A stretch of 64,000 nucleotides of DNA from Burkholderia pyrrocinia (lineage in GTDB: Bacteria; Pseudomonadota; Gammaproteobacteria; Burkholderiales; Burkholderiaceae): NCBI RefSeq assembly GCF_001028665.1, contig NZ_CP011504.1:2108001-2172000 (forward strand), read 5' to 3'. The notes beneath the pieces were generated by a model, which was not told the DNA's origin, searched no databases, and saw nothing but the letters and a program-made list of their open reading frames with translations. The stretch's first letter is position 1. Each line of letters starts with the position of its first letter. Below are positions 1-64,000 of this stretch, in pieces. Position numbers and translations under genes: made by a program.

Positions 1-765
1 CTCGGCCCGAACCTGCCGCACAACTGGGTCAGCGACATGGCCGAAGGCGAAACCGTCGAGCGCCGCAACCTCGTGATCCAGTTCGCCCCGGCATTCGTGC
101 GCCGCTGCATGGACGCGTTTCCCGAATGCCGCGATGCGCAGGCGCTGCTCGACGATGCGCGGCGCGGCGTCGGTTTCGACGAAGCGACCAGCGCCGCGAT
201 CGCGCCGCTGTTCGACGCACTGCTGGCGGCGCGCGGCATGCGCCGCATCGCGCTGTTCATGACGATCCTCGAACGGCTTTGCTGCGCCGACGAGCGCACG
301 CTGCTCGCGAGCCCCGCGTACGACCAGGCCGATGTCACGCCCACGCGGCTCAGCCATGCGCTGTCGTATATCGGCAAGAACCTCGCATCCGAGCTGCGCG
401 AGTCCGAGCTCGCGCAACTGACCGGGCAGAGCGTCAGCGCATTCTCGCGCGCGTTCCACCGCCACACGGGCATGCCGTTCGTCCAGTACGTGAACCGGCT
501 GCGGATCGAATCCGCGTGCCAGATGCTGCTTGCCGACGACGCGAGCATCACCGACATCTGCTTCCAGGCCGGCTTCAACAACGTATCGAACTTCAACCGC
601 CAGTTCCGCGCGGTGAAGGGGATGGCGCCGTCCGAATTCCGTGCGCTGCAGCGCCTGAACGCGCGCAGCCGCGAACTCGCGCTGCATGCGGCACCCACCG
701 GCAACCCGATGCCGCCGCGCGTGCTGACGCCCGGCGCGCCCGAACTCGCGCCGCAGCCCGGATGA
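1..765 (+). CDS. AraC-family transcriptional regulator (5' end outside window)
   Basis: The frame is open from the first base, so the true start lies outside the window; 254 residues are visible. The first visible residues (LGPNLPHNWVSD) look like the end of the cupin-type sensor domain found in sugar- and polyol-responsive AraC regulators. The C-terminal half carries the two helix-turn-helix units, one around ELAQLTGQSVSAFSRAF and one around SITDICFQAGFNNVSNF, followed by the conserved PSEFR. It ends 168 bp before the importer operon on the same strand, so it is the obvious candidate activator of that operon; this is inferred from position. A Pro/Ala-rich tail of about 40 residues follows the DNA-binding domain. 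Confidence 0.9.
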   Translation, partial: LGPNLPHNWVSDMAEGETVERRNLVIQFAPAFVRRCMDAFPECRDAQALLDDARRGVGFDEATSAAIAPLFDALLAARGMRRIALFMTILERLCCADERTLLASPAYDQADVTPTRLSHALSYIGKNLASELRESELAQLTGQSVSAFSRAFHRHTGMPFVQYVNRLRIESACQMLLADDASITDICFQAGFNNVSNFNRQFRAVKGMAPSEFRALQRLNARSRELALHAAPTGNPMPPRVLTPGAPELAPQPG

Positions 766-933
766 TCGCCGGGCTGTCGCCCGCCTGACTTTTCCACGCC
801 GTTTCACCCGGCCGATCGCGTCGCTCACGTCGCGAGGGGCTCGTTCAACCACGAAAAAGCCGCACACCGCGGCTCGCATAGCGCCGGAGCAAGCGCTGAC
901 GCGCAAACGCCGGCCGACAATGGAGACACCGTC

Positions 934-1875
934 ATGACGCAAGCATCGCCCGCTTCATCCCGTCGCCACGCCGCCCGCGTGACGGCCTTCGCCGCGCTCG
1001 CCGTCGCGGCCTTGCTGCCCGCCGCCGCGCCTGCCGCGCCGCTTCGGATCGGCATGACGTTCCAGGAGCTGAACAACCCGTATTTCGTGACGATGCAGAA
1101 GGCGCTGAACGATGCGGCGACGTCGATCGGCGCGCAGGTCGTCGTGACCGATGCGCATCACGACGTCAGCAAGCAGGTGAGCGACGTCGAGGACATGCTG
1201 CAGAAGAAGATCGACATCCTGCTCGTGAATCCGACCGATTCGACCGGGATCCAGTCGGCGATCACGCAGGCGAAGAAGGCCGGTGCGGTGGTCGTCGCCG
1301 TCGATGCGAATGCGAACGGGCCGGTCGATTCGTTCGTCGGCTCGAAGAATTACGACGCGGGCGTGATGTCGTGCGAATACCTCGCGAAGGCGATCGGCGG
1401 CAGCGGCGAGGTCGCGATCCTCGACGGCATTCCGGTCGTGCCGATCCTCGAACGCGTGCGCGGCTGCAAGGCCGGGCTCGCGAAATTCCCGAACGTGAAG
1501 CTCGTCGACACGCAGAACGGCAAGCAGGAGCGCGCGACCGCGCTGTCGGTCACCGAAAACATGATCTCAGCGCGTCCGAACCTGAAGGGCATCTTCAGCG
1601 TGAACGACGGCGGCTCGATGGGCGCGCTCGCCGCGATCGAGGGTTCCGGCAAGGACATCAAGCTGACGAGCGTCGACGGCGCGCCCGAGGCGATCGCCGC
1701 GATCCAGAAGCCGAACTCGAAGTTCATCGAGACGACCGCGCAGTTCCCGGCCGACCAGGTGCGCATCGCGCTCGGCATCGCGATCGCGCGCAAGTGGGGC
1801 GCGACGGTGCCGAAGGCGATCCCGGTCGACGTGAAGGTCGTCGATCGCAGCAATGCGAAGGGCTTCAGCTGGTGA
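934..1875 (+). CDS. sugar/polyol ABC transporter periplasmic substrate-binding protein
   Basis: 313 residues. The N-terminus has Arg residues, a hydrophobic Ala/Leu stretch and an APA-type cleavage region near residue 34, a classic Sec signal peptide. The mature part ([15 protein letters not shown] onward) is a periplasmic binding protein of the ribose/xylose cluster (Peripla_BP_4 fold), with the usual hinge-region patterns VNPTDSTGI and [15 protein letters not shown] ribosome site precedes the start. It is the first gene of a transporter-enzyme operon. The enzymes downstream suggest that the ligand is a polyol rather than ribose, but the binding pocket cannot be read from sequence alone. Confidence 0.92.
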
Positions 1876-1937
1876 ACGACGTGCGATGCGACGCGAAGGG
1901 CGGCGGCATGGCCGCTGCCCTTCGCACGGAGAAGCCG

Positions 1938-3458
1938 ATGGAATCGATACTCAGGCTCAGCCACATCACGAAAAGCTTTCCGGGCGTGAAGGCGCTGTCC
2001 GACATTCATCTCGAGATTGCGTGCGGCGAGATCCATGCGCTGCTCGGCGAGAACGGCGCGGGCAAGTCGACGCTGATGAAGATCCTGTGCGGCATCCATC
2101 AACCGGATGCCGGCACGATCGAGATCGACGGCACCGCGCGCCATTTCGCGAACTATCACGAGGCGGTCGCGGCGGGCGTCGGCATCGTGTTCCAGGAATT
2201 CAGCCTGATCCCGCACCTGGACGCCGTCGACAACCTGTTCCTCGGCCGCGAGCTGCGCACGCGCTGGGGCGCGCGCGACCGGACGCGGATGCGCCGCGCG
2301 GCGGCCGTCATCTTCGCGCGGCTCGGCGTGTCGATCGATCTCGATGCGCCGATCCGTGCGCTGTCGGTCGCGCAGCAGCAGTTCGTCGAGATCGGCAAGG
2401 CACTGTCGCTCGATGCGCGCATCCTGATTCTCGACGAACCGACCGCCACGCTCACGCCGGCCGAGGCCGAGCACCTGTTCGCGATCATGCGCGAGCTCAA
2501 GCGGCAGGGCGTCGCGATGATCTTCATCTCGCATCACCTCGACGAGATCTTCGCGGTGTGCGACCGCATCACGGTGCTGCGCGACGGCCAGTACGTCGCG
2601 ACGACCGATGTCGCGCACACGGACGTCGAACAGCTCGTGCGGATGATGGTCGGCCGCCGGATCGAGAGCAGCTTTCCGCCGAAACCCGCGCTGCCGGCCG
2701 ACGCGCCGGCCGTGCTCGAAGTCGATGCGCTGCAGATCGAGCGCGACGGCCCGGTGAACCGTTTCGCGCTGCGGGCCGGCGAGATCCTCGGCTTCGCCGG
2801 GCTCGTCGGGTCGGGCCGCACGGAAACGGCGCTCGCGGTGATCGGCGCGACGCGTGCGCACCGCAAGGACGTGCGCGTGCGCGGCGTGGCGGCGAAGCTC
2901 GGCGATCCGGCCGACGCGCTGCGCGCGGGCATCGGCATCCTGCCGGAAAGCCGCAAGACGGAAGGGCTCGTCACGTCGTTCTCGATCCGCGACAACATCT
3001 CGCTGAACAACCTCGGCAAGTACCGGTCGATGCGCTGGCTGATCGACCGTCGCAGCGAGGCGAGCACGACTCACGACGTGATGCGGCGCGTTGGCGTGAA
3101 GGCGCCGTCGATGCACACCGAGGTCGCGACGCTGTCCGGCGGCAACCAGCAGAAGGTCGTGATCGCGCGCTGGCTGAACCATCACACGTCGGTGCTGATC
3201 TTCGACGAGCCGACGCGCGGCATCGACGTCGGCGCGAAAGCGGAAATCTACGGGCTGATGCGCGAACTCACCGCGCGCGGCTACGCCATCATCATGATCT
3301 CGTCCGAGCTGCCGGAAATCGTCGGCATGTGCGATCGCGTCGCCGTGTTCCGGCAGGGCCGCATCGAGGCGACGCTCGAAGGCGACGAGATCGATCCCGA
3401 CACGGTCATGACCCATGCCACGGCCGGCACGCGAGGAGCGACTCATGAACCTGCCTGA
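1938..3458 (+). CDS. sugar ABC transporter ATP-binding protein (double-domain, RbsA/XylG type)
   Basis: 506 residues with two fused nucleotide-binding domains, the arrangement of CUT2 sugar importers. Domain 1 has Walker [10 protein letters not shown] at residues 38-46, a degenerate signature (LSVAQQQ) and Walker [12 protein letters not shown]. Domain 2 has the usual altered Walker A (GLVGSGRTE), the intact signature LSGGNQQK and Walker [12 protein letters not shown]. The start at 1938 is chosen because a GGAG lies just upstream; an in-frame ATG at 1908 has no comparable site. It energises uptake together with the permease that overlaps its 3' end by 14 bp. Confidence 0.94.
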
Positions 3459-4458
3459 TTCTTCTTCCACACCTTCCACGACGCTCGCGGCCAACGCCGG
3501 AAACGGCGATGCGCCGCCGCCCCGCGCGATGTGGGCGCAGTTGCGGCGCTCGACGCTGTTTTATCCGCTCGTCGGCCTCGTCGTCGTGTGCATCGCAATG
3601 ATGGTCGCGAGCCCGAGCTTCCTGTCCGCCGCGAACCTCGAAAACGTGCTGCGCCAGGTGTCGATCAACGCGATCATCGCGGTCGGCATGACCTGCGTGA
3701 TCCTGACGGGCGGGATCGACCTGTCGGTCGGTTCGGTGATGGCGCTGTCCGGCACGCTTGCGGCCGGGCTGATGGTCGCGGGCGTCAACGCGGTCGCCGC
3801 GCTCGCGATCGGGATTGCGGTCGGCTTCGGGTTCGGCTTCCTGAACGGCGTGTTCGTTGCGTTCGCGGGGATGCCGCCGATCATCGTCACGCTCGCGACG
3901 ATGGGGATCGCGCGCGGCCTCGCGCTGATCTACACGGGCGGTTATCCGATCGACGGGCTGCCCGACTGGGTCGCGTTCTTCGGCAGCGGCAAGGTGCTCG
4001 GCATCCAGGCGCCCGTGCTGATCATGCTGGTGGTCTATGCGATCGCGTGGCTGCTGCTCGACCGCATGCCGTTCGGCCGCTACGTGTATGCGATCGGCGG
4101 CAACGAACAGGCGACGCGGCTCACCGGCGTGCGCGTCGCACGCGTGAAGCTGATCGTCTACACGCTGGCCGGGCTCACGTCGGCGCTCGCCGCGATCGTG
4201 CTGACGGGCCGGCTGATGAGCGGGCAGCCGAACGCGGGCGTGGGCTTCGAACTCGACGCGATCGCGGCCGTCGTGATGGGCGGCACGTCGATCTCCGGCG
4301 GGCGCGGTGCGATCCTCGGCACGCTGGTCGGTGCGCTGCTGCTCGGCGTGCTCAACAACGGGCTGAACATGATCGGCGTGAACCCGTATGTGCAGAACGT
4401 GATCAAGGGCGGAATCATCCTGCTCGCGATCTTTATCAGCCGAGAACGATCGCGATAA
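3445..4458 (+). CDS. sugar ABC transporter permease (RbsC type)
   Basis: 337 residues. After a polar, Pro/Ser-rich N-terminal 35 residues, the protein is a run of hydrophobic helices matching the BPD_transp_2 permeases of ribose-type importers, with the conserved [15 protein letters not shown] and [14 protein letters not shown] segments. The start at 3445 has a strong GAGGAG site 7 bp upstream and overlaps the ATPase gene by 14 bp, so the two are probably translationally coupled. It forms the inner-membrane channel, probably as a homodimer as is known for CUT2 systems. Confidence 0.93.
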
Positions 4459-4504
4459 CGCGTGATCGATCAGACATCCGAATCATCAACGAAAGAGACA
4501 ACTC

Positions 4505-5593
4505 ATGACGACACTCGAAGCCCAGCCGCGGATGACCGCGGTCGTCTGCCACGGCCCCGAGGACTATCGCGTCGAACAGGTCGCGAAGCCGCGCCCCGGC
4601 GCGAACGAGCTCGTGATCCGCATCGCCGCGTGCGGGATCTGCGCGAGCGACTGCAAGTGCTATACGGGCGCGAAGATGTTCTGGGGCGGCCCGAACCCGT
4701 GGGTGAAGGCGCCCGTGATTCCCGGCCATGAATTTTTCGGCTACGTGGAAGCGCTCGGCGACGGCGCGGCCGAGCATTTCGGCGTGGCATTGGGCGACCG
4801 CGTGATCGCCGAGCAGATCGTGCCGTGCGGCAAGTGCCGTTATTGCAAGTCGGGGCAGTACTGGATGTGCGAAGTGCACAACATCTTCGGCTTCCAGCGC
4901 GAGGTCGCCGACGGCGGGATGGCCGAATACATGCGCATTCCGCCGACCGCGATCGTCCACAAGATCCCGCTCGGCGTATCGCTCGAGGATGCCGCGATCA
5001 TCGAGCCGCTGTCGTGCGCGATCCATACGGTGAACCGCGGCGACGTCCAGCTCGACGACGTCGTCGTGATCGCGGGCGCGGGGCCGCTCGGGCTGATGAT
5101 GACGCAGGTCGCGCGCCTGAAGACGCCGAAGAAACTCGTCGTGATCGACCTGATCGACGAACGGCTCGAACTCGCGCGCGAGTACGGCGCCGACGTGGCG
5201 ATCAACCCGCAGCGCGACGATGCGCGCGAGATCGTCCGCGCGCTGACCGACGGCTACGGCTGCGACGTCTACATCGAGACGACCGGCGCGCCGGTCGGCG
5301 TGAACCAGGGGCTCGACCTGATCCGCAAGCTCGGCCGCTTCGTCGAATTCAGCGTGTTCGGCGAGGATGCGACCGTCGACTGGTCGATCATCGGCGATCG
5401 CAAGGAGCTCGACGTGCGCGGCGCGCACCTCGGGCCATACTGTTATCCGGTCGCGATCGACCTGCTTGCGCGCGGGCTCGTCACGTCGAAAGGCATCGTC
5501 ACGCACGGTTTCGCGCTCGAGGACTGGGACAACGCGATTCGCGTCGCGAAATCGCCCGAATCGATCAAGGTGCTGCTGAAGCCGGCCCGCTGA
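4505..5593 (+). CDS. zinc-dependent polyol/alcohol dehydrogenase (MDR family, threitol/sorbitol-dehydrogenase-like)
   Basis: 362 residues of the medium-chain dehydrogenase family. Catalytic-zinc ligands are Cys43 in CGIC and the GHE motif at 74-76. Four structural-zinc cysteines lie at 108, 111, 114 and 122, and the nucleotide-binding glycines are GAGPLG at 191-196. The segment from residue 58 (MFWGGPNPWVKAPVIPGHEF) reminds me of dehydrogenases annotated as erythritol/L-threitol dehydrogenases, so a C4-C6 polyol substrate oxidised to a ketose with NAD is likely. It follows the permease gene by 46 bp and precedes a sugar kinase, which fits an uptake-oxidation-phosphorylation sequence. The exact substrate is not determinable here. 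Confidence 0.88.
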   Translation: MTTLEAQPRMTAVVCHGPEDYRVEQVAKPRPGANELVIRIAACGICASDCKCYTGAKMFWGGPNPWVKAPVIPGHEFFGYVEALGDGAAEHFGVALGDRVIAEQIVPCGKCRYCKSGQYWMCEVHNIFGFQREVADGGMAEYMRIPPTAIVHKIPLGVSLEDAAIIEPLSCAIHTVNRGDVQLDDVVVIAGAGPLGLMMTQVARLKTPKKLVVIDLIDERLELAREYGADVAINPQRDDAREIVRALTDGYGCDVYIETTGAPVGVNQGLDLIRKLGRFVEFSVFGEDATVDWSIIGDRKELDVRGAHLGPYCYPVAIDLLARGLVTSKGIVTHGFALEDWDNAIRVAKSPESIKVLLKPAR

Positions 5594-5622
5594 CGGCCGC
5601 CGTGCGCCTCACCGGAGACATC

Positions 5623-7170
5623 ATGGAATACGTCATAGGCGTCGACATCGGTACGCAGAGCACCAAGGCGCTGCTCGTCGACCGGCATGGCGCGATCGTC
5701 GCGCGGCGCTCGGCCGGTTACCAGCCCGATACGCCGCGCCCGCTGTGGGCCGAGCAGTGGCCGCAGGTGTGGTTCGACGCGGTGCTCGAATGCATCACCG
5801 GCTGCGTGAGCGATGCGCGCGCGCAGGGCGTGCCGGCCGATGCGATCCGCGCGGTGTGCGTGAGCAGCTTGTACGGCGGCTCGGGCATTCCGGTCGACAG
5901 CGACATGCTGCCGCTCCATCCGTGCCTGATCTGGATGGATCGGCGCGCGACTGCGGAAGTCGACTGGGTCGACGCCAACGTGAACGTCGAGCGGCTGCGC
6001 GTGATCACGGGCAACGGCGTCGACAGCTATTACGGCTTCACGAAGATGCTGTGGCTGCGCGACCAGCGGCCGGACGTGTGGGCGAACGTGCGCTATTTCC
6101 TGCCGCCGAACGCGTACGTGATCTATCTGCTGACCGGCGAAGTCGCGGTCGATCACAGCTCGGCCGGCAACATCGGCGGCGTGTACGACGTCGCGCGCCG
6201 CGAGTGGTCCGACGACGCGCTCGACATGCTCGGCATTCCGGCGACGATGATGCCCGAGCGGCTCGTCGATTCGACGGAGATCGTCGGCGGGTTGCTGTCG
6301 CAATGGACCGAACAGCTCGGGCTGCCGGCCGGCACGCCCGTCGTCGCGGGCGGCGTCGATGCGGCCGTCGCGACCTTCGCGGCCGGCGCGACGCGCACCG
6401 GGCAGCATGTCGCGATGATCGGCACCAGCATGTGCTGGGGCTACGTGAACCGGCATGTCGATGCGCGGCACGGGCTCGTCAGCATGCCGCACGTGTTCGA
6501 CGGCCAGCGCGACCTGTACGTGTTCGGCGGTGCGATCACGGCCGGTGCATCGGTCGCGTGGTTTCGCGACCAGTTCTGTCATGCCGAAATCGATGCGGCA
6601 CGCCTGCTGCCGCACGGCGATCCGCACGTGCTGCTCGAGGAGGCGGCCGAAAGCGTGCCGGCCGGTGCCGACGGCGTGCTGTTCCTGCCGTACCTGATGG
6701 GCGAGCGCAGCCCGGTGTGGGATGCGAAGGCGAGCGGCGCGTTCGTCGGGCTGAGTCTCGCGCATACGCGGGCGCACCTTTATCGCGCGGTGCTCGAAGG
6801 CGTCGCGTTCGCGCTGCGGCACAACATCGAGGCCGGCCGCCGCGGGGCGGTGGCGCTGGACGACCGGCTGATCGTCGTTGGCGGTGCCGCGCATTCGGCG
6901 CTGTGGATGCAGATCATCGCGGACGTGACGGGCTTTCCGGTGTGGACGATCGAGCAGGACGTCGAAGCCGCGATGGGCGCCGCGTTGCTCGCGGGTGTCG
7001 GGGCGGGGCTCGTGTCGCACGACGACGCGCAGGGCGGATGGGTCACGCTCGTCGAGCGCGCGCGGCCCGACGCCGAACGCGCGCAAGCGTATGCGGCGCG
7101 CTTCGCGCTCTATACGGCGCTGTATCCGGCGCTCAAGTCGATCATGCACGGGTTGCACACGCCATCATGA
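5623..7170 (+). CDS. FGGY-family carbohydrate kinase (xylulokinase-like)
   Basis: 515 residues, the usual length for the family. The N-terminus has the ATPase-fold phosphate loop GVDIGTQSTKALLVD. The middle has the FGGY_N pattern PCLIWMDRRA, and the C-terminal domain has GERSPVWDAKASGAFVGL and GGAAHSALWMQIIADVTG, as in xylulose and other ketose kinases. ATG 5623 follows ACCGGAGACATC, a good ribosome site. Its stop overlaps the next start (ATGA). It probably phosphorylates the ketose made by the upstream dehydrogenase; D-xylulose is a reasonable guess, with L-xylulose or erythrulose as alternatives. Confidence 0.9.
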   Translation: MEYVIGVDIGTQSTKALLVDRHGAIVARRSAGYQPDTPRPLWAEQWPQVWFDAVLECITGCVSDARAQGVPADAIRAVCVSSLYGGSGIPVDSDMLPLHPCLIWMDRRATAEVDWVDANVNVERLRVITGNGVDSYYGFTKMLWLRDQRPDVWANVRYFLPPNAYVIYLLTGEVAVDHSSAGNIGGVYDVARREWSDDALDMLGIPATMMPERLVDSTEIVGGLLSQWTEQLGLPAGTPVVAGGVDAAVATFAAGATRTGQHVAMIGTSMCWGYVNRHVDARHGLVSMPHVFDGQRDLYVFGGAITAGASVAWFRDQFCHAEIDAARLLPHGDPHVLLEEAAESVPAGADGVLFLPYLMGERSPVWDAKASGAFVGLSLAHTRAHLYRAVLEGVAFALRHNIEAGRRGAVALDDRLIVVGGAAHSALWMQIIADVTGFPVWTIEQDVEAAMGAALLAGVGAGLVSHDDAQGGWVTLVERARPDAERAQAYAARFALYTALYPALKSIMHGLHTPS

Positions 7171-7925
7171 AGACGCGATTCGATTTCAGCGGTTCGCGGG
7201 TGCTCGTCACGGGCGCATCGAGCGGGATCGGGCGCGCGTGCGCGGTTGCGCTGGCGCAGGCGGGCGCGCGGGTCGTCGCGGCGGGGCGCGACATGGCCGC
7301 GCTCGATTCGCTTGCCAGCGAGACTGCATGCGATACGTTGCGCATCGATGTCGGCGGAGACGAACACGCGATCGATGCCGCGCTCGCCGCTCACGATGCG
7401 TTCGACGGCCTCGTCAATTGTGCGGGGATCGCATCGCTCGAACCGGCGCTCGAGGTCAGCGCCGGGCATTTCGACCGCGTGATGGCCGTCAATGCGCGCG
7501 GCGCGGCGCTCGTGGCACGGGCGGTTGCGCGGAAGATGATCGCGTGCGACGGACGCGTCGCCGTGCATGCACGGGGCAGCATCGTCAACGTATCGAGCCA
7601 GGCCGCGCTCGTCGGCTTGCCCGCACATCTGAGCTATTGCGCGTCGAAGGCGGCGATGGACGCGATCACGCGCGTGCTGTGCATCGAACTCGGGCCGCAC
7701 GGCATTCGTGTGAACAGCGTGAATCCGACCGTCACGCTCACGCCGATGGCGCAGTTCGCGTGGAGCGAACCGGAGAAGCGCGCGCCGATGCTGGCGGCGA
7801 TTCCGCTCGGGCGATTTGCGGAGCCGGGCGAGGTCGTCGAGCCGATCCTGTTTTTGCTGAGCGATGCGGCGTCGATGATCAGCGGCGTGTCGTTGCCGAT
7901 CGACGGCGGGTATACGGCGCGATAG
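7167..7925 (+). CDS. short-chain dehydrogenase, L-xylulose reductase (DCXR)-like
   Basis: 252 residues, Rossmann-fold SDR with TGASSGIG at 15-22, Ser144, and Tyr157-x-x-x-Lys161. The C-terminal half closely follows the pattern I know from animal dicarbonyl/L-xylulose reductase (RVNSVNPTVTLTPM, then W-S-E/D-P, then IPLGRFAEPGEVVEPILFLL), more so than generic FabG-like SDRs. An insertion of about 12 residues (around 127-138) precedes the catalytic serine. It overlaps the kinase by ATGA and ends the operon. A role in interconverting an L-ketopentose and xylitol-type polyol is inferred. Confidence 0.85.
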   Translation: MKTRFDFSGSRVLVTGASSGIGRACAVALAQAGARVVAAGRDMAALDSLASETACDTLRIDVGGDEHAIDAALAAHDAFDGLVNCAGIASLEPALEVSAGHFDRVMAVNARGAALVARAVARKMIACDGRVAVHARGSIVNVSSQAALVGLPAHLSYCASKAAMDAITRVLCIELGPHGIRVNSVNPTVTLTPMAQFAWSEPEKRAPMLAAIPLGRFAEPGEVVEPILFLLSDAASMISGVSLPIDGGYTAR

Positions 7926-8020
7926 GCCACGTCATGCGGTGACGGGTGACGGGCGGCCGGCTGCCGTCGACCGCGCATGACGGGAAATAGGGGCGAATGT
8001 GCGGAGCAGCCGACGCGCGG

Positions 8021-8164
8021 CTAGACCGGGTCCTTGCTCGGCGGGCCATCCGGTTGCTGCGGGTTGTCGTGGTGATGACCCGGCGGCGACGACAGCGGGT
8101 CGTCTTCCGGGTCGCGGTTCGGGTCGGCCGGTGGCTCGGGCGTCGGGGTCGTGTGATCGGTCAT
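8021..8164 (-). CDS. small Pro/Asp-rich hypothetical protein
   Basis: 47 residues, very hydrophilic, with PPADPNRDPEDDP and a His-rich GHHHD stretch, probably unstructured. The frame is open further upstream, but only the part from this ATG has a composition unlike GC-rich noise, and the upstream part is Arg-rich. No clear Shine-Dalgarno site is seen. Function unknown; it lies alone between the polyol operon and the nucleotidyltransferase gene. It could still be a chance frame. Confidence 0.5.
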   Translation of the reverse strand: MTDHTTPTPEPPADPNRDPEDDPLSSPPGHHHDNPQQPDGPPSKDPV

Positions 8165-8359
8165 GGAGGGCTCGCGCAATGCGTGACGGCGGCGGCGCGG
8201 AGGGCGCGCCTCGTCTTCGTTATAGCCAATCGGGCGAGCGTTTGCAGCGGGATTCTTGCGGCGGGTTGTCGGTCGTCGGCGAAATCCGTGAATCGTCGAT
8301 CGTCGATCGTCGGGCGGGACCCTGCAATGCAATGCGCGGCGTGGCCCGCACGATTGAGT

Positions 8360-8944
8360 TCAGCGCAGATCCTGCGGCGTGTCGACGTCACGCAGGATGC
8401 CGGGATCGTCGACGTCGAGCAGTTTTACCGGTGCGCTGGCGAACAGCGCGCGGGCACCCGTGTCGCCGTCGAGGGCGGCGAGCGCATCGAAGTGGTGCGC
8501 GGCGAAACCGACCGGATGGCCGCGCACACCGCGATGCGCGGGCGCGACGATCGACGCATCGTCGGCGTCGAGCGCGCGCGTGACGGCTTCGTAGGTCGAA
8601 GCCGCGATCCACGGCATGTCGCCGAGCGCGACGAGCCAGCCGTTCGAATCGGGCGTGGCGCGCACGCCGGCCGCGAGGCTCGCGCCCATCCCGCGCGACG
8701 CGTCGGGCGCATAGACGACCTGGCAACCGGCTTCGTTCAGCAGAATCGCGAGTTTTTCGGCGCCGGGACGGACGACGGCGATCACGTCGGCCGTGGCCGC
8801 CGCGAGATGGCGGGCGGCCGCGACCGCGACCGGCGTGCCGTCGGGAAGCAGCGCGAGCAGCTTGCTGTGCAGGCCGCTCGGGTCGAAGCGTTGACCGAGA
8901 CCACCGGCGAGCAGGACGCCGGTGACGAGTGACGCATAGGACAT
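8360..8944 (-). CDS. MobA/MocA-like nucleotidyltransferase
   Basis: 194 residues. The N-terminus has the nucleotidyltransferase signature GVLLAGGLGQRF followed by the conserved Lys (HSKLL). GDMPWI around residue 108 is the metal-binding Asp of the MobA-like NTP transferase domain, and GVRGHPVGF near 140 matches molybdopterin cytidylyltransferase (MocA) and related proteins. Such enzymes attach CMP to the molybdenum cofactor, usually for xanthine-dehydrogenase-family hydroxylases. No such hydroxylase or XdhC protein lies next to it here, so the precise nucleotide and acceptor are uncertain. Confidence 0.82.
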   Translation of the reverse strand: MSYASLVTGVLLAGGLGQRFDPSGLHSKLLALLPDGTPVAVAAARHLAAATADVIAVVRPGAEKLAILLNEAGCQVVYAPDASRGMGASLAAGVRATPDSNGWLVALGDMPWIAASTYEAVTRALDADDASIVAPAHRGVRGHPVGFAAHHFDALAALDGDTGARALFASAPVKLLDVDDPGILRDVDTPQDLR

Positions 8945-9049
8945 CGGCGCGGGGGGAGTGAGACAGGTGCTGCGATTGTGCGGGAGCGGGCGGGGATCGG
9001 CAAGTGAGGATGTTACCGGGTCGCGCGCGTCAGATCGGCAAGACCGTCA

Positions 9050-9256
9050 TCACGTACCTTCGTCGAGCATGTTTTCCTCGACGGGGCCGTAAATCGCGTG
9101 CGATTCCCGCTGCATGACGGCCCAATAGCGGTCGCCGAACGACCAATGCCACCATTCGGACGGGTAATTCGTGAAGCCGGCGCCGGTCAGCGCGGCGATC
9201 AGCACGTGGCGGTTGCGCGCGGCCGTACGGCTGATGAAGGCGTTGTACTTGCAAGC
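9050..9256 (-). pseudogene. 3' remnant of a D-alanyl-D-alanine dipeptidase (VanX/DdpX, peptidase M15D)
   Basis: Read on the minus strand this stretch gives about 68 in-frame residues up to a TGA, including TNYPSEWWHWSFGDRYWA, the hallmark C-terminal motif of VanX-type D-Ala-D-Ala dipeptidases (the catalytic Glu and a zinc-ligand His sit in E-W-W-H). Upstream of the fragment an in-frame TAA occurs at 9257-9259, and none of the other zinc-site motifs (S-x-H-x-x-G-x-A-x-D) is present. The gene has therefore lost about two thirds of its 5' part. The break lies 87 bp from the end of the PIN toxin gene, suggesting that loss accompanied arrival of the toxin-antitoxin pair (inference). Confidence 0.75.
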
Positions 9257-9342
9257 TTATGGTCGATCTGGTCAGACGAAACGCCAACATGTCGGAGTTG
9301 GCGCGGGCGTGCGGTGTGGATTGGCCTGCGACTGCGAAAGGA

Positions 9343-9753
9343 TTACCAGAGCGTCTTCACGTGCGCATAAGCGCGGATTTTTTCGTCGCGGGTGACGAGC
9401 GGTGCGCCGAGCCGCCGCGCGGTGGCGACGATCATGCGGTCGGCCGGATCCTTGTGGAACGAGCCGGGCAGCGCGGTGGATTTCGCGGCGATGTCGGCAT
9501 CGACGGGCACGAAGCGCATGCCGTCGATCTGCGCGACCGTGGCGAGCCACGCGTCGACATCCATCGTCAGTGCGAGGCGGTCGTTGCGCACCAGCATCGC
9601 AATCTCCCACGCGGAGATCGCGGATGCGGCGAGCGCGCCTTCGCTGCGCGCGCGATCGATTGCGCTTCGCGCTTTCTTGCTGAGCGAAGGATCGCCCGCC
9701 ACCCACCACACCAATGCATGCGTATCCAGCACGATCACCGCGACGCCTCCCAA
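9343..9753 (-). CDS. type II toxin, PIN-domain endoribonuclease (VapC family)
   Basis: 136 residues from ATG 9753. PIN-domain acidic residues are in place: Asp10 in VLDTHALVWW, Glu50 in SAWEIAML, Asp102/105 in KDPADRMI and Asp123 in TRDEKI, forming the magnesium site of VapC-type ribonucleases. A GTG at 9738 overlapping the antitoxin stop (GTGA) is an equally plausible start and would remove five residues. It follows the antitoxin gene on the same strand and overlaps it. Presumed to cleave RNA when not neutralised. Confidence 0.88.
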   Translation of the reverse strand: MGGVAVIVLDTHALVWWVAGDPSLSKKARSAIDRARSEGALAASAISAWEIAMLVRNDRLALTMDVDAWLATVAQIDGMRFVPVDADIAAKSTALPGSFHKDPADRMIVATARRLGAPLVTRDEKIRAYAHVKTLW

Positions 9754-9974
9754 TCATCTTCCGCAATCGGATCGAGAGGATTGTCGTAGCGCATGACCGA
9801 GCCGCGCAATATGTCCAACGGCTGAGCCTCGCGTGCGTGATACGGCCGGATCTCGAGCGTCGGCTTGCCGTGATCGGTAACGATCAGGCTTTCGCCGGAC
9901 GACTCGACGAGCCGGAAGTATTCGAGTGCGCGAGCCTTGAAATCGGATTTCGAAACGGGAGCGTGCGGCATCAT
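9735..9974 (-). CDS. type II antitoxin, Phd/YefM family
   Basis: 79 residues. The N-terminal part (VSKSDFKARALEYFRLVES, then ESLIVTDHGKPTLEIRPY) has the Phd/YefM fold pattern: a DNA-binding N-terminus that repels or represses, and an acidic, flexible C-terminus ending DPIAEDDWEASR that would wrap the toxin. It is the first gene of the pair and overlaps the PIN toxin gene. Phd-type antitoxins with PIN toxins are a common mixed pairing. Autorepression is expected from the family; no operator was resolved. Confidence 0.86.
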   Translation of the reverse strand: MMPHAPVSKSDFKARALEYFRLVESSGESLIVTDHGKPTLEIRPYHAREAQPLDILRGSVMRYDNPLDPIAEDDWEASR

Positions 9975-10179
9975 GATATGGACCTGGTCATGTGACGATG
10001 GTCATTTTATGACGGTGCGGCGGCGGGAGGCAAGTCGCGAAGGTCAGGCGCCACCGGATGCATGCAAAGCGCGACAGCGTGCGTCGATGCCGGGGGCCGG
10101 AAGACGCTGCCGGCCTTGCTCGCGTGCCTGCTGTGATCTAGATTTTTTCTATCCGGGTTCTCAGGCGGGAGGGACTGCC

Positions 10180-10602
10180 ATGGAACTGAGCGTAGAACGT
10201 GTCGATGTCTGGGCGGCAACCATCGACGACAAGCCGGGCGGCCTCGCGACCGTATTAGGCGCCCTGCGGACTGCCGGTGCAGACTTGCAGTTCATCGTCG
10301 CCCGCCGCACATCGGAGGCGCCGGGCAAGGGTGTCGTGTTTGTCGCGCCACTACAGGGAGACGCGGTGATTCGCGCGGCCACGCAGGTGGGGTTCACCGT
10401 CACCCCGAGCGTTCACTCCGTCCGCGTAATGGGTCTGGATCAAATGGGCATCATCGGGCAACTGACCCAGATGCTCGCGGACGGCGCGATCAATCTCCGT
10501 GGCGTCTCGGCCGCCGTGCTGGGTTCCCAGTTCATCGCCTATTTCGCGGTCGATTCGGCGGACGATGCAGACAAGGCGATCGATATCCTGCAGCGGGCAT
10601 AA
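10180..10602 (+). CDS. ACT-domain protein
   Basis: 140 residues. The protein consists of two ACT-like halves: VDVWAATIDDKPGGLATVLGALRTAGADL near residues 8-36, and VRVMGLDQMGIIGQLTQML near 80-100, each giving the beta-alpha-beta pattern with the Gly at the ligand-binding turn. There is no catalytic domain, so it is probably a stand-alone amino-acid-sensing protein. ATG 10180 has the site GGCGGGAGGGAC upstream. Both neighbours are on the other strand, so it is a single-gene unit. Function beyond ligand binding is unknown. Confidence 0.82.
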   Translation: MELSVERVDVWAATIDDKPGGLATVLGALRTAGADLQFIVARRTSEAPGKGVVFVAPLQGDAVIRAATQVGFTVTPSVHSVRVMGLDQMGIIGQLTQMLADGAINLRGVSAAVLGSQFIAYFAVDSADDADKAIDILQRA

Positions 10603-10681
10603 GGCGGCTGCGCTGGACGGTGGACTGGCTTGGCCGGAAGGGGGCATGCGTTCACGACGTTGCGGGCCCCCGCCACATGGC

Positions 10682-11365
10682 TCAGGTATCGGCCCACCGT
10701 CTCAGCAGGTTGTGATAGATCCCGGTGAGCGCGATCACGCCGCGGTCGTGAGCACCTTTGTCCGCAGAGAGCTGCTGAATCTGCGTATCGAGCTGAAACA
10801 GCAGCGTGCGGTCGGCATCGTCGCGCACCATGCTCTGGATCCAGAAGAACGACGCAACGCGCTCGCCGCGCGTAACGGGCGTCACGCGATGCAGGCTCGA
10901 CGCGGGATACAGCACGAGATCGCCCGCCGGCAACTTGGCGCGATGCACGCCGTACGTATCCTCGACACACAATTCACCGCCGTCGTACGCATCGGGTTCC
11001 TCGAGAAACAGCGTCGCCGACAGATCGCTGCGCACGCGGAAATCCGTGCCGCGCAGCAGCCGGATCGCATTGTCGACGTGCGTGCCGAACGTCTCGCCGC
11101 CTTCGTAGCGGTTGAACAGCGGCGGAAACACCTTGAGCGGCAGCGCCGCCGAAAAGAACAGCGGATGGCGCGCGAGCGCATCCTGGATCGCGTCGCCGAC
11201 CGCGCGCGCAACCGGCGAGCCTTCCGGCAATTGCCGGTTGCGTTTGGCAAGCGCCGACTGCGCGCCGGATGTCACGTTGCCGTCGACCCATTCGGCCGCA
11301 TCGAGCAGGTCGCGGCACTGCGCGACCTGCGCTTTGGTCAATACACCGGGGATATGAAGCATCAT
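10682..11365 (-). CDS. piuC: Fe(II)/2-oxoglutarate-dependent PKHD-type hydroxylase (PiuC/YbiX family)
   Basis: 227 residues. The prolyl-4-hydroxylase-like core has the iron ligands H-x-D in [11 protein letters not shown] and the distal His in [17 protein letters not shown], with the Arg that binds 2-oxoglutarate just after. N-terminal [14 protein letters not shown] and C-terminal [15 protein letters not shown] are typical of the YbiX/PiuC family. The start overlaps the end of the Sel1 gene (ATGA), and that gene follows a siderophore receptor, the usual piuA-piuC setting. PiuC is linked to iron and siderophore uptake; its hydroxylation substrate is not established. Confidence 0.92.
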
Positions 11366-12117
11366 GATGCGGATTCCATTGCGTGCGGCGCCAGTTGCAG
11401 CGCCGCCGAGCGGAACGCGTCGATCGGCGACGACGCGAGATACGCGCGCATCTTCGCGATAAACGCGGGCGTTGCGGTGGCCGGCACGCGCGCGAGCCAG
11501 ACGAGCGCTTCGTCGATGTGCCCGCGCTCGGCAAGCAGCCGCGCAAAGTTGAACTGGCCGCGGAAGTCGCCGGCAACGGCCGCGCGGCGATAGTGGTCGA
11601 ACGCGGCGTCGGTGTCGACGGACACGACCCAGCCGTCCTCGTGGAAGCCGCCGATCAGGTTGATCGATTTCGCATGGCCGAGCGCGGCCGCGCGGCGGAA
11701 CCAGTCGAGTGCGTCGGCGCGATTCTCGTCGACGCCGTTGCCGAGCGCGAGCGCCGTCGCGTAGTTGTACATGCCCCAGTCGAGCCCCGCCTGCGCGGCG
11801 AGCCGGTACCAGTACACGGCGACCGGCGCGCACGTGGCCGTGCCCCAGCCGAACTCGTAGCAGCGGCCGAGCATGTTCATCGCCATCGGATGGCCGGCCC
11901 GCGCGGCGTGCCGGAACCAGCCGAATGCCGCGGCCGGATCGCGCGCGACACCGTGCCCGTCGAGCAGGTACTGCCCGTACACGGCCTGCGCATCGACGAT
12001 GCCGTTGTCGGCCGCCGCCGCGACCCACGCGGCGGCGCGCTCGGGCGGCCCGGCCAGGATGTCGGCGAACTCGCGCGGCGATACCGACGCGAGCGCCTTC
12101 AGCGACACGGCTTCCAT
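11362..12117 (-). CDS. Sel1-repeat (tetratricopeptide-like) protein
   Basis: 251 residues built of Sel1-like repeats of about 36 residues with the A-x-x-W-x-x-x-A-A-x-x-G pattern, for example [40 protein letters not shown] and [20 protein letters not shown]. No signal peptide or membrane segment is seen, so it is probably cytoplasmic. It sits between the receptor and PiuC genes with 3-bp and overlapping junctions, so all three are one transcript. A scaffold or chaperone role in the iron-uptake system is inferred from position. Confidence 0.88.
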
Positions 12118-12120
12118 CGA

Positions 12121-14364
12121 TCAGTAGCGCGCGTTCAGCGTGACGAACGCCGAGCGGCCCGGTGCGATCGACGCGTAGTGCGCCGGATACGCCTGATCGA
12201 AGTACGTGCGGTTGAACAGGTTGTTCACGTTCAGCTGCAGGTCGAGCTTCTTGTTGATCCGGTACTGCGCCATTGCATCGAAGCGCCAGTACGACGGCAC
12301 GGCGCGCAGGTTCGCGGGATCGCCGAATACTTCCGACATGTAGAACGCGCCGCCGCCGACCGTGAACTTCGGCGTCACGTCGTAGTTCGACCACATCGTG
12401 AGGCTGTGCTTCGGCGTGTTCGGGAAGCGGTTGCCGTTGTTCGCCGCGTCCTTGCCGTTGTCGCGCAGCGCGCTCTTCATGTACGTGTAGCCGCCGAACA
12501 CCTGCCACTGCTTCGTGATCTGCCCTGCGACGCCGAGCTCGAGACCCTGCACGCGCTTGTCGCCGACCATCGCGTACTGGTTGTTCGGCAGCGTCACGCG
12601 CGCGTTCGTCGTGTCGATCTGGAACAGCGCGGCGGTCAGCGACAGCTTGTCGTTCAGCACGTTCCACTTCGTGCCGAGCTCGATGCTGCGGTTCTTCTCG
12701 GGAGACAGTTGATCGGCGTTCGGACCGACGCCGCCGCGGCCCGGCGTGAGCGACTGCGTTTCGCTGCCTTCGCCGAGCAGCATGCCGGCCGGTGTCGACG
12801 ACGTTGCATACGACGCGTAGATGCTGCCGTTCTGCGCGGGCTTGAACACGAGGCCGGCCTGCCAGTTCACGAGCGTGTCGTCGCGCGTATAGGTCTTGCC
12901 GCCGTTGGCCTTGGTGTCGGTGAAGCGGGTCGAGTAGTCGTCGACGCGCACGCCGGCGTTGACCTGCCAGCGCGGCGTGATCTCGATCGTGTCGAAGCCG
13001 TAGATCGATTTCGTCGTGGTGCGCGCATGCGCGTAGTCGTTGTTGCGCGTGATCGAGCCGGCCCACGGATCGTTCGGGTTCGGCGACCACAGGCTCGTGC
13101 AGTTGTAGCCCGATGCCGCGCCGATGCCTTTCTGGCAGACCTTTCCGTTATCCGTTGCGACGTTGTACGTATCGCGCTTGCCCCATTCGCGCGTCAGTTC
13201 GATGCCGGTCGTGAAGCTGTGCTTGAACGGGCCGGTGCGGAATTCGCCGAACAGCTCGGTCAGGTTCGCGAGGCTGTTGATCGAGCTGTCGCGGTTGTTG
13301 TTGCGGCGCCAGACCTTGCCGTTGACCACGTTGCCCTGGCTGTCGTCCGGCTGCGTCCAGATGTAGTCCTGCGTCGATTCCGTGTAGCGCGTGGTGTTGC
13401 GGATCGTCAGCGACGACGTGATGTCGTGCTCGATCTTGATCGTGCTGATGTCCGACGTGGTCTTGCGGAAGTCGCGGTCGATCAGCCCGTAGAAGTTGTG
13501 GCGATCGACGGGCGCCGGATAGATCGTGCCGACGTTCGCGGGCTTGTTCGACGTCGTATAGAAGTACGGGATGCCGCCGTCGGGCATGTCGTCGGTCGAC
13601 AGGTGGTAGTAGCTCGCGGTCACGCGCGTCGGCGTGCCGAGGCCGAATGCGATCGACGGCGCGACGCCCCAGCGCTCGTTGTTGACGGCGTCGCGGCCGG
13701 CGACGTCGTTGTTGTGGCTCATCAGGTTCAGGCGGAATGCGGCGTGATCGGCGAATTGCCAGTTGCCGTCGGCCGTGAAGCGGCGATAGCGGTCGGTGCC
13801 GAGGCCCGCGCTCGCGCTGGCCGTCGTGCCGAGGTGCGGGGCTTTCGTGATCAGGTTGATGCTGCCGCCGGCGCCGCCGCGGCCGCCGTATGCGCCGTCG
13901 GAACCCTTGGTGATCTCGACGCGTTCGGTGTTGAAGATCTCGCGCGTCGTGGCGCCCGTGTCGCGCATGCCGTCGACGAACATGCTGCCCTGCGTGTCGT
14001 AGCCGCGGATGAACGGACGGTCGCCGAGCGGGTTGCCGCCTTCGCCGGCGCCGAACGTGATGCCGGGCACGGTGCGCAGCGCTTCGGTCAGCGTCGACGC
14101 GCCGCTGTTCCGGATCAGTTCCTGCGGGATCACGGTGACGGATTTCGGCGTGTCGACGAGCGGCGCGGTGAATTTCGCGGAAGCGGAAAAGTCGGCCTTG
14201 TAGCTGTGCTCGGTCTTGCCCTGGATCTCGATCGGCGCGAGATGGCCTTCGGTGCTGGACGGGGCCGGCGGCGGCGTGCCGTCGGCGAATGCAGGGCTCG
14301 CGGCGAGCACGCTGCACAGGGTGGTGAATTTGCCGAGCTTCAACTCGTCGGAACGGGACTTCAT
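12121..14364 (-). CDS. TonB-dependent catecholate-type siderophore receptor (PiuA/Fiu-like)
   Basis: 747 residues. Residues 1-28 form a signal peptide ending ASPAFA. The plug domain begins after a Pro-rich linker and contains [14 protein letters not shown] and the receptor motif [20 protein letters not shown]. The C-terminus ends with an aromatic residue (FVTLNARY), as outer-membrane barrels do. The start at 14364 (MKSRSDELK) is preferred over an upstream ATG because the signal peptide follows directly. Closest in pattern to Fiu/PiuA receptors for monomeric catecholates and related ferric complexes. First gene of a three-gene operon, with a Fur-box-like element 118-136 bp upstream. Confidence 0.92.
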
Positions 14365-14481
14365 GGTGCGCTTCGACCTCGCGATGTGGCCCCGGAGGCT
14401 GGGTGCTACGGAAAGGTGCACACCGCCGGGAATTATTACGATTTGTTTTCAGCCGGCATTCTATGTAATTTTTCGTTAAAT

Positions 14482-14500
14482 GAGAAGCGTTCTTGTTCTC
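14482..14500. promoter_or_regulatory. candidate Fur box upstream of the siderophore receptor
   Basis: A 19-bp imperfect palindrome of the form GAGAA-N9-TTCTC lies in an AT-richer island between the divergent receptor and fitA-like genes. Length, A/T-rich setting and position fit a Fur operator, but it deviates from the GATAATGATAATCATTATC consensus. The rest of the 311-bp intergenic stretch 14365-14675 shows no gene. Confidence 0.4.
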
Positions 14501-14675
14501 GTTTGTAAGGGGATTGTTGACGAATGTTACAGGGCGGATGGGCGGGGAAGATTGGCCAAATGGCCAGATATGACGGGCTTGTCGGGCCGGTTAGAGTGGC
14601 TGTGTCGTGATTTACTCGGTATGACAGCAAGGTGCTAATATGACTGCATTGAAAGCAATTTTAGTGAGGCGCATC

Positions 14676-14915
14676 ATGCCGGTGATCACCGTTCGAAATT
14701 TGCCCGATGAAGTGCATCGCGCACTTCGGATTCGCGCGGCCCAGCACGGGCGCAGCACCGAAGCCGAGGTACGTGACATTCTCGAGCAGGCCGTCCTGCC
14801 AGGCGGGCGGCTCAAGCTGGGAACGTTGCTGGCGGAAATCGGGCGGGAGGCTGGGGGAGTCGATTTCGACGTCCAGCGCGACAAGACGTCAACCGATCCG
14901 ATGAGCTTCGAATGA
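14676..14915 (+). CDS. type II antitoxin, FitA-like ribbon-helix-helix protein
   Basis: 79 residues. The N-terminus PVITVRNLPDEVHRALRIRA is the ribbon-helix-helix DNA-binding fold of FitA/StbC-like antitoxins, followed by the A-A-x-x-G-R-S-x-E-A-E-V-R helix pattern. The C-terminus (RDKTSTDPMSFE) would bind the toxin. The start at 14676 is chosen because GAGG lies 7 bp upstream and the family begins with this residue pattern; an in-frame ATG at 14640 exists. Its stop overlaps the toxin start (ATGA). Confidence 0.87.
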   Translation: MPVITVRNLPDEVHRALRIRAAQHGRSTEAEVRDILEQAVLPGGRLKLGTLLAEIGREAGGVDFDVQRDKTSTDPMSFE

Positions 14916-15331
14916 TCCTTGTTGATACGAATGTCATTTCCGAACCGCTGCGACGCGAGCCGAGCGCAGCCGTGATCGAGTGGCTCGATGCCCAGAACGT
15001 CGAGACGCTGTTTCTTGCCGCGATCAGTCTCGCGGAGATGCGATTCGGCGTGGCTGTATTGCCGGAAGGGCGCAGGCGCGAGTGGCTGCATCGAAGCATC
15101 GAACAGCGTGTGGTGCCATTGTTTCGAGGCCGGATCCTGCCATTCGACGATGCGGCGAGCAAAGCGTATGCGAGCGTTCGGGCGCGGGCCCGTGTCGCAG
15201 GTAACGCGATCGCGCCTGTCGATGGTTTTATCGCCGCCACGGCAGATGCGAACGGCCTGATCGTGGCCACGCGCGACGTCGCACCGTTCGAGGCGGTGGG
15301 GCTTCGCGTGATCGATCCGTGGGCGCGGTAG
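14912..15331 (+). CDS. type II toxin, FitB-like PIN-domain ribonuclease
   Basis: 139 residues. PIN acidic residues are Asp5 in ILVDTNVISE, Glu42 in SLAEMRFGV, Asp104 in PVDGFIAATA and Asp122 in ATRDVAPFE. The pattern DTNVISEPLR at the start and VIDPW at the end is typical of FitB/VapC toxins. Translationally coupled to the antitoxin by a 4-bp overlap. It is convergent with the carbamoyltransferase gene. Confidence 0.88.
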   Translation: MILVDTNVISEPLRREPSAAVIEWLDAQNVETLFLAAISLAEMRFGVAVLPEGRRREWLHRSIEQRVVPLFRGRILPFDDAASKAYASVRARARVAGNAIAPVDGFIAATADANGLIVATRDVAPFEAVGLRVIDPWAR

Positions 15332-15360
15332 TTCGCAGTTAGCCTCCATAAACTGCGCCG

Positions 15361-15393
15361 AAATTGAAAACGCGCCGTGCAATGCGGCGCGTT
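15361..15393 (-). terminator. rho-independent-type terminator for the carbamoyltransferase gene
   Basis: Perfect 9-bp inverted repeat AACGCGCCG-N7-CGGCGCGTT. Read on the minus strand the stem is followed by TTTTCAATTT, as expected downstream of the minus-strand gene that ends at 15460. On the plus strand there is no T-run, so it is directional. Confidence 0.6.
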
Positions 15394-15459
15394 CTGCGTC
15401 AGGCATGCGGGCCCGGCCCTTGAAGCGATGGCGGGCGGGCGCGAGACCTCCGGTGCGGC

Positions 15460-16755
15460 TCAATCAACCCCGTGAAACACCGCATCCTCCGGCCCGAGGT
15501 ATGCGGGCGGGCGCCACGTCGCGTCGCGCATCGAATGCTGGACGAGATTCTCGACGCCTAGCAGCACCGCGAAGATCGCCATCCGCACCGGAATGCCGTT
15601 GTCGGTCTGCCGGAAGATCGCGAGGCGCGGGTCGCGGTTCAGGTCGACCGACAGGTCGTTCGCACCGGGCCGGCTGTCGCGCGGCAGCGGGTGCATGATC
15701 AGCGTGTCGGGCTTGCAGACCGAGTCGACGAGCGCCTGGTTGATCTGGAAATCCGGCGTGTAGCCTTCGAACGATTCGTCGGTGAAGCGCTCTTTCTGGA
15801 TCCGCGTCGCGTAGACGACGTCCGCGCCGCGCAGCCCTGCCGCGAGGTCGGTCGTCTGCTCGATCACATGGCCGTTCGTCGAGATCTGGTCGATGATGTA
15901 GGCCGGCATCTCGAGCATCGGCGGCGACACGAGCGTGAACTTGAGCCCGCGGTACAGCGCGAGCAGCTTGACGAGCGAGTGCACGGTGCGGCCGTACTTG
16001 AGATCGCCGACCAGCGCGATGTGCGCGCCGTCGACGATCTTGCCGAGCCGCGAGAACTCGCGCTGGATCGTATAGAGATCGAGCAGCGCCTGGCTCGGGT
16101 GCTCACCGGGGCCGTCGCCGCCGTTGATCACCGGCAGGTTGGTCGCGCGCGCGAACTCGGCCACCGAGCCTTTCTCCGGGTGGCGGATCACGAGCGCGTC
16201 GACGTAGCCGGCCATCACGCGGCTCGTGTCGTAGATCGATTCGCCCTTGGCCATCGACGAGAACGTGAAGCCCGTCGTGTCGCACACCGAGCCGCCGAGC
16301 CGGCAGAACGCCGCGCCGAACGACACGCGCGTGCGCGTGCTGGCCTCGAAGAACAGGTTGCCGAGCACGGCGCCTTCCAGCACGCGCGAAATCTTGTGGC
16401 GCCGCGCGATCGGCTGCATCACGTCGGCCACGCGGAACAGCGCCTCGACCGACTCCCGCGAGAACTGGTCGACCGACAGCAACTGCGGCTTGCCTTCGAA
16501 CAGGAACTGCTTCGCGAGCCCCTGATTGTCTACGCTTTGCGTATAGGCCCCGCCTTCCGGTGCCGAACGCTCGACGATTTCCGAAACGAAGCGCTCGACG
16601 ATCTCGGGCATCCCGCGCGATTCCTGCGAATCGTCGGGCAGCAGCCACGTATCCAGCGCGCGCCGGCTGACGCCGATGCGATTGGCGAACGCTTCGCGGG
16701 TCATGTTGAGGCGGCGCATCGCGTCGCGGAGGAAGGCTTGCTGGGGAACGGTCAT
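15460..16755 (-). CDS. pyrB: aspartate carbamoyltransferase with N-terminal helix-turn-helix domain
   Basis: 431 residues, about 100 more than ordinary catalytic PyrB. Residues about 7-48 (AFLRDAMRRLNMTREAFANR, then IGVSRRALDTWLLPDD) look like a Cro/XRE-type helix-turn-helix. The remainder is a complete carbamoyltransferase: carbamoyl-phosphate loop STRTR at 139-143, the S-x-x-K pattern in SSMAKGES, GEHPSQALLD, and the aspartate-side motif MHPLPR. It should make N-carbamoyl-aspartate, the second pyrimidine step. The gene stands alone, and a perfect palindrome lies just before its start. Autoregulation by its own N-terminus is a hypothesis. Burkholderia is expected to have another pyrB in its main pyrimidine locus, so this may be a second copy. 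Confidence 0.9.
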   Translation of the reverse strand: MTVPQQAFLRDAMRRLNMTREAFANRIGVSRRALDTWLLPDDSQESRGMPEIVERFVSEIVERSAPEGGAYTQSVDNQGLAKQFLFEGKPQLLSVDQFSRESVEALFRVADVMQPIARRHKISRVLEGAVLGNLFFEASTRTRVSFGAAFCRLGGSVCDTTGFTFSSMAKGESIYDTSRVMAGYVDALVIRHPEKGSVAEFARATNLPVINGGDGPGEHPSQALLDLYTIQREFSRLGKIVDGAHIALVGDLKYGRTVHSLVKLLALYRGLKFTLVSPPMLEMPAYIIDQISTNGHVIEQTTDLAAGLRGADVVYATRIQKERFTDESFEGYTPDFQINQALVDSVCKPDTLIMHPLPRDSRPGANDLSVDLNRDPRLAIFRQTDNGIPVRMAIFAVLLGVENLVQHSMRDATWRPPAYLGPEDAVFHGVD

Positions 16756-16773
16756 CGGCGGCTCCTGACGAAA

Positions 16774-16794
16774 AATATACGCGATGCGTATATT
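16774..16794. promoter_or_regulatory. perfect palindrome (9+3+9) before the HTH-carbamoyltransferase gene
   Basis: AATATACGC-GAT-GCGTATATT, nine matched base pairs per arm with a 3-bp centre, beginning 19 bp upstream of the start codon. Between it and the start lies the ribosome site AGGAG. The high A/T content and exact symmetry are out of place in 67% GC DNA, so it is very likely an operator or overlaps the promoter. Confidence 0.75.
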
Positions 16795-16871
16795 AGTTCG
16801 TGGCGCAGTGAAGTCAAGGAAAATCTGCGCGATCGGGCCGTGTGGCGCGTGTGACATTCGACGGGCTCGTA

Positions 16872-16900
16872 CTGGCGCGCGGCGTTCGTCTCCGTATAAT
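16872..16900 (+). promoter_or_regulatory. probable sigma-70 promoter of the entericidin gene
   Basis: A perfect -10 hexamer TATAAT at 16895-16900 precedes the entericidin gene. The -35 region 17 bp upstream (CTGGCG near 16872) is weak. Transcription would start near 16907, leaving an 82-nt leader. Confidence 0.5.
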
Positions 16901-16988
16901 CAGGTCAGGCCCCGGGCCCTGCATCGGCAGGGCACCATGCCGCAAACGATTCGCCCGGTCGGGCTTGTTGATTCGAAGGAGAATGAGA

Positions 16989-17123
16989 ATGACGCGTACG
17001 ATTGCTGCAATGTTGCTGGTGGTGACCGCCGCGCTCGCCGGCTGCAATACGGTCGCCGGCATGGGCCAGGACATTTCGAAGGGCGGCCAGGCGATCAGCG
17101 ATACGGCCGAAAAGGCCAAGTAA
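16989..17123 (+). CDS. entericidin A/B-family small lipoprotein
   Basis: 44 residues: Arg-containing N-terminus, hydrophobic helix, lipobox L-A-G-C with lipidation Cys at residue 18, then NTVAGMGQDISKGGQAISDTAEKAK, the conserved entericidin tail. AAGGAG lies 7 bp before ATG 16989; an ATG at 16983 in the same frame is too close to that site. Entericidins are small envelope lipoproteins induced under stress in enterobacteria; their role in Burkholderia is not settled. A strong terminator follows. Confidence 0.92.
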   Translation: MTRTIAAMLLVVTAALAGCNTVAGMGQDISKGGQAISDTAEKAK

Positions 17124-17147
17124 GGCAACCGGTTCCGGAATGCAGAA

Positions 17148-17194
17148 GGCGCCGGGCCGTCCCGCGATTGCGGGGCGGCCCGGCGCCTTTTTTT
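17148..17194 (+). terminator. strong rho-independent terminator after the entericidin gene
   Basis: An 18-bp stem (GGCGCCGGGCCG...CGGCCCGGCGCC core, one G-T wobble) with a 4-nt loop is followed by seven T residues. It lies 25 bp after the entericidin stop and is the clearest intrinsic terminator in the window. Confidence 0.9.
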
Positions 17195-17224
17195 CGGGGT
17201 GGCGTGGCGTTGACGCCGGTGGCG

Positions 17225-17797
17225 TCAGGCGTGTTCCACGAACGCGTAGCGGCCTTCGACCTTGCGCGGCGTGAACCAGCCGTAGTCGGGGAACAGCCGG
17301 TTGCGCACGAACCAGACGTAGCCCACCAGCACCAGCGTGACCGCGAGGCCCGGCAGCGCGGTCGACGGATCGCGTCCGAGTTCGGCGATGGTCTTCGGCA
17401 ACTGCAGCAGCGACAGCAGGATGAACGCGTGGTACGCGCCGACGCGATGGGTCGCGAAGCCCCAGATGAACAGCAGCGACAGCGGCACGGTCAGCGCGAG
17501 GAACACCACGACGAGGCCGTTGCCGAGCGCGCCAGACACGCCAGGGTCGCCAGCGGCGACGGAGAAGTAATACGCGAGCATGAGGCTGATCGCCAGCTGG
17601 AGGGTGCCGAGTGCGATCAGGATCCAGGTGTGCACCTTGTTCTTGCGACAGCGTTCCGGATCGGGGCGCGACGCGATCAGGCTTGCGATCGCGCGATCCT
17701 TGAGCCCCTGCCCGGACAGCTCGGCCAGCACGTCGGCCTTCCTCGTTCCCGCGGACAGCAGCACTGCGATTCTTGTTTTGGCTTCCTTCCTGTTCAT
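17225..17797 (-). CDS. hypothetical inner-membrane protein (four predicted helices)
   Basis: 190 residues from MNRKEAKTRI. The first 60 residues are a soluble helical segment rich in Lys/Arg (RKADVLAELSGQGLKDRAIA). Four hydrophobic segments follow, around HTWILIALGTLQLAISLML, GLVVVFLALTVPLSLLFIWGF, AYHAFILLSLLQL and LAVTLVLVGYVWFV. I do not recognise the family. The open frame extends further upstream, but that part is Arg/Cys-rich and lacks a ribosome site. Encoded on the same strand as the EamA transporter gene upstream, 186 bp away. Confidence 0.75.
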   Translation of the reverse strand: MNRKEAKTRIAVLLSAGTRKADVLAELSGQGLKDRAIASLIASRPDPERCRKNKVHTWILIALGTLQLAISLMLAYYFSVAAGDPGVSGALGNGLVVVFLALTVPLSLLFIWGFATHRVGAYHAFILLSLLQLPKTIAELGRDPSTALPGLAVTLVLVGYVWFVRNRLFPDYGWFTPRKVEGRYAFVEHA

Positions 17798-17983
17798 TGC
17801 GTGGCGGATTGTCGTTCGATGGTTGTCAAAGGTTCCGGCCACGCGAATATTGCATCTTGCGCGGTGGTGCGCAACGGTTTTGCAGCGCGCGGACACATTC
17901 CTACAACTGTCGCCGGCGTCGCGGGAACACGTGAGATCGGGCAGCCTGCGTGTCCTCAACAACGCGATGAGCGCGGGTGCGGA

Positions 17984-18952
17984 TCAGTCGGCGGCGGTTT
18001 GCGCCGACGGCGCGGGACTGGCTGGCTGTACCGGGTTCGCCGGCTGCGCATCGCGTGCACGCGCGGGCGGTTCGCGCCGCCGCGTCGCGCCGACGAGCAT
18101 GCCTGCGACGACGAGTGCGATGCCGGCGACACGCGTGCCGGTCAGCGTCTCGCCGAACAGTGCGATCGCGAACAGCACGGCCGAGACCGGCGCGACCGCC
18201 GTGAACAGCGCAGCCTCGGTGCCGCTCGTGCGCGCGGAGCCCGCATACCAGCACAGGTAGCCGAGCACGGTCGGAACCAGCGCGTAATAGGCGATCGCCG
18301 ACACGGCGCCGACGGTCCAGCCTGCCGCCACCGCGCGCCATTCGAACGCGGCCGGTACGAGGGCGAGCACGAAGCCGAGGCCCGACATCGCGGTGGACAG
18401 CGCGAGGGGCGGAAACGGTGCGGCAAGCCGCCGGTTCAGCAGGATGAAGACGGCTTCGCACGCGACGGCAGCCAGCACCAGCGCATCGCCGGCGAGCGTC
18501 TGGAGCGACGGCATCGTCTGGCCGGGCGCGAACGTGACGAACAGCACGCCGGCCGTGGCGAGCGCGGCAGCCAGCCAGTCGCGCGGCGTCTGCCGCTCGC
18601 GCAGCACGACGGCTGCGATCAGCGTCGACATCGCCGGCAGCGTGCCGAGCATCACGCCCGCATCGAGCGGCGACGACAGCTTCGTGCCGCTGATCAGCAG
18701 CACCGTATAGCCGACGCCGCCCGCCGCAGCCTGGATGACGAGCAGCACGGCGTCGCGCGTGGAAATGCGCGGCCAGCGCATTCGCTGCGCGCGCATCAGC
18801 GCGAACAGCAGCGGTGTCGCGATCAGGAAGCGCAGCGTCGTGGCCGCGAACGGCGGCAGGCCGCCGGCCGCGAGACGGCTCGCGATGACGGTGCTGCCGA
18901 CGCCCGCCATCGCGGCGGCGAGGTAGAGATAACCAATCAGTCGTGTCTTCAT
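17984..18952 (-). CDS. EamA/DMT-family transporter
   Basis: 322 residues with about ten hydrophobic helices in two repeated EamA halves. The first half contains GSTVIASRLAAGGLPPF and PLDAGVMLGTLPAMSTLIA; the second contains SGTEAALFTAVAPVSAVLFA and FGETLTGTRVAGIALVVAGM, the hallmark end of DMT exporters. A polar Pro/Ala-rich tail of about 30 residues follows. The start is either 18952 (MKTRLIGYLYLA) or 18961. Substrate unknown; such proteins often export amino acids or metabolites. The AraC gene lies upstream on the same strand, which makes it a possible regulator. Confidence 0.9.
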   Translation of the reverse strand: MKTRLIGYLYLAAAMAGVGSTVIASRLAAGGLPPFAATTLRFLIATPLLFALMRAQRMRWPRISTRDAVLLVIQAAAGGVGYTVLLISGTKLSSPLDAGVMLGTLPAMSTLIAAVVLRERQTPRDWLAAALATAGVLFVTFAPGQTMPSLQTLAGDALVLAAVACEAVFILLNRRLAAPFPPLALSTAMSGLGFVLALVPAAFEWRAVAAGWTVGAVSAIAYYALVPTVLGYLCWYAGSARTSGTEAALFTAVAPVSAVLFAIALFGETLTGTRVAGIALVVAGMLVGATRRREPPARARDAQPANPVQPASPAPSAQTAAD

Positions 18953-19040
18953 GCGTCGCATCGTCGCGTACGGTGGCGGTGCGCGTCTTGAACGAAATTG
19001 CAGCGGGCGCGTGGGGCCGCCTTGCGAGTGTCAGCGTCTG

Positions 19041-19106
19041 CGGAAGCGGAAGCGGAAGCGGAAGCGGAAGCCGCAGCCGCCGCCGCCGCCGCCGCCGCCG
19101 CCGCAG
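19041..19106. repeat. microsatellite: (CGGAAG)x5 followed by (GCC)-rich tract
   Basis: Five exact CGGAAG hexamers (19041-19070) run directly into a GCC trinucleotide tract. It lies in the intergenic stretch between the AraC and EamA genes (both minus strand), so a length change would alter promoter spacing of the transporter rather than a protein. Confidence 0.9.
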
Positions 19107-19170
19107 CGTCAGCCATCTCCGTCGACGCGGGACCCGCCCTCGATCGCGTTGCGCGGGGACGCCACTGGCG

Positions 19171-19965
19171 TCAAACAGCCTGCGTAAACCGCCCCGGCGT
19201 GATCCCGAACTGGCGCGCGAAGGCACGCGTCAGGTGGCTCTGATCGGCAAAACCGGCTTCGGCCGCGGCGTCCGCGATCGGCAGGCCGCCGGCGAGCAGC
19301 GTGCGCGCCAGCCGCGCGCGCGACTGGATCAGGTAGGCGTGCGGCGTGATACCGAGTTCGCGCGCAAACCCGCGCAACAACTGGAAGCGGCTCACGCCGC
19401 TCAGGTCGGCAAGTTCGGCGAGCGAAACGGGCGCGGCCGGCGCCGCGTCGAGCCGTTCGCGGGCGACACGGATCGCCGGCGCGACGCCGGCCGCCGGCAG
19501 CGTGCGGTTCGCGTGCCGGGCGAGCAACCCGGCGACGAGCATCACGAGCGCCTCGTCGCGGGCCAGCGGCTGGGTTTCCCCGGCGACGATGCGCGCATGC
19601 AACCGGCCGACGGCGGCCGTAAGCCGCACATCGCGCACCGCCGGATGCGCAAGCTCGACGCCGCCGAGGCCTTCTTCCGCCGCGACGCCCGCGACCAGCG
19701 CGGGCGCGAGGTACAGCATCCGCCAGCGCCGGCCCGTGCCGGCATCGATCGGCGAGCCGTCGTGCATTTCGCCCGGGTTGACCATGATCGCGTCGCCGGC
19801 CAGCGCGTCGACCTGCCCGCGGCCGCTCCACGACCGGTGCGCACCACTGACGATCACGCCGACCCCGAATTCGTCATGCGCGTGGCGCGGAAACGCGCGG
19901 TCGGATTCGAGGCTGATCGCCTCGATGCCTTCGCCGGTCCGTCGGTAGTGGGTGACACGGTGCAT
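19171..19965 (-). CDS. AraC-family transcriptional regulator with N-terminal arabinose-binding-like domain
   Basis: 264 residues. N-terminal cupin-type sensor domain (RAFPRHAHDEFGVGVIVSGA, GDAIMVNPGEMHDGSP). The C-terminal two helix-turn-helix units are SLAELADLSGVSRFQLLRGF and PIADAAAEAGFADQSHLTRA, ending FGITPGRF. Start 19965 has GAGGAG 8 bp upstream. The pattern matches AraC proteins that commonly control adjacent amino-acid or drug exporters, so control of the EamA gene downstream is plausible. The divergent moaF-like gene begins 170 bp away and is the other candidate target. Confidence 0.9.
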   Translation of the reverse strand: MHRVTHYRRTGEGIEAISLESDRAFPRHAHDEFGVGVIVSGAHRSWSGRGQVDALAGDAIMVNPGEMHDGSPIDAGTGRRWRMLYLAPALVAGVAAEEGLGGVELAHPAVRDVRLTAAVGRLHARIVAGETQPLARDEALVMLVAGLLARHANRTLPAAGVAPAIRVARERLDAAPAAPVSLAELADLSGVSRFQLLRGFARELGITPHAYLIQSRARLARTLLAGGLPIADAAAEAGFADQSHLTRAFARQFGITPGRFTQAV

Positions 19966-20135
19966 GTGCGCTCCTCGCGCCGGGCGCGGCGCGGATGACG
20001 TGCACTTTAGCGCGTTCCGGCGCCGCGCGCCCTTCATCCTTTTGGCCGATACCGCGCGGCGCGCGCAGCCCGCACCATGTGCACATCGGCAGCGTACACG
20101 GCCCGCCGGGCCTGAGGCTGCGCGGGAGACGGCAG

Positions 20136-20969
20136 GTGGAACGACAGGATCCGGTATTCATTCAGGTTGGCGCGCTCGCTGACGGCTTCGCGCCGGAAGC
20201 GAACATTCTCGCGCCCGTCGACGCGCTCGCCGGGCGTACGCTGGCGCTCGGCGATGCATCGGGCGCGTGGCGCGTCTATACGTTCGAGCCGGGCGCGCTG
20301 CAGTGGCGCGATGCGGCGACCGACGCGGGCGGCCGCGAGCCGTGCCGCGTGACGCGGCTGCGCGACGGGCTGTACTTCGTCGACTACATCGACACGGCCG
20401 CCCGCGCGACGTCGGTCAGTCTCGTGATCGATCTCGACAATGGCGTATGGACGTCGGTCGTCGGCACGCTGCCGACCGAAGCCGACACGCGCATCGACGC
20501 GTTCACGCGCGTCGTGCACGGGCTGCCGCTGACGGCCGTCAATGCCACGTTCCGGCACGGTACGCTCGGCGGTCAAGCACAGCCGGGGCTGCTGCACGGG
20601 CCGACGCGCGAACTGATCGGCAAGCGGACGATGTACCGCTACAGCCCGACCGAATGCTACGAGCACATCTACCTGAACGAGAACTTCTACGCGTGGCAGT
20701 GCCTGCAGGGCGTCGAAGGCGGGCTGGCCGACGTCGACCGCTGCCATTACTTCAGGATTGCCGACGAGCTGTATCTGTTCGTGTGGCGCGAAAAGGTGGT
20801 GCCGACGCTCGGCGTCGTGCTGATCGACCTCGCGCAGCGCAAGACCGATGGCAAGATCTTCGGTTACCAGGGCGGCGATTTCGGCACGCTGTCGAATTTC
20901 CAGATCGGCGCCCATGCGCAGGTGCTGAACGAAACCGTCCATCCGCTCGGCGGCGAGGCGCAGCGATGA
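20136..20969 (+). CDS. MoaF-like protein
   Basis: 277 residues from GTG 20136. The stretch FIQVGALADGFAPEANILAP, then GRTLALGDASG, then the C-terminal half with YRYSPTECYEHIYLNENFYAW and IFGYQGGDFG match the two-lobed lipocalin-like MoaF family, a protein first linked to molybdenum-cofactor genes in other bacteria. No other molybdopterin biosynthesis gene is near, so a cofactor role here is doubtful. The frame continues upstream but without homology-like composition, and GGGAGA lies 6 bp before the GTG. Overlaps the SDR gene by ATGA. Confidence 0.8.
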   Translation: MERQDPVFIQVGALADGFAPEANILAPVDALAGRTLALGDASGAWRVYTFEPGALQWRDAATDAGGREPCRVTRLRDGLYFVDYIDTAARATSVSLVIDLDNGVWTSVVGTLPTEADTRIDAFTRVVHGLPLTAVNATFRHGTLGGQAQPGLLHGPTRELIGKRTMYRYSPTECYEHIYLNENFYAWQCLQGVEGGLADVDRCHYFRIADELYLFVWREKVVPTLGVVLIDLAQRKTDGKIFGYQGGDFGTLSNFQIGAHAQVLNETVHPLGGEAQR

Positions 20970-21775
20970 ATGCCGTGCCGGGCAGCGGCCGACTGCGTGC
21001 GGATTTCAGCGGGCGCGTCGTGCTCGTCACGGGCGCCGCACAAGGGATCGGCGCGGCGATCGCGCGCCGTTTCGCGGAATCCGACGCGTTCGTCGCGCTC
21101 GCCGACCTGAACGGCGAGGCCGCCGCCGCGCAGGCCGATGCGCTTGCCGGCGCGGGCGGCGATGCGCGCGCGTATCGGGTGGATGCCGCCAGCCGCGACG
21201 AACTGCGCGCGCTGGTCGCGGCGGTCGAGCGCGACGGCGGCCGGCTCGATGTCGTCGTCCACAATGCCGCGTATTTTCCGCTGACGCCGTTCGCGCAGAT
21301 CGACGAGCCGATGCTCCAGCGGACGTTGTCGGTCAACCTGTCGGCGCTGTTCTGGCTCGCGCAGGCAGCGTTGCCGGCATTCGAGCGCGCGGGGGCCGGC
21401 CGGTTGCTCGTCACGTCGTCGGTGACGGGGCCGCGCGTCGTCTATCCGGGGCTCGCGCATTACGCGGCGTCGAAGGCTGGCGTGAACGGCTTCATTCGCG
21501 CGGCGGCGCTGGAGCTGGCGCGCCGCAACGTGACGGTCAACGGTGTCGAGCCGGGGATGATCCGCACGCCGGCGGCCGGCAATCTCGGCGACGCGTCGGT
21601 CGCGGCGCAGATCGCTCGCGACATTCCGCTCGCGCGGATGGGCGAGCCGGAGGACATCGCGAACGCGATGCTGTTTCTCGCGTCGGCCGACGCTGCGTAC
21701 ATCACGGGGCAGACGATCGTCGTCGACGGCGGCGCGACCTTGCCGGAGAGCGGCGCGGTGCTGGGAGACGTGTGA
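20966..21775 (+). CDS. short-chain dehydrogenase/reductase
   Basis: 269 residues. TGAAQGIG near residues 24-31 binds NAD(P), and NAAY and the catalytic TSSVTG...YAASK pattern are intact; the C-terminus has the usual ITGQTIVVDGG. Translationally coupled to the moaF-like gene, so the two proteins likely act in one pathway. Substrate unknown. Convergent with the DapB-like gene. Confidence 0.9.
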   Translation: MNAVPGSGRLRADFSGRVVLVTGAAQGIGAAIARRFAESDAFVALADLNGEAAAAQADALAGAGGDARAYRVDAASRDELRALVAAVERDGGRLDVVVHNAAYFPLTPFAQIDEPMLQRTLSVNLSALFWLAQAALPAFERAGAGRLLVTSSVTGPRVVYPGLAHYAASKAGVNGFIRAAALELARRNVTVNGVEPGMIRTPAAGNLGDASVAAQIARDIPLARMGEPEDIANAMLFLASADAAYITGQTIVVDGGATLPESGAVLGDV

Positions 21776-21873
21776 CGGCGGCGTCGAACCTGTGTCAGAT
21801 GTGGCTGCGGCGCGATCGCGGCCGGCAGGTTCCTGCTGCGGCGCCGTCGCAGGCCCGCCGCACGTCGCTGCGA

Positions 21874-22581
21874 CTACAGCCAGCCGTTGCGGATGAACTC
21901 GACGATCGAATAGCGGCGGTTCTCCAGATCGTGCTGCCGGACGGCCTCGACGATGCGTGATACGCCGTCCGCGTAGGGTGTCGCACCGTACACGCGCGAT
22001 TCGAATTGCAGGCTGCACGCGCCGTCGTCGATGCGTATCCGGTGAACCGCATGGCGGCCGAGCTGATCGTCGGGGATCGCGAATTCGTTGCGCTGTGTGT
22101 CCGGGTCGCGTACGGAGCGGATGTCCTCCGGCCGTACACCGAGCGACTGGCCGATGCCGACGGCCGTGCCGGGGACGGACGTCTTGCCTGCCTGATGCGA
22201 CTCCGTCAGGCTGATCTCGCAGTCGCGAAACAGGTGGCCGCTCGTTTCCAGCATGCTCATGAACTTGAGCATCAGGATGTTCGTGTTCGGACACAGCACG
22301 ACCGGGAAGTCGTGCGATCCGGTTTCGAGGTCGGAGCCGGTAGACAGTTCGACGAGCGGCGACGCAGTGGCTTCGCAGAACGCGATTACGGCGGGGAGTT
22401 CGCGGCCGGAACCGGCATGCACGACGATCGATCGGGCGTCGCTACGTCGGGCGTCGCTACGTCGCTCATCGGTTCGCGCGCTGTCCGGCCAGGACATCAC
22501 GCGACAGGTTGCCGGGTCGAGCTTGTGGGCGTCGAGCAGCTCGTTAGCCAGCTTGCCGGTTCCAACGACGAGTACTTGCAT
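21874..22581 (-). CDS. dihydrodipicolinate-reductase-like protein (DapB fold)
   Basis: 235 residues. N-terminus MQVLVVGTGKLANELL is a nucleotide-binding beta-alpha-beta. The C-terminal domain contains CPNTNILMLKFM and ISLTESHQAGKTSVPGTAVG, where E-S-H-x-x-x-K-x-x-x-P-G-T matches the DapB catalytic region (His and Lys). The canonical dapB is expected elsewhere, and this one is shorter between the domains (a low-complexity RRSDA repeat at about residues 47-58), so another reduction or a regulatory role is possible. Singly transcribed, on the opposite strand to its neighbour SDR. Confidence 0.75.
   Translation of the reverse strand: MQVLVVGTGKLANELLDAHKLDPATCRVMSWPDSARTDERRSDARRSDARSIVVHAGSGRELPAVIAFCEATASPLVELSTGSDLETGSHDFPVVLCPNTNILMLKFMSMLETSGHLFRDCEISLTESHQAGKTSVPGTAVGIGQSLGVRPEDIRSVRDPDTQRNEFAIPDDQLGRHAVHRIRIDDGACSLQFESRVYGATPYADGVSRIVEAVRQHDLENRRYSIVEFIRNGWL
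22434..22463. repeat. 15-bp in-frame tandem duplication inside the DapB-like gene
   Basis: GGGCGTCGCTACGTC occurs twice in direct succession and adds five residues (an RRSDA unit) to the protein. It lies in the linker between the nucleotide-binding and catalytic parts, so it probably does not break the fold. Confidence 0.85.
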
Positions 22582-22736
22582 GGGATTGACGGGTTGAGGT
22601 TCAGGATTCGATACGGGATCGGCGAGGGCGTCGGGTAGCCCGGCCCGGTCGAGGTGCGCGCCGGGCCAGCCTCGCGCATTATGCCCGGCCGCCCGCATGT
22701 GCGCCTGTCGGGCCGCGCATGGGCAGCCGTGGCGTG

Positions 22737-23528
22737 TCAGCTTGCCGATGCCGACGCCGACGCCGACGTCATCGGCAACCAGGCATTCGCGGTGTTCTGC
22801 GCGGCAAGCTGCCTTGCGATCGAGCGTGCGAGCCGGTCGGTATCGGACGCCACCGTATCGTGCTTCGCCTCCGACACGCCGTGCAGGCCGGCGCCGACCG
22901 CCGCCGACGTCGCGAGGCGGCCGGCCACCGCGCCGACCCCGGCGGTTTCCGCCATGCCGGGCAGGTGGCCGCTGTTCGCGCTGACGGAGAACGTGGCGAG
23001 CGGCTGCGGTGTGCCGTGGGCCGGCTGGAACAGCACGGTCACCGATGCGCCCACTTCGCTCTTGCCCGCGCCAAGCCCGATCAGGATGCGGCGGCGGCGG
23101 TTGCCGGCGTCGATCGTCTCGAACCGGCCCTGGACGACCAGCGCGGCGCGGTCGTTCGGCACCGGGCCGTCGGCGCGCAGCGCGGGAATGCGTTGCGACC
23201 GGAGTTCGCGCACGAGCGCGTCGGCGAGTTGCGCGCGGGTCTTCAGCGCGCTCTGCTGGCGCTGCACGTCGGCGGACAAGCCGTTCGCGAGCGTCGCGAG
23301 CTTGTTGATCATCCCGCCGTCGACCTTCACGTCGGTCGCGGCCACGTCGAACGTGGACACATAGACGACGTCCGCATGAACCTGCGGCAGCGTGCGGGCG
23401 ACGGGCGCCGTGGCCGTGGCCGTGGTCGCGGTCGATGCGCAGCCGGTCATCGCGAGCGCGCCGGCGATCAGCGCGGCACTGGTCAGATGTTTGGCGTGGG
23501 CGGTAAGTGCGTGAAGGGAAGTGAACAT
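22737..23528 (-). CDS. DUF4410-type lipoprotein
   Basis: 263 residues. Signal peptide with lipobox M-T-G-C (lipidation Cys near residue 30). The body, including VVYVSTFDVAATDVKVD, LVRELRSQRIPA, LVVQGRFETIDAGNRRRRI and GLGAGKSEVGASVTVLF, fits the DUF4410 envelope family as I know it, in which a glycine-rich G-x-G-x-G-x-S patch is conserved. The C-terminus ends in an Ser-Ala repeat (ASASASAS) encoded by GCCGAC-type hexamers. It lies upstream of the sensor-kinase operon end on the same strand. Function unknown. Confidence 0.78.
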   Translation of the reverse strand: MFTSLHALTAHAKHLTSAALIAGALAMTGCASTATTATATAPVARTLPQVHADVVYVSTFDVAATDVKVDGGMINKLATLANGLSADVQRQQSALKTRAQLADALVRELRSQRIPALRADGPVPNDRAALVVQGRFETIDAGNRRRRILIGLGAGKSEVGASVTVLFQPAHGTPQPLATFSVSANSGHLPGMAETAGVGAVAGRLATSAAVGAGLHGVSEAKHDTVASDTDRLARSIARQLAAQNTANAWLPMTSASASASAS

Positions 23529-23730
23529 GTCGATCTCCGTTGCCTGGATGAAGTTGCCGATACTGTCGCGGCATTCAGGAACGCGAACGATCGGAAGCGG
23601 GGCGTGGACGCGGGCGGGAGAGCGGTTTCATGCCGTTGCGCAACACGCAGGCGCAAGTATGCGGAGATGGGGCGGTGTACGCCACGCAGGAATTATGTCG
23701 GCGCATGTCGCGGGCCGGCGTGCGCGGCCG

Positions 23731-23778
23731 TCAAGCAGTCAAGCAGTCGAGCCCTCAAGCCCTCAAGCCCTCAAGCCG
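23731..23778. repeat. octanucleotide tandem repeat (6 units) reaching into the histidine-kinase stop codon
   Basis: Six 8-bp units: TCAAGCAG twice, TCGAGCCC, TCAAGCCC twice, TCAAGCCG. The stop codon of the minus-strand kinase (complement of TCA at 23771-23773) is the first triplet of the last unit. Gain or loss of units outside the gene leaves the protein unchanged, but changes in the last unit would move the stop. Confidence 0.9.
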
Positions 23779-25117
23779 ACAGCGACGGGCGGCCCGGCAC
23801 GGACGCATCGAGCGGCAGCGCGACGACGGCCTCCAGCCCGCCGCCATCGCGGTCGCGGAACGTCAGCGACCCGCCGTGCAGGCGGGCGATCCGCTCGACG
23901 ATCGCGAGGCCGAGGCCGGTGCCGCCGGCGTGGCTGCGCGCGTTCGCGCCGCGGCTGAACGGCGCCTTGAGCCGTTCGAGTTCCGCCGCGCCGATACCGT
24001 TGCCGCGATCGCTGACCACCGCGTACGCGATGCCGCGTTCGCTCCACGTGCGCACGCCGAGGCCCGTACGGCCGTAGACGGCCGCGTTCTGCATCAGGTT
24101 CATCAGCAGCCGCATCAGGCTGATCGGGCGGAACGCGAACGCGGGTACATCCCCTTCGTCGAATTCGAATTCGTGGCCGAGCCCCGCAAAATCCGCGACG
24201 AGCTGGCCGATCAGCGCATTCAGGTCGCTCGTTTGCGGCGTTTCGCGCTCGCCGCTGCCCGCGTAGTCCATGAATTGCTGCAGGATCGTGTCGATCTGGT
24301 CGAGGTAGTGCTCGGCCGATGCGGTGAGCGCGTCGTGCGTGCCGCGCGGCAGCGCCATCGCGATCGCAAGGCGCAGCTTGGTGAGCGGCGTGCGGATGTC
24401 GTGCGACACGCCGGCCAGCATCAGCGAGCGGGTGGCTTCCGCCTGTTGCAGCGCGTCGGCCATCCGGTTGAACGCGCGGCTTACGTCGGCGATCTCGGTC
24501 GGGCCGTCGGTGGGCAGCGGTGGCGGGCGCTCACCCGCGCTGACGCGCTGCGCCGCGCGCGCCAGCGCGTCGAGCGGCCGGTTCAGGTGGAGCTGGATCA
24601 GGTAGCCGGTCAGCGCCGCGAGCAGCGCCAGCCCGACCGACAGCACGAGCGCCGTCGTAATGCCGCTTGCCTGCGCGTCGGCGGCCATTGGCAGCGGCAC
24701 CCAGACAGGCGAGCCGGCGGCGTGCAGCCGGATCCACAGGCGTTCGTCGTCGCCCGACTGCCAGCGCGCCGGGAGGCCGGGCGGCAGGTGGCGTTCGAGC
24801 GCCTGCATGAACACGTCGCGCTGCCAGGTGCGGAAGAAGGCGGCCAGGCTCGGCGCATGCGGCGGCGCAGCCGGCGGCGGCGATGCCTGGCCGCCGAACT
24901 GCGCGACCATCGTGCGGCCCGCGTCAGGCGGCATGCTGGCCAGCGTGCGGTCGAGCAATTGCACGTAGTCGGAGAAGATGATCGAGGCACGCTCGATGCG
25001 CGGGCGCTGCACGTAGTGCAGCAGCACGCCGAGCGAACTGGAAAGCGACAGCGCGACGAGCGCAACCAGCAGCGCGATGTTGCGCGCGAGCAGCGAGCGC
25101 GGCAGCGGGACGCGCAT
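23771..25117 (-). CDS. two-component sensor histidine kinase
   Basis: 448 residues. A membrane helix near residues 8-30 (ARNIALLVALVALSLSSSLG) and a second near 165-190 (TALVLSVGLALLAALTGYLI) bracket a periplasmic sensor region. A HAMP linker follows (LNRPLDALARAAQRVSAGE), then the H-box SHDIRTPLTKLRL (phospho-His), the N-box NLMQNAAVYG, and the G-box GTGLGLAIVERIARLHGG. Start overlaps the response-regulator stop (TGATG, one base shared), so the pair is coupled. Stimulus unknown. Confidence 0.93.
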   Translation of the reverse strand: MRVPLPRSLLARNIALLVALVALSLSSSLGVLLHYVQRPRIERASIIFSDYVQLLDRTLASMPPDAGRTMVAQFGGQASPPPAAPPHAPSLAAFFRTWQRDVFMQALERHLPPGLPARWQSGDDERLWIRLHAAGSPVWVPLPMAADAQASGITTALVLSVGLALLAALTGYLIQLHLNRPLDALARAAQRVSAGERPPPLPTDGPTEIADVSRAFNRMADALQQAEATRSLMLAGVSHDIRTPLTKLRLAIAMALPRGTHDALTASAEHYLDQIDTILQQFMDYAGSGERETPQTSDLNALIGQLVADFAGLGHEFEFDEGDVPAFAFRPISLMRLLMNLMQNAAVYGRTGLGVRTWSERGIAYAVVSDRGNGIGAAELERLKAPFSRGANARSHAGGTGLGLAIVERIARLHGGSLTFRDRDGGGLEAVVALPLDASVPGRPSLSA

Positions 25118-25830
25118 CACGGCTCGACGCCGGCCACCAGCATGTAGCCGATGCCCCAGACCGTCTTGATGAAGCGCGGCTTGCCGGGATCGTCCTCGAC
25201 GATCTGGCGCAGCCGCAGGATCTGTACGTCGACGCTGCGGTCGAGCGCGGCGTGGTCGCGGCCGCGCGCGCGGGCAAGCAGGTTCTCGCGGCTCACCGCA
25301 CGGTTCGGCGACGAGCCGAGCGCATGCAACAGCAGCATCTGCGCCGAATGGATTTCGACGGGCACGTCGTCGCGCATCAGCGTCTGCTGGCCGACGTCGA
25401 ACGTGAACGCACCGAAGCGCAATCGTTGCGACGTCACCGTCGGCTCGCCGGCCGCCATCTTCTGCCGCCGCAGCAGCGCGCGGACGCGGGCCACGAGTTC
25501 GTCGGGGAGAAACGGCTTCGCCAGGTAATCGTCGGCGCCGGTCTCGAGGCCGACGACCTTGTCCGTCGCATCGCCTTTCGCGGTGAGCATCAGGATCGGC
25601 AGCGTCTGGCCTTCCGCGCGCAGGCGCCGGCATACGCTCAGGCCGTCTTCGGGCTCCATCATCAGATCGAGCACCAGCAGGTCGTACGGTTCGCGCTGCA
25701 GCAGGCGGTCGAGCCGCTTGCCGTCGGCGACCGCGCGGACCTGAAAGCCGTGGCCGGTCAGGAAGCGCTGCAGCATGTTGCGCAACTCGGCTTCGTCGTC
25801 GAGCACGACGATCCTGCAGGACTGTTCCAT
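25117..25830 (-). CDS. OmpR-family response regulator
   Basis: 237 residues. The receiver domain has the acidic pocket DDEAE, phosphoacceptor Asp in LLVLDLMM, Thr in LTAKGD and Lys in LAKPFLPDELVARVRALLRR. The C-terminal winged helix contains ENLLARARGRDHAALDRSVDVQI and KPRFIKTVWGIGYML, typical of OmpR/PhoB regulators. First gene of the pair, with the kinase gene immediately downstream; an EF-hand protein gene lies 45 bp upstream on the same strand and may be co-transcribed. Confidence 0.95.
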   Translation of the reverse strand: MEQSCRIVVLDDEAELRNMLQRFLTGHGFQVRAVADGKRLDRLLQREPYDLLVLDLMMEPEDGLSVCRRLRAEGQTLPILMLTAKGDATDKVVGLETGADDYLAKPFLPDELVARVRALLRRQKMAAGEPTVTSQRLRFGAFTFDVGQQTLMRDDVPVEIHSAQMLLLHALGSSPNRAVSRENLLARARGRDHAALDRSVDVQILRLRQIVEDDPGKPRFIKTVWGIGYMLVAGVEP

Positions 25831-25875
25831 CGGTTGCCTCCCGGTGCGTTCCGCGCGGCCGGACTTGCGTCCGGG

Positions 25876-26181
25876 TCAGCGGGCCGCCATGCGCTGGCGC
25901 ATGAAACTGCCGATCTGCGCGAGCGTGACGTAGCCGTTGTGCTGCGCGTCGATCTCGTCGAAATGCTGCGCAACCATCGGCATGCCCGCGGCGGCCTGCT
26001 CGCGGGTGAGCTTGCCGTCGTGCGTCGTGTTTGCGGTGGCGAAGCGGGTCTGCAACTGCATGAGCGCATGTTCGACGCGTGCACCGCCGTTCGCCGCGCC
26101 CGGCGGCACCTGCTGGGCCGACGCTGCTGCTGAGACGATACACAAAACGACGACGGCAATCATCTTCTTGATGGACTTCAT
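25876..26181 (-). CDS. secreted EF-hand-domain protein
   Basis: 101 residues. Signal peptide MKSIKKMIAVVVLCIVSAAA cleaved near ASA-QQ. The mature part has a helix-loop-helix pair: TANTTHDGKLTREQ and EIDAQHNGYVTLAQ are EF-hand-like loops, though some calcium ligands deviate (His and Gln in place of Asp). Probably periplasmic calcium binding or a structural EF-hand. Located just upstream of the two-component genes on the same strand, so it could be a sensor partner or a target (inference). Confidence 0.8.
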   Translation of the reverse strand: MKSIKKMIAVVVLCIVSAAASAQQVPPGAANGGARVEHALMQLQTRFATANTTHDGKLTREQAAAGMPMVAQHFDEIDAQHNGYVTLAQIGSFMRQRMAAR

Positions 26182-26289
26182 TGGGTTTCTCCTTGCGTGG
26201 CCGACGGTCTGCGCCGGCCGGGTGGTTGATGAAACTGAAACGGATGGAAAGCGAAACGGGTCGATGAATGGATTCAGGCAGATACCGGG

Positions 26290-27408
26290 TCACGCCCAGT
26301 GCGCGGGCACCCAGACGCGGCCGGCCCAGTGGCCGGGCACCCAGACGACGGCGCGCGGCGGATGAGCGACATACACGGCGCGCGGTGCGACGTACACCGA
26401 CCGAGGCAGCGGCGGCGCGAGGTACAGGACCTTCGGCGGCGGCGGTGCGACATAGACGATGCGCGGCGCGGGCGCGATCACGACGGCCTTCGGCGGCGCA
26501 ACATGCACGACTTTCGGCGGTGGCGGCGTGACGACGACGGCTTTGGGGGGCGCAGGAGTGACGACGACGGCGGCCGGTGCGGGCGGCGGCGGTGCGACGA
26601 CGACTGTGGCCGGTGGCGGCGCAGGCGCTGCCACCGCGACCGTGGTGGCGGTCGGCGGCGGAGCCGTCACGACCACCGCGGCCGGCGGGGGCGGCGCGAC
26701 GGGCACCGGCACTGGCACCGGCAGCGGAACCGTCCCCCCGGCTACGACCACCGTGCCGCCTGCCGCCGTACTGCCGTGAATCACCGCCGTGCCGCCGGTC
26801 GATACCGTGCCGCCGTGCACGATCGTCGAGCCGCCCGACGTCGTCACGATGCCCGGCGCCACGCGCGTGGCGCTGCCGGAATGGGTAACGCTCCCGCCGT
26901 CCGGGCCCGTCACGGCGCCCGAGCGCGAGCAGGTCGAGCCCGCGCAATTCGTCGACGCCGTGTGGCTGGCCGTGTTGCCGCCCGATCCCGTGATCGTGCC
27001 GCTCGACGAGTACTGGCCCGGGCCGTTGCGTGTCACGCTGCCCGACGTCGATGCGCTGCGGCCGTCCGAGCCCGTCAGCGAACCGGTATGCGAGCAGGTG
27101 CCGTCCGCGCAGCTCGTGTCGCCGCTGTGTTCGACCGAGCGCCCGTTGGGGCCGACGGCGGTGCCGCTGTTCGAGAACTGGCCCGGCGCGGTGCGCGTCA
27201 CGGTGCCCGTATTGGTCGCGATGCCGCCGCCCGGGCCGATCACGCCGCCCGCATGCGAGCAACTGCCGCCGCCGCATGAGCCGGCGTGCGCGCCGCTGTA
27301 GGCACCGTGCGGCGTGTAGGCGGTGCCGTGGCCGGACCAGCCGGCGAAGGCCGGCGCGCTGGCGAGCGTGACGAGTGCGGCGGCGGTGAAGAGGAAGCGG
27401 GATTTCAT
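26290..27408 (-). CDS. secreted repeat protein (Cys-Gly-Ser repeats, Pro/Val linker, C-terminal W-V-P-G-H-W motif)
   Basis: 372 residues. Signal peptide MKSRFLFTAAALVTLASAPAFA. Residues about 30-190 form three imperfect repeats of about 50 residues with a C-x-x-G-x-C-S-x-x-G core, VTRxxPGQxSxSGT and Gly-rich turns. A Gly/Val stretch then gives way to a long Pro-Val-Ala region (PPPPAAVVV type). The C-terminus ends VWVPGHWAGRVWVPAHWA, the Y/V-x-W-V-P-G-H-W motif seen in some envelope proteins. Probably exported and cell-surface or periplasmic. Function unknown. The frame is open further upstream but ATG 27408 starts the signal peptide. Confidence 0.85.
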   Translation of the reverse strand: MKSRFLFTAAALVTLASAPAFAGWSGHGTAYTPHGAYSGAHAGSCGGGSCSHAGGVIGPGGGIATNTGTVTRTAPGQFSNSGTAVGPNGRSVEHSGDTSCADGTCSHTGSLTGSDGRSASTSGSVTRNGPGQYSSSGTITGSGGNTASHTASTNCAGSTCSRSGAVTGPDGGSVTHSGSATRVAPGIVTTSGGSTIVHGGTVSTGGTAVIHGSTAAGGTVVVAGGTVPLPVPVPVPVAPPPPAAVVVTAPPPTATTVAVAAPAPPPATVVVAPPPPAPAAVVVTPAPPKAVVVTPPPPKVVHVAPPKAVVIAPAPRIVYVAPPPPKVLYLAPPLPRSVYVAPRAVYVAHPPRAVVWVPGHWAGRVWVPAHWA

Positions 27409-28136
27409 CGGGTGTCCTTGCGGTTCGTTTCGGTGCACGCGGTGGCGTGGCGACGGGACGAACTTTAGGACGGCAACGCGCGCCAGTCGCGTCATAAAAG
27501 ATGTCGCGGTGTTACACGTGACGTGCCTTTTTTCAGTACGACGAATGCCCGAATCGGAAGCGTCGATCAGGGGCGAGCCATGCCAGGCAAGGATGACGGC
27601 GACGCAGTCGCGTTCGGGTGGCAGGCGGCCGCATCGGTCAACGCGTGTCGTGCGCAGTCCGAACAGGTGTCACGGTGACACGCGGCGACATATTTGCCGA
27701 CCGGTTCACGGAGGCGCAGCGCATATTGAACGCCGACGGTGCGGCACGTACGACCGGAGTCCGCTCAACGTCAACGTGCAGCCGTAGCCATGTACCGGCC
27801 GATGAATCACCACGCGATCGGAAACCTCCGTGTTCGTGTGTCGTGCATCCGCATCCGTCGACACATGTGTCGCGCACTGTCGACCGGCCCCGCCACGACA
27901 TACGGCGACACATTTCGCGCGCGACATGTTCACGCGGGGCCATCAACCGTCGAACCTCCAGTCCACAAGCGCCCGCAACCGCCACCCGCCGCCCGAACGC
28001 AATTCGCCACGACATACGGCGACACATTTGATGCGTGGTTTTTCCATTCCGCGCCCACTACAGTGCGTTCCATTCGACGCGACGGCAGCACGTACCGCAC
28101 ATGACGCGTCCGACTCAACCGAAGGAAAGACCCATC
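27409..28136. other. 728-bp stretch without a recognisable gene
   Basis: All six frames give only Arg/His-rich short frames without ribosome sites. It contains three copies of a 20-bp motif (see the repeat entry) and a TGTCG-rich sequence. It likely holds the promoters of the divergent repeat-protein and hydroxylase genes. Confidence 0.6.
27677..28030. repeat. three dispersed copies of a 20-bp motif, GACATACGGCGACACATTTG
   Basis: Copies at 27677-27696 (GACACGCGGCGACATATTTG, 17 of 20 matching), 27897-27916 (one terminal mismatch) and 28011-28030. The second and third share 25 identical bases starting CGCCAC (27891-27915 and 28005-28029). All are direct repeats, 220 and 114 bp apart, upstream of the hydroxylase gene. 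Confidence 0.85.
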
Positions 28137-29045
28137 ATGCTCACGACCACAGGAAAGCTCGCGTACTTCGTCACACTCTTCATCGTCGTCGTTTCGCTCG
28201 TCGAGGCGGTCGTGCTCACCTGGCGCCGCAGCCGCCAGCCCGAACCGTTCGACTGGAACGAGGTCTGGCTTTCGCTCGCCGATCTCGCGGGCCGCAAGCT
28301 GCTCGCGCTGGTGCCGCTGTCGCTCGCCACGCCGGTGTTCGATTTCGCATGGGCGCACCGGCTCTTCACGATCCCGCTCCACAGTGTCGCGCTCGCGCTG
28401 CTCGTGTTCGTCGGCCAGGAGTTCTGCTACTACTGGTATCACCGCGCGTCGCACCGCGTGCGCTTCTTCTGGTCGACGCACGCGGTGCACCATTCGCCGA
28501 ACCAGTTGACGCTGTCGTCCGCATTCCGTCTCGGCTGGACCGGCAAGATCGCCGGCGCCGCGATGTTCTTCACGCCGCTCGTGTGGCTCGGCGTGCGTCC
28601 GGAAGCCGTGCTCGCGATCCTGTCGTTCAACCTGATGTACCAGTTCTGGCTGCACAACACGTGGATGCCGAAGCTCGGCTGGCTCGAATACGTGTTCAAC
28701 ACGCCGTCCGCGCATCGCGTGCACCATGCGTCGAATCTCGACTACCTCGATGCGAACTACGGCGGCGTGCTGATCGTGTTCGACCGGCTGTTCGGCACCT
28801 ACGTCGCCGAGCGCGCCGACGAGCCGTGCCGCTACGGCCTCGTCACGCCGACCCGCTCGCGCAATCCGTTCGTCGTCGAGCTCGAGCACTGGGCGAGCCT
28901 CGCCCGCGACGTCGCGACGGCCCGCGACGTGTGGACCGCGATCCGCTTCGTGATGCTGCCGCCGGGCTGGCGTCCGGGCAACCAGGGCGAAACGACGGAG
29001 GAGCTGCGCCGCCGCAGCCTCGGCGCTACGCGCACGCAGGCGTGA
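28137..29045 (+). CDS. sterol desaturase / fatty-acid hydroxylase superfamily membrane protein
   Basis: 302 residues with several hydrophobic helices and the full di-iron histidine set: HRASH (H-x-x-x-H), STHAVHH (H-x-x-H-H) and HRVHHAS near residue 200, plus an HNTWMPKLGW His between. Such proteins hydroxylate or desaturate lipids in the inner membrane using a di-iron centre and oxygen. Start 28137 follows GAAGGAAAG. A frame-compatible ATG at 28035 lies in the repeat region and is unlikely. The SDR gene downstream (106 bp) is on the same strand and probably supplies or uses the same substrate or cofactor. Confidence 0.9.
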   Translation: MLTTTGKLAYFVTLFIVVVSLVEAVVLTWRRSRQPEPFDWNEVWLSLADLAGRKLLALVPLSLATPVFDFAWAHRLFTIPLHSVALALLVFVGQEFCYYWYHRASHRVRFFWSTHAVHHSPNQLTLSSAFRLGWTGKIAGAAMFFTPLVWLGVRPEAVLAILSFNLMYQFWLHNTWMPKLGWLEYVFNTPSAHRVHHASNLDYLDANYGGVLIVFDRLFGTYVAERADEPCRYGLVTPTRSRNPFVVELEHWASLARDVATARDVWTAIRFVMLPPGWRPGNQGETTEELRRRSLGATRTQA

Positions 29046-29151
29046 ACGGCGCTACGCTGTCGAAACGCCGGCCGCGCACGCCCGTGCCGCGGCCGGCATG
29101 CCCCATGCATCACGCACAACCAACCCATCTTCGATCCAGGAGAGCACATCG

Positions 29152-29865
29152 ATGGAACACGACCTGAAAGGCAAGGCAGTCGCGATCACCGGCGGCTTCG
29201 GTCATCTGGGCGTCGCGACGGCCGCGTGGCTGGGCAAGCGCGGCGCACGCGTCGCGCTGATCGGCCGCGGCGCGGCGCCGGCTGCGCAGACGCTGCCCGG
29301 CGTGCCGGCCGACGCGCTGTGCATAGGCGGCATCGACCTCGTCGACCCGCAGGCCGCCGCACGGGCGCTCGAATCGGTGCACGGCGAATTCGGCCGGGTC
29401 GACGCGCTGCTGAACATCGCCGGTGCATTCGTGTGGCAGACGATCGCCGATGGCGACGCCGCCACGTGGGACCGCATGTACGAGCTGAACGTGAAGACCG
29501 CACTGAACGCGTCGAAGGCTGCGCTGCCTTACCTGCTCGCGAGCCCGGCCGGCCGTGTCGTCAACATCGGTGCGGGCGCGGCGTTCAAGGCCGGCGCGGG
29601 CATGGGCGCTTATGCGGCCGCGAAGGCCGGCGTCGCGCGGCTCACCGAGGCGCTGGCAGCCGAACTGCTCGACCGCGGCGTGACGGTGAACGCGATCCTG
29701 CCGAGCATCATCGATACGCCGCCGAACCGCGCGGACATGCCCGACGCGGATTTCACGCGCTGGGTCCGGCCGGAACAGATCGCGGCGACGATCGGGTTCC
29801 TGCTGTCGGCCGACGCGCAGGCGATCACCGGCGCATCGATTCCGGTGAACGGCCGCGTCGCGTAG
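29152..29865 (+). CDS. short-chain dehydrogenase family protein, dihydropteridine-reductase-like (catalytic Ser absent)
   Basis: 237 residues. The cofactor loop is TGGFGHLG rather than TGxxxGIG, and the segment before the catalytic Tyr reads NIGAGAAFKAGAGMGAYAAAK, so the position of the usual catalytic Ser (13 before Tyr) is Ala. This is the pattern of quinoid dihydropteridine reductase (QDPR), which keeps Tyr and Lys but lacks Ser. The C-terminus still has the SDR end ITGASIPVNGRVA. Start 29152 has CCAGGAGAG upstream. A redox partner role for the upstream hydroxylase is possible but speculative. Confidence 0.8.
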   Translation: MEHDLKGKAVAITGGFGHLGVATAAWLGKRGARVALIGRGAAPAAQTLPGVPADALCIGGIDLVDPQAAARALESVHGEFGRVDALLNIAGAFVWQTIADGDAATWDRMYELNVKTALNASKAALPYLLASPAGRVVNIGAGAAFKAGAGMGAYAAAKAGVARLTEALAAELLDRGVTVNAILPSIIDTPPNRADMPDADFTRWVRPEQIAATIGFLLSADAQAITGASIPVNGRVA

Positions 29866-29959
29866 CGCGCCCGGGCTGGGCTCGCCGTGCGGCGGCTCGC
29901 GCCGCGGCCGGCCGTGCGTACAATGTCGCACCGGAAACGCGCGAGCCCAGCCTGAGACC

Positions 29960-30670
29960 ATGAATCAGCCCAATATCCTGATCGTCGAAGATGAAATGGC
30001 GATCGCGGACACGATCGTCTATGCCCTCGGCACGGACGGCATGCAGACCGTCCACTGCACGCTCGGGCAGGCGGCGCTCGACCATCTGCGCGATACGCGC
30101 TTCGACCTGGTCGTGCTCGACGTCGGCCTGCCGGACCTCAGCGGCTTCGAAGTATGCCGGCGGCTGCGCACGTTCACCGACGTACCGGTGATCTTCCTGA
30201 CCGCGCGGCACGACGAGATCGACCGGATCGTCGGGCTCGAAATCGGCGCCGACGATTATGTGGTCAAGCCGTTTTCGCCGCGCGAGCTGGCCGCGCGGGT
30301 GCGCGTGATCCTGCGGCGCTTCTACCGGACGGCCACGCCGCAACCGACGCCCGCGCCGGCAGAGGCGCAGGCCACGACAACCGCGCCGGGCTTCGTGCTC
30401 GACGCCGACGGCGCGCGCGTGTCGTGGCTCGGCCACGCGCTGGACCTCACGCGCTACGAATTCGGCCTGCTGGCGCTGCTGGTCCGGCATCCGGGGCGCA
30501 TCTATTCGCGCGAGCAACTGATGGACCTCGTGTGGCACGAGGCGCTCGATTCGGCCGACCGCACGGTCGATACGCACATCAAGACGCTGCGCGCGAAACT
30601 GCGCGCGATCGATCCCGGGCGCGACCCGATCCGCACGCATCGCGGGATGGGTTATTCGCTGCAACCGTAA
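29960..30670 (+). CDS. creB: response regulator CreB
   Basis: 236 residues, OmpR family. Receiver: VEDEMA acidic pair, phospho-Asp in LVVLDVGLPD, LTARHDE, and VVKPFSPRELAARV. The C-terminal winged helix has REQLMDLVWHEALDSADRTVDTHIKTL and RTHRGMGYSL. The order regulator, sensor, CreD-type membrane protein and the TTCAC tags before creD identify it as CreB, which in Enterobacteria and Aeromonas controls metabolic genes and, in some species, beta-lactamase expression. A -10-like TACAAT lies at 29919-29924, 36 bp before the start. Confidence 0.93.
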   Translation: MNQPNILIVEDEMAIADTIVYALGTDGMQTVHCTLGQAALDHLRDTRFDLVVLDVGLPDLSGFEVCRRLRTFTDVPVIFLTARHDEIDRIVGLEIGADDYVVKPFSPRELAARVRVILRRFYRTATPQPTPAPAEAQATTTAPGFVLDADGARVSWLGHALDLTRYEFGLLALLVRHPGRIYSREQLMDLVWHEALDSADRTVDTHIKTLRAKLRAIDPGRDPIRTHRGMGYSLQP

Positions 30671-30684
30671 CGACCGGCACTGCC

Positions 30685-32136
30685 ATGCATATCGGCCTGC
30701 GCATCTTCTTCGGCTTTTTCCTGATCGTCGGTCTCGCCGCGCTGATCACGCTGCGCGTGTTCGTGCAGGAGGTGAAACCCGGCGTGCGCGAGGCGATGGA
30801 AGACACGCTCGTCGACACCGCGCAGGTGTTGGCGACACTGTCCGCCGACGACATGGCGAACGGGCATATCGCCGACGGCGCCTTCGCGCGGCAGCTCGAA
30901 AAACTGCACGAGAGCCCGGTCAGCGCGAACGTGTGGGGCATGCACAAGAACACGATCAGCTACCGCATCTACATTACCGACGTGCACGGCATCGTGCGCT
31001 ACGACTCGGCCGGCGGTGCGGTCGGGCAGGACTATTCGCGCTGGAACGACGTGTACCGGACGCTGCGCGGCGAATACGGCGCACGCAGCACGCGCGCCGA
31101 TCCGAACGACGAGAGCAGCACCGTGATGCACGTAGCTGCCCCGATCCGGCGCGGGAACGAGATCATCGGCGTGCTGACGATCGCGAAACCGAACCAGACC
31201 GTCGCGCCGTTCATCGCGCGCAGCCAGCGCAAGATCATGCTGTACGGCGCGTTGCTGATGGGCGGCGCAATCCTGATCGGCGCTGCTTGCACGTGGTGGC
31301 TGGTGCTCGGGCTGCGGCGCCTGCAACGCTATGCGCGCGCGATCGCGGCCGGCGAGCGCGCGGCGATGCCGCTGCAGGGCGCGAACGAACTGGCCGAGCT
31401 CGGGCGCGCGGTGGAAAGCATGCACCAGCGCCTGGAAGACCGGCAGTACGTCGAAACCTACATCCACACGCTCACGCACGAGATGAAAAGCCCGCTGGCC
31501 GCGATCAGCGGCGCGGCGGAACTGCTGCAGGAAGAGATGCCGGTCGCGAACCGCCGGCGCTTCACCGAGAACATCCGCCGTCAGGCCGGCCGCCTCGAAC
31601 AGATGATCCGCAAGCTGCTCGCGCTGGCCGAAGTCGAGCAGAAGCAACGCCTGTCGGTGCACGAACCGGTGGCACTGCTGCCGGTGCTCGAACAGCTCGT
31701 CGAGGATATCGAGCCGCGTGCGCGCCAGCGCGGCGTGAGCCTGCGGATCGACGCGAACGACGCGGCCGATCCGGCCATCGTCGAAGGCGATCCGTTCCTG
31801 CTGCGCCAGGCGCTCGGCAACCTGCTCGACAACGCGCTGGATTTCGCGCCGCAGGGCAGCACGATCCGGATAGCGCTCGAACGGCAGCCGGCGGGCAGGG
31901 CGCACGTCGCGGTCGTGCGCGTCGCCGACGACGGCCCTGGCGTGCCCGACTATGCGCTGTCGCGCGTGTTCGAACGCTTCTATTCGCTGCCGCGCCCCGA
32001 CGGGCAGGATCGCAGCACGGGCCTCGGGCTGTGTTTCGTCCGCGAAGTCGCGATGCTGCATCGCGGCCAGGTCGCACTCGCGAACCGCGACGAAGGCGGC
32101 GCGTGCGCGACGCTCACGCTGCCGTCGGCTGGCTGA
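30685..32136 (+). CDS. creC: sensor histidine kinase CreC
   Basis: 483 residues. Helix 1 is near residues 1-28 (GLRIFFGFFLIVGLAALITL), then a sensor region of about 155 residues containing NTISYRIYITDVHGIVRYDS (a Cache-like fold pattern), and helix 2 near 190-212. Then HAMP, the H-box THEMKSPLAAISGAAELL, the N-box NLLDNALDFAP and the G-box STGLGLCFVREV. Only 14 bp separate it from creB. CreC of Enterobacteria responds to carbon and growth conditions. Confidence 0.93.
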   Translation: MHIGLRIFFGFFLIVGLAALITLRVFVQEVKPGVREAMEDTLVDTAQVLATLSADDMANGHIADGAFARQLEKLHESPVSANVWGMHKNTISYRIYITDVHGIVRYDSAGGAVGQDYSRWNDVYRTLRGEYGARSTRADPNDESSTVMHVAAPIRRGNEIIGVLTIAKPNQTVAPFIARSQRKIMLYGALLMGGAILIGAACTWWLVLGLRRLQRYARAIAAGERAAMPLQGANELAELGRAVESMHQRLEDRQYVETYIHTLTHEMKSPLAAISGAAELLQEEMPVANRRRFTENIRRQAGRLEQMIRKLLALAEVEQKQRLSVHEPVALLPVLEQLVEDIEPRARQRGVSLRIDANDAADPAIVEGDPFLLRQALGNLLDNALDFAPQGSTIRIALERQPAGRAHVAVVRVADDGPGVPDYALSRVFERFYSLPRPDGQDRSTGLGLCFVREVAMLHRGQVALANRDEGGACATLTLPSAG

Positions 32137-32142
32137 ACGCGC

Positions 32143-32191
32143 TTCACGTTCGCCACACATTCGCTTCACACCGGCTTCAATCGCCCTTCAC
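32143..32191 (+). promoter_or_regulatory. phased CreB-tag array before creD
   Basis: Five pentamers at exact 11-bp steps: TTCAC (32143), CACAC (32154), TTCAC (32165), TTCAA (32176) and TTCAC (32187). The known CreB/blr tag is TTCAC-N6-TTCAC, that is two TTCAC at an 11-bp step, so this is a run of such tags, two of them with one weaker partner. It ends 49 bp before the creD start. Confidence 0.8.
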
Positions 32192-32239
32192 CGGGCCCGC
32201 TCATGCTGACCGTATCTTCCACTCCGGTACCCGTCAGCA

Positions 32240-33631
32240 ATGAATCGAGTCCTGTTGTTCAAGTCCGTGATCACCGCGTTTCTCGCGCTGTCGATCCTGA
32301 TCCCGCTGCACATGGTCCAAAGCATCGTGCAGGAACGCGCCGAGTATCGCGAGAGCGCATTGCAGAGCATCTGGGCGAGCTACGCGGGGCCGCAGACGGT
32401 GACGGGGCCGGTGCTCGTCGTGCGCTACACGGAAGTCACGCGCGTGCGCGACGAAACGAAGGCCGGCGGCGCGGCGAAAACGAGCCTCAAGAGCGAGACG
32501 AAGCGCCTGCTCGTGTTTCCGAAGACGCTGAACGTCGACGGCACGCTCAAGGTCGAGGTGCGCTACCGTGGCATCCACAAGGCGCTCGTGTACGGGCTGG
32601 ACAGCCGGCTGACGGGCACGCTGGCGCTGCCGGACCTGAAGAAGCTGCCGCAGGCCGACGGCCACGTGAGCTTCGCGGTCGACAGCGCGTATGTCGCGAT
32701 CGGCATCGGCGACATTCGCGGGCTGAAGGCGCAGCCCGATCTGCGCGTCGGCGGCAAGCGGTTCGACGTGGAGCAGGGCACGCGGCTGGACAGCCTGCGT
32801 CAGGGCGTGCACGCGAATCTCGACCTCGCGGCGCTGGCGGACGCAAACGCAGGGGCCGTCGTGCCGTTCAGCGTCGACCTGCCGCTGGCGGGGGCGGAAT
32901 CCGTCGCGTTCGCACCGGTGGCTGACCAGAACGATTTCGCGCTGACATCGACGTGGCCGCATCCGAGCTTCGGCGGCGCGTTCCTGCCGGGCGAGCGAAC
33001 GATCGATGCGCACGGGTTCACCAGCAACTGGCACGTGACGTCGTTCAACACGAAGGCACGCGAGCAGGTCGCGACCGGCAACGGGGAAGGCGCGATCGAG
33101 ATGGCGTCGGTGTCGGTGATCGAACCCGTGAACGTTTATCTGCAAGCCGAACGCGCGACGAAGTACGGCGCGCTGTTCGTGATGCTCACGTTCGCGAGCT
33201 TCTTCATGTACGAACTCGTGAAGCGGCTGCGCATTCACCCGATCCAGTACCTGCTGGTCGGCCTGTCGCTCGCGCTGTTCTTCCTGCTGCTGCTGAGCCT
33301 GTCCGAGCACATCGCGTTCGGTTATGCGTATCTCGCGGCGAGCGGCGCTTGCATCGGGCTGCTCGGTTTCTACCTGTCGTTCGTGCTGCACAGCGTGAAG
33401 CGCGGCGCGACGTTCGCGGCGCTGCTCGCGATGCTGTACGCGGCGCTCTACGGGCTGCTGCTGTCGGAAGACAACGCGCTGATGCTCGGTTCGCTGCTGC
33501 TGTTCGCGATCCTCGCCGGCATCATGACGCTCACGCGCCGCATCGACTGGTATGCGCTCGGCGCCGCGTGGCAGCCGCTGGCCGACAAGTCGGGCGCGGA
33601 TGCCTTGAAGCCGGGTGCGCCGGCGAAGTAA
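32240..33631 (+). CDS. creD: inner-membrane protein CreD
   Basis: 463 residues, matching E. coli CreD in length. One helix at the N-terminus (LFKSVITAFLALSILIPLHM), a large periplasmic part of about 290 residues, then five or six helices from residue about 310 (ALFVMLTFASFFMYELVKRL ... ILAGIMTLTRRIDWYALG). CreD is the main target of CreBC in enteric bacteria; its expression affects envelope integrity and colicin or antibiotic tolerance. Separated from creC by 103 bp containing the CreB tags, so likely to have its own promoter. Confidence 0.93.
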   Translation: MNRVLLFKSVITAFLALSILIPLHMVQSIVQERAEYRESALQSIWASYAGPQTVTGPVLVVRYTEVTRVRDETKAGGAAKTSLKSETKRLLVFPKTLNVDGTLKVEVRYRGIHKALVYGLDSRLTGTLALPDLKKLPQADGHVSFAVDSAYVAIGIGDIRGLKAQPDLRVGGKRFDVEQGTRLDSLRQGVHANLDLAALADANAGAVVPFSVDLPLAGAESVAFAPVADQNDFALTSTWPHPSFGGAFLPGERTIDAHGFTSNWHVTSFNTKAREQVATGNGEGAIEMASVSVIEPVNVYLQAERATKYGALFVMLTFASFFMYELVKRLRIHPIQYLLVGLSLALFFLLLLSLSEHIAFGYAYLAASGACIGLLGFYLSFVLHSVKRGATFAALLAMLYAALYGLLLSEDNALMLGSLLLFAILAGIMTLTRRIDWYALGAAWQPLADKSGADALKPGAPAK

Positions 33632-33911
33632 GCGCAGGTTTCGCGTGCGTTGCCGGCCGGGGTTGCCCGGTCGGCGCGCAACGCCGCGCGGGACGGCCGC
33701 GATTCACGCGTGAGACGAAGGCCGCCGATACCGAGCCAGCGGAATGTCGGCGACGGCCGTGATCAGGGATCTCGCGGCGCTCGACGGTACCGCGTACCTC
33801 GAACTCATGGGCGGGCCATCTGCGCACGCCTGCCGAAGGATGTGACGCTGCCGGCAGGCCGGGCGGCATCCACTTATACTGGTGGACGTTCCTCGTCATT
33901 CGATCTTCGCC

Positions 33912-34118
33912 GTGCCCACGCCTGCCCCCATCGATCCGTCCGATCCGTCCGCCGACGATCCCCGTCCGACCCCGCCCGAACAGCCTGAACTGGAAGACTG
34001 CTGCAACAGCGGCTGCTCACCGTGCGTTTTCGATCTGTACGACGAAGCGCTCGCGCGCTATCGCATCGAACTGGCCGAGTGGGAAGCGCGGCAGGCGCAA
34101 CGCAAACAACACCGGTAA
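33912..34118 (+). CDS. oxidoreductase-like-domain small protein (Cys-rich)
   Basis: 68 residues from GTG 33912. A Pro/Asp-rich N-terminus leads to LEDCCNSGCSPCVFDLYDEALARYRIELAEW, a four-cysteine motif followed by an amphipathic helix, the pattern of the small oxidoreductase-like family (possible metal site). A -10-like TATACT lies at 33875-33880, so transcription would begin near 33887; that favours GTG 33912 over GTG 33882. Neither start has a clear ribosome site. Stands alone; function unknown. Confidence 0.68.
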   Translation: MPTPAPIDPSDPSADDPRPTPPEQPELEDCCNSGCSPCVFDLYDEALARYRIELAEWEARQAQRKQHR

Positions 34119-34194
34119 GCCGGATGCCGGCGAGCGGCCGCGCATTCGCCATTCCCGCTTCGGGTCCTGCCGGCGGTGCGATCTTCGTCCCGCG

Positions 34195-35655
34195 TCACGC
34201 GCCCGCATGCAGCCGCCGATGCAGCGGCCCGAGCGCCGTCGACAGTGCGATGCACGCAAGCAATACGACCGTCAGCGTGAACATCGACGTCCGGAACCCC
34301 TGCACGTAGTCGACCGCGGCCGGATGCACGCCGAGCCGCGCGAAGAACACGCCGCCGATCGTCGCGGCGCCGACGGCCGCGCCGATCTGCAGCATCGCGC
34401 TGACCATCCCTGACGCGACGCCCGCGCGGGCCGCGTCGACTTCCGCGAGCACGATCCGCACGACCGACGGCAGCACGAGCCCTTGCCCGATGCCGATCGC
34501 CGCGATGCCCGCGTAGAAGCCGGGCCCCGGCGCGCCTTCGCGGGCGAGCGCGGCGGCGGTCGCGACGCCGGCCGCGAGCATGACGAAGCCGAGCGTCAGC
34601 ACGCGATACCCGCCGAACCGGCCGACGAGGCGCGGCATCAGCAGCGGGCTCGCGAGGAAGCCGAGCCCGAGCGGCAGGATCGCGAACCCGGACGCGAGCG
34701 GCGACCAGTTCAGGCAGCCCTGCAGATAGATCCCGTAGCTCAGGAAGAACGCGCTCAGCGTGTAGAACAGGAACGCGAGCAAGAGCCCGAGCGCGACGAC
34801 CGGGTTGCGGAACAGGCGCACGTCGAGCAGCGGATCGTGGCCGCGGGCGAGCCTGCGCGCTTCGACCGCCAGCAGCGCGCCGAGCATCGGCAACGCGCCG
34901 ACGACGCACGCGATCATCCACAGCGGCCAGCCCGCCTCGCGGCCCTGCGTGAGCGGATACACGAGCATCAGCAGGAACAGCGACATCAGCACCGTGCCCG
35001 GCACGTCGATGCGCTGGCCGCGCGGCGGCCGGTTTTCCGGGATGAAGCGCCAGCTTCCGATCAGCGCAAGGATGCCGATCGGCAGATTGACGAGGAAGAT
35101 CGCGCGCCAGCCGAGCCCGAACGGATGCAGGCTGATCAGTGCGCCGCCGCCGAGCTGGCCGATCACGGCCGCGAGGCCGAACGCGAAACCGTAGAAGCCC
35201 ATCACGCGCACCTGTTCCTGCGGGCTGAACACGCTGCGGATCGTCGCGAGCACCTGCGGCGCGAGGATCGCCGCGAACAGGCCCTGCAGCACGCGGCCGC
35301 CGACGAGCACCGTACCGCTGCCGGCGAGCCCGCACAGCGTCGACGCGAGCACGAAACCGGCCATCCCCAGCATGAACATGCGCTTGCGGCCGTACAGGTC
35401 GCCGAGGCGGCCGCCCGTGATCTGCACGACGGCGCTCGCGCACGCATAGGCCGACACGACGAGCTGAAGTTCGGCCGGGCGCGCGCCGATGCCGTCGCGG
35501 ATGGCCGGCAGCGCGAGATTCACGATGAAGTAGTCGAGCGGCGGCAGAATGGCGCCGACCAGCAGGACCGCGAGCGCCCAGCCGTGATGGCTGCGCGGCG
35601 TCGCCGCGGCAGCCGCGCCGGCCGGCGCGCAGGGGGCAAGGGTGGGGGTCGTCAT
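34195..35655 (-). CDS. MFS drug-efflux transporter, DHA2/EmrB-like (14-helix type)
   Basis: 486 residues. MFS motif A GRLGDLYGRKRMFMLG after helix 2; motif C-like VLQGLFAAILAPQVLATI; about 14 hydrophobic helices. Start 35655 (MTTPTLAP) is chosen because the protein pattern starts there; another ATG lies upstream at 35712 in the same frame. Divergent from a LysR gene (147 bp apart), which likely regulates it. Substrate unknown; probably efflux of small organic molecules. Confidence 0.92.
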   Translation of the reverse strand: MTTPTLAPCAPAGAAAAATPRSHHGWALAVLLVGAILPPLDYFIVNLALPAIRDGIGARPAELQLVVSAYACASAVVQITGGRLGDLYGRKRMFMLGMAGFVLASTLCGLAGSGTVLVGGRVLQGLFAAILAPQVLATIRSVFSPQEQVRVMGFYGFAFGLAAVIGQLGGGALISLHPFGLGWRAIFLVNLPIGILALIGSWRFIPENRPPRGQRIDVPGTVLMSLFLLMLVYPLTQGREAGWPLWMIACVVGALPMLGALLAVEARRLARGHDPLLDVRLFRNPVVALGLLLAFLFYTLSAFFLSYGIYLQGCLNWSPLASGFAILPLGLGFLASPLLMPRLVGRFGGYRVLTLGFVMLAAGVATAAALAREGAPGPGFYAGIAAIGIGQGLVLPSVVRIVLAEVDAARAGVASGMVSAMLQIGAAVGAATIGGVFFARLGVHPAAVDYVQGFRTSMFTLTVVLLACIALSTALGPLHRRLHAGA

Positions 35656-35768
35656 GAACGAAGGGTCCGAAAAGAATGAGGGCCGTATGCACGAGCGGCG
35701 CAGGTCGGCCATTGACCCCGTATTCTGGGTGCGGTCAACGAATCGGAAAAGCGGGAAAGAGTGGTAGC

Positions 35769-35791
35769 ATCCATCGGGTTAATCGATGGAT
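35769..35791. promoter_or_regulatory. inverted repeat in the MFS/LysR divergent region (LysR operator candidate)
   Basis: ATCCATCG-N7-CGATGGAT, perfect 8-bp arms. It contains an ATC-N9-GAT, close to the T-N11-A LysR box. It ends 11 bp before the LysR start at 35803, a position suited to autorepression; the MFS start is 113 bp away on the other side. Confidence 0.6.
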
Positions 35792-35802
35792 GGGGAATGG
35801 CG

Positions 35803-36675
35803 ATGCGCGGTTTCGACCTGGACCAGTTGCGCACGTTCGCGGCGGTCGCGGACGCCGGCAGCCTGACGGCCGCCGCGCCGCTGCTGCACCTGTCGCAGTC
35901 GACTGTCAGCGAGCAGGTGCGCAAGCTCGAAGTGCGCGCCGGCGTGCCGCTGTTCGTGCGCAGCAAGCGCGGCGTCGAGCCGACGCCGGCCGGCACGCGG
36001 CTGCTGCAGCATGCACGGCGCATCGTCGCGCTGAACGAGGCCGCGTTCGACGAGCTGCGCGGGCAGGCGATCAAGGGCGAGCTGCGTGTCGCGATCACCG
36101 ACTACTACCGGACGAACGAAGTCGCGGGCATGCTGGCGCGGCTGCGGGAGTGCTACCCGCAGTTGAGCCTGCACGTGAGCGCGATGAAGAGCGTGGATAT
36201 CGAAGCGGCGCACGCGCGGGGGCAGATCGATCTCGGCGTCGTGATGAACATGTCTAGCGGGCCGTTCCGGCCGGCGTCGGCCGATACGCGCTGGGTGTTG
36301 CGGCGCGAGCCGCTGTCGTGGGTTGCGTCGCCGGCGCTGGCCGAGCAATTGCCCGAGCCGTTGCCGCTCGTGCTGCTGCCGGACGACTGCATGATGCATC
36401 AGATCGCGGTGCGCTCGCTCGACGAGCAGCACATGCCGTACGTGCTCGTGCACAGCGCGTCGGGCGTCGCGGGGCTGCAGTCGATGCTCGCGGCGGGGCT
36501 CGGTGTCGGTTGCCTGTGCGCGTCGGCGATCGGCGACGGCATGATGCGGCTCGGCGCGAAACACCGTCTGCCGCCGCTGCCCGACGCGGTGTTTTCGCTG
36601 ACGCCGCCGATGCCGGGCGAACGCGAGACCGTCACGCAGGCGCGCGAGGTGCTGTCGCGGCAATTGCTGATGTAA
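35803..36675 (+). CDS. LysR-family transcriptional regulator
   Basis: 290 residues. N-terminal helix-turn-helix FDLDQLRTFAAVADAGSLTA and APLLHLSQSTVSEQVRKLE, then the effector-binding domain. ATG 35803 is favoured because GGGGA lies 7 bp before it; in-frame ATG 35797 is too close to that site. The effector domain has a CMMHQIAVRSLD segment with a possible ligand-sensing Cys. It is divergent from the MFS gene, the likely target. Confidence 0.9.
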   Translation: MRGFDLDQLRTFAAVADAGSLTAAAPLLHLSQSTVSEQVRKLEVRAGVPLFVRSKRGVEPTPAGTRLLQHARRIVALNEAAFDELRGQAIKGELRVAITDYYRTNEVAGMLARLRECYPQLSLHVSAMKSVDIEAAHARGQIDLGVVMNMSSGPFRPASADTRWVLRREPLSWVASPALAEQLPEPLPLVLLPDDCMMHQIAVRSLDEQHMPYVLVHSASGVAGLQSMLAAGLGVGCLCASAIGDGMMRLGAKHRLPPLPDAVFSLTPPMPGERETVTQAREVLSRQLLM

Positions 36676-36735
36676 AAACGCGCCGCGCGACACGCAGCGG
36701 CGCGCATTCGAGAGCAGCAGTAGGGGGGCCTACGC

Positions 36736-37056
36736 ATGAACGACGAACTGAAAAGCCAGATGGCCGACAGGCTGCAGGACGCGCTGGAGCGTGTGGTCGA
36801 CGAGCGCTCGCTGATCCATTTCCTGCGCGTGCTCGGCCATGACTGGAACACGGAACGGCAGCTCGAAGCCGACTTGCCGCCGTCGCCGTACGCGCGCGCC
36901 GCACTCGGCTGGGAAAACCGCTCGATCGGCGAGTACCTGGAGGCGATGGTCGAGTGGGCCGAAGCGTCGGAGGAAGGGCTGCGCTTCTACGACGTGCCCG
37001 GCAATCCGTGGCGGCGCATGGCGGACATCCTGTTCGCCGGGAAAATCTACGAGTAG
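36736..37056 (+). CDS. hypothetical small protein, possible DUF7660 family
   Basis: 106 residues, acidic, no signal or membrane segment. The segment GWENRSIGEYLEAMVEWAEA and the end PWRRMADILFAGKIYE resemble the DUF7660 family pattern (W-E-N-x-x-I-x-x-F-L-E-A...W-x-x-L-A-x-x-L-x-A-x-I-Y-E) as I remember it. Function unknown. It lies 60 bp downstream of the LysR gene and is convergent with the next LysR gene. Confidence 0.7.
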   Translation: MNDELKSQMADRLQDALERVVDERSLIHFLRVLGHDWNTERQLEADLPPSPYARAALGWENRSIGEYLEAMVEWAEASEEGLRFYDVPGNPWRRMADILFAGKIYE

Positions 37057-37095
37057 TAGCGTCCGGGCGATTCGCGCATGCCGCTTCGTGCGCCG

Positions 37096-37998
37096 CTACT
37101 CGGCGGCTTCTCCGTCGGCATACGCACGCAGCCCGTCCGCCAGCGCATCGAACACGGCCCGGCAGCGCGGGCTCGTCCGCAGGTCCTCGTGCATCACGAC
37201 CCAGGTTTCCAGCTTCATCGCCGGCCCGTCCGGCAGCACGCGCACGAGCCGCGCGTCGCGTTTCGCGAGCCCCGTCTGGCAGAAGCCGATGCCGTAGCCC
37301 GCGCGGATCATCGCGAGTTGCGCGAGGTTGCTGTCGGTGCGCAGCGCGAACGCATCGCGATTCCACAGCGGCATCCCGCGCCCCGCCGAGCGGATGAACG
37401 GCGTGATGGTATCGAAGCCGATCAGCGCGTGATGCGCGAGTTCGTCGACCGTCGCGGGCGTACCGTTGTGCGCCACGTAGTCGTCGCGCGCATACATCCC
37501 GACTTCGATCGCGCCGACGCGCCGCGCGACGAGCGCGTCCTGCGCGGGCGGCGCCATCCGCACCGCGATGTCGGCTTCGCGGTTCAGCACGTCCTGGATG
37601 CGGTCGGTCGGCACCAGTTCGATGACGAGCCCCGGATGGTCGCGCCGCAATTGCGCGAGCATGGGCGGCAGCACCTCGACGGCGATCACGTCGCTGGCCG
37701 AAATCCGCACGGTGCCGCGCACGCCGGCGCCGTGGCTCGCAGCCGCGCGTTCGAACGCGGCCGCCGCGCTGCGCAGCGCCTCCGCATGGCCGCGCAGCGC
37801 GAGCGCCGCCTCGGTCGGCAGCAGGCCCGACGGCGAGCGCGTGAACAGCGTCTGGCCGAAGGCGGCTTCGAGCGCCGCGACGTGACGGCCGGCCGTCGGC
37901 TGCGTAATGCCGAGCGCGCGTGCCGCGCCGGACAGAGAGCCTTCCGTCAGCACCGCGAGGAAGGTGCGGTAGCGTTCCCAGTTCAGATCGGTGGTCAT
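37096..37998 (-). CDS. LysR-family transcriptional regulator
   Basis: 300 residues. Helix-turn-helix NWERYRTFLAVLTEGSLSGA and ALGITQPTAGRHVAALE at residues about 5-45, then the ligand-binding domain (GTVRISASDVIAVEVLPPML). Divergent from the NAD-dependent epimerase gene, with 98 bp between starts, an arrangement typical of LysR regulator and target. Effector unknown. Confidence 0.92.
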   Translation of the reverse strand: MTTDLNWERYRTFLAVLTEGSLSGAARALGITQPTAGRHVAALEAAFGQTLFTRSPSGLLPTEAALALRGHAEALRSAAAAFERAAASHGAGVRGTVRISASDVIAVEVLPPMLAQLRRDHPGLVIELVPTDRIQDVLNREADIAVRMAPPAQDALVARRVGAIEVGMYARDDYVAHNGTPATVDELAHHALIGFDTITPFIRSAGRGMPLWNRDAFALRTDSNLAQLAMIRAGYGIGFCQTGLAKRDARLVRVLPDGPAMKLETWVVMHEDLRTSPRCRAVFDALADGLRAYADGEAAE

Positions 37999-38096
37999 GC
38001 ATAAATGTATAGCTGATCTACCGGGTTAGGCAATTCCTTGTTAGCCGTCGGCACGCCAGAATGCATCTCACGACGGTTCATTCAAGGAGAACGGTT

Positions 38097-39077
38097 ATGA
38101 CGACGAACGCAGGCGGGACGCAACGACAGGCACTCGTGCTCGGCGCGAGCGGCGGGATTGGCGGGGAAGTCGCACGGCAGTTGCGCGATGCCGGCTGGCA
38201 GGTGCGTGCGCTGAAGCGCGGGCTCGATGCCGATGTCGTGGAGCGTGACGGGATGACGTGGATGCGCGGCGACGCGCTGGATCGCGAGGCGGTGGTGCGG
38301 GCCGCGCGCGGCTGCAGTGTGATCGTCCACGCGGTGAACCCGCCCGGCTACCGGAACTGGCCGACGCAGGTGCTGCCGATGATCGACAACACGATCGCGG
38401 CGGCGACGGTGGCGCAGGCGACCGTCGTGCTGCCCGGCACGGTCTACAACTACGGCGCCGACGCGTTTCCGGTGCTGCGCGAAGACGCGCCGCAGCATCC
38501 GACGACCCGCAAGGGTGCAATCCGCGTCGAACTGGAACGGCGGCTGCAGGAGGCGACCGCGCAGGGCGTCCGCACGATCATCGTGCGCGCGGGCGATTTC
38601 TTCGGAGTGCGTGCCGGCAACAACTGGTTTGCGCAGGGGCTGATCAAGCCGGGGCGGCCAATCTCGACGATCAGCGTGCCGGGGCGGCCGGGCGTTGGCC
38701 ATCAGTGGGCGTATCTGCCGGACGTCGCGCGCACGATGGTCGAGCTGATCGAGCGGCGCGACACGCTGGAGCCGTTTGCGCGCTTTCATCTCGGCGGGCA
38801 TTGGGACGCGGACGGCACGCAGATGGCAGAGGCCATCAGTCGTGTGGCGCAGCGGCACGGGATGCGGCCTGCTGTACGCAAATTCCCGTGGTGGGTCGTG
38901 TGGGCCGCGGCGCCGTTCGTCACGACGCTGCGCGAGATGCTGGAGATGCGCTACCTGTGGCGCGAGCCGCTCCGCATGGACAACGCGCGGGTGACCGCGG
39001 TGCTCGGCCGCGAGCCGTTGACGCCGCTCGATACGGCGGTGGAGGCGACGCTGGCGGGGCTGGGGTGTCTCAAGTGA
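38097..39077 (+). CDS. NAD(P)-binding Rossmann-fold protein, NAD-dependent epimerase/dehydratase-like
   Basis: 326 residues. LVLGASGGIGGEVARQL is the nucleotide-binding loop. The middle has a V-L-P-G-T-V-Y-N-Y-G motif where the usual SSSxxYG of extended SDRs would be, and R-K-G-A-I-R takes the Y-x-x-x-K region, so canonical catalytic Tyr/Lys are not obvious. It may be an atypical SDR with reductase or isomerase activity. Start 38097 follows AAGGAG. Divergent LysR gene is the likely regulator. Confidence 0.85.
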   Translation: MTTNAGGTQRQALVLGASGGIGGEVARQLRDAGWQVRALKRGLDADVVERDGMTWMRGDALDREAVVRAARGCSVIVHAVNPPGYRNWPTQVLPMIDNTIAAATVAQATVVLPGTVYNYGADAFPVLREDAPQHPTTRKGAIRVELERRLQEATAQGVRTIIVRAGDFFGVRAGNNWFAQGLIKPGRPISTISVPGRPGVGHQWAYLPDVARTMVELIERRDTLEPFARFHLGGHWDADGTQMAEAISRVAQRHGMRPAVRKFPWWVVWAAAPFVTTLREMLEMRYLWREPLRMDNARVTAVLGREPLTPLDTAVEATLAGLGCLK

Positions 39078-39222
39078 ATGGGGCCCGTGCCACGGCTACG
39101 CCCGTGTACGGGAAAGCGTCATCGCGAATTGAAGAACGCCGGGACAACAATTCTCCACATACCCGCGCGCGTCCGATGCGCATCATGTCGGTCAACACCG
39201 ATAATGCGAAAACGGGGGGGCG

Positions 39223-39366
39223 ATGTGGTATTTCGGATGGAAAATGTCGGTTGCGGGAGCAATCATGTTCACATTGAGTGGATGTACCAACCTGGCAGAT
39301 GTGCTGTCCTGCGTCAACTCGCAGTTCAACTTCCCGGACTACCACTGCTTTGAGTCGTACCGGTAG
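39223..39366 (+). CDS. putative small lipoprotein
   Basis: 47 residues. Hydrophobic N-terminus MWYFGWKMSVAGAIMFTLSG with lipobox L-S-G-C (lipidation Cys at residue 21), then a short mature peptide TNLADVLSCVNSQFNFPDYHC with two further cysteines. The region is less G/C-biased at third positions than its neighbours. The start could instead be ATG 39244; only a G-run precedes 39223. It stands between the epimerase gene and a minus-strand gene. It could be a chance frame, but the lipobox supports a real gene. Confidence 0.5.
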   Translation: MWYFGWKMSVAGAIMFTLSGCTNLADVLSCVNSQFNFPDYHCFESYR

Positions 39367-39426
39367 GAACAGGCGCGACGACGGAAGGCCGCCGCGCCCG
39401 CGTCCCGTGCGGTTTCCCGCTGTCCG

Positions 39427-40128
39427 TCACGCCACGACCGGCAACACCTCGACCGCATACCGGTGCCGAAGACTACGCCCGAGCACCGGATCGTGCAGTT
39501 CCATCTCGAACGCGTCGCCGTCACCCATCGCCGCGATCGCACCATGCACGGCGACGGTGCCGCCATACATCGCGCAGCGCGCGGGCATCGTGCGGCGGTC
39601 GTCGAAGCGTTGCCACAGCGCGTCCGGCGCGAGCAGGCCGCCGACCGTGCCGTGCTGGTACGCAACCCGCTCGCCGTCACGCGCGATCAACCACGAGCGC
39701 ATCTCGATCGCATCCCAGTGATCGGCGACATCCGCATAAAGCCACGCATCGCACCCGAGCGGTTTCGCGCACACCTGCTTCGACACCGCGACGCCGTACG
39801 CCTCGACTTCGCGATCCGTATGATCGGAGCCGACCGTGACCAGCGTGCCGGCCGGGCTGTCGACCAGCACGCATTCGATCTCGCCGCCCGAGCGTGCGCC
39901 GAGCACGCCGATCGACGGCGCCTGCGTAAGCAGCGCGGACGACACGCGATAGAAGCACGGCGTGGTCGAAGGCGGCGCGACGCCGAGCGCTGCGAGTTCG
40001 TCGATGTGCGCGCGGATCGCGGCCGGATCGCGGCCGGCCCAGCCGGCAATCACGACGCGCTCGATCTCGACATCGACGGCGGCCGGCGCGCGTTGCAGGG
40101 AAATCACGTTGAACGACAGGGCTTGCAT
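39427..40128 (-). CDS. DUF2848 protein
   Basis: 233 residues. IERVVIAGWAGRDPAAIRAH, GVAPPSTTPCFYRVS, VLGARSGGEIECVLVD and VGSDHTDREVEAYGVAVSKQVC form the DUF2848 pattern, a fumarylacetoacetate-hydrolase-like family of unproven function. It is the last gene of a minus-strand group (LysR, unknown protein, MFS, DUF2848), with 49 bp to the MFS gene. A hydrolase role in breakdown of the imported compound is inferred from that setting. Confidence 0.85.
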   Translation of the reverse strand: MQALSFNVISLQRAPAAVDVEIERVVIAGWAGRDPAAIRAHIDELAALGVAPPSTTPCFYRVSSALLTQAPSIGVLGARSGGEIECVLVDSPAGTLVTVGSDHTDREVEAYGVAVSKQVCAKPLGCDAWLYADVADHWDAIEMRSWLIARDGERVAYQHGTVGGLLAPDALWQRFDDRRTMPARCAMYGGTVAVHGAIAAMGDGDAFEMELHDPVLGRSLRHRYAVEVLPVVA

Positions 40129-40177
40129 GCGGATATCCGTTTGAAGTGCGAAGGAATGAATCGGCTTGCGGCGACGC

Positions 40178-41485
40178 TCAATCCGCGAGCGGCCGGTGCG
40201 CGGTCTCGCGCGCGGCGAGGAGTGCGATCGACGTGACGACGAGCGCTGCGGTGACGTACAGCGACACGGCCGTCGTCGAGCCCGTCTGCCGGAACAGCGT
40301 GGCGATCACGAGCGGCGCGAAGCCGCCGCCGACGATGCCGGCGAGCGTGTACGCGAGCGACGAGCCCGCATAGCGCACGCGCGTCGGGAACTGTTCGGTG
40401 ACGAACGCACCCTGCGGGCCGTACATCACCGCATGGATCACGAGGCCGATCGCGACGGCCGCGACGATCGCGACGGGCCGTGCAGAATCGAGCAGCGCGA
40501 AGAACGCGAACGCCCACACGATGCCGGCGATCGCGCCGGCGAGATACACGGGGCGGCGGCCGAAACGGTCCGACAGCGCGCCGAAGAACGGCACCGCGAG
40601 CGCGTTGCAGGCCGTGCCGATCATCACGGCCGTCAGCGCGACGGGGCGCGACAAGTGCAGCACGGTCGTCACGTAGGTCAGCGTGAATACGACGATCAGC
40701 GCGTACAGCACGTCCGAGCCGATCCGCGCGCCGCCCGCGATCAGCAGGCGCCGCCAGTGGTACTTCAGCACGTCGGCAACGGGCACCTCGGCGGTCGCGT
40801 GCGATTCGGCGAGCTGCTCGAACTGCGGCGTTTCGTCGACGCCGTGCCGCAGCCAGAAGCCGAACACGACGAGCAGCGCGCTGGCCGCGAACGGCACGCG
40901 CCAGCCCCACGACAGGAAGTTCGCGGACGTGGTCGACAGCGTCACGAGCGCGATGCAGCCGGTGCCGAGCAGCGTGCCGAACGACGGGCCCATCTGTGTC
41001 CACGACGCGGACAGCCCGCGCCGGTTCTGGTCGCCATGCTCGACCGACAGCAGCACCGCGCCGGCCCATTCGCCGCCGAGCGCGACGCCCTGCACGAAGC
41101 GCAGCGCGACGAGCAGGATCGGGCTGAGGATGCCGGCCTGCGCATAGGTCGGCAGCGCACCCATCAGCGCGGTCGTCACGCCCATCAGCACGAGCGTGAG
41201 CATCAGCACCGCGCGGCGGCCGATGCGGTCGCCGAGATTGCCGAACACGAAGCCGCCGAGCGGGCGCGACACGTAGCCGACCGCATAGGTCGAGAACGCG
41301 AGGATCGTGCCGGCCAGCGGATCGACCGACGGGAAGAACAGGTGGTTGAAGACGAGCGCGGCGAGCGTGTTGTAGATCGTGAAGTCGTACCACTCGAGCG
41401 ACGTGCCGATCATGCTCGCGGTCGCGAGTCGGCTGTTGCGGACGCGGCGGGGCGCGTGGACGGCGGGCTGGGCGAGAGTGCTCAT
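40178..41485 (-). CDS. MFS transporter, metabolite:H+ symporter (MHS) family
   Basis: 435 residues, 12 helices. MIGTSLEWYDFTIYN at the N-terminus is the MHS hallmark; motif A GNLGDRIGRRAVLMLTL follows helix 2, and ALSDRFGRRPVYLAGA is the equivalent after helix 8. MHS members import carboxylates, betaines and aromatic acids with protons. Located between the DUF2848 gene and an alpha/beta-barrel-like protein gene; the LysR gene 900 bp away is on the same strand. Confidence 0.92.
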   Translation of the reverse strand: MSTLAQPAVHAPRRVRNSRLATASMIGTSLEWYDFTIYNTLAALVFNHLFFPSVDPLAGTILAFSTYAVGYVSRPLGGFVFGNLGDRIGRRAVLMLTLVLMGVTTALMGALPTYAQAGILSPILLVALRFVQGVALGGEWAGAVLLSVEHGDQNRRGLSASWTQMGPSFGTLLGTGCIALVTLSTTSANFLSWGWRVPFAASALLVVFGFWLRHGVDETPQFEQLAESHATAEVPVADVLKYHWRRLLIAGGARIGSDVLYALIVVFTLTYVTTVLHLSRPVALTAVMIGTACNALAVPFFGALSDRFGRRPVYLAGAIAGIVWAFAFFALLDSARPVAIVAAVAIGLVIHAVMYGPQGAFVTEQFPTRVRYAGSSLAYTLAGIVGGGFAPLVIATLFRQTGSTTAVSLYVTAALVVTSIALLAARETAHRPLAD

Positions 41486-41580
41486 GGTATCGGGTATGTC
41501 GTGACGGAGAACGGGATCAGGCGCGGGCCCGACGCGTCGGCCGCGTGCGGAAGCGGCGCGGCCGGCGTCGGCGTTGGCGT

Positions 41581-42267
41581 TCAGGCCGGCAGTGCGGCGG
41601 CGGCCGGTTCGGCTTCGAAGCCTTGGCGCGCAACCGGCAGCGGCGCGGCGGCGCGCCACAGCAGGTCGAAGGTGCGCACGTCGTCGTGCCCGGCGAGCGC
41701 GGCGGCCACGCGGCGCGTCGCGGCCGCGTCGCTGCCTTCGATCAGCACGAGCGCATCGGCGGCCGGGCGGGCGGCCGCATCGGCGCCGATCGGCGCGGAC
41801 AGCTCGGGCGCGGTGCGGAAGAGCCGCGCGGCGTGGATGCCGGGTTCCTGCAGCGCGGCGTCGAAGCGCTCGCGCAGTCGTGGCAAGTCGATGCGCTCCG
41901 GCGGCAGCACGAACAGCGCGAGATGCGCACCTTCGCCGTCGCCGGCTTCGATCGTCAGTTCGCCGACGCGCCGCTGCGTGCCCGTCATGCGTTCGAAGTT
42001 CGCGAGCGACCAAGCGGTCTGCTGCGTGAACGCGCGCCGGTATGCGTCGCTACGGAACACGTCGAGCGCGTCGGTCACGTACAGCGCGAGGTACTGGCGC
42101 GGGCCGCCGTCGGTCGCGCGAAAGCGCCGTGCGTGCGTGAAGCCGGGAATCGCGACACGTTCCTGCATGTGCTCGCGGTCGTACCACGCGTTGAAATCGG
42201 CTTCGTGCGCGGGGTCGATATCCGTCCAGACGCAAAGCTGGCCGTGCGGAAGGGAAAGGCGGATCAT
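41581..42267 (-). CDS. hypothetical protein with two dimeric alpha/beta-barrel (EthD-like) segments
   Basis: 228 residues, no signal or membrane segment. CVWTDIDPAHEADFNAWYDR, EHMQERVAIPGFTHARRF and YLALYVTDALDVFRSDAY match the F-N-x-W-Y-x-x-E-H-x-x-E-R pattern of EthD-like dimeric alpha/beta barrels. The second half (HLALFVLPPERIDLPRLRER) is a weaker repeat. I do not recognise a specific family; it might be a DUF4286-type protein. It lies between a LysR gene and an MFS gene and is probably part of their pathway. Confidence 0.75.
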   Translation of the reverse strand: MIRLSLPHGQLCVWTDIDPAHEADFNAWYDREHMQERVAIPGFTHARRFRATDGGPRQYLALYVTDALDVFRSDAYRRAFTQQTAWSLANFERMTGTQRRVGELTIEAGDGEGAHLALFVLPPERIDLPRLRERFDAALQEPGIHAARLFRTAPELSAPIGADAAARPAADALVLIEGSDAAATRRVAAALAGHDDVRTFDLLWRAAAPLPVARQGFEAEPAAAALPA

Positions 42268-42367
42268 CGCGGGGTTCCTCGTGACGGGGGGTGTCAGGAA
42301 CCGCAGTTTCCCGAAGACGGGCCGCGCCCGTCCAACAAGAAAACAAATTCGCGGTGAACAGGTTTTC

Positions 42368-43420
42368 TTATGAGCGGCGCGGGCGGCGTTTTGCCGGGGC
42401 GGCGGCGGGCGGCGCGGATTTTGTCGTGCGCTTTGCTGTTGTCTTCGTATTTGTTTTTGTTTTTGTTTTGGCCGCCGTACGGGCGCGCGATGCGTCGACA
42501 GTATCGGGGCTGGCCGGTGCGGCCGGCTTCGCGACGCTCGCGGCGGCCGACATCGCGCGTGCGACTTCGCTTGCCAGTTCCGCGATGCGCGCGGCGACCG
42601 GCAGGCCCTGGCTGCGGTACGTCGCGACGAGCGGCAGCGCGGGGAATTCGGGCTCGACGTCGAGCAGTTCGAGCGCGCCTTCGTGCAGCTCGCGCCCGAT
42701 GATCGCGGGCGGCAGCGCGGCCACGCCGAGGCCGTCGGCGACGAGGCGGATCATCGCGGCGACCGACGTGATGCAGTTGATGCTGGCCGGCCGCTCGACC
42801 GCTGCGAACAGCCGCTCGATCGTCGCGTGCGGCCCCGAGTGGCGCGAGAAGCTGATGATCGGGAATTCCGCGAGGCGCGCGACGTCGAGCGGCTGGCCGC
42901 CGAGCCCGAGGCGCGGGCTCGCGGCCCAGCGCACCGGGAATTCGCACAGCGGCAGGTTCGTGAAGTCGGGGCCCGGCACCGGGTCGGTCTGCAGGATCAG
43001 GTCGACGCCGTCGGTGCTGAGCAGGCGGATCAGGTGCAGCGTCGTGTCGCTCGTGATCTCGACGTCGAGCCGCGGATAGCGCTCGCGCAGTTGCGCCATC
43101 AGCGCCGGGAACCAGCTATGCACGATCGATTCGATCACGCCGATGCGGATCAGGCCGGCATCGCTCGCTGCGTCGATGTCGCGGCGCATTTCGCCGTCGA
43201 GCCGCACGATCCGCTCCGCGTAGGCCAGCATGCGCCGGCCCGCGGGCGTGAGCGTGGCCGAGCGCGTGTTGCGGTCGAACAGGCGCACGTCGAACGCCTC
43301 TTCGAGCGACGCGATGCGGCTCGACACGGCGGCTTGCGTCGTGTGCAGTTTTTCGGCGGTCAGCCGGAAGTTTTCCAGCTTCGCGAGCCAGACGAAGGTT
43401 TCAAGAAACCGGATGTTCAT
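42368..43420 (-). CDS. LysR-family regulator with lysine-rich C-terminal tail
   Basis: 350 residues. Helix-turn-helix FLETFVWLAKLENFRLTAEK and LHTTQAAVSSRIASLE at the N-terminus, then a standard LysR effector domain (RIGVIESIVHSWFPALMAQL). The normal protein would end near residue 290. It continues for about 50 residues rich in Lys, Thr, Ala, Pro and Arg (TKTKTNTKTTAKRTTKSAPP, ending KRRPRRS), resembling histone-H1-like AlgP-type tails. The tail is encoded by TTTTTG-type repeats on the plus strand, unlike the rest of the gene. Probably adds non-specific DNA binding. First gene of the MFS/DUF2848 group. Confidence 0.88.
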   Translation of the reverse strand: MNIRFLETFVWLAKLENFRLTAEKLHTTQAAVSSRIASLEEAFDVRLFDRNTRSATLTPAGRRMLAYAERIVRLDGEMRRDIDAASDAGLIRIGVIESIVHSWFPALMAQLRERYPRLDVEITSDTTLHLIRLLSTDGVDLILQTDPVPGPDFTNLPLCEFPVRWAASPRLGLGGQPLDVARLAEFPIISFSRHSGPHATIERLFAAVERPASINCITSVAAMIRLVADGLGVAALPPAIIGRELHEGALELLDVEPEFPALPLVATYRSQGLPVAARIAELASEVARAMSAAASVAKPAAPASPDTVDASRARTAAKTKTKTNTKTTAKRTTKSAPPAAAPAKRRPRRS

Positions 43421-43616
43421 CGACGTTCGATCGGTAAGGCGGCGCCGGGCGGGGCGGCGGGATCGGTCGATGGTAGCGGATTTTCGGGGCGGGAAACGAG
43501 CGGGCGGTGCGGCGAGCGTGCCGCAGCAGGCGCCGGGGCCGGCGGCGGAGTGCCGGAGGACGTGCACGGCACCCCGCCCGCAGCGACGCGTCACGCGGGC
43601 GGTGTGCCCCCGCGCA

Positions 43617-44408
43617 TCAAAGCTTGTCGAACGCGAGCGTCGGCACGTCGACGACCATCGCACCGCCGTCCGCGACGAGCGTCGCACCGGTCACGAACGA
43701 TGCATCCGGCGACGCGAGGAACGCGCACACGGCTGCGATTTCGTCCGGATCGGCAGCGCGCCGCAGCGGCACGTCGGCGCTGACGCGTGCGTACGCACCG
43801 TCGAGTGTGTCGCCATGTGCGGCCATCAGCGGCTCCATTTCCGCGTCGGCCATCGGCGTGCGGACCCAGCCCGGACAGACGGCGTTCGCCCGCACGCCGT
43901 GCGGGCCGTAGTCGCGCGCGAGCGACCGCGCGAGCCCGAGCAGCGCGTGCTTGCCGACCGTGTAGCCGCACACGCCGGGCCCGGCCGCGAGCGCCGCGAT
44001 CGACGCGACCAGCACGATGCTGCCGCGCTGCGCAATCAGGTCGGGCAGGCACGCACGCGCGCTGACGAATGCGGTGTCGAGGTTTGCGTGCATCGCGTCG
44101 CGCCACTGCGCGTCGTCGGTTTCGTCCGCGCGGCCGACGCCGTGGCCGCCCGCGCATGCGACGAGCGCGTCGACGCGGCCGAAGCGTGCGGCGATTCGTG
44201 GCAGGAAGCCGGTCCAGTCGGCGGTGCGCGCAGCGTCGCCGGCGAGCGCGAGGCCGCCCGTTTCGGCGGCCAGCGCGTCGAGCGGCGCTTGACGCCGCCC
44301 GATCAGCACGACGCGATCGCCGCGACTGGCGAAGCGGCGCGCGCATGCTGCGCCGATGCCGGTGCCCGCACCGGTGATGGCGATCGTGCGCGGTTGCGGG
44401 TGTGTCAT
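43617..44408 (-). CDS. short-chain dehydrogenase/reductase
   Basis: 263 residues. TGAGTGIG cofactor loop, ALVACAGG, catalytic Ser in VASIAA and YTVGK (Tyr-x-x-x-Lys). C-terminal VTGATLVADGGAM. Start 44408 has GGAGAAC upstream. The gene lies 196 bp upstream of the LysR gene on the same strand, with a GC-rich stem between. Substrate unknown. Confidence 0.9.
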   Translation of the reverse strand: MTHPQPRTIAITGAGTGIGAACARRFASRGDRVVLIGRRQAPLDALAAETGGLALAGDAARTADWTGFLPRIAARFGRVDALVACAGGHGVGRADETDDAQWRDAMHANLDTAFVSARACLPDLIAQRGSIVLVASIAALAAGPGVCGYTVGKHALLGLARSLARDYGPHGVRANAVCPGWVRTPMADAEMEPLMAAHGDTLDGAYARVSADVPLRRAADPDEIAAVCAFLASPDASFVTGATLVADGGAMVVDVPTLAFDKL

Positions 44409-44811
44409 GTCGTTCTCCGGAAGGGGGTCGTTTCCGGTCACTTTAGGCGGCACCGGCAAACGCGGGTATCAGCCGAAAGGATGAACGCGGAGGGCATCCG
44501 CCCGGCAGGAACAGGCGTGGCCCATTTTGCAAAAGCTGACGATGTCCGGCGTCGAATCGCTCTATCCTCCACATTTTTGGGATAAGTCACGAAAGCCCGG
44601 CAAAATAGCGCGGGCGAGCGAGCGCATCGACGCGCGGCGCGTCGACGGCCGATTCCGGCGTGCGTGCGGAGCAGCAGGCCGGAGAGATCGGCGCGAGCAT
44701 GCGCCCGATGTGCAGGCATCGTGTTTGCCGATGGATCGTGTCGCCACGGCGTTTCTTCCGGTTGCGCGTTGGCGCGGCCGGACCATCGACAAGAACAGGG
44801 AGGGGCCGGCA
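44409..44811. other. 403-bp intergenic region between divergent SDR and metallopeptidase genes
   Basis: No coding frame with a ribosome site was found. There is an AT-richer island near 44520-44600 (CATTTTGCAAAAG, CCACATTTTTGGG), which probably holds promoters. Nothing else recognisable. Confidence 0.5.
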
Positions 44812-45693
44812 ATGAGGCTGGACGACGAAAGAGAAAGCGTGAACGTCGAGGATCGCCGCGGCGCCGGCGGTTTCGGCGGCGGGCGCGGCGCGACGATCGG
44901 CATCGGCACGATTGTGGTCGCGCTGGCCGCGTCGTATTTCTTCGGGATCGACCCGCGCGTGGTGCTCGAAGGCGCATCGGCGCTGCAGGGCCGCCAGCAG
45001 CAGGCGCAGCCTGCGCCGACGCAACGTCAGGGCGCGCCGGCGAACGATCCGGGCTCGGTGTTTACGCGCAAGGTGCTCGGCAATATCGAGCGCACGTGGA
45101 CGGGCGTGTTCAACACGCAGTTGCATGCGCAGTACGAGCCGCCGAAGCTCGTGATGTTCACGAACTCGACGCCGACCGCATGCGGCACGGGCCAGACGGC
45201 GATGGGGCCGTTCTATTGTCCGGCCGACCGCAAGGTCTATATCGATCTCGGCTTCTACGACGAGTTGCGCAAGCGTTTCGGCGCGGGCGGCGATTTCGCG
45301 CAGGCTTACGTGATCGCGCACGAAGTCGGCCATCACGTGCAGAACCTGCTCGGTATTTCCGACAAGGTCGACGCCGCACGCAGGCGTTCGAGCCAGGCGC
45401 GCTCGAACGCGCTGTCGGTGCGGATGGAACTGCAGGCCGATTGCTTCGCCGGCGTGTGGGCGAACAACGCGCAGCACGCGAACCAGCGGCTGATGGAACC
45501 CGGCGATTTCGAGCAGGGGCTGAAGGCGGCGGCCGCGATCGGCGACGATCGGCTGCAGCAGCAAGGGCAGGGTTATGTCGTGCCGGAAAGCTTCACGCAC
45601 GGCAGCAGCGACCAGCGCGTGTACTGGCTGCGGCGCGGGATGGAGGCGGGCCAACTGAGCGCCTGCGACACGTTCGCCGCGAACGCGCGCTGA
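44812..45693 (+). CDS. YpfJ-family neutral zinc metallopeptidase
   Basis: 293 residues. A polar N-terminus of 25 residues, one membrane helix (ATIGIGTIVVALAASYFFG, residues 27-45), then the zinc-binding domain with HEVGH at 170-174 (H-E-x-x-H) and the downstream MELQADCFAGVWA with the third ligand region. Start 44812 follows GGGAGGGGCC. The membrane-anchored topology places the catalytic domain in the periplasm. Family members are called zinc metalloproteases on motif grounds; substrates unknown. Two four-residue cysteine stretches (CGTG, YCPA) may form a disulfide. Confidence 0.9.
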   Translation: MRLDDERESVNVEDRRGAGGFGGGRGATIGIGTIVVALAASYFFGIDPRVVLEGASALQGRQQQAQPAPTQRQGAPANDPGSVFTRKVLGNIERTWTGVFNTQLHAQYEPPKLVMFTNSTPTACGTGQTAMGPFYCPADRKVYIDLGFYDELRKRFGAGGDFAQAYVIAHEVGHHVQNLLGISDKVDAARRRSSQARSNALSVRMELQADCFAGVWANNAQHANQRLMEPGDFEQGLKAAAAIGDDRLQQQGQGYVVPESFTHGSSDQRVYWLRRGMEAGQLSACDTFAANAR

Positions 45694-45730
45694 CGGAGGG
45701 CGCGCACCGTCGCGCCCGCATCGTCTGGGC

Positions 45731-45834
45731 CGACCCGCCGACCCGCCGACCCGCCGACCCGCCGACCCGCCGACCCGCCGACCCGCCAAACCGCCAAACC
45801 GCCAAACCGCCAAACCGCCAAACCGCCAAACCGG
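45731..45834. repeat. octanucleotide minisatellite: CGACCCGC x7 followed by CAAACCGC x5 and CAAACCGG
   Basis: Thirteen consecutive 8-bp units without interruption: seven CGACCCGC (45731-45786), five CAAACCGC (45787-45826) and one CAAACCGG (45827-45834). The two halves differ at two positions (GA/AA and C/A), so the array has a sharp change of unit. It lies between the metallopeptidase stop and the first activator box. Confidence 0.97.
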
Positions 45835-45880
45835 CCGGCCACACCGGACACACCGGCTGAACCGGCCACACCGGGACGAC

Positions 45881-45923
45881 TTGCCGATTTGTGCTCACCG
45901 GCGCTTTTAGGCGCCGGTAGGCT
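45881..45923 (+). promoter_or_regulatory. activator box A and -10 element before the LuxR-type gene
   Basis: TTGCCGATTTGTGCTC at 45881-45896 differs from the shared consensus TTGCCGATTTGCGCTA at two positions. A -10-like TAGGCT starts at 45918, 37 bp after the box start. Between them lies a perfect 8-bp inverted repeat ACCGGCGC-N6-GCGCCGGT (45897-45918), not present at the other three copies. The LuxR start is at 45965. Confidence 0.7.
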
Positions 45924-45964
45924 GGCCCGAACTTCGACGCGTTCGACCGCCAGCCGACTCCACC

Positions 45965-46708
45965 ATGCCGACCCCATCCGTTCCCGCCGACCAGTGCGCC
46001 GCCGACGACTGGCAACGCGCGCTGCGCGCGTGCGTGGACGCGTTCGACGCGTTCGCGAGCCCGTCCGCGATCGTGTTCTACCGGCTCGACCAGAGCGGCG
46101 AACCGGCCGATTTCGAGCTGTTCGGGATGTCGGAGTCGATGCATCGCACCTATGTCGCGCGTTACCGGATGCTCGATCCGCTGCATCCGTCGCGTTGCGC
46201 GGCAGGGGAATGCGCGGTCGTCACGCTCGCTTCCCAATTGCCTGACGAAAGACGCGAGGCGTCCGCGTACTGGACCCGTTTCCTGCGGCGCCACGACGTG
46301 GCCGACGTCGTCGAGATCTGGCTGCGTGACGCGGGCCGCACGGTCGGCGCGTTCTCGTTGCTGCGCTTCGGCACGGATGAAGCGGGCGGAGGCGCGGCCG
46401 GGAACAGCACGGCGGGCCGGTTCGCGCCCGGCGAGGTCGACGCGCTCGCCCGGCTGCAGCCTGTCGCCGAAGCCGCGCTGAGCCCGCTGCTGCGCGCGCG
46501 GCGCGGGATTCACCGGATCGGCTGCGAGGAACGGCTGACCTATCGCGAGGAACAGATCGCGCGCCTCGTGCGCGACGGCCGTTCGAACAAGGAGATCGCG
46601 CGCGATCTCGCGCTTGGCCAACCGACCATCAAGACGCACCTGATGCGCATGTACCGCAAGCTCGGCGTGTCGAATCGCACTGAACTGGTCGGCGCGTTGT
46701 TTCTGTAA
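45965..46708 (+). CDS. LuxR-family transcriptional regulator
   Basis: 247 residues. The last 65 residues are a LuxR-type helix-turn-helix: LTYREEQIARLVRDGRSNKE, then IARDLALGQPTIKTHLMRMY and RKLGVSNRTELVGALFL. The N-terminal 160 residues lack AHL-binding motifs and show no obvious GAF pattern; they may sense another ligand. It is read toward the aldehyde dehydrogenase gene 115 bp away and has its own box, so autoregulation or shared control is likely. Confidence 0.88.
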   Translation: MPTPSVPADQCAADDWQRALRACVDAFDAFASPSAIVFYRLDQSGEPADFELFGMSESMHRTYVARYRMLDPLHPSRCAAGECAVVTLASQLPDERREASAYWTRFLRRHDVADVVEIWLRDAGRTVGAFSLLRFGTDEAGGGAAGNSTAGRFAPGEVDALARLQPVAEAALSPLLRARRGIHRIGCEERLTYREEQIARLVRDGRSNKEIARDLALGQPTIKTHLMRMYRKLGVSNRTELVGALFL

Positions 46709-46719
46709 CTCACCACGCG

Positions 46720-46763
46720 CTGCCAATTTGCGCTAACTGCGCGCCTGCCTCGCTCGATACAGT
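46720..46763 (+). promoter_or_regulatory. activator box B and -10 element before the aldehyde dehydrogenase gene
   Basis: CTGCCAATTTGCGCTA (46720-46735) matches the consensus at 14 of 16. TACAGT, a -10-like hexamer, starts at 46758, 38 bp after the box start. The gene starts at 46824. Confidence 0.75.
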
Positions 46764-46823
46764 GGTCCGACGCCCGCGTGCCCACGCGCACGCGGTCCAG
46801 CCACGACAATCATCGAGACGCCC

Positions 46824-48326
46824 ATGAGCAACACGAACTTCGTCGCCGTCAGCGACACCGTGCGCACCTTCGTTGCGCGCGATTTCGGCCTCTTCATCGA
46901 CGGTGACATGCAGCCCGCTCACGCGGCTGCTCGGCTCGACGTGTACGACCCCGCGACAGGCGAGCGGCTCGCAACGGTCGCGGACGCCGACGAGCACGAC
47001 GTCGACCGCGCGGTCGCCAGCGCGAAGCACGCGTTCGACACGCGCGTGTGGAGCGGCCTGCGTCCGGCCGACCGCGAACGCATCCTGCTGAAACTCGCCG
47101 ACCTGATCGAACGCGACGCCGAAACGCTCGCGCAGCTCGAAACGCTGAACCAGGGCAAGTCGATCCACGTGTCGCGCGCGATCGAGGTCGGCGCGAGCGT
47201 CGAATACGTGCGCTACATGGCCGGCTGGGCGACCAAGATCACCGGCCAGACGCTCGACGTGTCGATCCCGTTCCCGCCCGGCACGCGCTATACGGCCTAT
47301 ACGCGCAAGGAACCCGTCGGCGTGGTCGCCGCGATCGTGCCGTGGAATTTCCCGCTGATGATCGCGGTGTGGAAGCTGATTCCCGCGCTCGCGGCCGGCT
47401 GCACGATCGTGCTGAAGCCGTCGCCGGAAACGCCGCTCACCGCGCTGCGCCTCGCCGAGCTCGCGCGCGAAGCCGGCGTGCCGCCCGGCGCGTTCAACGT
47501 CGTCACCGGCGGCCGCACGTGCGGCGCCGCGCTCGCGAGCCATCCGTCGGTCGCGAAGATCTCGTTCACCGGCTCGACCGCGACCGGCAAGCTGGTCGGT
47601 GCGGCGGCCGTGCAGAACATGACGCGCTTCTCGCTCGAGCTCGGCGGCAAGAACCCGATCGTGATGCTCGACGACATCGACGTCGCGCAGGCGCTCGACG
47701 GCGTCGCCGCCGGCGCGTTCTTCAACCAGGGGCAGGTGTGCGCGGCCGCATCGCGCATCTACGTGCATCGCAGCAAGTTCGCGCAGCTCGCGGACGGCCT
47801 CGCGGACGTCGCGCAGTCGATGAAGCTCGGCGCGGGCCTCGACACGACCGCGCAGATCAACCCGCTCGTCTCCGCTCACCATCGCGACAAGGTCGTCCAG
47901 CACATCGAGGGCGCGCGTCGCGCCGGCCTCACGTTCCTCGCGGGCGGCACGCCGGCCGGCGACTTGCCCGGCTATTTCGTGAAACCGGCCGTGATCGCCG
48001 ATCCGCATCCGGACAGCGCGATCGTGCGCGACGAGGTGTTCGGCCCGGTGATCGTCGTCGTGCCGTTCGACGACGCGGCCGACGCCGTGCGCCTCGCGAA
48101 CGCGTCGCCGTACGGCCTCGCCGCGAGCATCTGGAGCAACGACCTGAAGCGTGTGATGAACCTCGTGCCGCAGATCGAGGCCGGCACCGTGTGGGTGAAC
48201 TGCCATATCCCGCTCGACCCGTCGATGCCGTTCGGCGGCTACAAGCAATCGGGCATCGGCCGCGAGTTCGGCCAGTACGCGATCGAAGGCTTCACCGAAA
48301 CCAAATCCGTCTGCATCGCGCACTGA
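46824..48326 (+). CDS. aldehyde dehydrogenase (phenylacetaldehyde-dehydrogenase-like)
   Basis: 500 residues, usual family length. VPWNFPLMIAVWKLIPALAA, catalytic Glu in LELGGKNPIVML, and catalytic Cys in FFNQGQVCAAASR are intact. Residues near the start (FIDGDMQPA, YDPATGERLATVADAD) and the end (MPFGGYKQSGIGREFG) match phenylacetaldehyde/betaine-aldehyde-type enzymes (FeaB class). Oxidises an aldehyde with NAD, most likely the product of the aminotransferase next to it. 70 bp separate the two genes. Confidence 0.9.
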   Translation: MSNTNFVAVSDTVRTFVARDFGLFIDGDMQPAHAAARLDVYDPATGERLATVADADEHDVDRAVASAKHAFDTRVWSGLRPADRERILLKLADLIERDAETLAQLETLNQGKSIHVSRAIEVGASVEYVRYMAGWATKITGQTLDVSIPFPPGTRYTAYTRKEPVGVVAAIVPWNFPLMIAVWKLIPALAAGCTIVLKPSPETPLTALRLAELAREAGVPPGAFNVVTGGRTCGAALASHPSVAKISFTGSTATGKLVGAAAVQNMTRFSLELGGKNPIVMLDDIDVAQALDGVAAGAFFNQGQVCAAASRIYVHRSKFAQLADGLADVAQSMKLGAGLDTTAQINPLVSAHHRDKVVQHIEGARRAGLTFLAGGTPAGDLPGYFVKPAVIADPHPDSAIVRDEVFGPVIVVVPFDDAADAVRLANASPYGLAASIWSNDLKRVMNLVPQIEAGTVWVNCHIPLDPSMPFGGYKQSGIGREFGQYAIEGFTETKSVCIAH

Positions 48327-48396
48327 CGCGCGGCGCGAACCTCGAACCTCGACCCCGAACGACCCAAGTTCAAACGATCCGACAGTGGAGACTGCA

Positions 48397-49737
48397 ATGA
48401 GCTACAACGAAGCGAAATTCTGGCATCCGATGGTGCACCCGAACGAAATGAAGCAGCGCAAGCCGATCCGCATCGTGCGCGGCGACGGTTGCTACGTGTT
48501 CGACGAAGAGGGGCGAAAGCTCGTCGACGGCGTCGCGGGCCTGTGGAATGTGAACGTCGGCCACAACCGCGAGGAAGTGAAGGACGCGATCGTGCGCCAG
48601 CTCGACGAGCTCGAATACTTCCAGCTGTTCGACGGGATCTCGCATCCGCGCGCGGAAGAGTTGTCGAAGAAGGTGATCGACATGCTCGAACCGGAAGGGA
48701 TGCGCCGCGTGCTGTACAGCTCGGGCGGTTCCGACTCGATCGAGACCGCACTGAAGATCGCGCGCCAGTACTGGAAGGTGCGCGGCCAGGCCGATCGCAC
48801 GAAATTCATCTCGCTGAAGCAGGGTTATCACGGCACGCACTTCGGCGGCGCGTCGGTGAACGGCAACACGGTGTTTCGCCGCAACTACGAGCCGAACCTG
48901 CCCGGCTGCTTCCACGTCGAGACGCCGTGGCTGTACCGCAACCCGTTCACGCAGGATCCGGAGGAACTCGGTCGGATCTGCGCGGAAATGCTCGAGCGCG
49001 AGATCCTGTTCCAGAGCCCCGACACGGTCGCCGCGTTCATCGCGGAGCCGATCCAGGGCGCGGGCGGCGTGATCGTGCCGCCGGCCAACTACTGGCCGCT
49101 CGTGCGCGAGGTGTGCGACCGCTACGGCGTGCTGCTGATCGCCGACGAAGTCGTGACGGGCTTCGGCCGCAGCGGCAGCCTGTTCGGCAGCCGCGGCTGG
49201 GGCGTGCGCCCGGACATCATGTGTCTCGCGAAGGGGATCTCGTCGGGTTACGTGCCGCTCGGCGCGACGGTCGTGAACGCGCGGATCGAGGACGCGTTCG
49301 CCGCGAATGCGGACTTCGGCGGCGCGATCATGCACGGCTACACGTATGCGGGCCACCCGGTCGCGTGCGCGGCCGCGATCGCGAGCCTCGACATCGTCGT
49401 GAAGGAAGACCTGCCGGCGAATGCGGCGAAGCAGGGTGCGTATCTGCTCGAAGCGCTGCAGCCGTTCGCGGAACGCTTCGCGGCGGTCGGCGAGGTGCGC
49501 GGCAAGGGGCTGATGCTCGCGCTCGACCTCGTCGCGAACAAGGAGACGCGCGAGCCGATCGACCCGCTGTCCGGCTATGCGAACGCGGTCGCGGAAGTCG
49601 CGCGCGAGAACGGCGTGCTGGTGCGGCCGGTCGGCACGAAGATCATCCTGTCGCCGCCGCTCGTGATCCAGCGCGAACAGCTCGACCGGATCGTCGACGC
49701 GCTCGCGGCGGGCTTCGAGGCCGTGCCGTTCGCTTAA
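48397..49737 (+). CDS. class III aminotransferase (PLP-dependent)
   Basis: 446 residues. Pyridoxal-phosphate core: the phosphate-binding SSGGSDSIETALKIARQYW, Asp in LLIADEVVTGFGRSG and the Schiff-base Lys in MCLAKGISSGYVPLGA, with the family end of VRPVGTKIILSPPLVI. Class III enzymes act on omega-amino groups (putrescine, beta-alanine, aromatic amines). With the aldehyde dehydrogenase upstream and the amino-acid/amine permease downstream this forms an amine to aldehyde to acid route. Start 48397 is favoured over GTG 48385, with GTGGAG 9 bp before. Confidence 0.9.
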   Translation: MSYNEAKFWHPMVHPNEMKQRKPIRIVRGDGCYVFDEEGRKLVDGVAGLWNVNVGHNREEVKDAIVRQLDELEYFQLFDGISHPRAEELSKKVIDMLEPEGMRRVLYSSGGSDSIETALKIARQYWKVRGQADRTKFISLKQGYHGTHFGGASVNGNTVFRRNYEPNLPGCFHVETPWLYRNPFTQDPEELGRICAEMLEREILFQSPDTVAAFIAEPIQGAGGVIVPPANYWPLVREVCDRYGVLLIADEVVTGFGRSGSLFGSRGWGVRPDIMCLAKGISSGYVPLGATVVNARIEDAFAANADFGGAIMHGYTYAGHPVACAAAIASLDIVVKEDLPANAAKQGAYLLEALQPFAERFAAVGEVRGKGLMLALDLVANKETREPIDPLSGYANAVAEVARENGVLVRPVGTKIILSPPLVIQREQLDRIVDALAAGFEAVPFA

Positions 49738-49766
49738 TGGCATGACGGCGTGAGTGCGTGACCGCT

Positions 49767-49804
49767 AACCGGCGGCGTGCGGCGTGGCCGCCGCCGCCGG
49801 TTTG
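49767..49804 (+). terminator. GC-rich stem after the aminotransferase gene
   Basis: AACCGGCGGCG-N14-CGCCGCCGGTT, 11-bp perfect arms, followed by TTTG. It sits 29 bp after the stop and abuts activator box C. The T-run is short, so termination may be incomplete. Confidence 0.5.
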
Positions 49805-49845
49805 CCGATTTGCGCTATGACCGGATTATTTTGCCTGCGTATTTT
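49802..49845 (+). promoter_or_regulatory. activator box C and -10 element before the APC permease gene
   Basis: TTGCCGATTTGCGCTA at 49802-49817 (consensus exact). TATTTT, a -10-like hexamer, starts at 49840, 38 bp after the box start. The permease starts at 49928. Confidence 0.8.
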
Positions 49846-49927
49846 TTCGACATCGGATCAACGTGTGATCGACAGCGGGCCCGGGCGCCGTAGCGCGGGT
49901 TCAGGTCAACAAGGGAAGGAGACTAAG

Positions 49928-51427
49928 ATGTCGGGATGGTCAGGAGTTACCGGCGCCGCGGGCGAGTCGTCCGCCGGCACGCCGGCCGAAGCGGGCGGCA
50001 CGGCGCTGAAGGCAGGCGCGGTCGGTTTTCCGACCGCGCTGGCGAGCGCCGTCGGCCTCATCATGGCAAGCCCGGTGATCCTCACCGCGACGTCGGGCTT
50101 CGGGATGGGCGGCTGGGCGTTCGCGGTCGCGATGATCATCGCGTTCGTGATGATGCAGGCGCAGGCGACCACCTTCTCGGAAGCTGCCGCGATGCTGCCG
50201 ACGGCCGGCTCGGTTTACGATTACCTGTCGTGCGGGCTGGGCCGCTTCTGGGCCATCACCGGCACGATCTCCGCGTATTTCCTCGTGCACGTGTTCGCCG
50301 GCACGGCCGAGACGATCCTGAGCGGCATCATGGCGCTCGTCAACTTCGAATCGCTGAACGCCGCGTTCGAGAAGCACAACAGCTCCTGGCTCGTCGGCGT
50401 CGGCCTCGTGATCACGTTCGCGATCACCAACATCATCGGCATCAAGGTGTTCAGCAAGCTCGAGATCGTGCTGACGGCCGGCATGTGGCTGTCGCTGATG
50501 ATCTTCGGGATCCTCGGGCTCGCGGCCGCGCCGGCCGTGCACCTCGACGGCTGGTTCGGCGGCTCGGAAGTCGGCACGTCGGTGCCGGCCGTGCTGTCGC
50601 TGGTCGGGATGGCGATGTTCATGTTCGTCGGTTGCGAGTTCGTCACGCCGCTCGCACCGGAAATGAAGGAGCCCGGCCGCACGATTCCACGTGCGATGAC
50701 GATCGGCCTCGTCGGCGTCGCGATCTGCATGTTCCTGTACGGCGCGGCGATCCGCCGCCAGGTCGCGAACGTGCCCGTGAGCCCCGACGGCCTCACGCAC
50801 CTGCTCGACACGCCGGGCGCGATTCCCGCGTTCGCGCTGCAGGTGCTCGGCCCGTTCGGCCGCATCTGGTTCGGCGTCGCGTTCCTGTTCGCGGGCGCCG
50901 CGACGATCAACACGCTGATGGCCGGGCTGCCGCGCATCCTGTACGGGATGGCGATCGACGGCGCGCTGCCGCGCTGCTTCGCGTACCTGCATCCGCGCTT
51001 CAAGACGCCGGTGGTCGGCATCGTCGCGGCGGCCGTCGTGCCGATCTTCCATGCGTGGCTGATCAACGGCAATCTCGACAGCATCCTGCACCTGGTGCTC
51101 GCCGCGACCTGCGCGTGGGGCACCGCGTACCTGCTCGTCACCGCGTCGGTCGTGATGCTGCGCATCCGCCGCCCGGACCTGCCGCGCCCGTACCGTTCGC
51201 CGCTGTTCCCGCTGCCGCAGATCGTGTCGAGCGTCGGCATCGTGCTCGCGATCTGGTACATCACGCCGCCCGGCATGAACGCGCGCGACATCTACGTGCC
51301 GTTCGGCGCGATGCTCGGGCTCACTGCGCTGTATGCGCTGTTCTGGACGCTCGTCGTGCAGCGCCGGCATCCGTTCAGGCCGGTGCCGGTCGAGGAAGTG
51401 CTGCGCAACGAGCACGTCGCATCGTGA
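49928..51427 (+). CDS. APC-family amino acid/amine permease
   Basis: 499 residues with about 12 hydrophobic helices. The first is GFPTALASAVGLIMASPVIL; AEAAAMLPTAGSVYDYLSCG-like (TFSEAAAMLPTAGSVYDYLS) is the APC fingerprint of helix 2; EMKEPGRTIPRAMTIG follows helix 7. The N-terminal 33 residues are polar Gly/Ala-rich. Start 49928 follows AAGGAGACTAAG. It is the likely uptake system for the amine handled by the aminotransferase and aldehyde dehydrogenase genes, and it overlaps the next gene by GTGA. Confidence 0.92.
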   Translation: MSGWSGVTGAAGESSAGTPAEAGGTALKAGAVGFPTALASAVGLIMASPVILTATSGFGMGGWAFAVAMIIAFVMMQAQATTFSEAAAMLPTAGSVYDYLSCGLGRFWAITGTISAYFLVHVFAGTAETILSGIMALVNFESLNAAFEKHNSSWLVGVGLVITFAITNIIGIKVFSKLEIVLTAGMWLSLMIFGILGLAAAPAVHLDGWFGGSEVGTSVPAVLSLVGMAMFMFVGCEFVTPLAPEMKEPGRTIPRAMTIGLVGVAICMFLYGAAIRRQVANVPVSPDGLTHLLDTPGAIPAFALQVLGPFGRIWFGVAFLFAGAATINTLMAGLPRILYGMAIDGALPRCFAYLHPRFKTPVVGIVAAAVVPIFHAWLINGNLDSILHLVLAATCAWGTAYLLVTASVVMLRIRRPDLPRPYRSPLFPLPQIVSSVGIVLAIWYITPPGMNARDIYVPFGAMLGLTALYALFWTLVVQRRHPFRPVPVEEVLRNEHVAS

Positions 51428-52011
51428 AGGCCGCACTTGCCCGGTGGCGCGCGGCGCCCGATGCGCCGCCACCCGGCCATCGGCCCGGCGCGATCGCCGC
51501 ACGCGTGCTCGCCGACCTGCATGCCGCGCGCGACGCCGACGGTGCCGGCAGTCCGACGGCGCGGCTGCCGAACGGCGTGCGCGTGAGCGTCGAAGAGCGC
51601 GTCGAAGGCCAGTTCCTGATGCATACGGTCAGCGTGACGGTGTCGGCGACCGTACGCGGCCCGGCCGCCGAGGGCCGCGCCCGCGTGCGGCAAACCGGCT
51701 GGCTGCGTCGCACCGGCATCGATGCAGTGCCCGCGCCGGGATGCGACCCCGGGTTCGTCGACACGGTGGCTGCGCTGGTCGCCGAGCCGTCGCTGGCCGA
51801 CGCGCTGCGGCTGCTGCACCTGACCGACTGCGCGATCGACGCGCGCGACGGCCGCTGGACGCTCGCGATCGTGCCGTTCGGCGGCAGCGAGGTCGTGAAC
51901 CGGATGCCGTCGTTTCGCCGCTACGTCCGGCTGACCGGCGAGCAGGCCGCCGCGCTGTCGGCGGCCTGTCTTGCGTTCGAAACCGCACTGCACGGGATTT
52001 TGCGCGGGTAA
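51424..52011 (+). CDS. DUF3156-type hypothetical protein
   Basis: 195 residues from GTG 51424. Contains LPNGVRVSVEERVEGQFLMH, WTLAIVPFGGSEVVNRMPSF and YVRLTGEQAAALSAACLAF, which I associate with the DUF3156 family found next to APC permeases; the family name is from memory and tentative. No signal or membrane segment. Function unknown. Coupled to the permease by an overlapping GTGA. Confidence 0.7.
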   Translation: MKAALARWRAAPDAPPPGHRPGAIAARVLADLHAARDADGAGSPTARLPNGVRVSVEERVEGQFLMHTVSVTVSATVRGPAAEGRARVRQTGWLRRTGIDAVPAPGCDPGFVDTVAALVAEPSLADALRLLHLTDCAIDARDGRWTLAIVPFGGSEVVNRMPSFRRYVRLTGEQAAALSAACLAFETALHGILRG

Positions 52012-52075
52012 AGTGTGGCGTTGCGCGCCGCGCCGGCGGCCGCGCCCAGGAATCAGGGTTTCACCGGAGGCGCCG

Positions 52076-53014
52076 ATGTTGTTCCAGTCACGCTCGCACG
52101 AAGACGTGCACGACCACGGGCTCGCGATTGCGGGCTGGCATCAGGTCTACCGCCAGATGACGCCGGGCCGCTTCAGGGGCACGGTCACGCAGGTGCTGTA
52201 CGACGATTTCCACTTCTTCCGCGAAACGACCAACCGGCGCGTCGCGCAAACCGGGCTCGCACCGGCCGGGCGCACGTCGCTCGCGGTGCCGCTGTCCGTG
52301 CCGCTGGCGGGCACGTTCCAGGGCCAGCCGGTCGACGGCTACGCGCTGCTCGCGCTGCGCGCGGGCGAGGATTTCGAATTCCACACGCCGGAAGGGATGG
52401 GGCTCGTCGGGATCAGCGCGGCGTCCGACATGGTCGACGAGCTGTGCGAGGCCGAATTCGGCACGGCCGGCGCGCGCAAGCTGCGGCACGTGACGCGGCT
52501 GTCCGATGCGCAGGGTGTCGCGCTCGGCGTGCGGCTGTCGTCGCTGATCGACGATGCGCAGCGCGACCCGGGCCACCTCGAATACGCGGCCACCCGCAAG
52601 ATGTTCCGCGACGCGATGCTCGGCATGTTCCTCGATGCGCTCGAACAGGGCATCGGCGTCGAGCGCCGCGACATCACGCATGCCACCTACAGCGACATCG
52701 TGAGCCGCTGCGAGAAGCATCTGCGCGACCGGCCCGAAGAACCCGTCACCGTGCTCGAACTGTGCCGCGCGCTGCGCTGCAGCCGCCGCACGCTGCAAAC
52801 CAGCTTTCAACGCGTCGCCGACGTCACGCCGGTCGGTTATCTGCGCACGATCCGGCTGAACGCGGTGCGGCGCATGCTGCGCACGACGTCGGTGCAGCAG
52901 CTCGGCGTCGGCGAGGCCGCCGCGAGCTGGGGGTTTACGCATCTCGGCTATTTCGCGCGCGAGTATCGCGACCTGTTCGGCGAACTGCCTTCCCAGACGA
53001 CGCGTCCCGACTGA
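52076..53014 (+). CDS. AraC-family transcriptional regulator (FeaR/EutR-like layout)
   Basis: 312 residues. N-terminal sensor of about 200 residues (no cupin histidine pattern but SLAVPLSVPLAGTFQGQPVD). C-terminal helix-turn-helix units VLELCRALRCSRRTLQTSFQ and LGVGEAAASWGFTHLGYFAR with YRDLFGELPSQT. GGAGG lies 5 bp before the start. It follows the DUF3156 gene by 64 bp on the same strand, so it may belong to the permease transcript. It is a candidate to bind the 16-bp box, the LuxR protein being the alternative. Confidence 0.9.
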   Translation: MLFQSRSHEDVHDHGLAIAGWHQVYRQMTPGRFRGTVTQVLYDDFHFFRETTNRRVAQTGLAPAGRTSLAVPLSVPLAGTFQGQPVDGYALLALRAGEDFEFHTPEGMGLVGISAASDMVDELCEAEFGTAGARKLRHVTRLSDAQGVALGVRLSSLIDDAQRDPGHLEYAATRKMFRDAMLGMFLDALEQGIGVERRDITHATYSDIVSRCEKHLRDRPEEPVTVLELCRALRCSRRTLQTSFQRVADVTPVGYLRTIRLNAVRRMLRTTSVQQLGVGEAAASWGFTHLGYFAREYRDLFGELPSQTTRPD

Positions 53015-53071
53015 CGCACGCGCACCGCGACGGCGCCGTCGGGCACCGTCGCAGGCGGCGCGATCCACCGT

Positions 53072-53115
53072 TTGCCGATTTGCGATAGAGGTCCTGAATT
53101 TTCGCTGGATAGAGT
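53072..53115 (+). promoter_or_regulatory. activator box D and -10 element before the porin gene
   Basis: TTGCCGATTTGCGATA at 53072-53087 (one mismatch to consensus). TAGAGT, a -10-like hexamer, starts at 53110, 38 bp after the box start. The porin starts at 53181. Confidence 0.8.
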
Positions 53116-53180
53116 CCCGTCACTCATATCGACAACATCATCGATTTGCACTGCGAATCGACGACACCAGAGGACGGGAC

Positions 53181-54389
53181 ATGACGATCGGACGACGACT
53201 GGCCGCCGCCGCGGCTACGCTGGGTTGCATGCACGCGCACGCGCAGACCTCGGGCAGCGTGACGCTGTACGGCACCGTGGACACCGGCATCATCTACTCG
53301 ACGAACCAGCAGTTCACGCGTGCCGACGGCAGCACGGGCGGCGGCCATGCGTGGCAGATGGGCGGCGGCAACCTCGTGCCATCCCGCTTCGGGTTCCAGG
53401 GCGCCGAGCCGCTAGGCGGCGGGCTCGACGCGGTGTTCACGCTCGAGCAGCAGTTCCTGTCCGCGAACGGGCAGGCGCTGCAGGGCGGCACCGCATTCAG
53501 CCGGCAGGCGTGGGTCGGGCTGCGCCAGGACGGGATCGGCACGCTCGGCCTCGGCCGCCAATACGATTCGTACACCGACATGCTCGGCGCGTATGTGTCG
53601 AGCAACAACTGGGCGACGCCGTACGGCTCGCATCTCGGCGACGTCGACAACCTGAACGCCGCGTTCAACTTCAACAACGCGGTGAAGTTCACCAGCGCCG
53701 ATTTCAACGGCCTCACGTTCGGCGGCACGTTCAGCTTCGGCGGGCAGGCCGGCGACTTTTCCGCGAAGCGCGGTTATGCGGTGGCCGCGACGTACGCGCG
53801 CGCGCCGGTGGCGTTCTCGGTCGGCTATCTTGACCTGCACCAGCCGCTCGACGCGGCGCTCGGCGGCGCGAGCGGCTATATCGGCGATTTCGCGTGCAGC
53901 AACCCGGGCGCGATGTACTGCCTGCTGCAGGACGCCGGCTCGATGCGCGCGTTCGGCGCGGGCGGCTCGGTGACGCTCGGCGCGGCGACGGTCGCGCTCA
54001 CGTACACGCATACGCACCTCGGCGACAGCCGCTATTTCTCGACCACCGCGCAGCCGCGCACGCAGGCGTTCACGTTCGACATCGGCGAGCTGAACGTCAC
54101 GTACATGTTCACGCCCGCGCTGCAGGGCGGCGTCGCGTACATCTTCAACGCCGCACATACCGACGGGCGCGGCACGACGCGTTTCCACCAGGTGAACGTC
54201 GGCACGAACTACAGCCTGTCGAAGCGCACGGCGCTGTATGCGGTCGCGATCGGCCAGATCGCGAGCGGCACGGGGCTCGGGACCGACGCGAACGGCAGCG
54301 CGGTGAACTACGCGCAGATTCCGGTGCTCGCGAACAGCAACTCGAGCCGGCAACTGGCGGTGATGGCCGGGATCCGCGTGAACTTCTGA
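53181..54389 (+). CDS. Gram-negative porin (16-strand type)
   Basis: 402 residues. Signal peptide MTIGRRLAAAAATLGCMHAH ending AHA-Q. Mature protein begins QTSGSVTLYGTVDTGI, the classic first strand of Burkholderia porins, with PSRFGFQGAEPLGGGLDAVF and GRQYDSYTDMLG (loop-3 region) and a final MAGIRVNF ending in Phe. Probably a trimeric outer-membrane channel. The activator box upstream links it to the amine genes, so it may admit the substrate or a related one. Confidence 0.94.
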   Translation: MTIGRRLAAAAATLGCMHAHAQTSGSVTLYGTVDTGIIYSTNQQFTRADGSTGGGHAWQMGGGNLVPSRFGFQGAEPLGGGLDAVFTLEQQFLSANGQALQGGTAFSRQAWVGLRQDGIGTLGLGRQYDSYTDMLGAYVSSNNWATPYGSHLGDVDNLNAAFNFNNAVKFTSADFNGLTFGGTFSFGGQAGDFSAKRGYAVAATYARAPVAFSVGYLDLHQPLDAALGGASGYIGDFACSNPGAMYCLLQDAGSMRAFGAGGSVTLGAATVALTYTHTHLGDSRYFSTTAQPRTQAFTFDIGELNVTYMFTPALQGGVAYIFNAAHTDGRGTTRFHQVNVGTNYSLSKRTALYAVAIGQIASGTGLGTDANGSAVNYAQIPVLANSNSSRQLAVMAGIRVNF

Positions 54390-54392
54390 CCC

Positions 54393-54432
54393 GGCCGGGA
54401 AGGTCTGGCCGGGAAGGTCCGGCCGGGAAGGC
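54393..54432. repeat. 14-bp direct repeat after the porin gene
   Basis: GGCCGGGAAGGTCT (54393-54406), GGCCGGGAAGGTCC (54407-54420) and a partial third GGCCGGGAAGGCGG. No terminator with a T-run was found in this stretch. Confidence 0.85.
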
Positions 54433-54560
54433 GGCGCCGGGGCGGTCAGGCGGGCGGGGCGGCAGGGCACGGCGGCTGTCTCTTCCGTCGCGTGCCATAA
54501 ATTCTTAACGATCGGCGTGAACAATGGCGTTCGCTTCAGGCGGCCGGAAGCGTCACTCGT

Positions 54561-54578
54561 GTTGCACACGTGTGCAAC
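54561..54578. promoter_or_regulatory. perfect 18-bp palindrome, LacI-type operator candidate
   Basis: GTTGCACACGTGTGCAAC reads identically on both strands, with a central CG as in LacI/GalR operators. It lies 40 bp upstream of the sugar-binding-protein start, a repressing position. The LacI gene 3 kb downstream is the natural candidate regulator. Confidence 0.8.
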
Positions 54579-54618
54579 GCCTGGCCGTCCCGCCACCACG
54601 CCGAACGAGAGAGACCTC

Positions 54619-55857
54619 ATGACCTTGCTGAGCCGCCTGCGCGCGCTGTCCGCCGCCCTTGCGCTGTCCTTCGCCGCCACGCACGCCGTTGCCGCGGATC
54701 TCGTCATCGCAGGCCGCGACGACATCTACGGCAAGGGGCTGGCCGACGCCGTCGCCGGCTTCAACAAACTGCACCCGGGCACCGAGATCGAACTGCTCAA
54801 GCTGCCGAACGCGAACCTGTACCAGAAGCTCAAGCTGTCGATGCGCGAAGGCACCGGTGCGTACGACCTCGTGATGATGGACGACACGTGGGCGCCCGAA
54901 TTCATCGGCAACGGCTGGCTGAAGCCGCTGCCGGCGTCGCTTGCGGACGCCGATCTCGTGCCGTCCGCCGTCGCACTCGGCCGCAACGCGGCCGGCGCGC
55001 TGTATGCGCTGCCGATCGTCGGCAACGTCGAGATGTTCGCGTACCGCAAGGACCTGCTCGCGAAATACAAGCTGCAGCCGCCGCGCAACTGGGACGACGT
55101 GCTGAAGATCGCGCAGACCGTCGGCGGCGCGGACAAGAGCGTGTCGGGCGTGGTGTTTCGCGGCACGAAGGGCAACCCGGTCGTGACGGGCTTCCTGCCG
55201 ATCCTGTGGGCGTACGGCGGCGACGTGTTCGACCATGCCGGCAACGTGACGATCGATTCGCGCGAGGCGCAGGCCGCACTGAAGACGTTCCTCGCGCTGA
55301 AGGCGTCCGCGCCGAAGGACGTCGACGTGTACGGCGCGGCGGAAGTGCGCGATGCGCTGCAGCGCGGCACGGCTGCGCAGTCGATCGAAGTGTGGCCCGC
55401 GTGGGTGCCGGCGCTCGACGATCCGAAGCAGTCGCGCGTGGTCGGGCAGATCGCGCTGCAGCCGCCGCCCGGGCAGACCGCCGGCCCGGCGCCGATGCTC
55501 GGCATCTGGCAGATGGGCATTCCGAAGGACGCGCCGCACGCGAAGCTCGCGCAGGACTTCCTGGCGTACCTGAGCTCGCGCGACACGCAGACGCGCCTCG
55601 CCGGAATCGGCATTCCGCCGACCCGCCGCAGCGTGTTCGCCGATCCGGCGCTGGTGCGCCAGTATCGCTGGTATCCCGATCAGTTGAAGGCGCTCGAGGC
55701 CGGCCGTGCGCGGCCGCGCGTGAAGGACTGGCAGCAGGTCGAGAGCATTCTCGGCGACCAGCTCCAGCTCGCGCTGACCGGGCAGTCGGCGCCCGATGCC
55801 GCGCTGCGCCAGGCGCAGCAGAAGATCGCGCAGGCGATGGCTGCGGCCGGCAAGTGA
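54619..55857 (+). CDS. CUT1-type sugar ABC transporter substrate-binding protein
   Basis: 412 residues. Signal peptide MTLLSRLRALSAALALSFAA ending AVA-A near residue 26. SBP_bac_1 family: FNKLHPGTEIELLKLPNANL, DLVMMDDTWAPEFIGNGWLK and SIEVWPAWVPALDD patterns as in UgpB/MalE relatives. Start 54619 follows GAGAGAGAC. First gene of the importer; the ligand is unknown. GACs and polyols, or glycerophosphodiesters, are possible since a PLC-like protein is encoded nearby. Confidence 0.92.
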   Translation: MTLLSRLRALSAALALSFAATHAVAADLVIAGRDDIYGKGLADAVAGFNKLHPGTEIELLKLPNANLYQKLKLSMREGTGAYDLVMMDDTWAPEFIGNGWLKPLPASLADADLVPSAVALGRNAAGALYALPIVGNVEMFAYRKDLLAKYKLQPPRNWDDVLKIAQTVGGADKSVSGVVFRGTKGNPVVTGFLPILWAYGGDVFDHAGNVTIDSREAQAALKTFLALKASAPKDVDVYGAAEVRDALQRGTAAQSIEVWPAWVPALDDPKQSRVVGQIALQPPPGQTAGPAPMLGIWQMGIPKDAPHAKLAQDFLAYLSSRDTQTRLAGIGIPPTRRSVFADPALVRQYRWYPDQLKALEAGRARPRVKDWQQVESILGDQLQLALTGQSAPDAALRQAQQKIAQAMAAAGK

Positions 55858-55891
55858 CGGCCCGCTTCGATACATCGCCCGGACACCGCGC

Positions 55892-56761
55892 ATGAAAACC
55901 TTCGGCCGCAGCCTGCCGTTCGTCGCGCTGCTCGGTCCGGCGCTGCTGGTGCTCGCCGCGCTCGCGCTGTATCCGGTCGCGCAGGTGCTGATCGATTCGT
56001 TCTGCCGGGTCGACTACGCGGCCGGCCGCCGTGCGTTCGCGGGGCTCGCGAACTATCGCGCGGTGCTCGGCGACGACGCGTTCACGGCCGGCTTCGGCAA
56101 CACGCTGCGCTTCACGATCGTGGCGTCGCTCGCCGAGGTCGCGCTCGGTTTCGGCCTCGCGCTGCTGTTCGTGCGCGCGTTTCCGGGGCGGCGCATCGCG
56201 CTGCCGCTCGCGATCCTGCCGATGATGCTGTCCACGCTCGTGTGCTCGGCGATCTGGCGCAACTGGCTCAACTTCGACGGCTTCCTGAACGCGCTGCTCG
56301 CGGCGTTCGGCATCGAAGGCGTGCGCTGGTTGTCCGATCCGCATCTCGCGCTGTGGTCGCTCGCGCTCGTCGACATATGGCAGTGGACGCCGATGGCGTT
56401 CCTGATCGTGCTGGCCGGGCTGCAGTCGATTCCCGGCGAACTGTACGAAGCCGCGCGCACCGACGGCGCGAGCGAGTGGCAGTGCCTGCGCGACATCACG
56501 CTGCCGCTCGCGGCGCCGCAGATCGGTCTCGCGCTGCTGCTGCGCTCGATCGACACGTTCAAGCTGTTCGACAAGGTCTATGCGCTGACGGGCGGCGGCC
56601 CCGGCAACGCGACGCAGACGCTGTCGACCTATATCTACGACACGGGCTTCCGCTTCTTCAACGTCGGGCCGGCGAGTGCCGCGTCGGTGCTGATGCTCGC
56701 GGCGTCCGCGGTGCTGGTTTCGGGGTATGTATGGCAAACGGTTCGCAAGCGGCGCGCATGA
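55892..56761 (+). CDS. CUT1 ABC transporter permease (UgpA/MalF type)
   Basis: 289 residues, six hydrophobic helices. The EAA loop reads ELYEAARTDGASEWQCLRDI, the ATPase contact of CUT1 permeases. Helix pattern after the N-terminus ALLGPALLVLAALALYPVAQ fits UgpA/AraP-like permeases. Ends overlapping the next start (ATGA). Confidence 0.93.
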   Translation: MKTFGRSLPFVALLGPALLVLAALALYPVAQVLIDSFCRVDYAAGRRAFAGLANYRAVLGDDAFTAGFGNTLRFTIVASLAEVALGFGLALLFVRAFPGRRIALPLAILPMMLSTLVCSAIWRNWLNFDGFLNALLAAFGIEGVRWLSDPHLALWSLALVDIWQWTPMAFLIVLAGLQSIPGELYEAARTDGASEWQCLRDITLPLAAPQIGLALLLRSIDTFKLFDKVYALTGGGPGNATQTLSTYIYDTGFRFFNVGPASAASVLMLAASAVLVSGYVWQTVRKRRA

Positions 56762-57618
56762 CGGCGCGCCCTGCAGGCATCACGCACGCGCGAACGGGCG
56801 CCGCATTCGGTCGCGCGATGCCGTGGGCGCTGCGCGTCGCCGCGCTCGCGCTGTTGCTGCTGCCGTGCCTGTGGATGGCCGGCGCGGCTTTCATGCCGAC
56901 GCTCGAACGCCTCGATCATCCGTTGCGGATCTGGCCGGCCGCGCCGACCTTCGAGCATTTTGCGTCGGTGTGGTCCAACGGCATCGGCGCGCCGCTCTTC
57001 AATTCGCTGCTGGTCGGATTCGGCACGACGCTGCTGGCGCTGGCGCTCGCGTTTCCGGCCGCGTATGCGCTCGTGCGGCTGCGGTTCCCGGCGCGGCTCG
57101 ACCTGCTGTTCCTGGTGCTCGTGCTGGCGTTGAAGCTGATGCCGCCGATCACGATCGCGGTGCCGTTGTTCGCGCTCGCGAAGCGGCTGCACCTGCTCGA
57201 TTCGACGCTCGGCCTGATGCTCGCGTATCAAATCTATGCGTTGCCGATGGCGATCTGGATGCTGCTCGCGTTCGTGCGCGACGTGCCAGTCGAATACGAG
57301 GAGGCGGCCTGCATCGACGGCGCGGGACTCGCGCGGCGACTCGTGCAGATCGTGCTGCCGCTGTGCGCGCCGGGGCTGATCGCGACCGCGATCTTCGTGT
57401 TCATCGCCGCATGGAACGAGTTCCTGATCGCGCTGCTGTTCGTGTCGACGCCGAGCCGCTTCACGCTGCCGCTCGCGATCGCCGGCTATGTGACGGAGAA
57501 CGGGATCGATTGGGGCGACCTGATGAGCGCAGGCTTGATGGCGTCGCTGCCCACGCTGGCCGTGGCCGGTTATGTGCAGCGCTACCTGTTGCGGGGGTTC
57601 GCGGGCGGGTTGAAGTGA
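56758..57618 (+). CDS. CUT1 ABC transporter permease (UgpE/MalG type)
   Basis: 286 residues, six helices. EAA loop VEYEEAACIDGAGLARRLVQ. N-terminal extension of about 25 residues before the first helix (WALRVAALALLLLPCLWMAG). It is coupled to the first permease by a 4-bp overlap. No ATP-binding subunit gene follows; the next gene is LacI on the other strand. Confidence 0.93.
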   Translation: MTARPAGITHARTGAAFGRAMPWALRVAALALLLLPCLWMAGAAFMPTLERLDHPLRIWPAAPTFEHFASVWSNGIGAPLFNSLLVGFGTTLLALALAFPAAYALVRLRFPARLDLLFLVLVLALKLMPPITIAVPLFALAKRLHLLDSTLGLMLAYQIYALPMAIWMLLAFVRDVPVEYEEAACIDGAGLARRLVQIVLPLCAPGLIATAIFVFIAAWNEFLIALLFVSTPSRFTLPLAIAGYVTENGIDWGDLMSAGLMASLPTLAVAGYVQRYLLRGFAGGLK

Positions 57619-57650
57619 CGCGCGGCAATGCCGCGCCCGATTTCACCGTG

Positions 57651-58673
57651 TCATGCGCAGCTATGCCGCACCACCTGCGTGACCGGCACGACGCGCGTGC
57701 GCGACGGGCCGTCGAACGTCTGCATCCGGTCGGCGAGCAGGTCGATCGCCGCGCGCGCGAGGCCGCGCGTGTCCTGCCGGAGCGTCGTCAGCCGATAGGC
57801 GTCGTATTCGGCGGCCGGGATGTCGTCGAAGCCGATCACGCGCAGGTCGTCCGGCACGCGCAAGCCGAATTCGCTGCGCGCGACGTCGATCACGCCGAGC
57901 GCGAGCAGGTCGGACGAACAGAACACGCCGTCGGGCCGCTCGCCGGCCGCGAACAGTTGCCGCGCGGCGTCGATCCCGCATGCATGGGTGTCGGATGGCG
58001 TGTCGAGCACCCGCGCGAGCGTCGCGTCGAATGCGTCGCCGTGCCCGATCGCCTGCTCGAACGCGGCGGCGCGCGACTGCGCGCTGTAGCTCGCACCGCG
58101 CGGCCCGACGAACGCGAGCCGGCGCGCGCCGGCCCGCACGAGCCGCTGCGCCGCATGGACGGCGCCCGCCGCGTTGTCGCTGACGACGACATCCGCGCCC
58201 GGCAGGTTCGCGTCGCGGTTGATCATCACGACGGGGATCCGGTGTTCGAGATACTGCTGCGCCACCGACAGCGGCGGCGACGCGGACGTCATCACGAGGC
58301 CTGCGATCCGGTAGCTGAGCAGTTGCTCGAGCGATTGCCGGACCTGGCGCGGGTCTTCCGCATTGGTCACGAGCGGCGTGAGCGCGCGCTGCCCGAGCGC
58401 GGCCATCAGGTCCGTCAGCAGCCGCGCGCGAAACGGATTCTCGAAGCCGGCCGTCACGACGCCGATCATGCTGCTGCGCTGCGTGATCATGTCGCGCGCG
58501 ATCAGGTTGACCTGGTAGCCGAGCGCACGCGCGGCGACCATCACGCGTTCGCGCGTTTGCGGCGCGATGCTCGCCGTCGGCGAGAACGCGCGCGACACCG
58601 CGGAGCGCGATACACCGGCCCGCGCCGCGACATCCGACGCCGTCACCCACGGTTTTCTTTCCTTGTCATTCAT
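57651..58673 (-). CDS. LacI-family transcriptional regulator
   Basis: 340 residues. N-terminal helix-turn-helix TASDVAARAGVSRSAVSRAF with the hinge helix region RERVMVAARALGYQVNLIAR, then the periplasmic-binding-like core (SSMIGVVTAGFENPFRARLL, VIGFDDIPAAEYDAYRLTTL). Residue Arg-Ala in the recognition helix differs from LacI but fits GalR-like. A GTG near 58646 is an alternative start that would leave room for a divergent promoter. The 18-bp operator before the importer operon is its likely target. Confidence 0.92.
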   Translation of the reverse strand: MNDKERKPWVTASDVAARAGVSRSAVSRAFSPTASIAPQTRERVMVAARALGYQVNLIARDMITQRSSMIGVVTAGFENPFRARLLTDLMAALGQRALTPLVTNAEDPRQVRQSLEQLLSYRIAGLVMTSASPPLSVAQQYLEHRIPVVMINRDANLPGADVVVSDNAAGAVHAAQRLVRAGARRLAFVGPRGASYSAQSRAAAFEQAIGHGDAFDATLARVLDTPSDTHACGIDAARQLFAAGERPDGVFCSSDLLALGVIDVARSEFGLRVPDDLRVIGFDDIPAAEYDAYRLTTLRQDTRGLARAAIDLLADRMQTFDGPSRTRVVPVTQVVRHSCA

Positions 58674-58679
58674 CGATTC

Positions 58680-59600
58680 ATGATCCCTTCGAGCCACGAA
58701 ACGTGCATGCCGCTCGCCGACTGGATGTCGGCGCTCGACGATGCGCGGCTGCTGCATACGCTGACCCTACCGGGCAGCCATGACACCTGTGCGTATACGG
58801 TCGACGATCGGCTCGTGCGCACGCAGCGTGCACCGCTCGACGCGCAGCTCGCGCACGGTGTGCGGCTGCTCGACATCCGTTGCCGGCACGTGCGCGATGC
58901 GTTCGACATCCATCACGGCGGCATCGCGCTCGGCATGACGTTCGACGATGTGCTGGCAACCTGTACGCGTTTTCTCGATGCGCATCCGCGCGAATGCATC
59001 GTGATGTCGGTGAAGGACGAATGGCCGGCGCACGCGTGCACGCGCAGTTTCGATGCGACGTTCGACGCGCATCGTGCGCGGCACCCGCGGCTGCGCTGGC
59101 ATGCCGGTGGCACGCTGCCCGCGCTCGGCGACGTGCGCGGCGCGGTCGTGCTGCTGCGGCGCTTTCGCAGCGGCCGGCCGCTCGGCATCGACCTGACCGC
59201 GTGGCCCGACAATGCGACGTTCACGATCGATCATCCCGACGGCGCGTTCGTGATCCAGGACGAATACCGCGTGCCCATCGCCGCGTCGATCGGCTGGAAG
59301 TGGCGCGCGATCGACACGCTGCTGACGCATCTGCCGTCGCCGGAAAGCGGCCGCTGGGCAATCAATTTCTGCAGCGGGACCGGGATGGGCGCGAATCCGT
59401 CGACGGTCGCGCATGGCGACGGCCGGGTGCAGGGCATTCATGCGCGGCTGGCCGAACGATTGCGCGAGCAGCGCGGCCCGTGCGGCGCGATGCTGCTCGA
59501 TTTCTGCGACGACGACGATTGGGCGTTGGTGCGCGCGCTGATCGAGTGCAACGACCATGCGCCGGCGCGGGGCGTCTGGCGCAAGGCGTTTCGCTGTTAG
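58680..59600 (+). CDS. PI-PLC X-domain phosphodiesterase-like protein
   Basis: 306 residues from ATG 58680; ATG 58707 (MPLADWMSALDD) is an equally possible start. PI-PLC-type core: first catalytic His in TLPGSHDTCAY, LLDIRCRHVRD, IHHGGIALGMTFDDVL, and VVLLRRF with conserved Arg. No signal peptide or membrane segment, so it may be cytosolic or released. Such proteins hydrolyse phosphoinositides or other phosphodiesters; bacterial examples are few. The divergent start lies only 6 bp from the LacI start. Convergent with the next gene, overlapping by 4 bp. Confidence 0.8.
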   Translation: MIPSSHETCMPLADWMSALDDARLLHTLTLPGSHDTCAYTVDDRLVRTQRAPLDAQLAHGVRLLDIRCRHVRDAFDIHHGGIALGMTFDDVLATCTRFLDAHPRECIVMSVKDEWPAHACTRSFDATFDAHRARHPRLRWHAGGTLPALGDVRGAVVLLRRFRSGRPLGIDLTAWPDNATFTIDHPDGAFVIQDEYRVPIAASIGWKWRAIDTLLTHLPSPESGRWAINFCSGTGMGANPSTVAHGDGRVQGIHARLAERLREQRGPCGAMLLDFCDDDDWALVRALIECNDHAPARGVWRKAFRC

Positions 59601-60553
59601 CGGAGCTTCGCGCTGAAGAACGCGAGCGCTTTGGCGTCGAATGCCTGGTGAAAGGCGACGCGATCGAATTCACCGGCGTCGACGCACACGCGCGGCACCT
59701 TTTGTTTCAATGCGTCGGAGCAGGGTGCGACGAACGCGAAATGTGCGGCATGCCGAACGACGTGGAATTCCGGCCGCTGCGGCAACAGGCCGGCCAGCGC
59801 GGGGAGGGTGGCCGGCTCGACGCCGTCGCCGCCATCCTCCGACGCCCAGAGCTGGATCGGGGCATGAACGTCCTTCACCGTGTCGGCGGTCGGGAATTCG
59901 TCGAGCGGATCGGCCAGCACGTAGGCCTTGATGCGCGGGTCGTGCGTCGGCGGCGGGAGGACAAGTTCGCGGTCGCGAATCTGCCGGCAGATCAGCAAGG
60001 TCGGGTCTGTGCACGCGACCTGCGCATGCACGTAATCCGGATTGCCGCCGGCCAGCACCAGACCGGTATAGCCGCCGCGCGAAAAACCGAAGAAGCCGAT
60101 CCGTGCGGGATCGATTCGAGCGGCGTCGGATGCATTGCCCAGCATGTAGTCGACCAGGCGCTTGATGTCGACGGGGCGTTCGACGAACTCTTGAATGTCG
60201 GCCGCGCGGCTCATGTCGGAGAACGTGTCGCCCGGATGATTGATCGCCGCGACCACGAAGCCCGCGTCGGCGAGCGTTTCCGGGAGATCGTGGTGGTCGA
60301 GGAACGTGCCGCCGTGGCCGTGCGAGATCACGACGAGCGGCAGCTTGTCGCCGGCGGTCGGGCAATCGCGCTTCCCTTTCAGCTCGTAAGGGCCGACTGT
60401 GAATGCCTGCGCGGTGTCCGCGCAGGGCGTCCATACGATGGCCTTCAGTTCGGGGCCGGCGGCGTCGGCCGGGATCCGGACGAACTTGACGCCGGCCGCA
60501 TGCGCGACCGTTGCGGACAGACAGAGCAGGATAGCCGATAGCCAGGTTTTCAT
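59597..60553 (-). CDS. dienelactone-hydrolase-like alpha/beta hydrolase (secreted)
   Basis: 318 residues. Signal peptide MKTWLSAILLCLSATVAHA. The alpha/beta-hydrolase core shows GHGGTF oxyanion pattern, the nucleophile elbow GFSRGGY (Ser), then PLDEFP and VVRHAAHFAFV with the His of the triad. Two Cys pairs (CADT...DC and CTD...IC) suggest periplasmic disulfides. Substrate unknown; family members cleave lactones, esters or platelet-activating-factor-like lipids. Ends 4 bp into the PLC gene end, convergent. Confidence 0.85.
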   Translation of the reverse strand: MKTWLSAILLCLSATVAHAAGVKFVRIPADAAGPELKAIVWTPCADTAQAFTVGPYELKGKRDCPTAGDKLPLVVISHGHGGTFLDHHDLPETLADAGFVVAAINHPGDTFSDMSRAADIQEFVERPVDIKRLVDYMLGNASDAARIDPARIGFFGFSRGGYTGLVLAGGNPDYVHAQVACTDPTLLICRQIRDRELVLPPPTHDPRIKAYVLADPLDEFPTADTVKDVHAPIQLWASEDGGDGVEPATLPALAGLLPQRPEFHVVRHAAHFAFVAPCSDALKQKVPRVCVDAGEFDRVAFHQAFDAKALAFFSAKLR

Positions 60554-60829
60554 TGTGTATGGTTCCCGGAGCAGGGCGTTGGCAGGTCGCCATCACGATG
60601 CGGCGTATCGTGACGAAAATCTGCAGCCGTGTACAGAGGCGCCTTTACCGACCTCGCTCTGCCGTGACCCAATCGCCGATGCATCGGTCAATATCCGCTG
60701 CACGTCACAACGCACATTATTGAGCGCGGTGCAGTGGTGCTGGAACGAGTTCCGTGTCGCGGCACTGCGAGAGTTCTGCCTGCGATCTGATATGTTCGCC
60801 ACACTTCATAACGAATAATCGGGCGACTG

Positions 60830-61114
60830 GTGCGCATGCGCGGAATGATGCGCGGTTGTCTGCAGGCCGAGCAGGCATTGCTCGCGTGGCACGCGGAAGC
60901 GTCGAAGGCCGATTGGAAGGCCCCGCAGCACATCAAGGATCAGTACGCTAGCGCCAGCTTCGTCGGTCGGAATCGTGTGGTCTTCAACATCAAGGGCAAC
61001 GACTTTCGGCTGATCGTTGCGGTGGCCTACCAGATCGGCGTGGTGTACGTGAAGTTTGTCGGCACGCATGCGGAATACGACAAGGTGGATGCAGCAACCG
61101 TAGACATGGAGTAA
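60830..61114 (+). CDS. higB: HigB-type toxin, N-terminus probably altered by frameshift
   Basis: 94 residues from GTG 60830. The segment AEQALLAWHAEASKADWKAP, then FVGRNRVVFNIKGNDFRLIV and VVYVKFVGTHAEYDKVD are the HigB mRNA-interferase fold. The usual first strand (I-T-N-N-R type) is absent in this frame but is encoded in the frame one base away, from 60808 to about 60864 (ITNNRATGAHARNDARLSA). A one-base indel near 60865 would join them. Without that strand the toxin may be inactive. Followed 4 bp later by the antitoxin gene. Confidence 0.78.
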   Translation: MRMRGMMRGCLQAEQALLAWHAEASKADWKAPQHIKDQYASASFVGRNRVVFNIKGNDFRLIVAVAYQIGVVYVKFVGTHAEYDKVDAATVDME

Positions 61115-61118
61115 CGAA

Positions 61119-61481
61119 ATGAACATTCACCCGATCCGAACCGAGGCCGATTACGATGCCGCTTTGAAGGCAGTGTCCGCGCTTGTCGATGCCGATCCGG
61201 CGCCTGGCACGCAGGATGGCGACGAACTGGAGATTCTGGCGATCCTGATCGAGCGCTACGAAAGCGAGCACTTCCCGTTGAAAGCACCGAATCCGATCGA
61301 TGCGATCAAGTTTCGAATGGAGCAGGCAGAGCTGTCGGTTCCTGACATGCAGCCGTACATTGGAAACAGCAATCGCGTGTACGAGGTGCTGGCTGGCCGA
61401 CGGGCACTGAGCCTTGCCATGATCCGCAAGCTGCATGCTGGGTTGCATATCCCTGCAGACGTGCTGATCGGGACTTCGTAA
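61119..61481 (+). CDS. higA: HigA-type antitoxin
   Basis: 120 residues. N-terminal HigA extension IRTEADYDAALKAVSALVDA typical of the toxin-wrapping region, then an XRE helix-turn-helix (LSVPDMQPYIGNSNRVYEVL, then AGRRALSLAMIRKLHAGLHI). It is downstream of the toxin gene, the reverse of most pairs but normal for HigBA. Expected to repress its own promoter. Confidence 0.88.
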   Translation: MNIHPIRTEADYDAALKAVSALVDADPAPGTQDGDELEILAILIERYESEHFPLKAPNPIDAIKFRMEQAELSVPDMQPYIGNSNRVYEVLAGRRALSLAMIRKLHAGLHIPADVLIGTS

Positions 61482-61568
61482 TCGACGCAAGGGTGTCTGG
61501 TCGTGTAGCGCGTTCGCGCCGGAAGCGGTTGCGATTCGCGATATCCGCATTCCAGTGCGCGAGCCGTG

Positions 61569-63494
61569 CTAGATCTCGACCCGTGCGCCGACCTCGATCA
61601 CGCGGTTGGCCGGCAACTTGAAGAATGCGGCGATATTGCCGACGTTGTGCAGCATCACCGCGAACAGGCGTTCGCGCCATAGCGCCATCCCGTGGCCTGG
61701 CGTCGGCACGACCGACGCGCGGCTCAGGAACCACGATGTCTCCGCGGGTTCGAACTTGAGACCCGCCGCCTTGCTCTCGCCGAGCGCCTTCGGCAGATCG
61801 ACTTCGTCCTTGAATCCGTACGTGACCGTTACCTGATGACAGCCGGGGCAGAGCAGCTGCACCCGCATGCGCTCGCTGTCGGGCACCCAAGGTACCTCCG
61901 CGGTGATCACCGTCACGAACACCACGCGTTCATGCAACACCCGGTTATGGATCAGGTTGTTGACCAGCGCATGCGGTACCGCCTCGGGAGTCGGCGTCAG
62001 GAAAATCGCGGTGCCGCCCACACGAGCCGGCGAGCGCGCGAGCAGCGACGCCAGGTAGGGCTTGAGCGGCGTCGTGCCGGCGCGCACGCGTGCTTCGGCA
62101 AGCAACATTTCCCAACCGCGGCCCCAGGTCGCCATGATCGTGAACGCCACCGTGCCGATCGCGAGCGGGAACCAGCCGCCCTCGACGATCTTCAGCAGGT
62201 TCGCGGACAAGAACATCGCGTCGATCATGAAGAAGAACGCGGTCGCGAACACGCAGAGCAGCCAGTTGTAATGCCATGCGTAGCGGACGACGAAGAACGT
62301 GAGGAACGTCGTGATCAGCATCGTGCCGGTGACGGCGATGCCGTATGCGGAGCCAAGCGCGGTGGACGAGCCGAAGCCGAGCACCGCCGCGACCACCGCG
62401 GCGAGCAGTGTCCAGTTGATGCCGGGCACGTAGATCTGGCCCATTTCCTCGCCCGACGTGTAGACGATGTTCATCCGCGGCAGGAAGCCGAGCTGCATCG
62501 CCTGTTTCGTCATCGAGTAGGTGCCGGAGATCACGGCCTGCGATGCGACGACCGTCGAGATCGTCGCAAGCACGATCATCGGCAGGATCGCCCATTGCGT
62601 AAAGAGCCGATAGAACGGGTTCTGCAGCGCGCCGGGATTGGCGAGCAGCAGCGCACCCTGGCCGAGGTAATTGAGCGCGAGTGCGGGGAACACGACGCCG
62701 AACCATGTGACGCGAATCGGCCGTTTGCCGAAATGGCCCATGTCCGCATACAGTGCCTCGGCTCCCGTCAACGACAGCACGACGGCGCCGAGCGCGACGA
62801 ACGCGAGCCAGCGGTGATGCAGGCAGAAGCCGAGGCCGCGCAGCGGATCGAGCGCGGCCAGAATGGCCGGTGCGTCGGCGATATTGACGAGGCCCGCGAT
62901 GCCGATCACGACGAACCATGCCACCATCACCGGCCCGAACACGGCGCCAATCCCGCTCGTGCCATGCTTCTGCATGATGAAGAGCGCGACGAGCGCCGCC
63001 AAGGTGACCGGAATCACGTAGGTTTTCAGCACCGGCGCCACGACCTCGAGGCCCTCGACGGCGCTCAGTACCGAGATTGCCGGCGTGATCACGCTGTCGC
63101 CGAAAAAGAGTGCGGCGCCCATCACACCGACGACGAGCAGCGTGCGGCGCAGCCGCGGACGCGTCGTGACCGACGACGCGGCGAGCGCAAGCAGCGCCAT
63201 GATGCCGCCTTCGCCATGGTTGTTCGCTCGCAGGATCAGCATCACGTACTTGAGCGAGACGACCACCATCAGCGACCAGAAGATCAACGACACGATCCCG
63301 ACGATATTGAATGCGTTGAGCGCCAGGCCGTTGACCGGATCGAACACGGTCGACAGCGTGTAGAGCGGGCTCGTGCCGATGTCGCCGTAGACGACGCCGA
63401 GTGTGGCCAGCGCCAGCGCCGGGAGGGCCGGCTTGTGAGGGTCGGGCATGCCGAGCCGGTCGGCCTCCGACGCGGCGGATGCAGAATGTCCCAT
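61569..63494 (-). CDS. kup: low-affinity potassium uptake protein Kup
   Basis: 641 residues. TLGVVYGDIGTSPLYTLS near residue 35 is the Kup fingerprint, with NHGEGGIMALLAL and FGDSVITPAISVLSAVEG following. About 12 helices up to residue 440, then a cytosolic C-terminal domain of about 200 residues ending FFKLPANRVIEVGARVEI. Start 63494 has GGAGGGACAG upstream. Transports K+ with H+, important at low pH and osmotic stress. Single-gene transcript. Confidence 0.95.
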   Translation of the reverse strand: MGHSASAASEADRLGMPDPHKPALPALALATLGVVYGDIGTSPLYTLSTVFDPVNGLALNAFNIVGIVSLIFWSLMVVVSLKYVMLILRANNHGEGGIMALLALAASSVTTRPRLRRTLLVVGVMGAALFFGDSVITPAISVLSAVEGLEVVAPVLKTYVIPVTLAALVALFIMQKHGTSGIGAVFGPVMVAWFVVIGIAGLVNIADAPAILAALDPLRGLGFCLHHRWLAFVALGAVVLSLTGAEALYADMGHFGKRPIRVTWFGVVFPALALNYLGQGALLLANPGALQNPFYRLFTQWAILPMIVLATISTVVASQAVISGTYSMTKQAMQLGFLPRMNIVYTSGEEMGQIYVPGINWTLLAAVVAAVLGFGSSTALGSAYGIAVTGTMLITTFLTFFVVRYAWHYNWLLCVFATAFFFMIDAMFLSANLLKIVEGGWFPLAIGTVAFTIMATWGRGWEMLLAEARVRAGTTPLKPYLASLLARSPARVGGTAIFLTPTPEAVPHALVNNLIHNRVLHERVVFVTVITAEVPWVPDSERMRVQLLCPGCHQVTVTYGFKDEVDLPKALGESKAAGLKFEPAETSWFLSRASVVPTPGHGMALWRERLFAVMLHNVGNIAAFFKLPANRVIEVGARVEI

Positions 63495-63860
63495 CTGTCC
63501 CTCCGGATTCTGTCGCGCAGCGGCGAAGCGGCCATACGGGCCGATGTGCTCCGTCGCTCGTTTCTTTCTTTATCGGGGTGAGATCCGAATGCCGACAACG
63601 TCGTTGGGCGCTGCGGTTAGAGAAAGTATAGGAATAGCTTGCAAGACATTGGAAAGGGGGCGCAACGTGGCAGGTCGGGCGTTGACTTGCGCGCGCTTGC
63701 GAAGGGTGAAGCGGTTGGCGCGCCGCTCAGCGCGTCGCGATCGCCACTGCCGCACCGGCCATTGCGGCCGCGCGACGGACCTCGTGTGTGGGGCGTTCGA
63801 AACGTATGAAGTTTCGATTATAGTGACGGCCGTTCCAGACTACCTGCCTGAATTGCCTTC
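63495..63860. other. 366-bp intergenic region between divergent kup and GNAT genes
   Basis: No coding frame is supported. On the plus strand TTCGAA (63796-63801), a 17-bp spacer and TATAGT (63819-63824) form a plausible promoter for the acetyltransferase gene. On the minus strand TATACT (complement of 63625-63630) with TTCCAA 18 bp upstream is a possible kup promoter. Confidence 0.5.
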
Positions 63861-64000
63861 ATGTCCGCATCGATCCAGATCCGTCCCGCCAAGCGGGAAG
63901 ACGCGGCCGCAATGGCCGCCGTGGAAGTCGCCGCCGCGCAGCGGTTTCGCGAGATCGGCATGACCGACATTGCGGACGCAGAGCCGACCGATACGGCCGA
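63861..64000 (+). CDS. GNAT-family N-acetyltransferase (3' end outside window)
   Basis: 46 codons are visible. MSASIQIRPAKREDAAAMAA and VEVAAAQRFREIG are the first strand and helices of a GNAT domain (I-R-x-A-x-x-x-D-A-x-x-I pattern). Fused domains and substrate cannot be told. A promoter candidate lies at 63796-63824. Confidence 0.8.
   Translation, partial: MSASIQIRPAKREDAAAMAAVEVAAAQRFREIGMTDIADAEPTDTA

Follow-up and report, generated by a model that had tools for sequence, protein, structure and literature searches.

Among the described systems closest to the locus analysed here is that of EutR, the regulator of ethanolamine utilisation in E. coli and Salmonella. According to a review, through which we cite Tsoy 2009 and Luzader 2013 for the EutR motif and footprint, the eutR gene is the last of the locus that EutR activates, in a positive feedback, and the footprint lies just upstream of the -35 element (PMC5821096). 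The sites of XylS and BenR are described as TGCA-N6-GGNTA, 15 nt in length, with two boxes separated by 6 bp (PMC5481539, PMC6449761). The genes of the anthranilate dioxygenase activators AndR and, in P. fluorescens, AntR are divergently oriented from their operons, and the authors of that work report no XylS-type site in the P. fluorescens Pant promoter (PMC1360089).

We analysed a window of 64,000 nt, i.e. the whole stretch of Burkholderia pyrrocinia DNA, containing a cluster of seven genes (Table 1) through which, judging from the sequence, a predicted amine is likely taken up and degraded. The best NCBIfam match of the aldehyde dehydrogenase (704 bits) is under its cut-off of 850, and the omega-aminotransferase matches structure 5lh9 (E 3e-181); from their positions, these two genes constitute one predicted transcription unit. 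The AraC-type protein was assigned to the AraC/XylS family by its C-terminal double helix-turn-helix (HTH) domain (PF12833, 71 bits, cut-off 33.6). It resembles EutR over its full length (NF007522, residues 5-309), with a score of 173.5 bits that falls under the EutR equivalog cut-off of 319, and it resembles AndR and AntR at the family level (85.8 bits, AndR cut-off 350). FeaR is an AraC-family regulator of amine catabolism. A sequence-only reading of this DNA had called the protein FeaR-like, which we corrected, as the FeaR model gave 20.4 bits against a cut-off of 199 and the EutR model is nearer. No study of this widespread amine-type catabolic cluster was found in the literature searches made.

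Table 1. Boxes, predicted -10 hexamers and genes of the cluster (positions in the window)
Feature	Coordinates	Strand	Remarks
Box 1, TTGCCGATTTGTGCTC	45881..45896	+	5' of luxR-type gene
Predicted -10 hexamer TAGGCT, luxR promoter	45918..45923	+	box 1 start +37
LuxR-type (GerE) regulator, 247 aa	45965..46708	+	PF00196, 56.7 bits
Box 2, CTGCCAATTTGCGCTA	46720..46735	+	5' of aldehyde dehydrogenase gene
Predicted -10 hexamer TACAGT, aldehyde dehydrogenase promoter	46758..46763	+	box 2 start +38
Aldehyde dehydrogenase, StyD / aminobutyraldehyde dehydrogenase-like	46824..48326	+	PF00171, 568 bits
Class III omega-aminotransferase, PRK07481 subfamily	48397..49737	+	NF005683, 851.8 bits, cut-off 575
Box 3, TTGCCGATTTGCGCTA	49802..49817	+	5' of permease-DUF3156-AraC unit
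Predicted -10 hexamer TATTTT, permease promoter	49840..49845	+	box 3 start +38
APC-family amino acid/amine permease	49928..51427	+	PF13520, 125.5 bits
DUF3156 protein	51424..52011	+	PF11354, 133.6 bits; start overlaps permease stop
AraC/XylS-family regulator, EutR-like	52076..53014	+	proposed reader of the box
Box 4, TTGCCGATTTGCGATA	53072..53087	+	5' of porin gene
Predicted -10 hexamer TAGAGT, porin promoter	53110..53115	+	box 4 start +38
Gram-negative porin	53181..54389	+	PF13609, 111.8 bits

The box TTGCCGATTTGCGCTA had been reported at four positions with 14-16 of 16 matches, and a search allowing up to 3 mismatches recovered it at all four (2, 2, 0 and 1 mismatches for boxes 1 to 4), together with a fifth, weaker match at 25907 (3 mismatches). 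The five matches compare with a mean of 0.66 and a maximum of 3 in 100 dinucleotide shuffles, none of which contained 5. The gene starts lie 84 (luxR), 104 (aldehyde dehydrogenase), 126 (permease) and 109 bp (porin) downstream from the box start, and the -10-like hexamers were found at 37 or 38 bp, as had been claimed. The corresponding -35 hexamers are poor (0-4 of 6 matches); no sigma-70-type promoter was found in 45700-53400 and no Rfam match in 44000-55000.

The motif scan of the genome and the alignment of orthologous promoters that had been suggested as checks were both run. Considering 33 relatives and the window, and allowing up to 4 mismatches, box 1 is present at 33 of 34 luxR promoters and box 2 at all 34 aldehyde dehydrogenase promoters; box 3 is present at 34 of 34 permease promoters, identical in 25, and box 4 at 32 of 34 porin promoters, the remaining loci (L097, L098) having no porin match in the stretch. 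Across these 32-34 orthologous promoters the box columns are 95-98% conserved, against 42-54% for the sequence farther upstream. In the host genome (7.96 Mb) the strict pattern YTGCCRATTTGNGMTM gave 5 matches (control 0), precisely the four cluster boxes and a site adjoining an araC paralogue (G000:C2:1958685, L031). The four other genome matches with 2 mismatches all lacked a TANNNT between +30 and +45; three of them lie inside ORFs of at least 200 aa. Across 300 genomes belonging to the order, 38 matches were found for the box pattern and 10 for the reversed one. A scan of the host genome allowing up to 3 mismatches was unspecific: it returned 108 matches, and the reversed pattern, as a control, 68. 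This is the observation that could suggest a box due to chance or coding constraint; such an origin is already contradicted by the shuffles, the conservation across species and the distance to TANNNT, and we give it practically no weight.

A TANNNT hexamer occurs at +37/+38 downstream of 195 of 210 boxes and of 61 of the 72 non-redundant ones. It was found at 15 of the 21 sites linked to an AraC-type or EutR gene but at none of the 23 pattern matches classed as unlinked (a first set of 19 and 4 added). Among the six linked sites without it are the eutS site of E. coli, L102 and L031, the fifth site of the host genome; G227 (L160) likewise has a box without TANNNT, 6 kb from an AraC homologue. 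L119, counted as unlinked, has a partial AraC-type match (37%, about 107 residues) approximately 0.8 kb away. As far as can be judged from sequence, a constant -10 distance and a poor -35, the two properties of a class II activator promoter, are both present, and the idea of an activator-type box at constant distance, with a coherent regulon of regulator, aldehyde oxidation, uptake and porin, is supported at this level. The fixed distance to a weak -10 would also be expected if an alternative sigma factor used the box as its -35-like element. The 21-22 bp between box end and -10, however, are beyond the length of a -35/-10 spacer, and no sigma-factor family scored above cut-off among the seven cluster genes, so we consider a sigma factor highly improbable.

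We compared the box with the described sites. Its core, TGCC-N6-SGMTA, resembles a XylS monomer site in layout, i.e. a box A and a box B 6 bp apart, 15 bp in all, adjoining the -35, but box A is TGCC instead of TGCA and box B is SGMTA instead of GGNTA; thus one base of box A differs and, in most sites, also the first base of box B. Furthermore, XylS binds two direct repeats, whereas each promoter here has one site: among the 72 non-redundant sites there was no peak for a second half-site at 20-22 bp, the highest other offsets being -7, +7 and -8, which overlap the box, and then a weak +33. With respect to the EutR system, in which the regulator requires ethanolamine and adenosylcobalamin, there are four box-bearing transcription units here and no eut genes among the seven cluster genes. 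The eutS promoters of E. coli and Klebsiella share TTGCCGAAWTTTGTTA, 71-72 bp 5' of eutS. We considered this enterobacterial site as a lead and not as a proof, because its score does not stand out: in E. coli it is 11.0, only the fourth in a 32-kb stretch, and in Klebsiella 5.0, outside the best five of 41 kb. The box had been presented as undescribed, which we qualify: the letters TTGCCGATTT occur in publications, and a box of this kind has probably been described, because of the footprinted EutR site that the review reports just upstream of the -35 (PMC5821096).

The sequence-only reading had left open whether the LuxR-type or the AraC-type protein binds the box; the comparative evidence favours the latter and disfavours the former. 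We considered 80 related loci with a named AraC-type gene, taking LuxR as present at tblastn E < 1e-20 and the box at a score of at least 17 anywhere in the stretch. The box occurs near the AraC-type gene in 76 of them, loci lacking the LuxR-type gene included: box and LuxR were found together in 58, the box but no LuxR within the stretch in 18, neither in 4, and LuxR without box in none. Since absence of LuxR is not demonstrable in 4 of the 18 (cut contigs in L244, L280 and L306; a luxR outside the stretch in L265), the safe count of loci with the box and no LuxR in the stretch is 14 of 80. The 4 AraC loci without box are L240 (cut contig), L298, L308 and L311. Eight genomes that carry LuxR-less loci were searched, and in seven a LuxR orthologue was missing, no match being better than E 2e-11. 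In Chromobacterium (L245-L247) the AraC, dehydrogenase, aminotransferase, permease and DUF3156 genes are kept together with the box and there is no LuxR; in Leeia and Aquitalea luxR lies inside an operon and is not preceded by its own box. The near-complete genomes G022 and G031, which have no AraC orthologue, contain neither a LuxR match nor a box. Locus L084 (genome G005) was rejected as a case of luxR loss with three boxes kept: luxR lies beyond the stretch, at C5:222593, with its own box. The fragmented genome G032 (82% complete, 1100 contigs), which yielded a box and neither orthologue, was counted neither way; its single box precedes a permease gene (96%), an aminotransferase gene (99%) lies upstream, and the whole is probably a piece of this same cluster, split by the broken assembly.

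We also took the 28 AraC homologues found in these 300 genomes and searched their 450-bp upstream regions. A box variant scoring >9.5 was found in 17 of them, with the threshold chosen once the scores were seen, versus 0 of 28 for the reversed matrix and 3.3% of random 510-bp pieces (background from loci cleaned of boxes); at >16 the values were 11 of 28 and 1.1%. These 17 homologues (30-42% identity) are not independent, because several share a genus, and the other 11 have no box-like site >9.5 in that interval. Boxes also occur upstream of far AraC homologues where the genome has no close LuxR match. HTH residues, including SRR, are invariant across eight aligned homologues, E. coli EutR among them; two paralogues of the host genome (L099, L100) share the SRR residues, yet have no upstream box-like site >9.5 in 450 bp.

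That the LuxR-type protein reads the box, thereby controlling luxR itself and the other three units, would agree with its place in the cluster, with its presence in 58 of 76 box loci and with the fact that the Burkholderia luxR keeps its own box even if moved several kb (G005). In five distant genomes a box and a LuxR homologue are within about 4 kb, though AraC adjoins too: a single box lies between the divergent araC and dehydrogenase genes, with luxR internal. We judge this reading improbable in view of the LuxR-less loci and genomes given above. The only matches around the LuxR homologue of G141:C2 (L154), which lies away from the AraC-type gene, are two with 3 mismatches at distances above 7 kb, and the AraC gene of that genome, on a different contig, has a box variant upstream. 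Dependence of the box on the luxR gene, as expected of a LuxR-type operator, was not found in the AraC loci examined. LuxR-type dimers usually bind a dyad, whereas the box here consists of two parts and has a direction.

Both proteins might act at the same promoters, the AraC-type one at the box and the LuxR-type one at a second element or as a partner. Their genes co-occur in 58 of the 80 AraC loci, and an 8-bp inverted repeat between box 1 and the -10 of the luxR promoter could serve as a second operator. By eye, however, this repeat is absent from the other three promoters and from the luxR promoters of several relatives (e.g. L088, L094-L098), and box and spacing are kept in loci without LuxR, which makes a joint action unlikely.

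The box is therefore, very probably, the operator, with a single site per promoter, at which the EutR-like member of the AraC/XylS family would activate the four predicted units; on the same comparative grounds, luxR is likely a target of this protein and not the reader. The protein would sit at about -50 to -35, adjoining the place where RNA polymerase seeks a -35 element, and both its HTH motifs may contact the 15-bp core. With an amine or its aldehyde present, it would contact RNA polymerase and turn on the luxR-type gene, the dehydrogenase and aminotransferase genes, the permease, DUF3156 and araC genes, and the porin gene. Lying within a unit that it activates, araC would be under positive feedback, and the LuxR-type protein would be a dispensable, second-tier regulator.

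Hence, a widespread amine-type cluster gains a candidate operator, a likely reader and a predicted regulon of four units; a choice is made between two candidate binding proteins, and an orphan LuxR-type regulator is placed under likely AraC-type control. Because the box and its -10 distance tell linked sites from chance matches, they offer a simple criterion by which the targets of further EutR-like regulators may be located. More generally, a beta-/gamma-proteobacterial branch of EutR-like AraC regulators may read a common code, TTGCCRATTTGSGMTA and a -10 at 37-38 bp, and activate from one half-site per promoter, and in Burkholderia and Paraburkholderia a regulator of this branch would drive an AraC-to-LuxR cascade for amine use; we hold the chances of this generalisation to be evenly balanced. 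If it is true, the regulons of the EutR-like branch would be predictable from sequence alone.

Of the two candidates named by the sequence-only reading, the LuxR-type protein and the AraC-type protein, the latter, which is EutR-like, is the likely reader of the 16-bp box. We examined 80 AraC loci that a single scan, queried with six aligned AraC-type proteins, had returned; they come from Leeia, Pseudogulbenkiania, Vogesella, Aquitalea, a Neisseriaceae bacterium, Chromobacterium, Burkholderia, Trinickia, Caballeronia, Ralstonia, Paraburkholderia, Pandoraea and Pseudomonas. The box was considered present if any position in the stretch scored ≥17, and LuxR if tblastn gave E <1e-20. Box and LuxR were found together in 58 loci, the box without LuxR in 18, LuxR without the box in none, and neither in 4 (fetched loci L240, a cut contig, L298, L308 and L311); 210 boxes were counted in all, and 1 with the reversed matrix (the box read backwards). 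Three of the 18 (L244, L280 and L306) lie on cut contigs, and a fourth, L265 (B. anthina LMG 20980), appears to correspond to genome G005, whose luxR is displaced, not lost, so that 14 is the safer count. In Chromobacterium (L245-L247) the box and the remaining cluster are kept and LuxR is missing. Eight genomes of LuxR-less loci were searched: one held a real LuxR (51%, E 9e-55), four had no LuxR match at 1e-8 and three had weak matches only (best 2e-11).

Across the order, 300 genomes were searched: LuxR matched (E up to 1e-12) in 11 of them and AraC (E up to 1e-30) in 30. A matrix built from 12 box variants was scanned over the 450-bp upstream regions of 28 AraC homologues taken from this search; it scored >9.5, a threshold picked after the scores were known, upstream of 17, some of them closely related to each other, against 0/28 for the reversed matrix and 3.3% of random pieces, and nothing was found in the 450 bp upstream of the other 11. 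A score >16 was reached by 11/28, against 1.1% of random pieces. Identity to the window protein by tblastn is 35-42% for 8 of the 17 and 30-34% for the other 9. Adding eight loci, mostly own-genome and genus paralogues, gave 19/36 versus 1/36. Five distant genomes (G289, G228, G319, G153, G097) show araC, the box, then divergent dehydrogenase-aminotransferase-luxR-permease-DUF3156 genes, with luxR lacking its own box. In L155, a second LuxR-type gene (30% identical) adjoins genes for a porin (47%) and an aldehyde dehydrogenase (47%); the fetched stretch contains neither a box nor any match to the AraC-type protein of the window, and this paralogous set is perhaps under other control.

The window cluster comprises a LuxR-type regulator (GerE domain only), an aldehyde dehydrogenase, a class III aminotransferase (PRK07481 subfamily), an APC permease, a DUF3156 protein, the AraC-type regulator and a porin. 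The AraC-type protein matched the EutR model over residues 5-309 with 173.5 bits, under the 319 cut-off, and the FeaR model with only 20.4 bits. The box stands upstream of luxR, the dehydrogenase-aminotransferase pair, the permease-DUF3156-araC run and the porin. No box lies within the 450 bp upstream of araC itself, which is consistent with araC being the third gene of a permease unit that is probably co-transcribed.

Coordinates of the box and of associated features (window boxes on the + strand; offsets counted from the box start)
Feature	Source	Position	Mismatches	-10-like hexamer start	Gene start (bp)
Box, luxR	window	45881	2	+37	84
Box, aldehyde dehydrogenase	window	46720	2	+38	104
Box, APC permease	window	49802	0	+38	126
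Box, porin	window	53072	1	+38	109
Fifth pattern match	window	25907	3
8-bp array	window	45729-45827
Inverted repeat	window	45897-45918
Fifth YTGCCRATTTGNGMTM match	L031	3686
Extra box	L281, L289, L290	near 11100		+38 (TACAGT)
Second LuxR-type set	L155	8018-11870

The window pattern search recovered all four boxes, hexamers and gene starts where they had been claimed; its 5 matches were reached by 0/100 shuffles. In the full 7.96-Mb genome (four contigs), ≤3 mismatches gave 108 matches versus 68 for the backwards pattern, and the motif scan that had been proposed, run with YTGCCRATTTGNGMTM, gave 5 versus 0, four being the window boxes. The fifth, TTGCCAATTTGTGATA, lies upstream of a second AraC-type gene (protein 34% identical to the window's) and is oriented away from it; it has neither TANNNT at +37/+38 nor an ORF ≥180 aa on its strand over about 1.4 kb. 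The other four 2-mismatch genome matches have no TANNNT anywhere from +30 to +45, and three sit within long ORFs.

TANNNT, the -10-like pattern, followed at +37 or +38 after 195/210 boxes, with a lesser peak of 26 at +25 in this redundant set; once similar flanks were removed, the counts were 61/72 and 2/72, and any other position from +20 to +61 had ≤2. The +37/+38 pattern accompanied 15/21 sites linked to AraC homologues or EutR, versus 0/23 pattern matches counted unlinked; among these 23, L119 lies 0.8 kb from a partial AraC-type match. At -35, the hexamers match poorly (0-4 of 6), and the 21-22 bp from box end to -10 mean that the box abuts the expected -35, which, judged by sequence, is where a class II activator would sit.

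Orthologous promoters, compared across the window and 33 related genus genomes by an anchored search (6 mismatches allowed, at most 4 seen), bore out the expected conservation: the box was present at luxR in 33/34, a fetched stretch ending short of the other, at the dehydrogenase and permease in 34/34 each, and at the porin in 32/34, the other two loci having no porin match in the stretch. The mean majority fraction per column was 0.95-0.98 in the box, 0.42-0.54 from -60 to -21 upstream and 0.70-0.97 in the -10 region, the 0.70 belonging to the luxR promoter, whose hexamer moves one base among relatives. Two near-complete genus genomes, where the best AraC match is about 1e-47 and no orthologue is present, have neither a box nor a LuxR match at 1e-8.

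In Burkholderia L070, L071, L263 and contig C5 of G005, luxR and its own box are set apart from the remaining cluster by about 1.3 to 6 kb. Immediately upstream of the window's luxR promoter are 12.4 copies of the 8-bp unit GCCGACCC (97% matches); sequence at this distance upstream is poorly conserved among relatives. Between the luxR box and -10, a perfect 8-bp inverted repeat (ACCGGCGC/GCGCCGGT, 6-bp loop), present by eye in many, not all, relatives, could be an additional operator of luxR. The extra Paraburkholderia box lies about 200 bp past the AraC-type gene; no gene resembling the window's set follows it, and it is possibly an additional target.

The core here is TGCC-N6-SGMTA. XylS is described as binding two 15-bp repeats, each with box A TGCA, 6 bp and box B (PMC5481539), and the reported BenR site is TGCA-N6-GGNTA (PMC6449761). 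No second site copy was seen at 20-22 bp. EutR is reported to leave a DNase I footprint just upstream of -35, on a sequence that comparative genomics had predicted, and to be encoded by the last gene of the locus that it activates (PMC5821096). The E. coli and Klebsiella eutS promoters share TTGCCGAAWTTTGTTA, starting 71-72 bp before eutS; its score does not stand out in either region, which makes the similarity a lead, not a test.

At the level of sequence, the boxes, their spacing, conservation and co-occurrence with AraC homologues are established. On the best reading, the AraC-type protein, whose putative effector is an amine or aldehyde, would bind one site per promoter and bring RNA polymerase to promoters whose -35 elements are poor. 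It would activate four units, its own among them, giving positive feedback, and luxR would be turned on as the second tier of an AraC-to-LuxR cascade. The analysis yields a usable rule for target prediction, together with a probable answer on the box reader.
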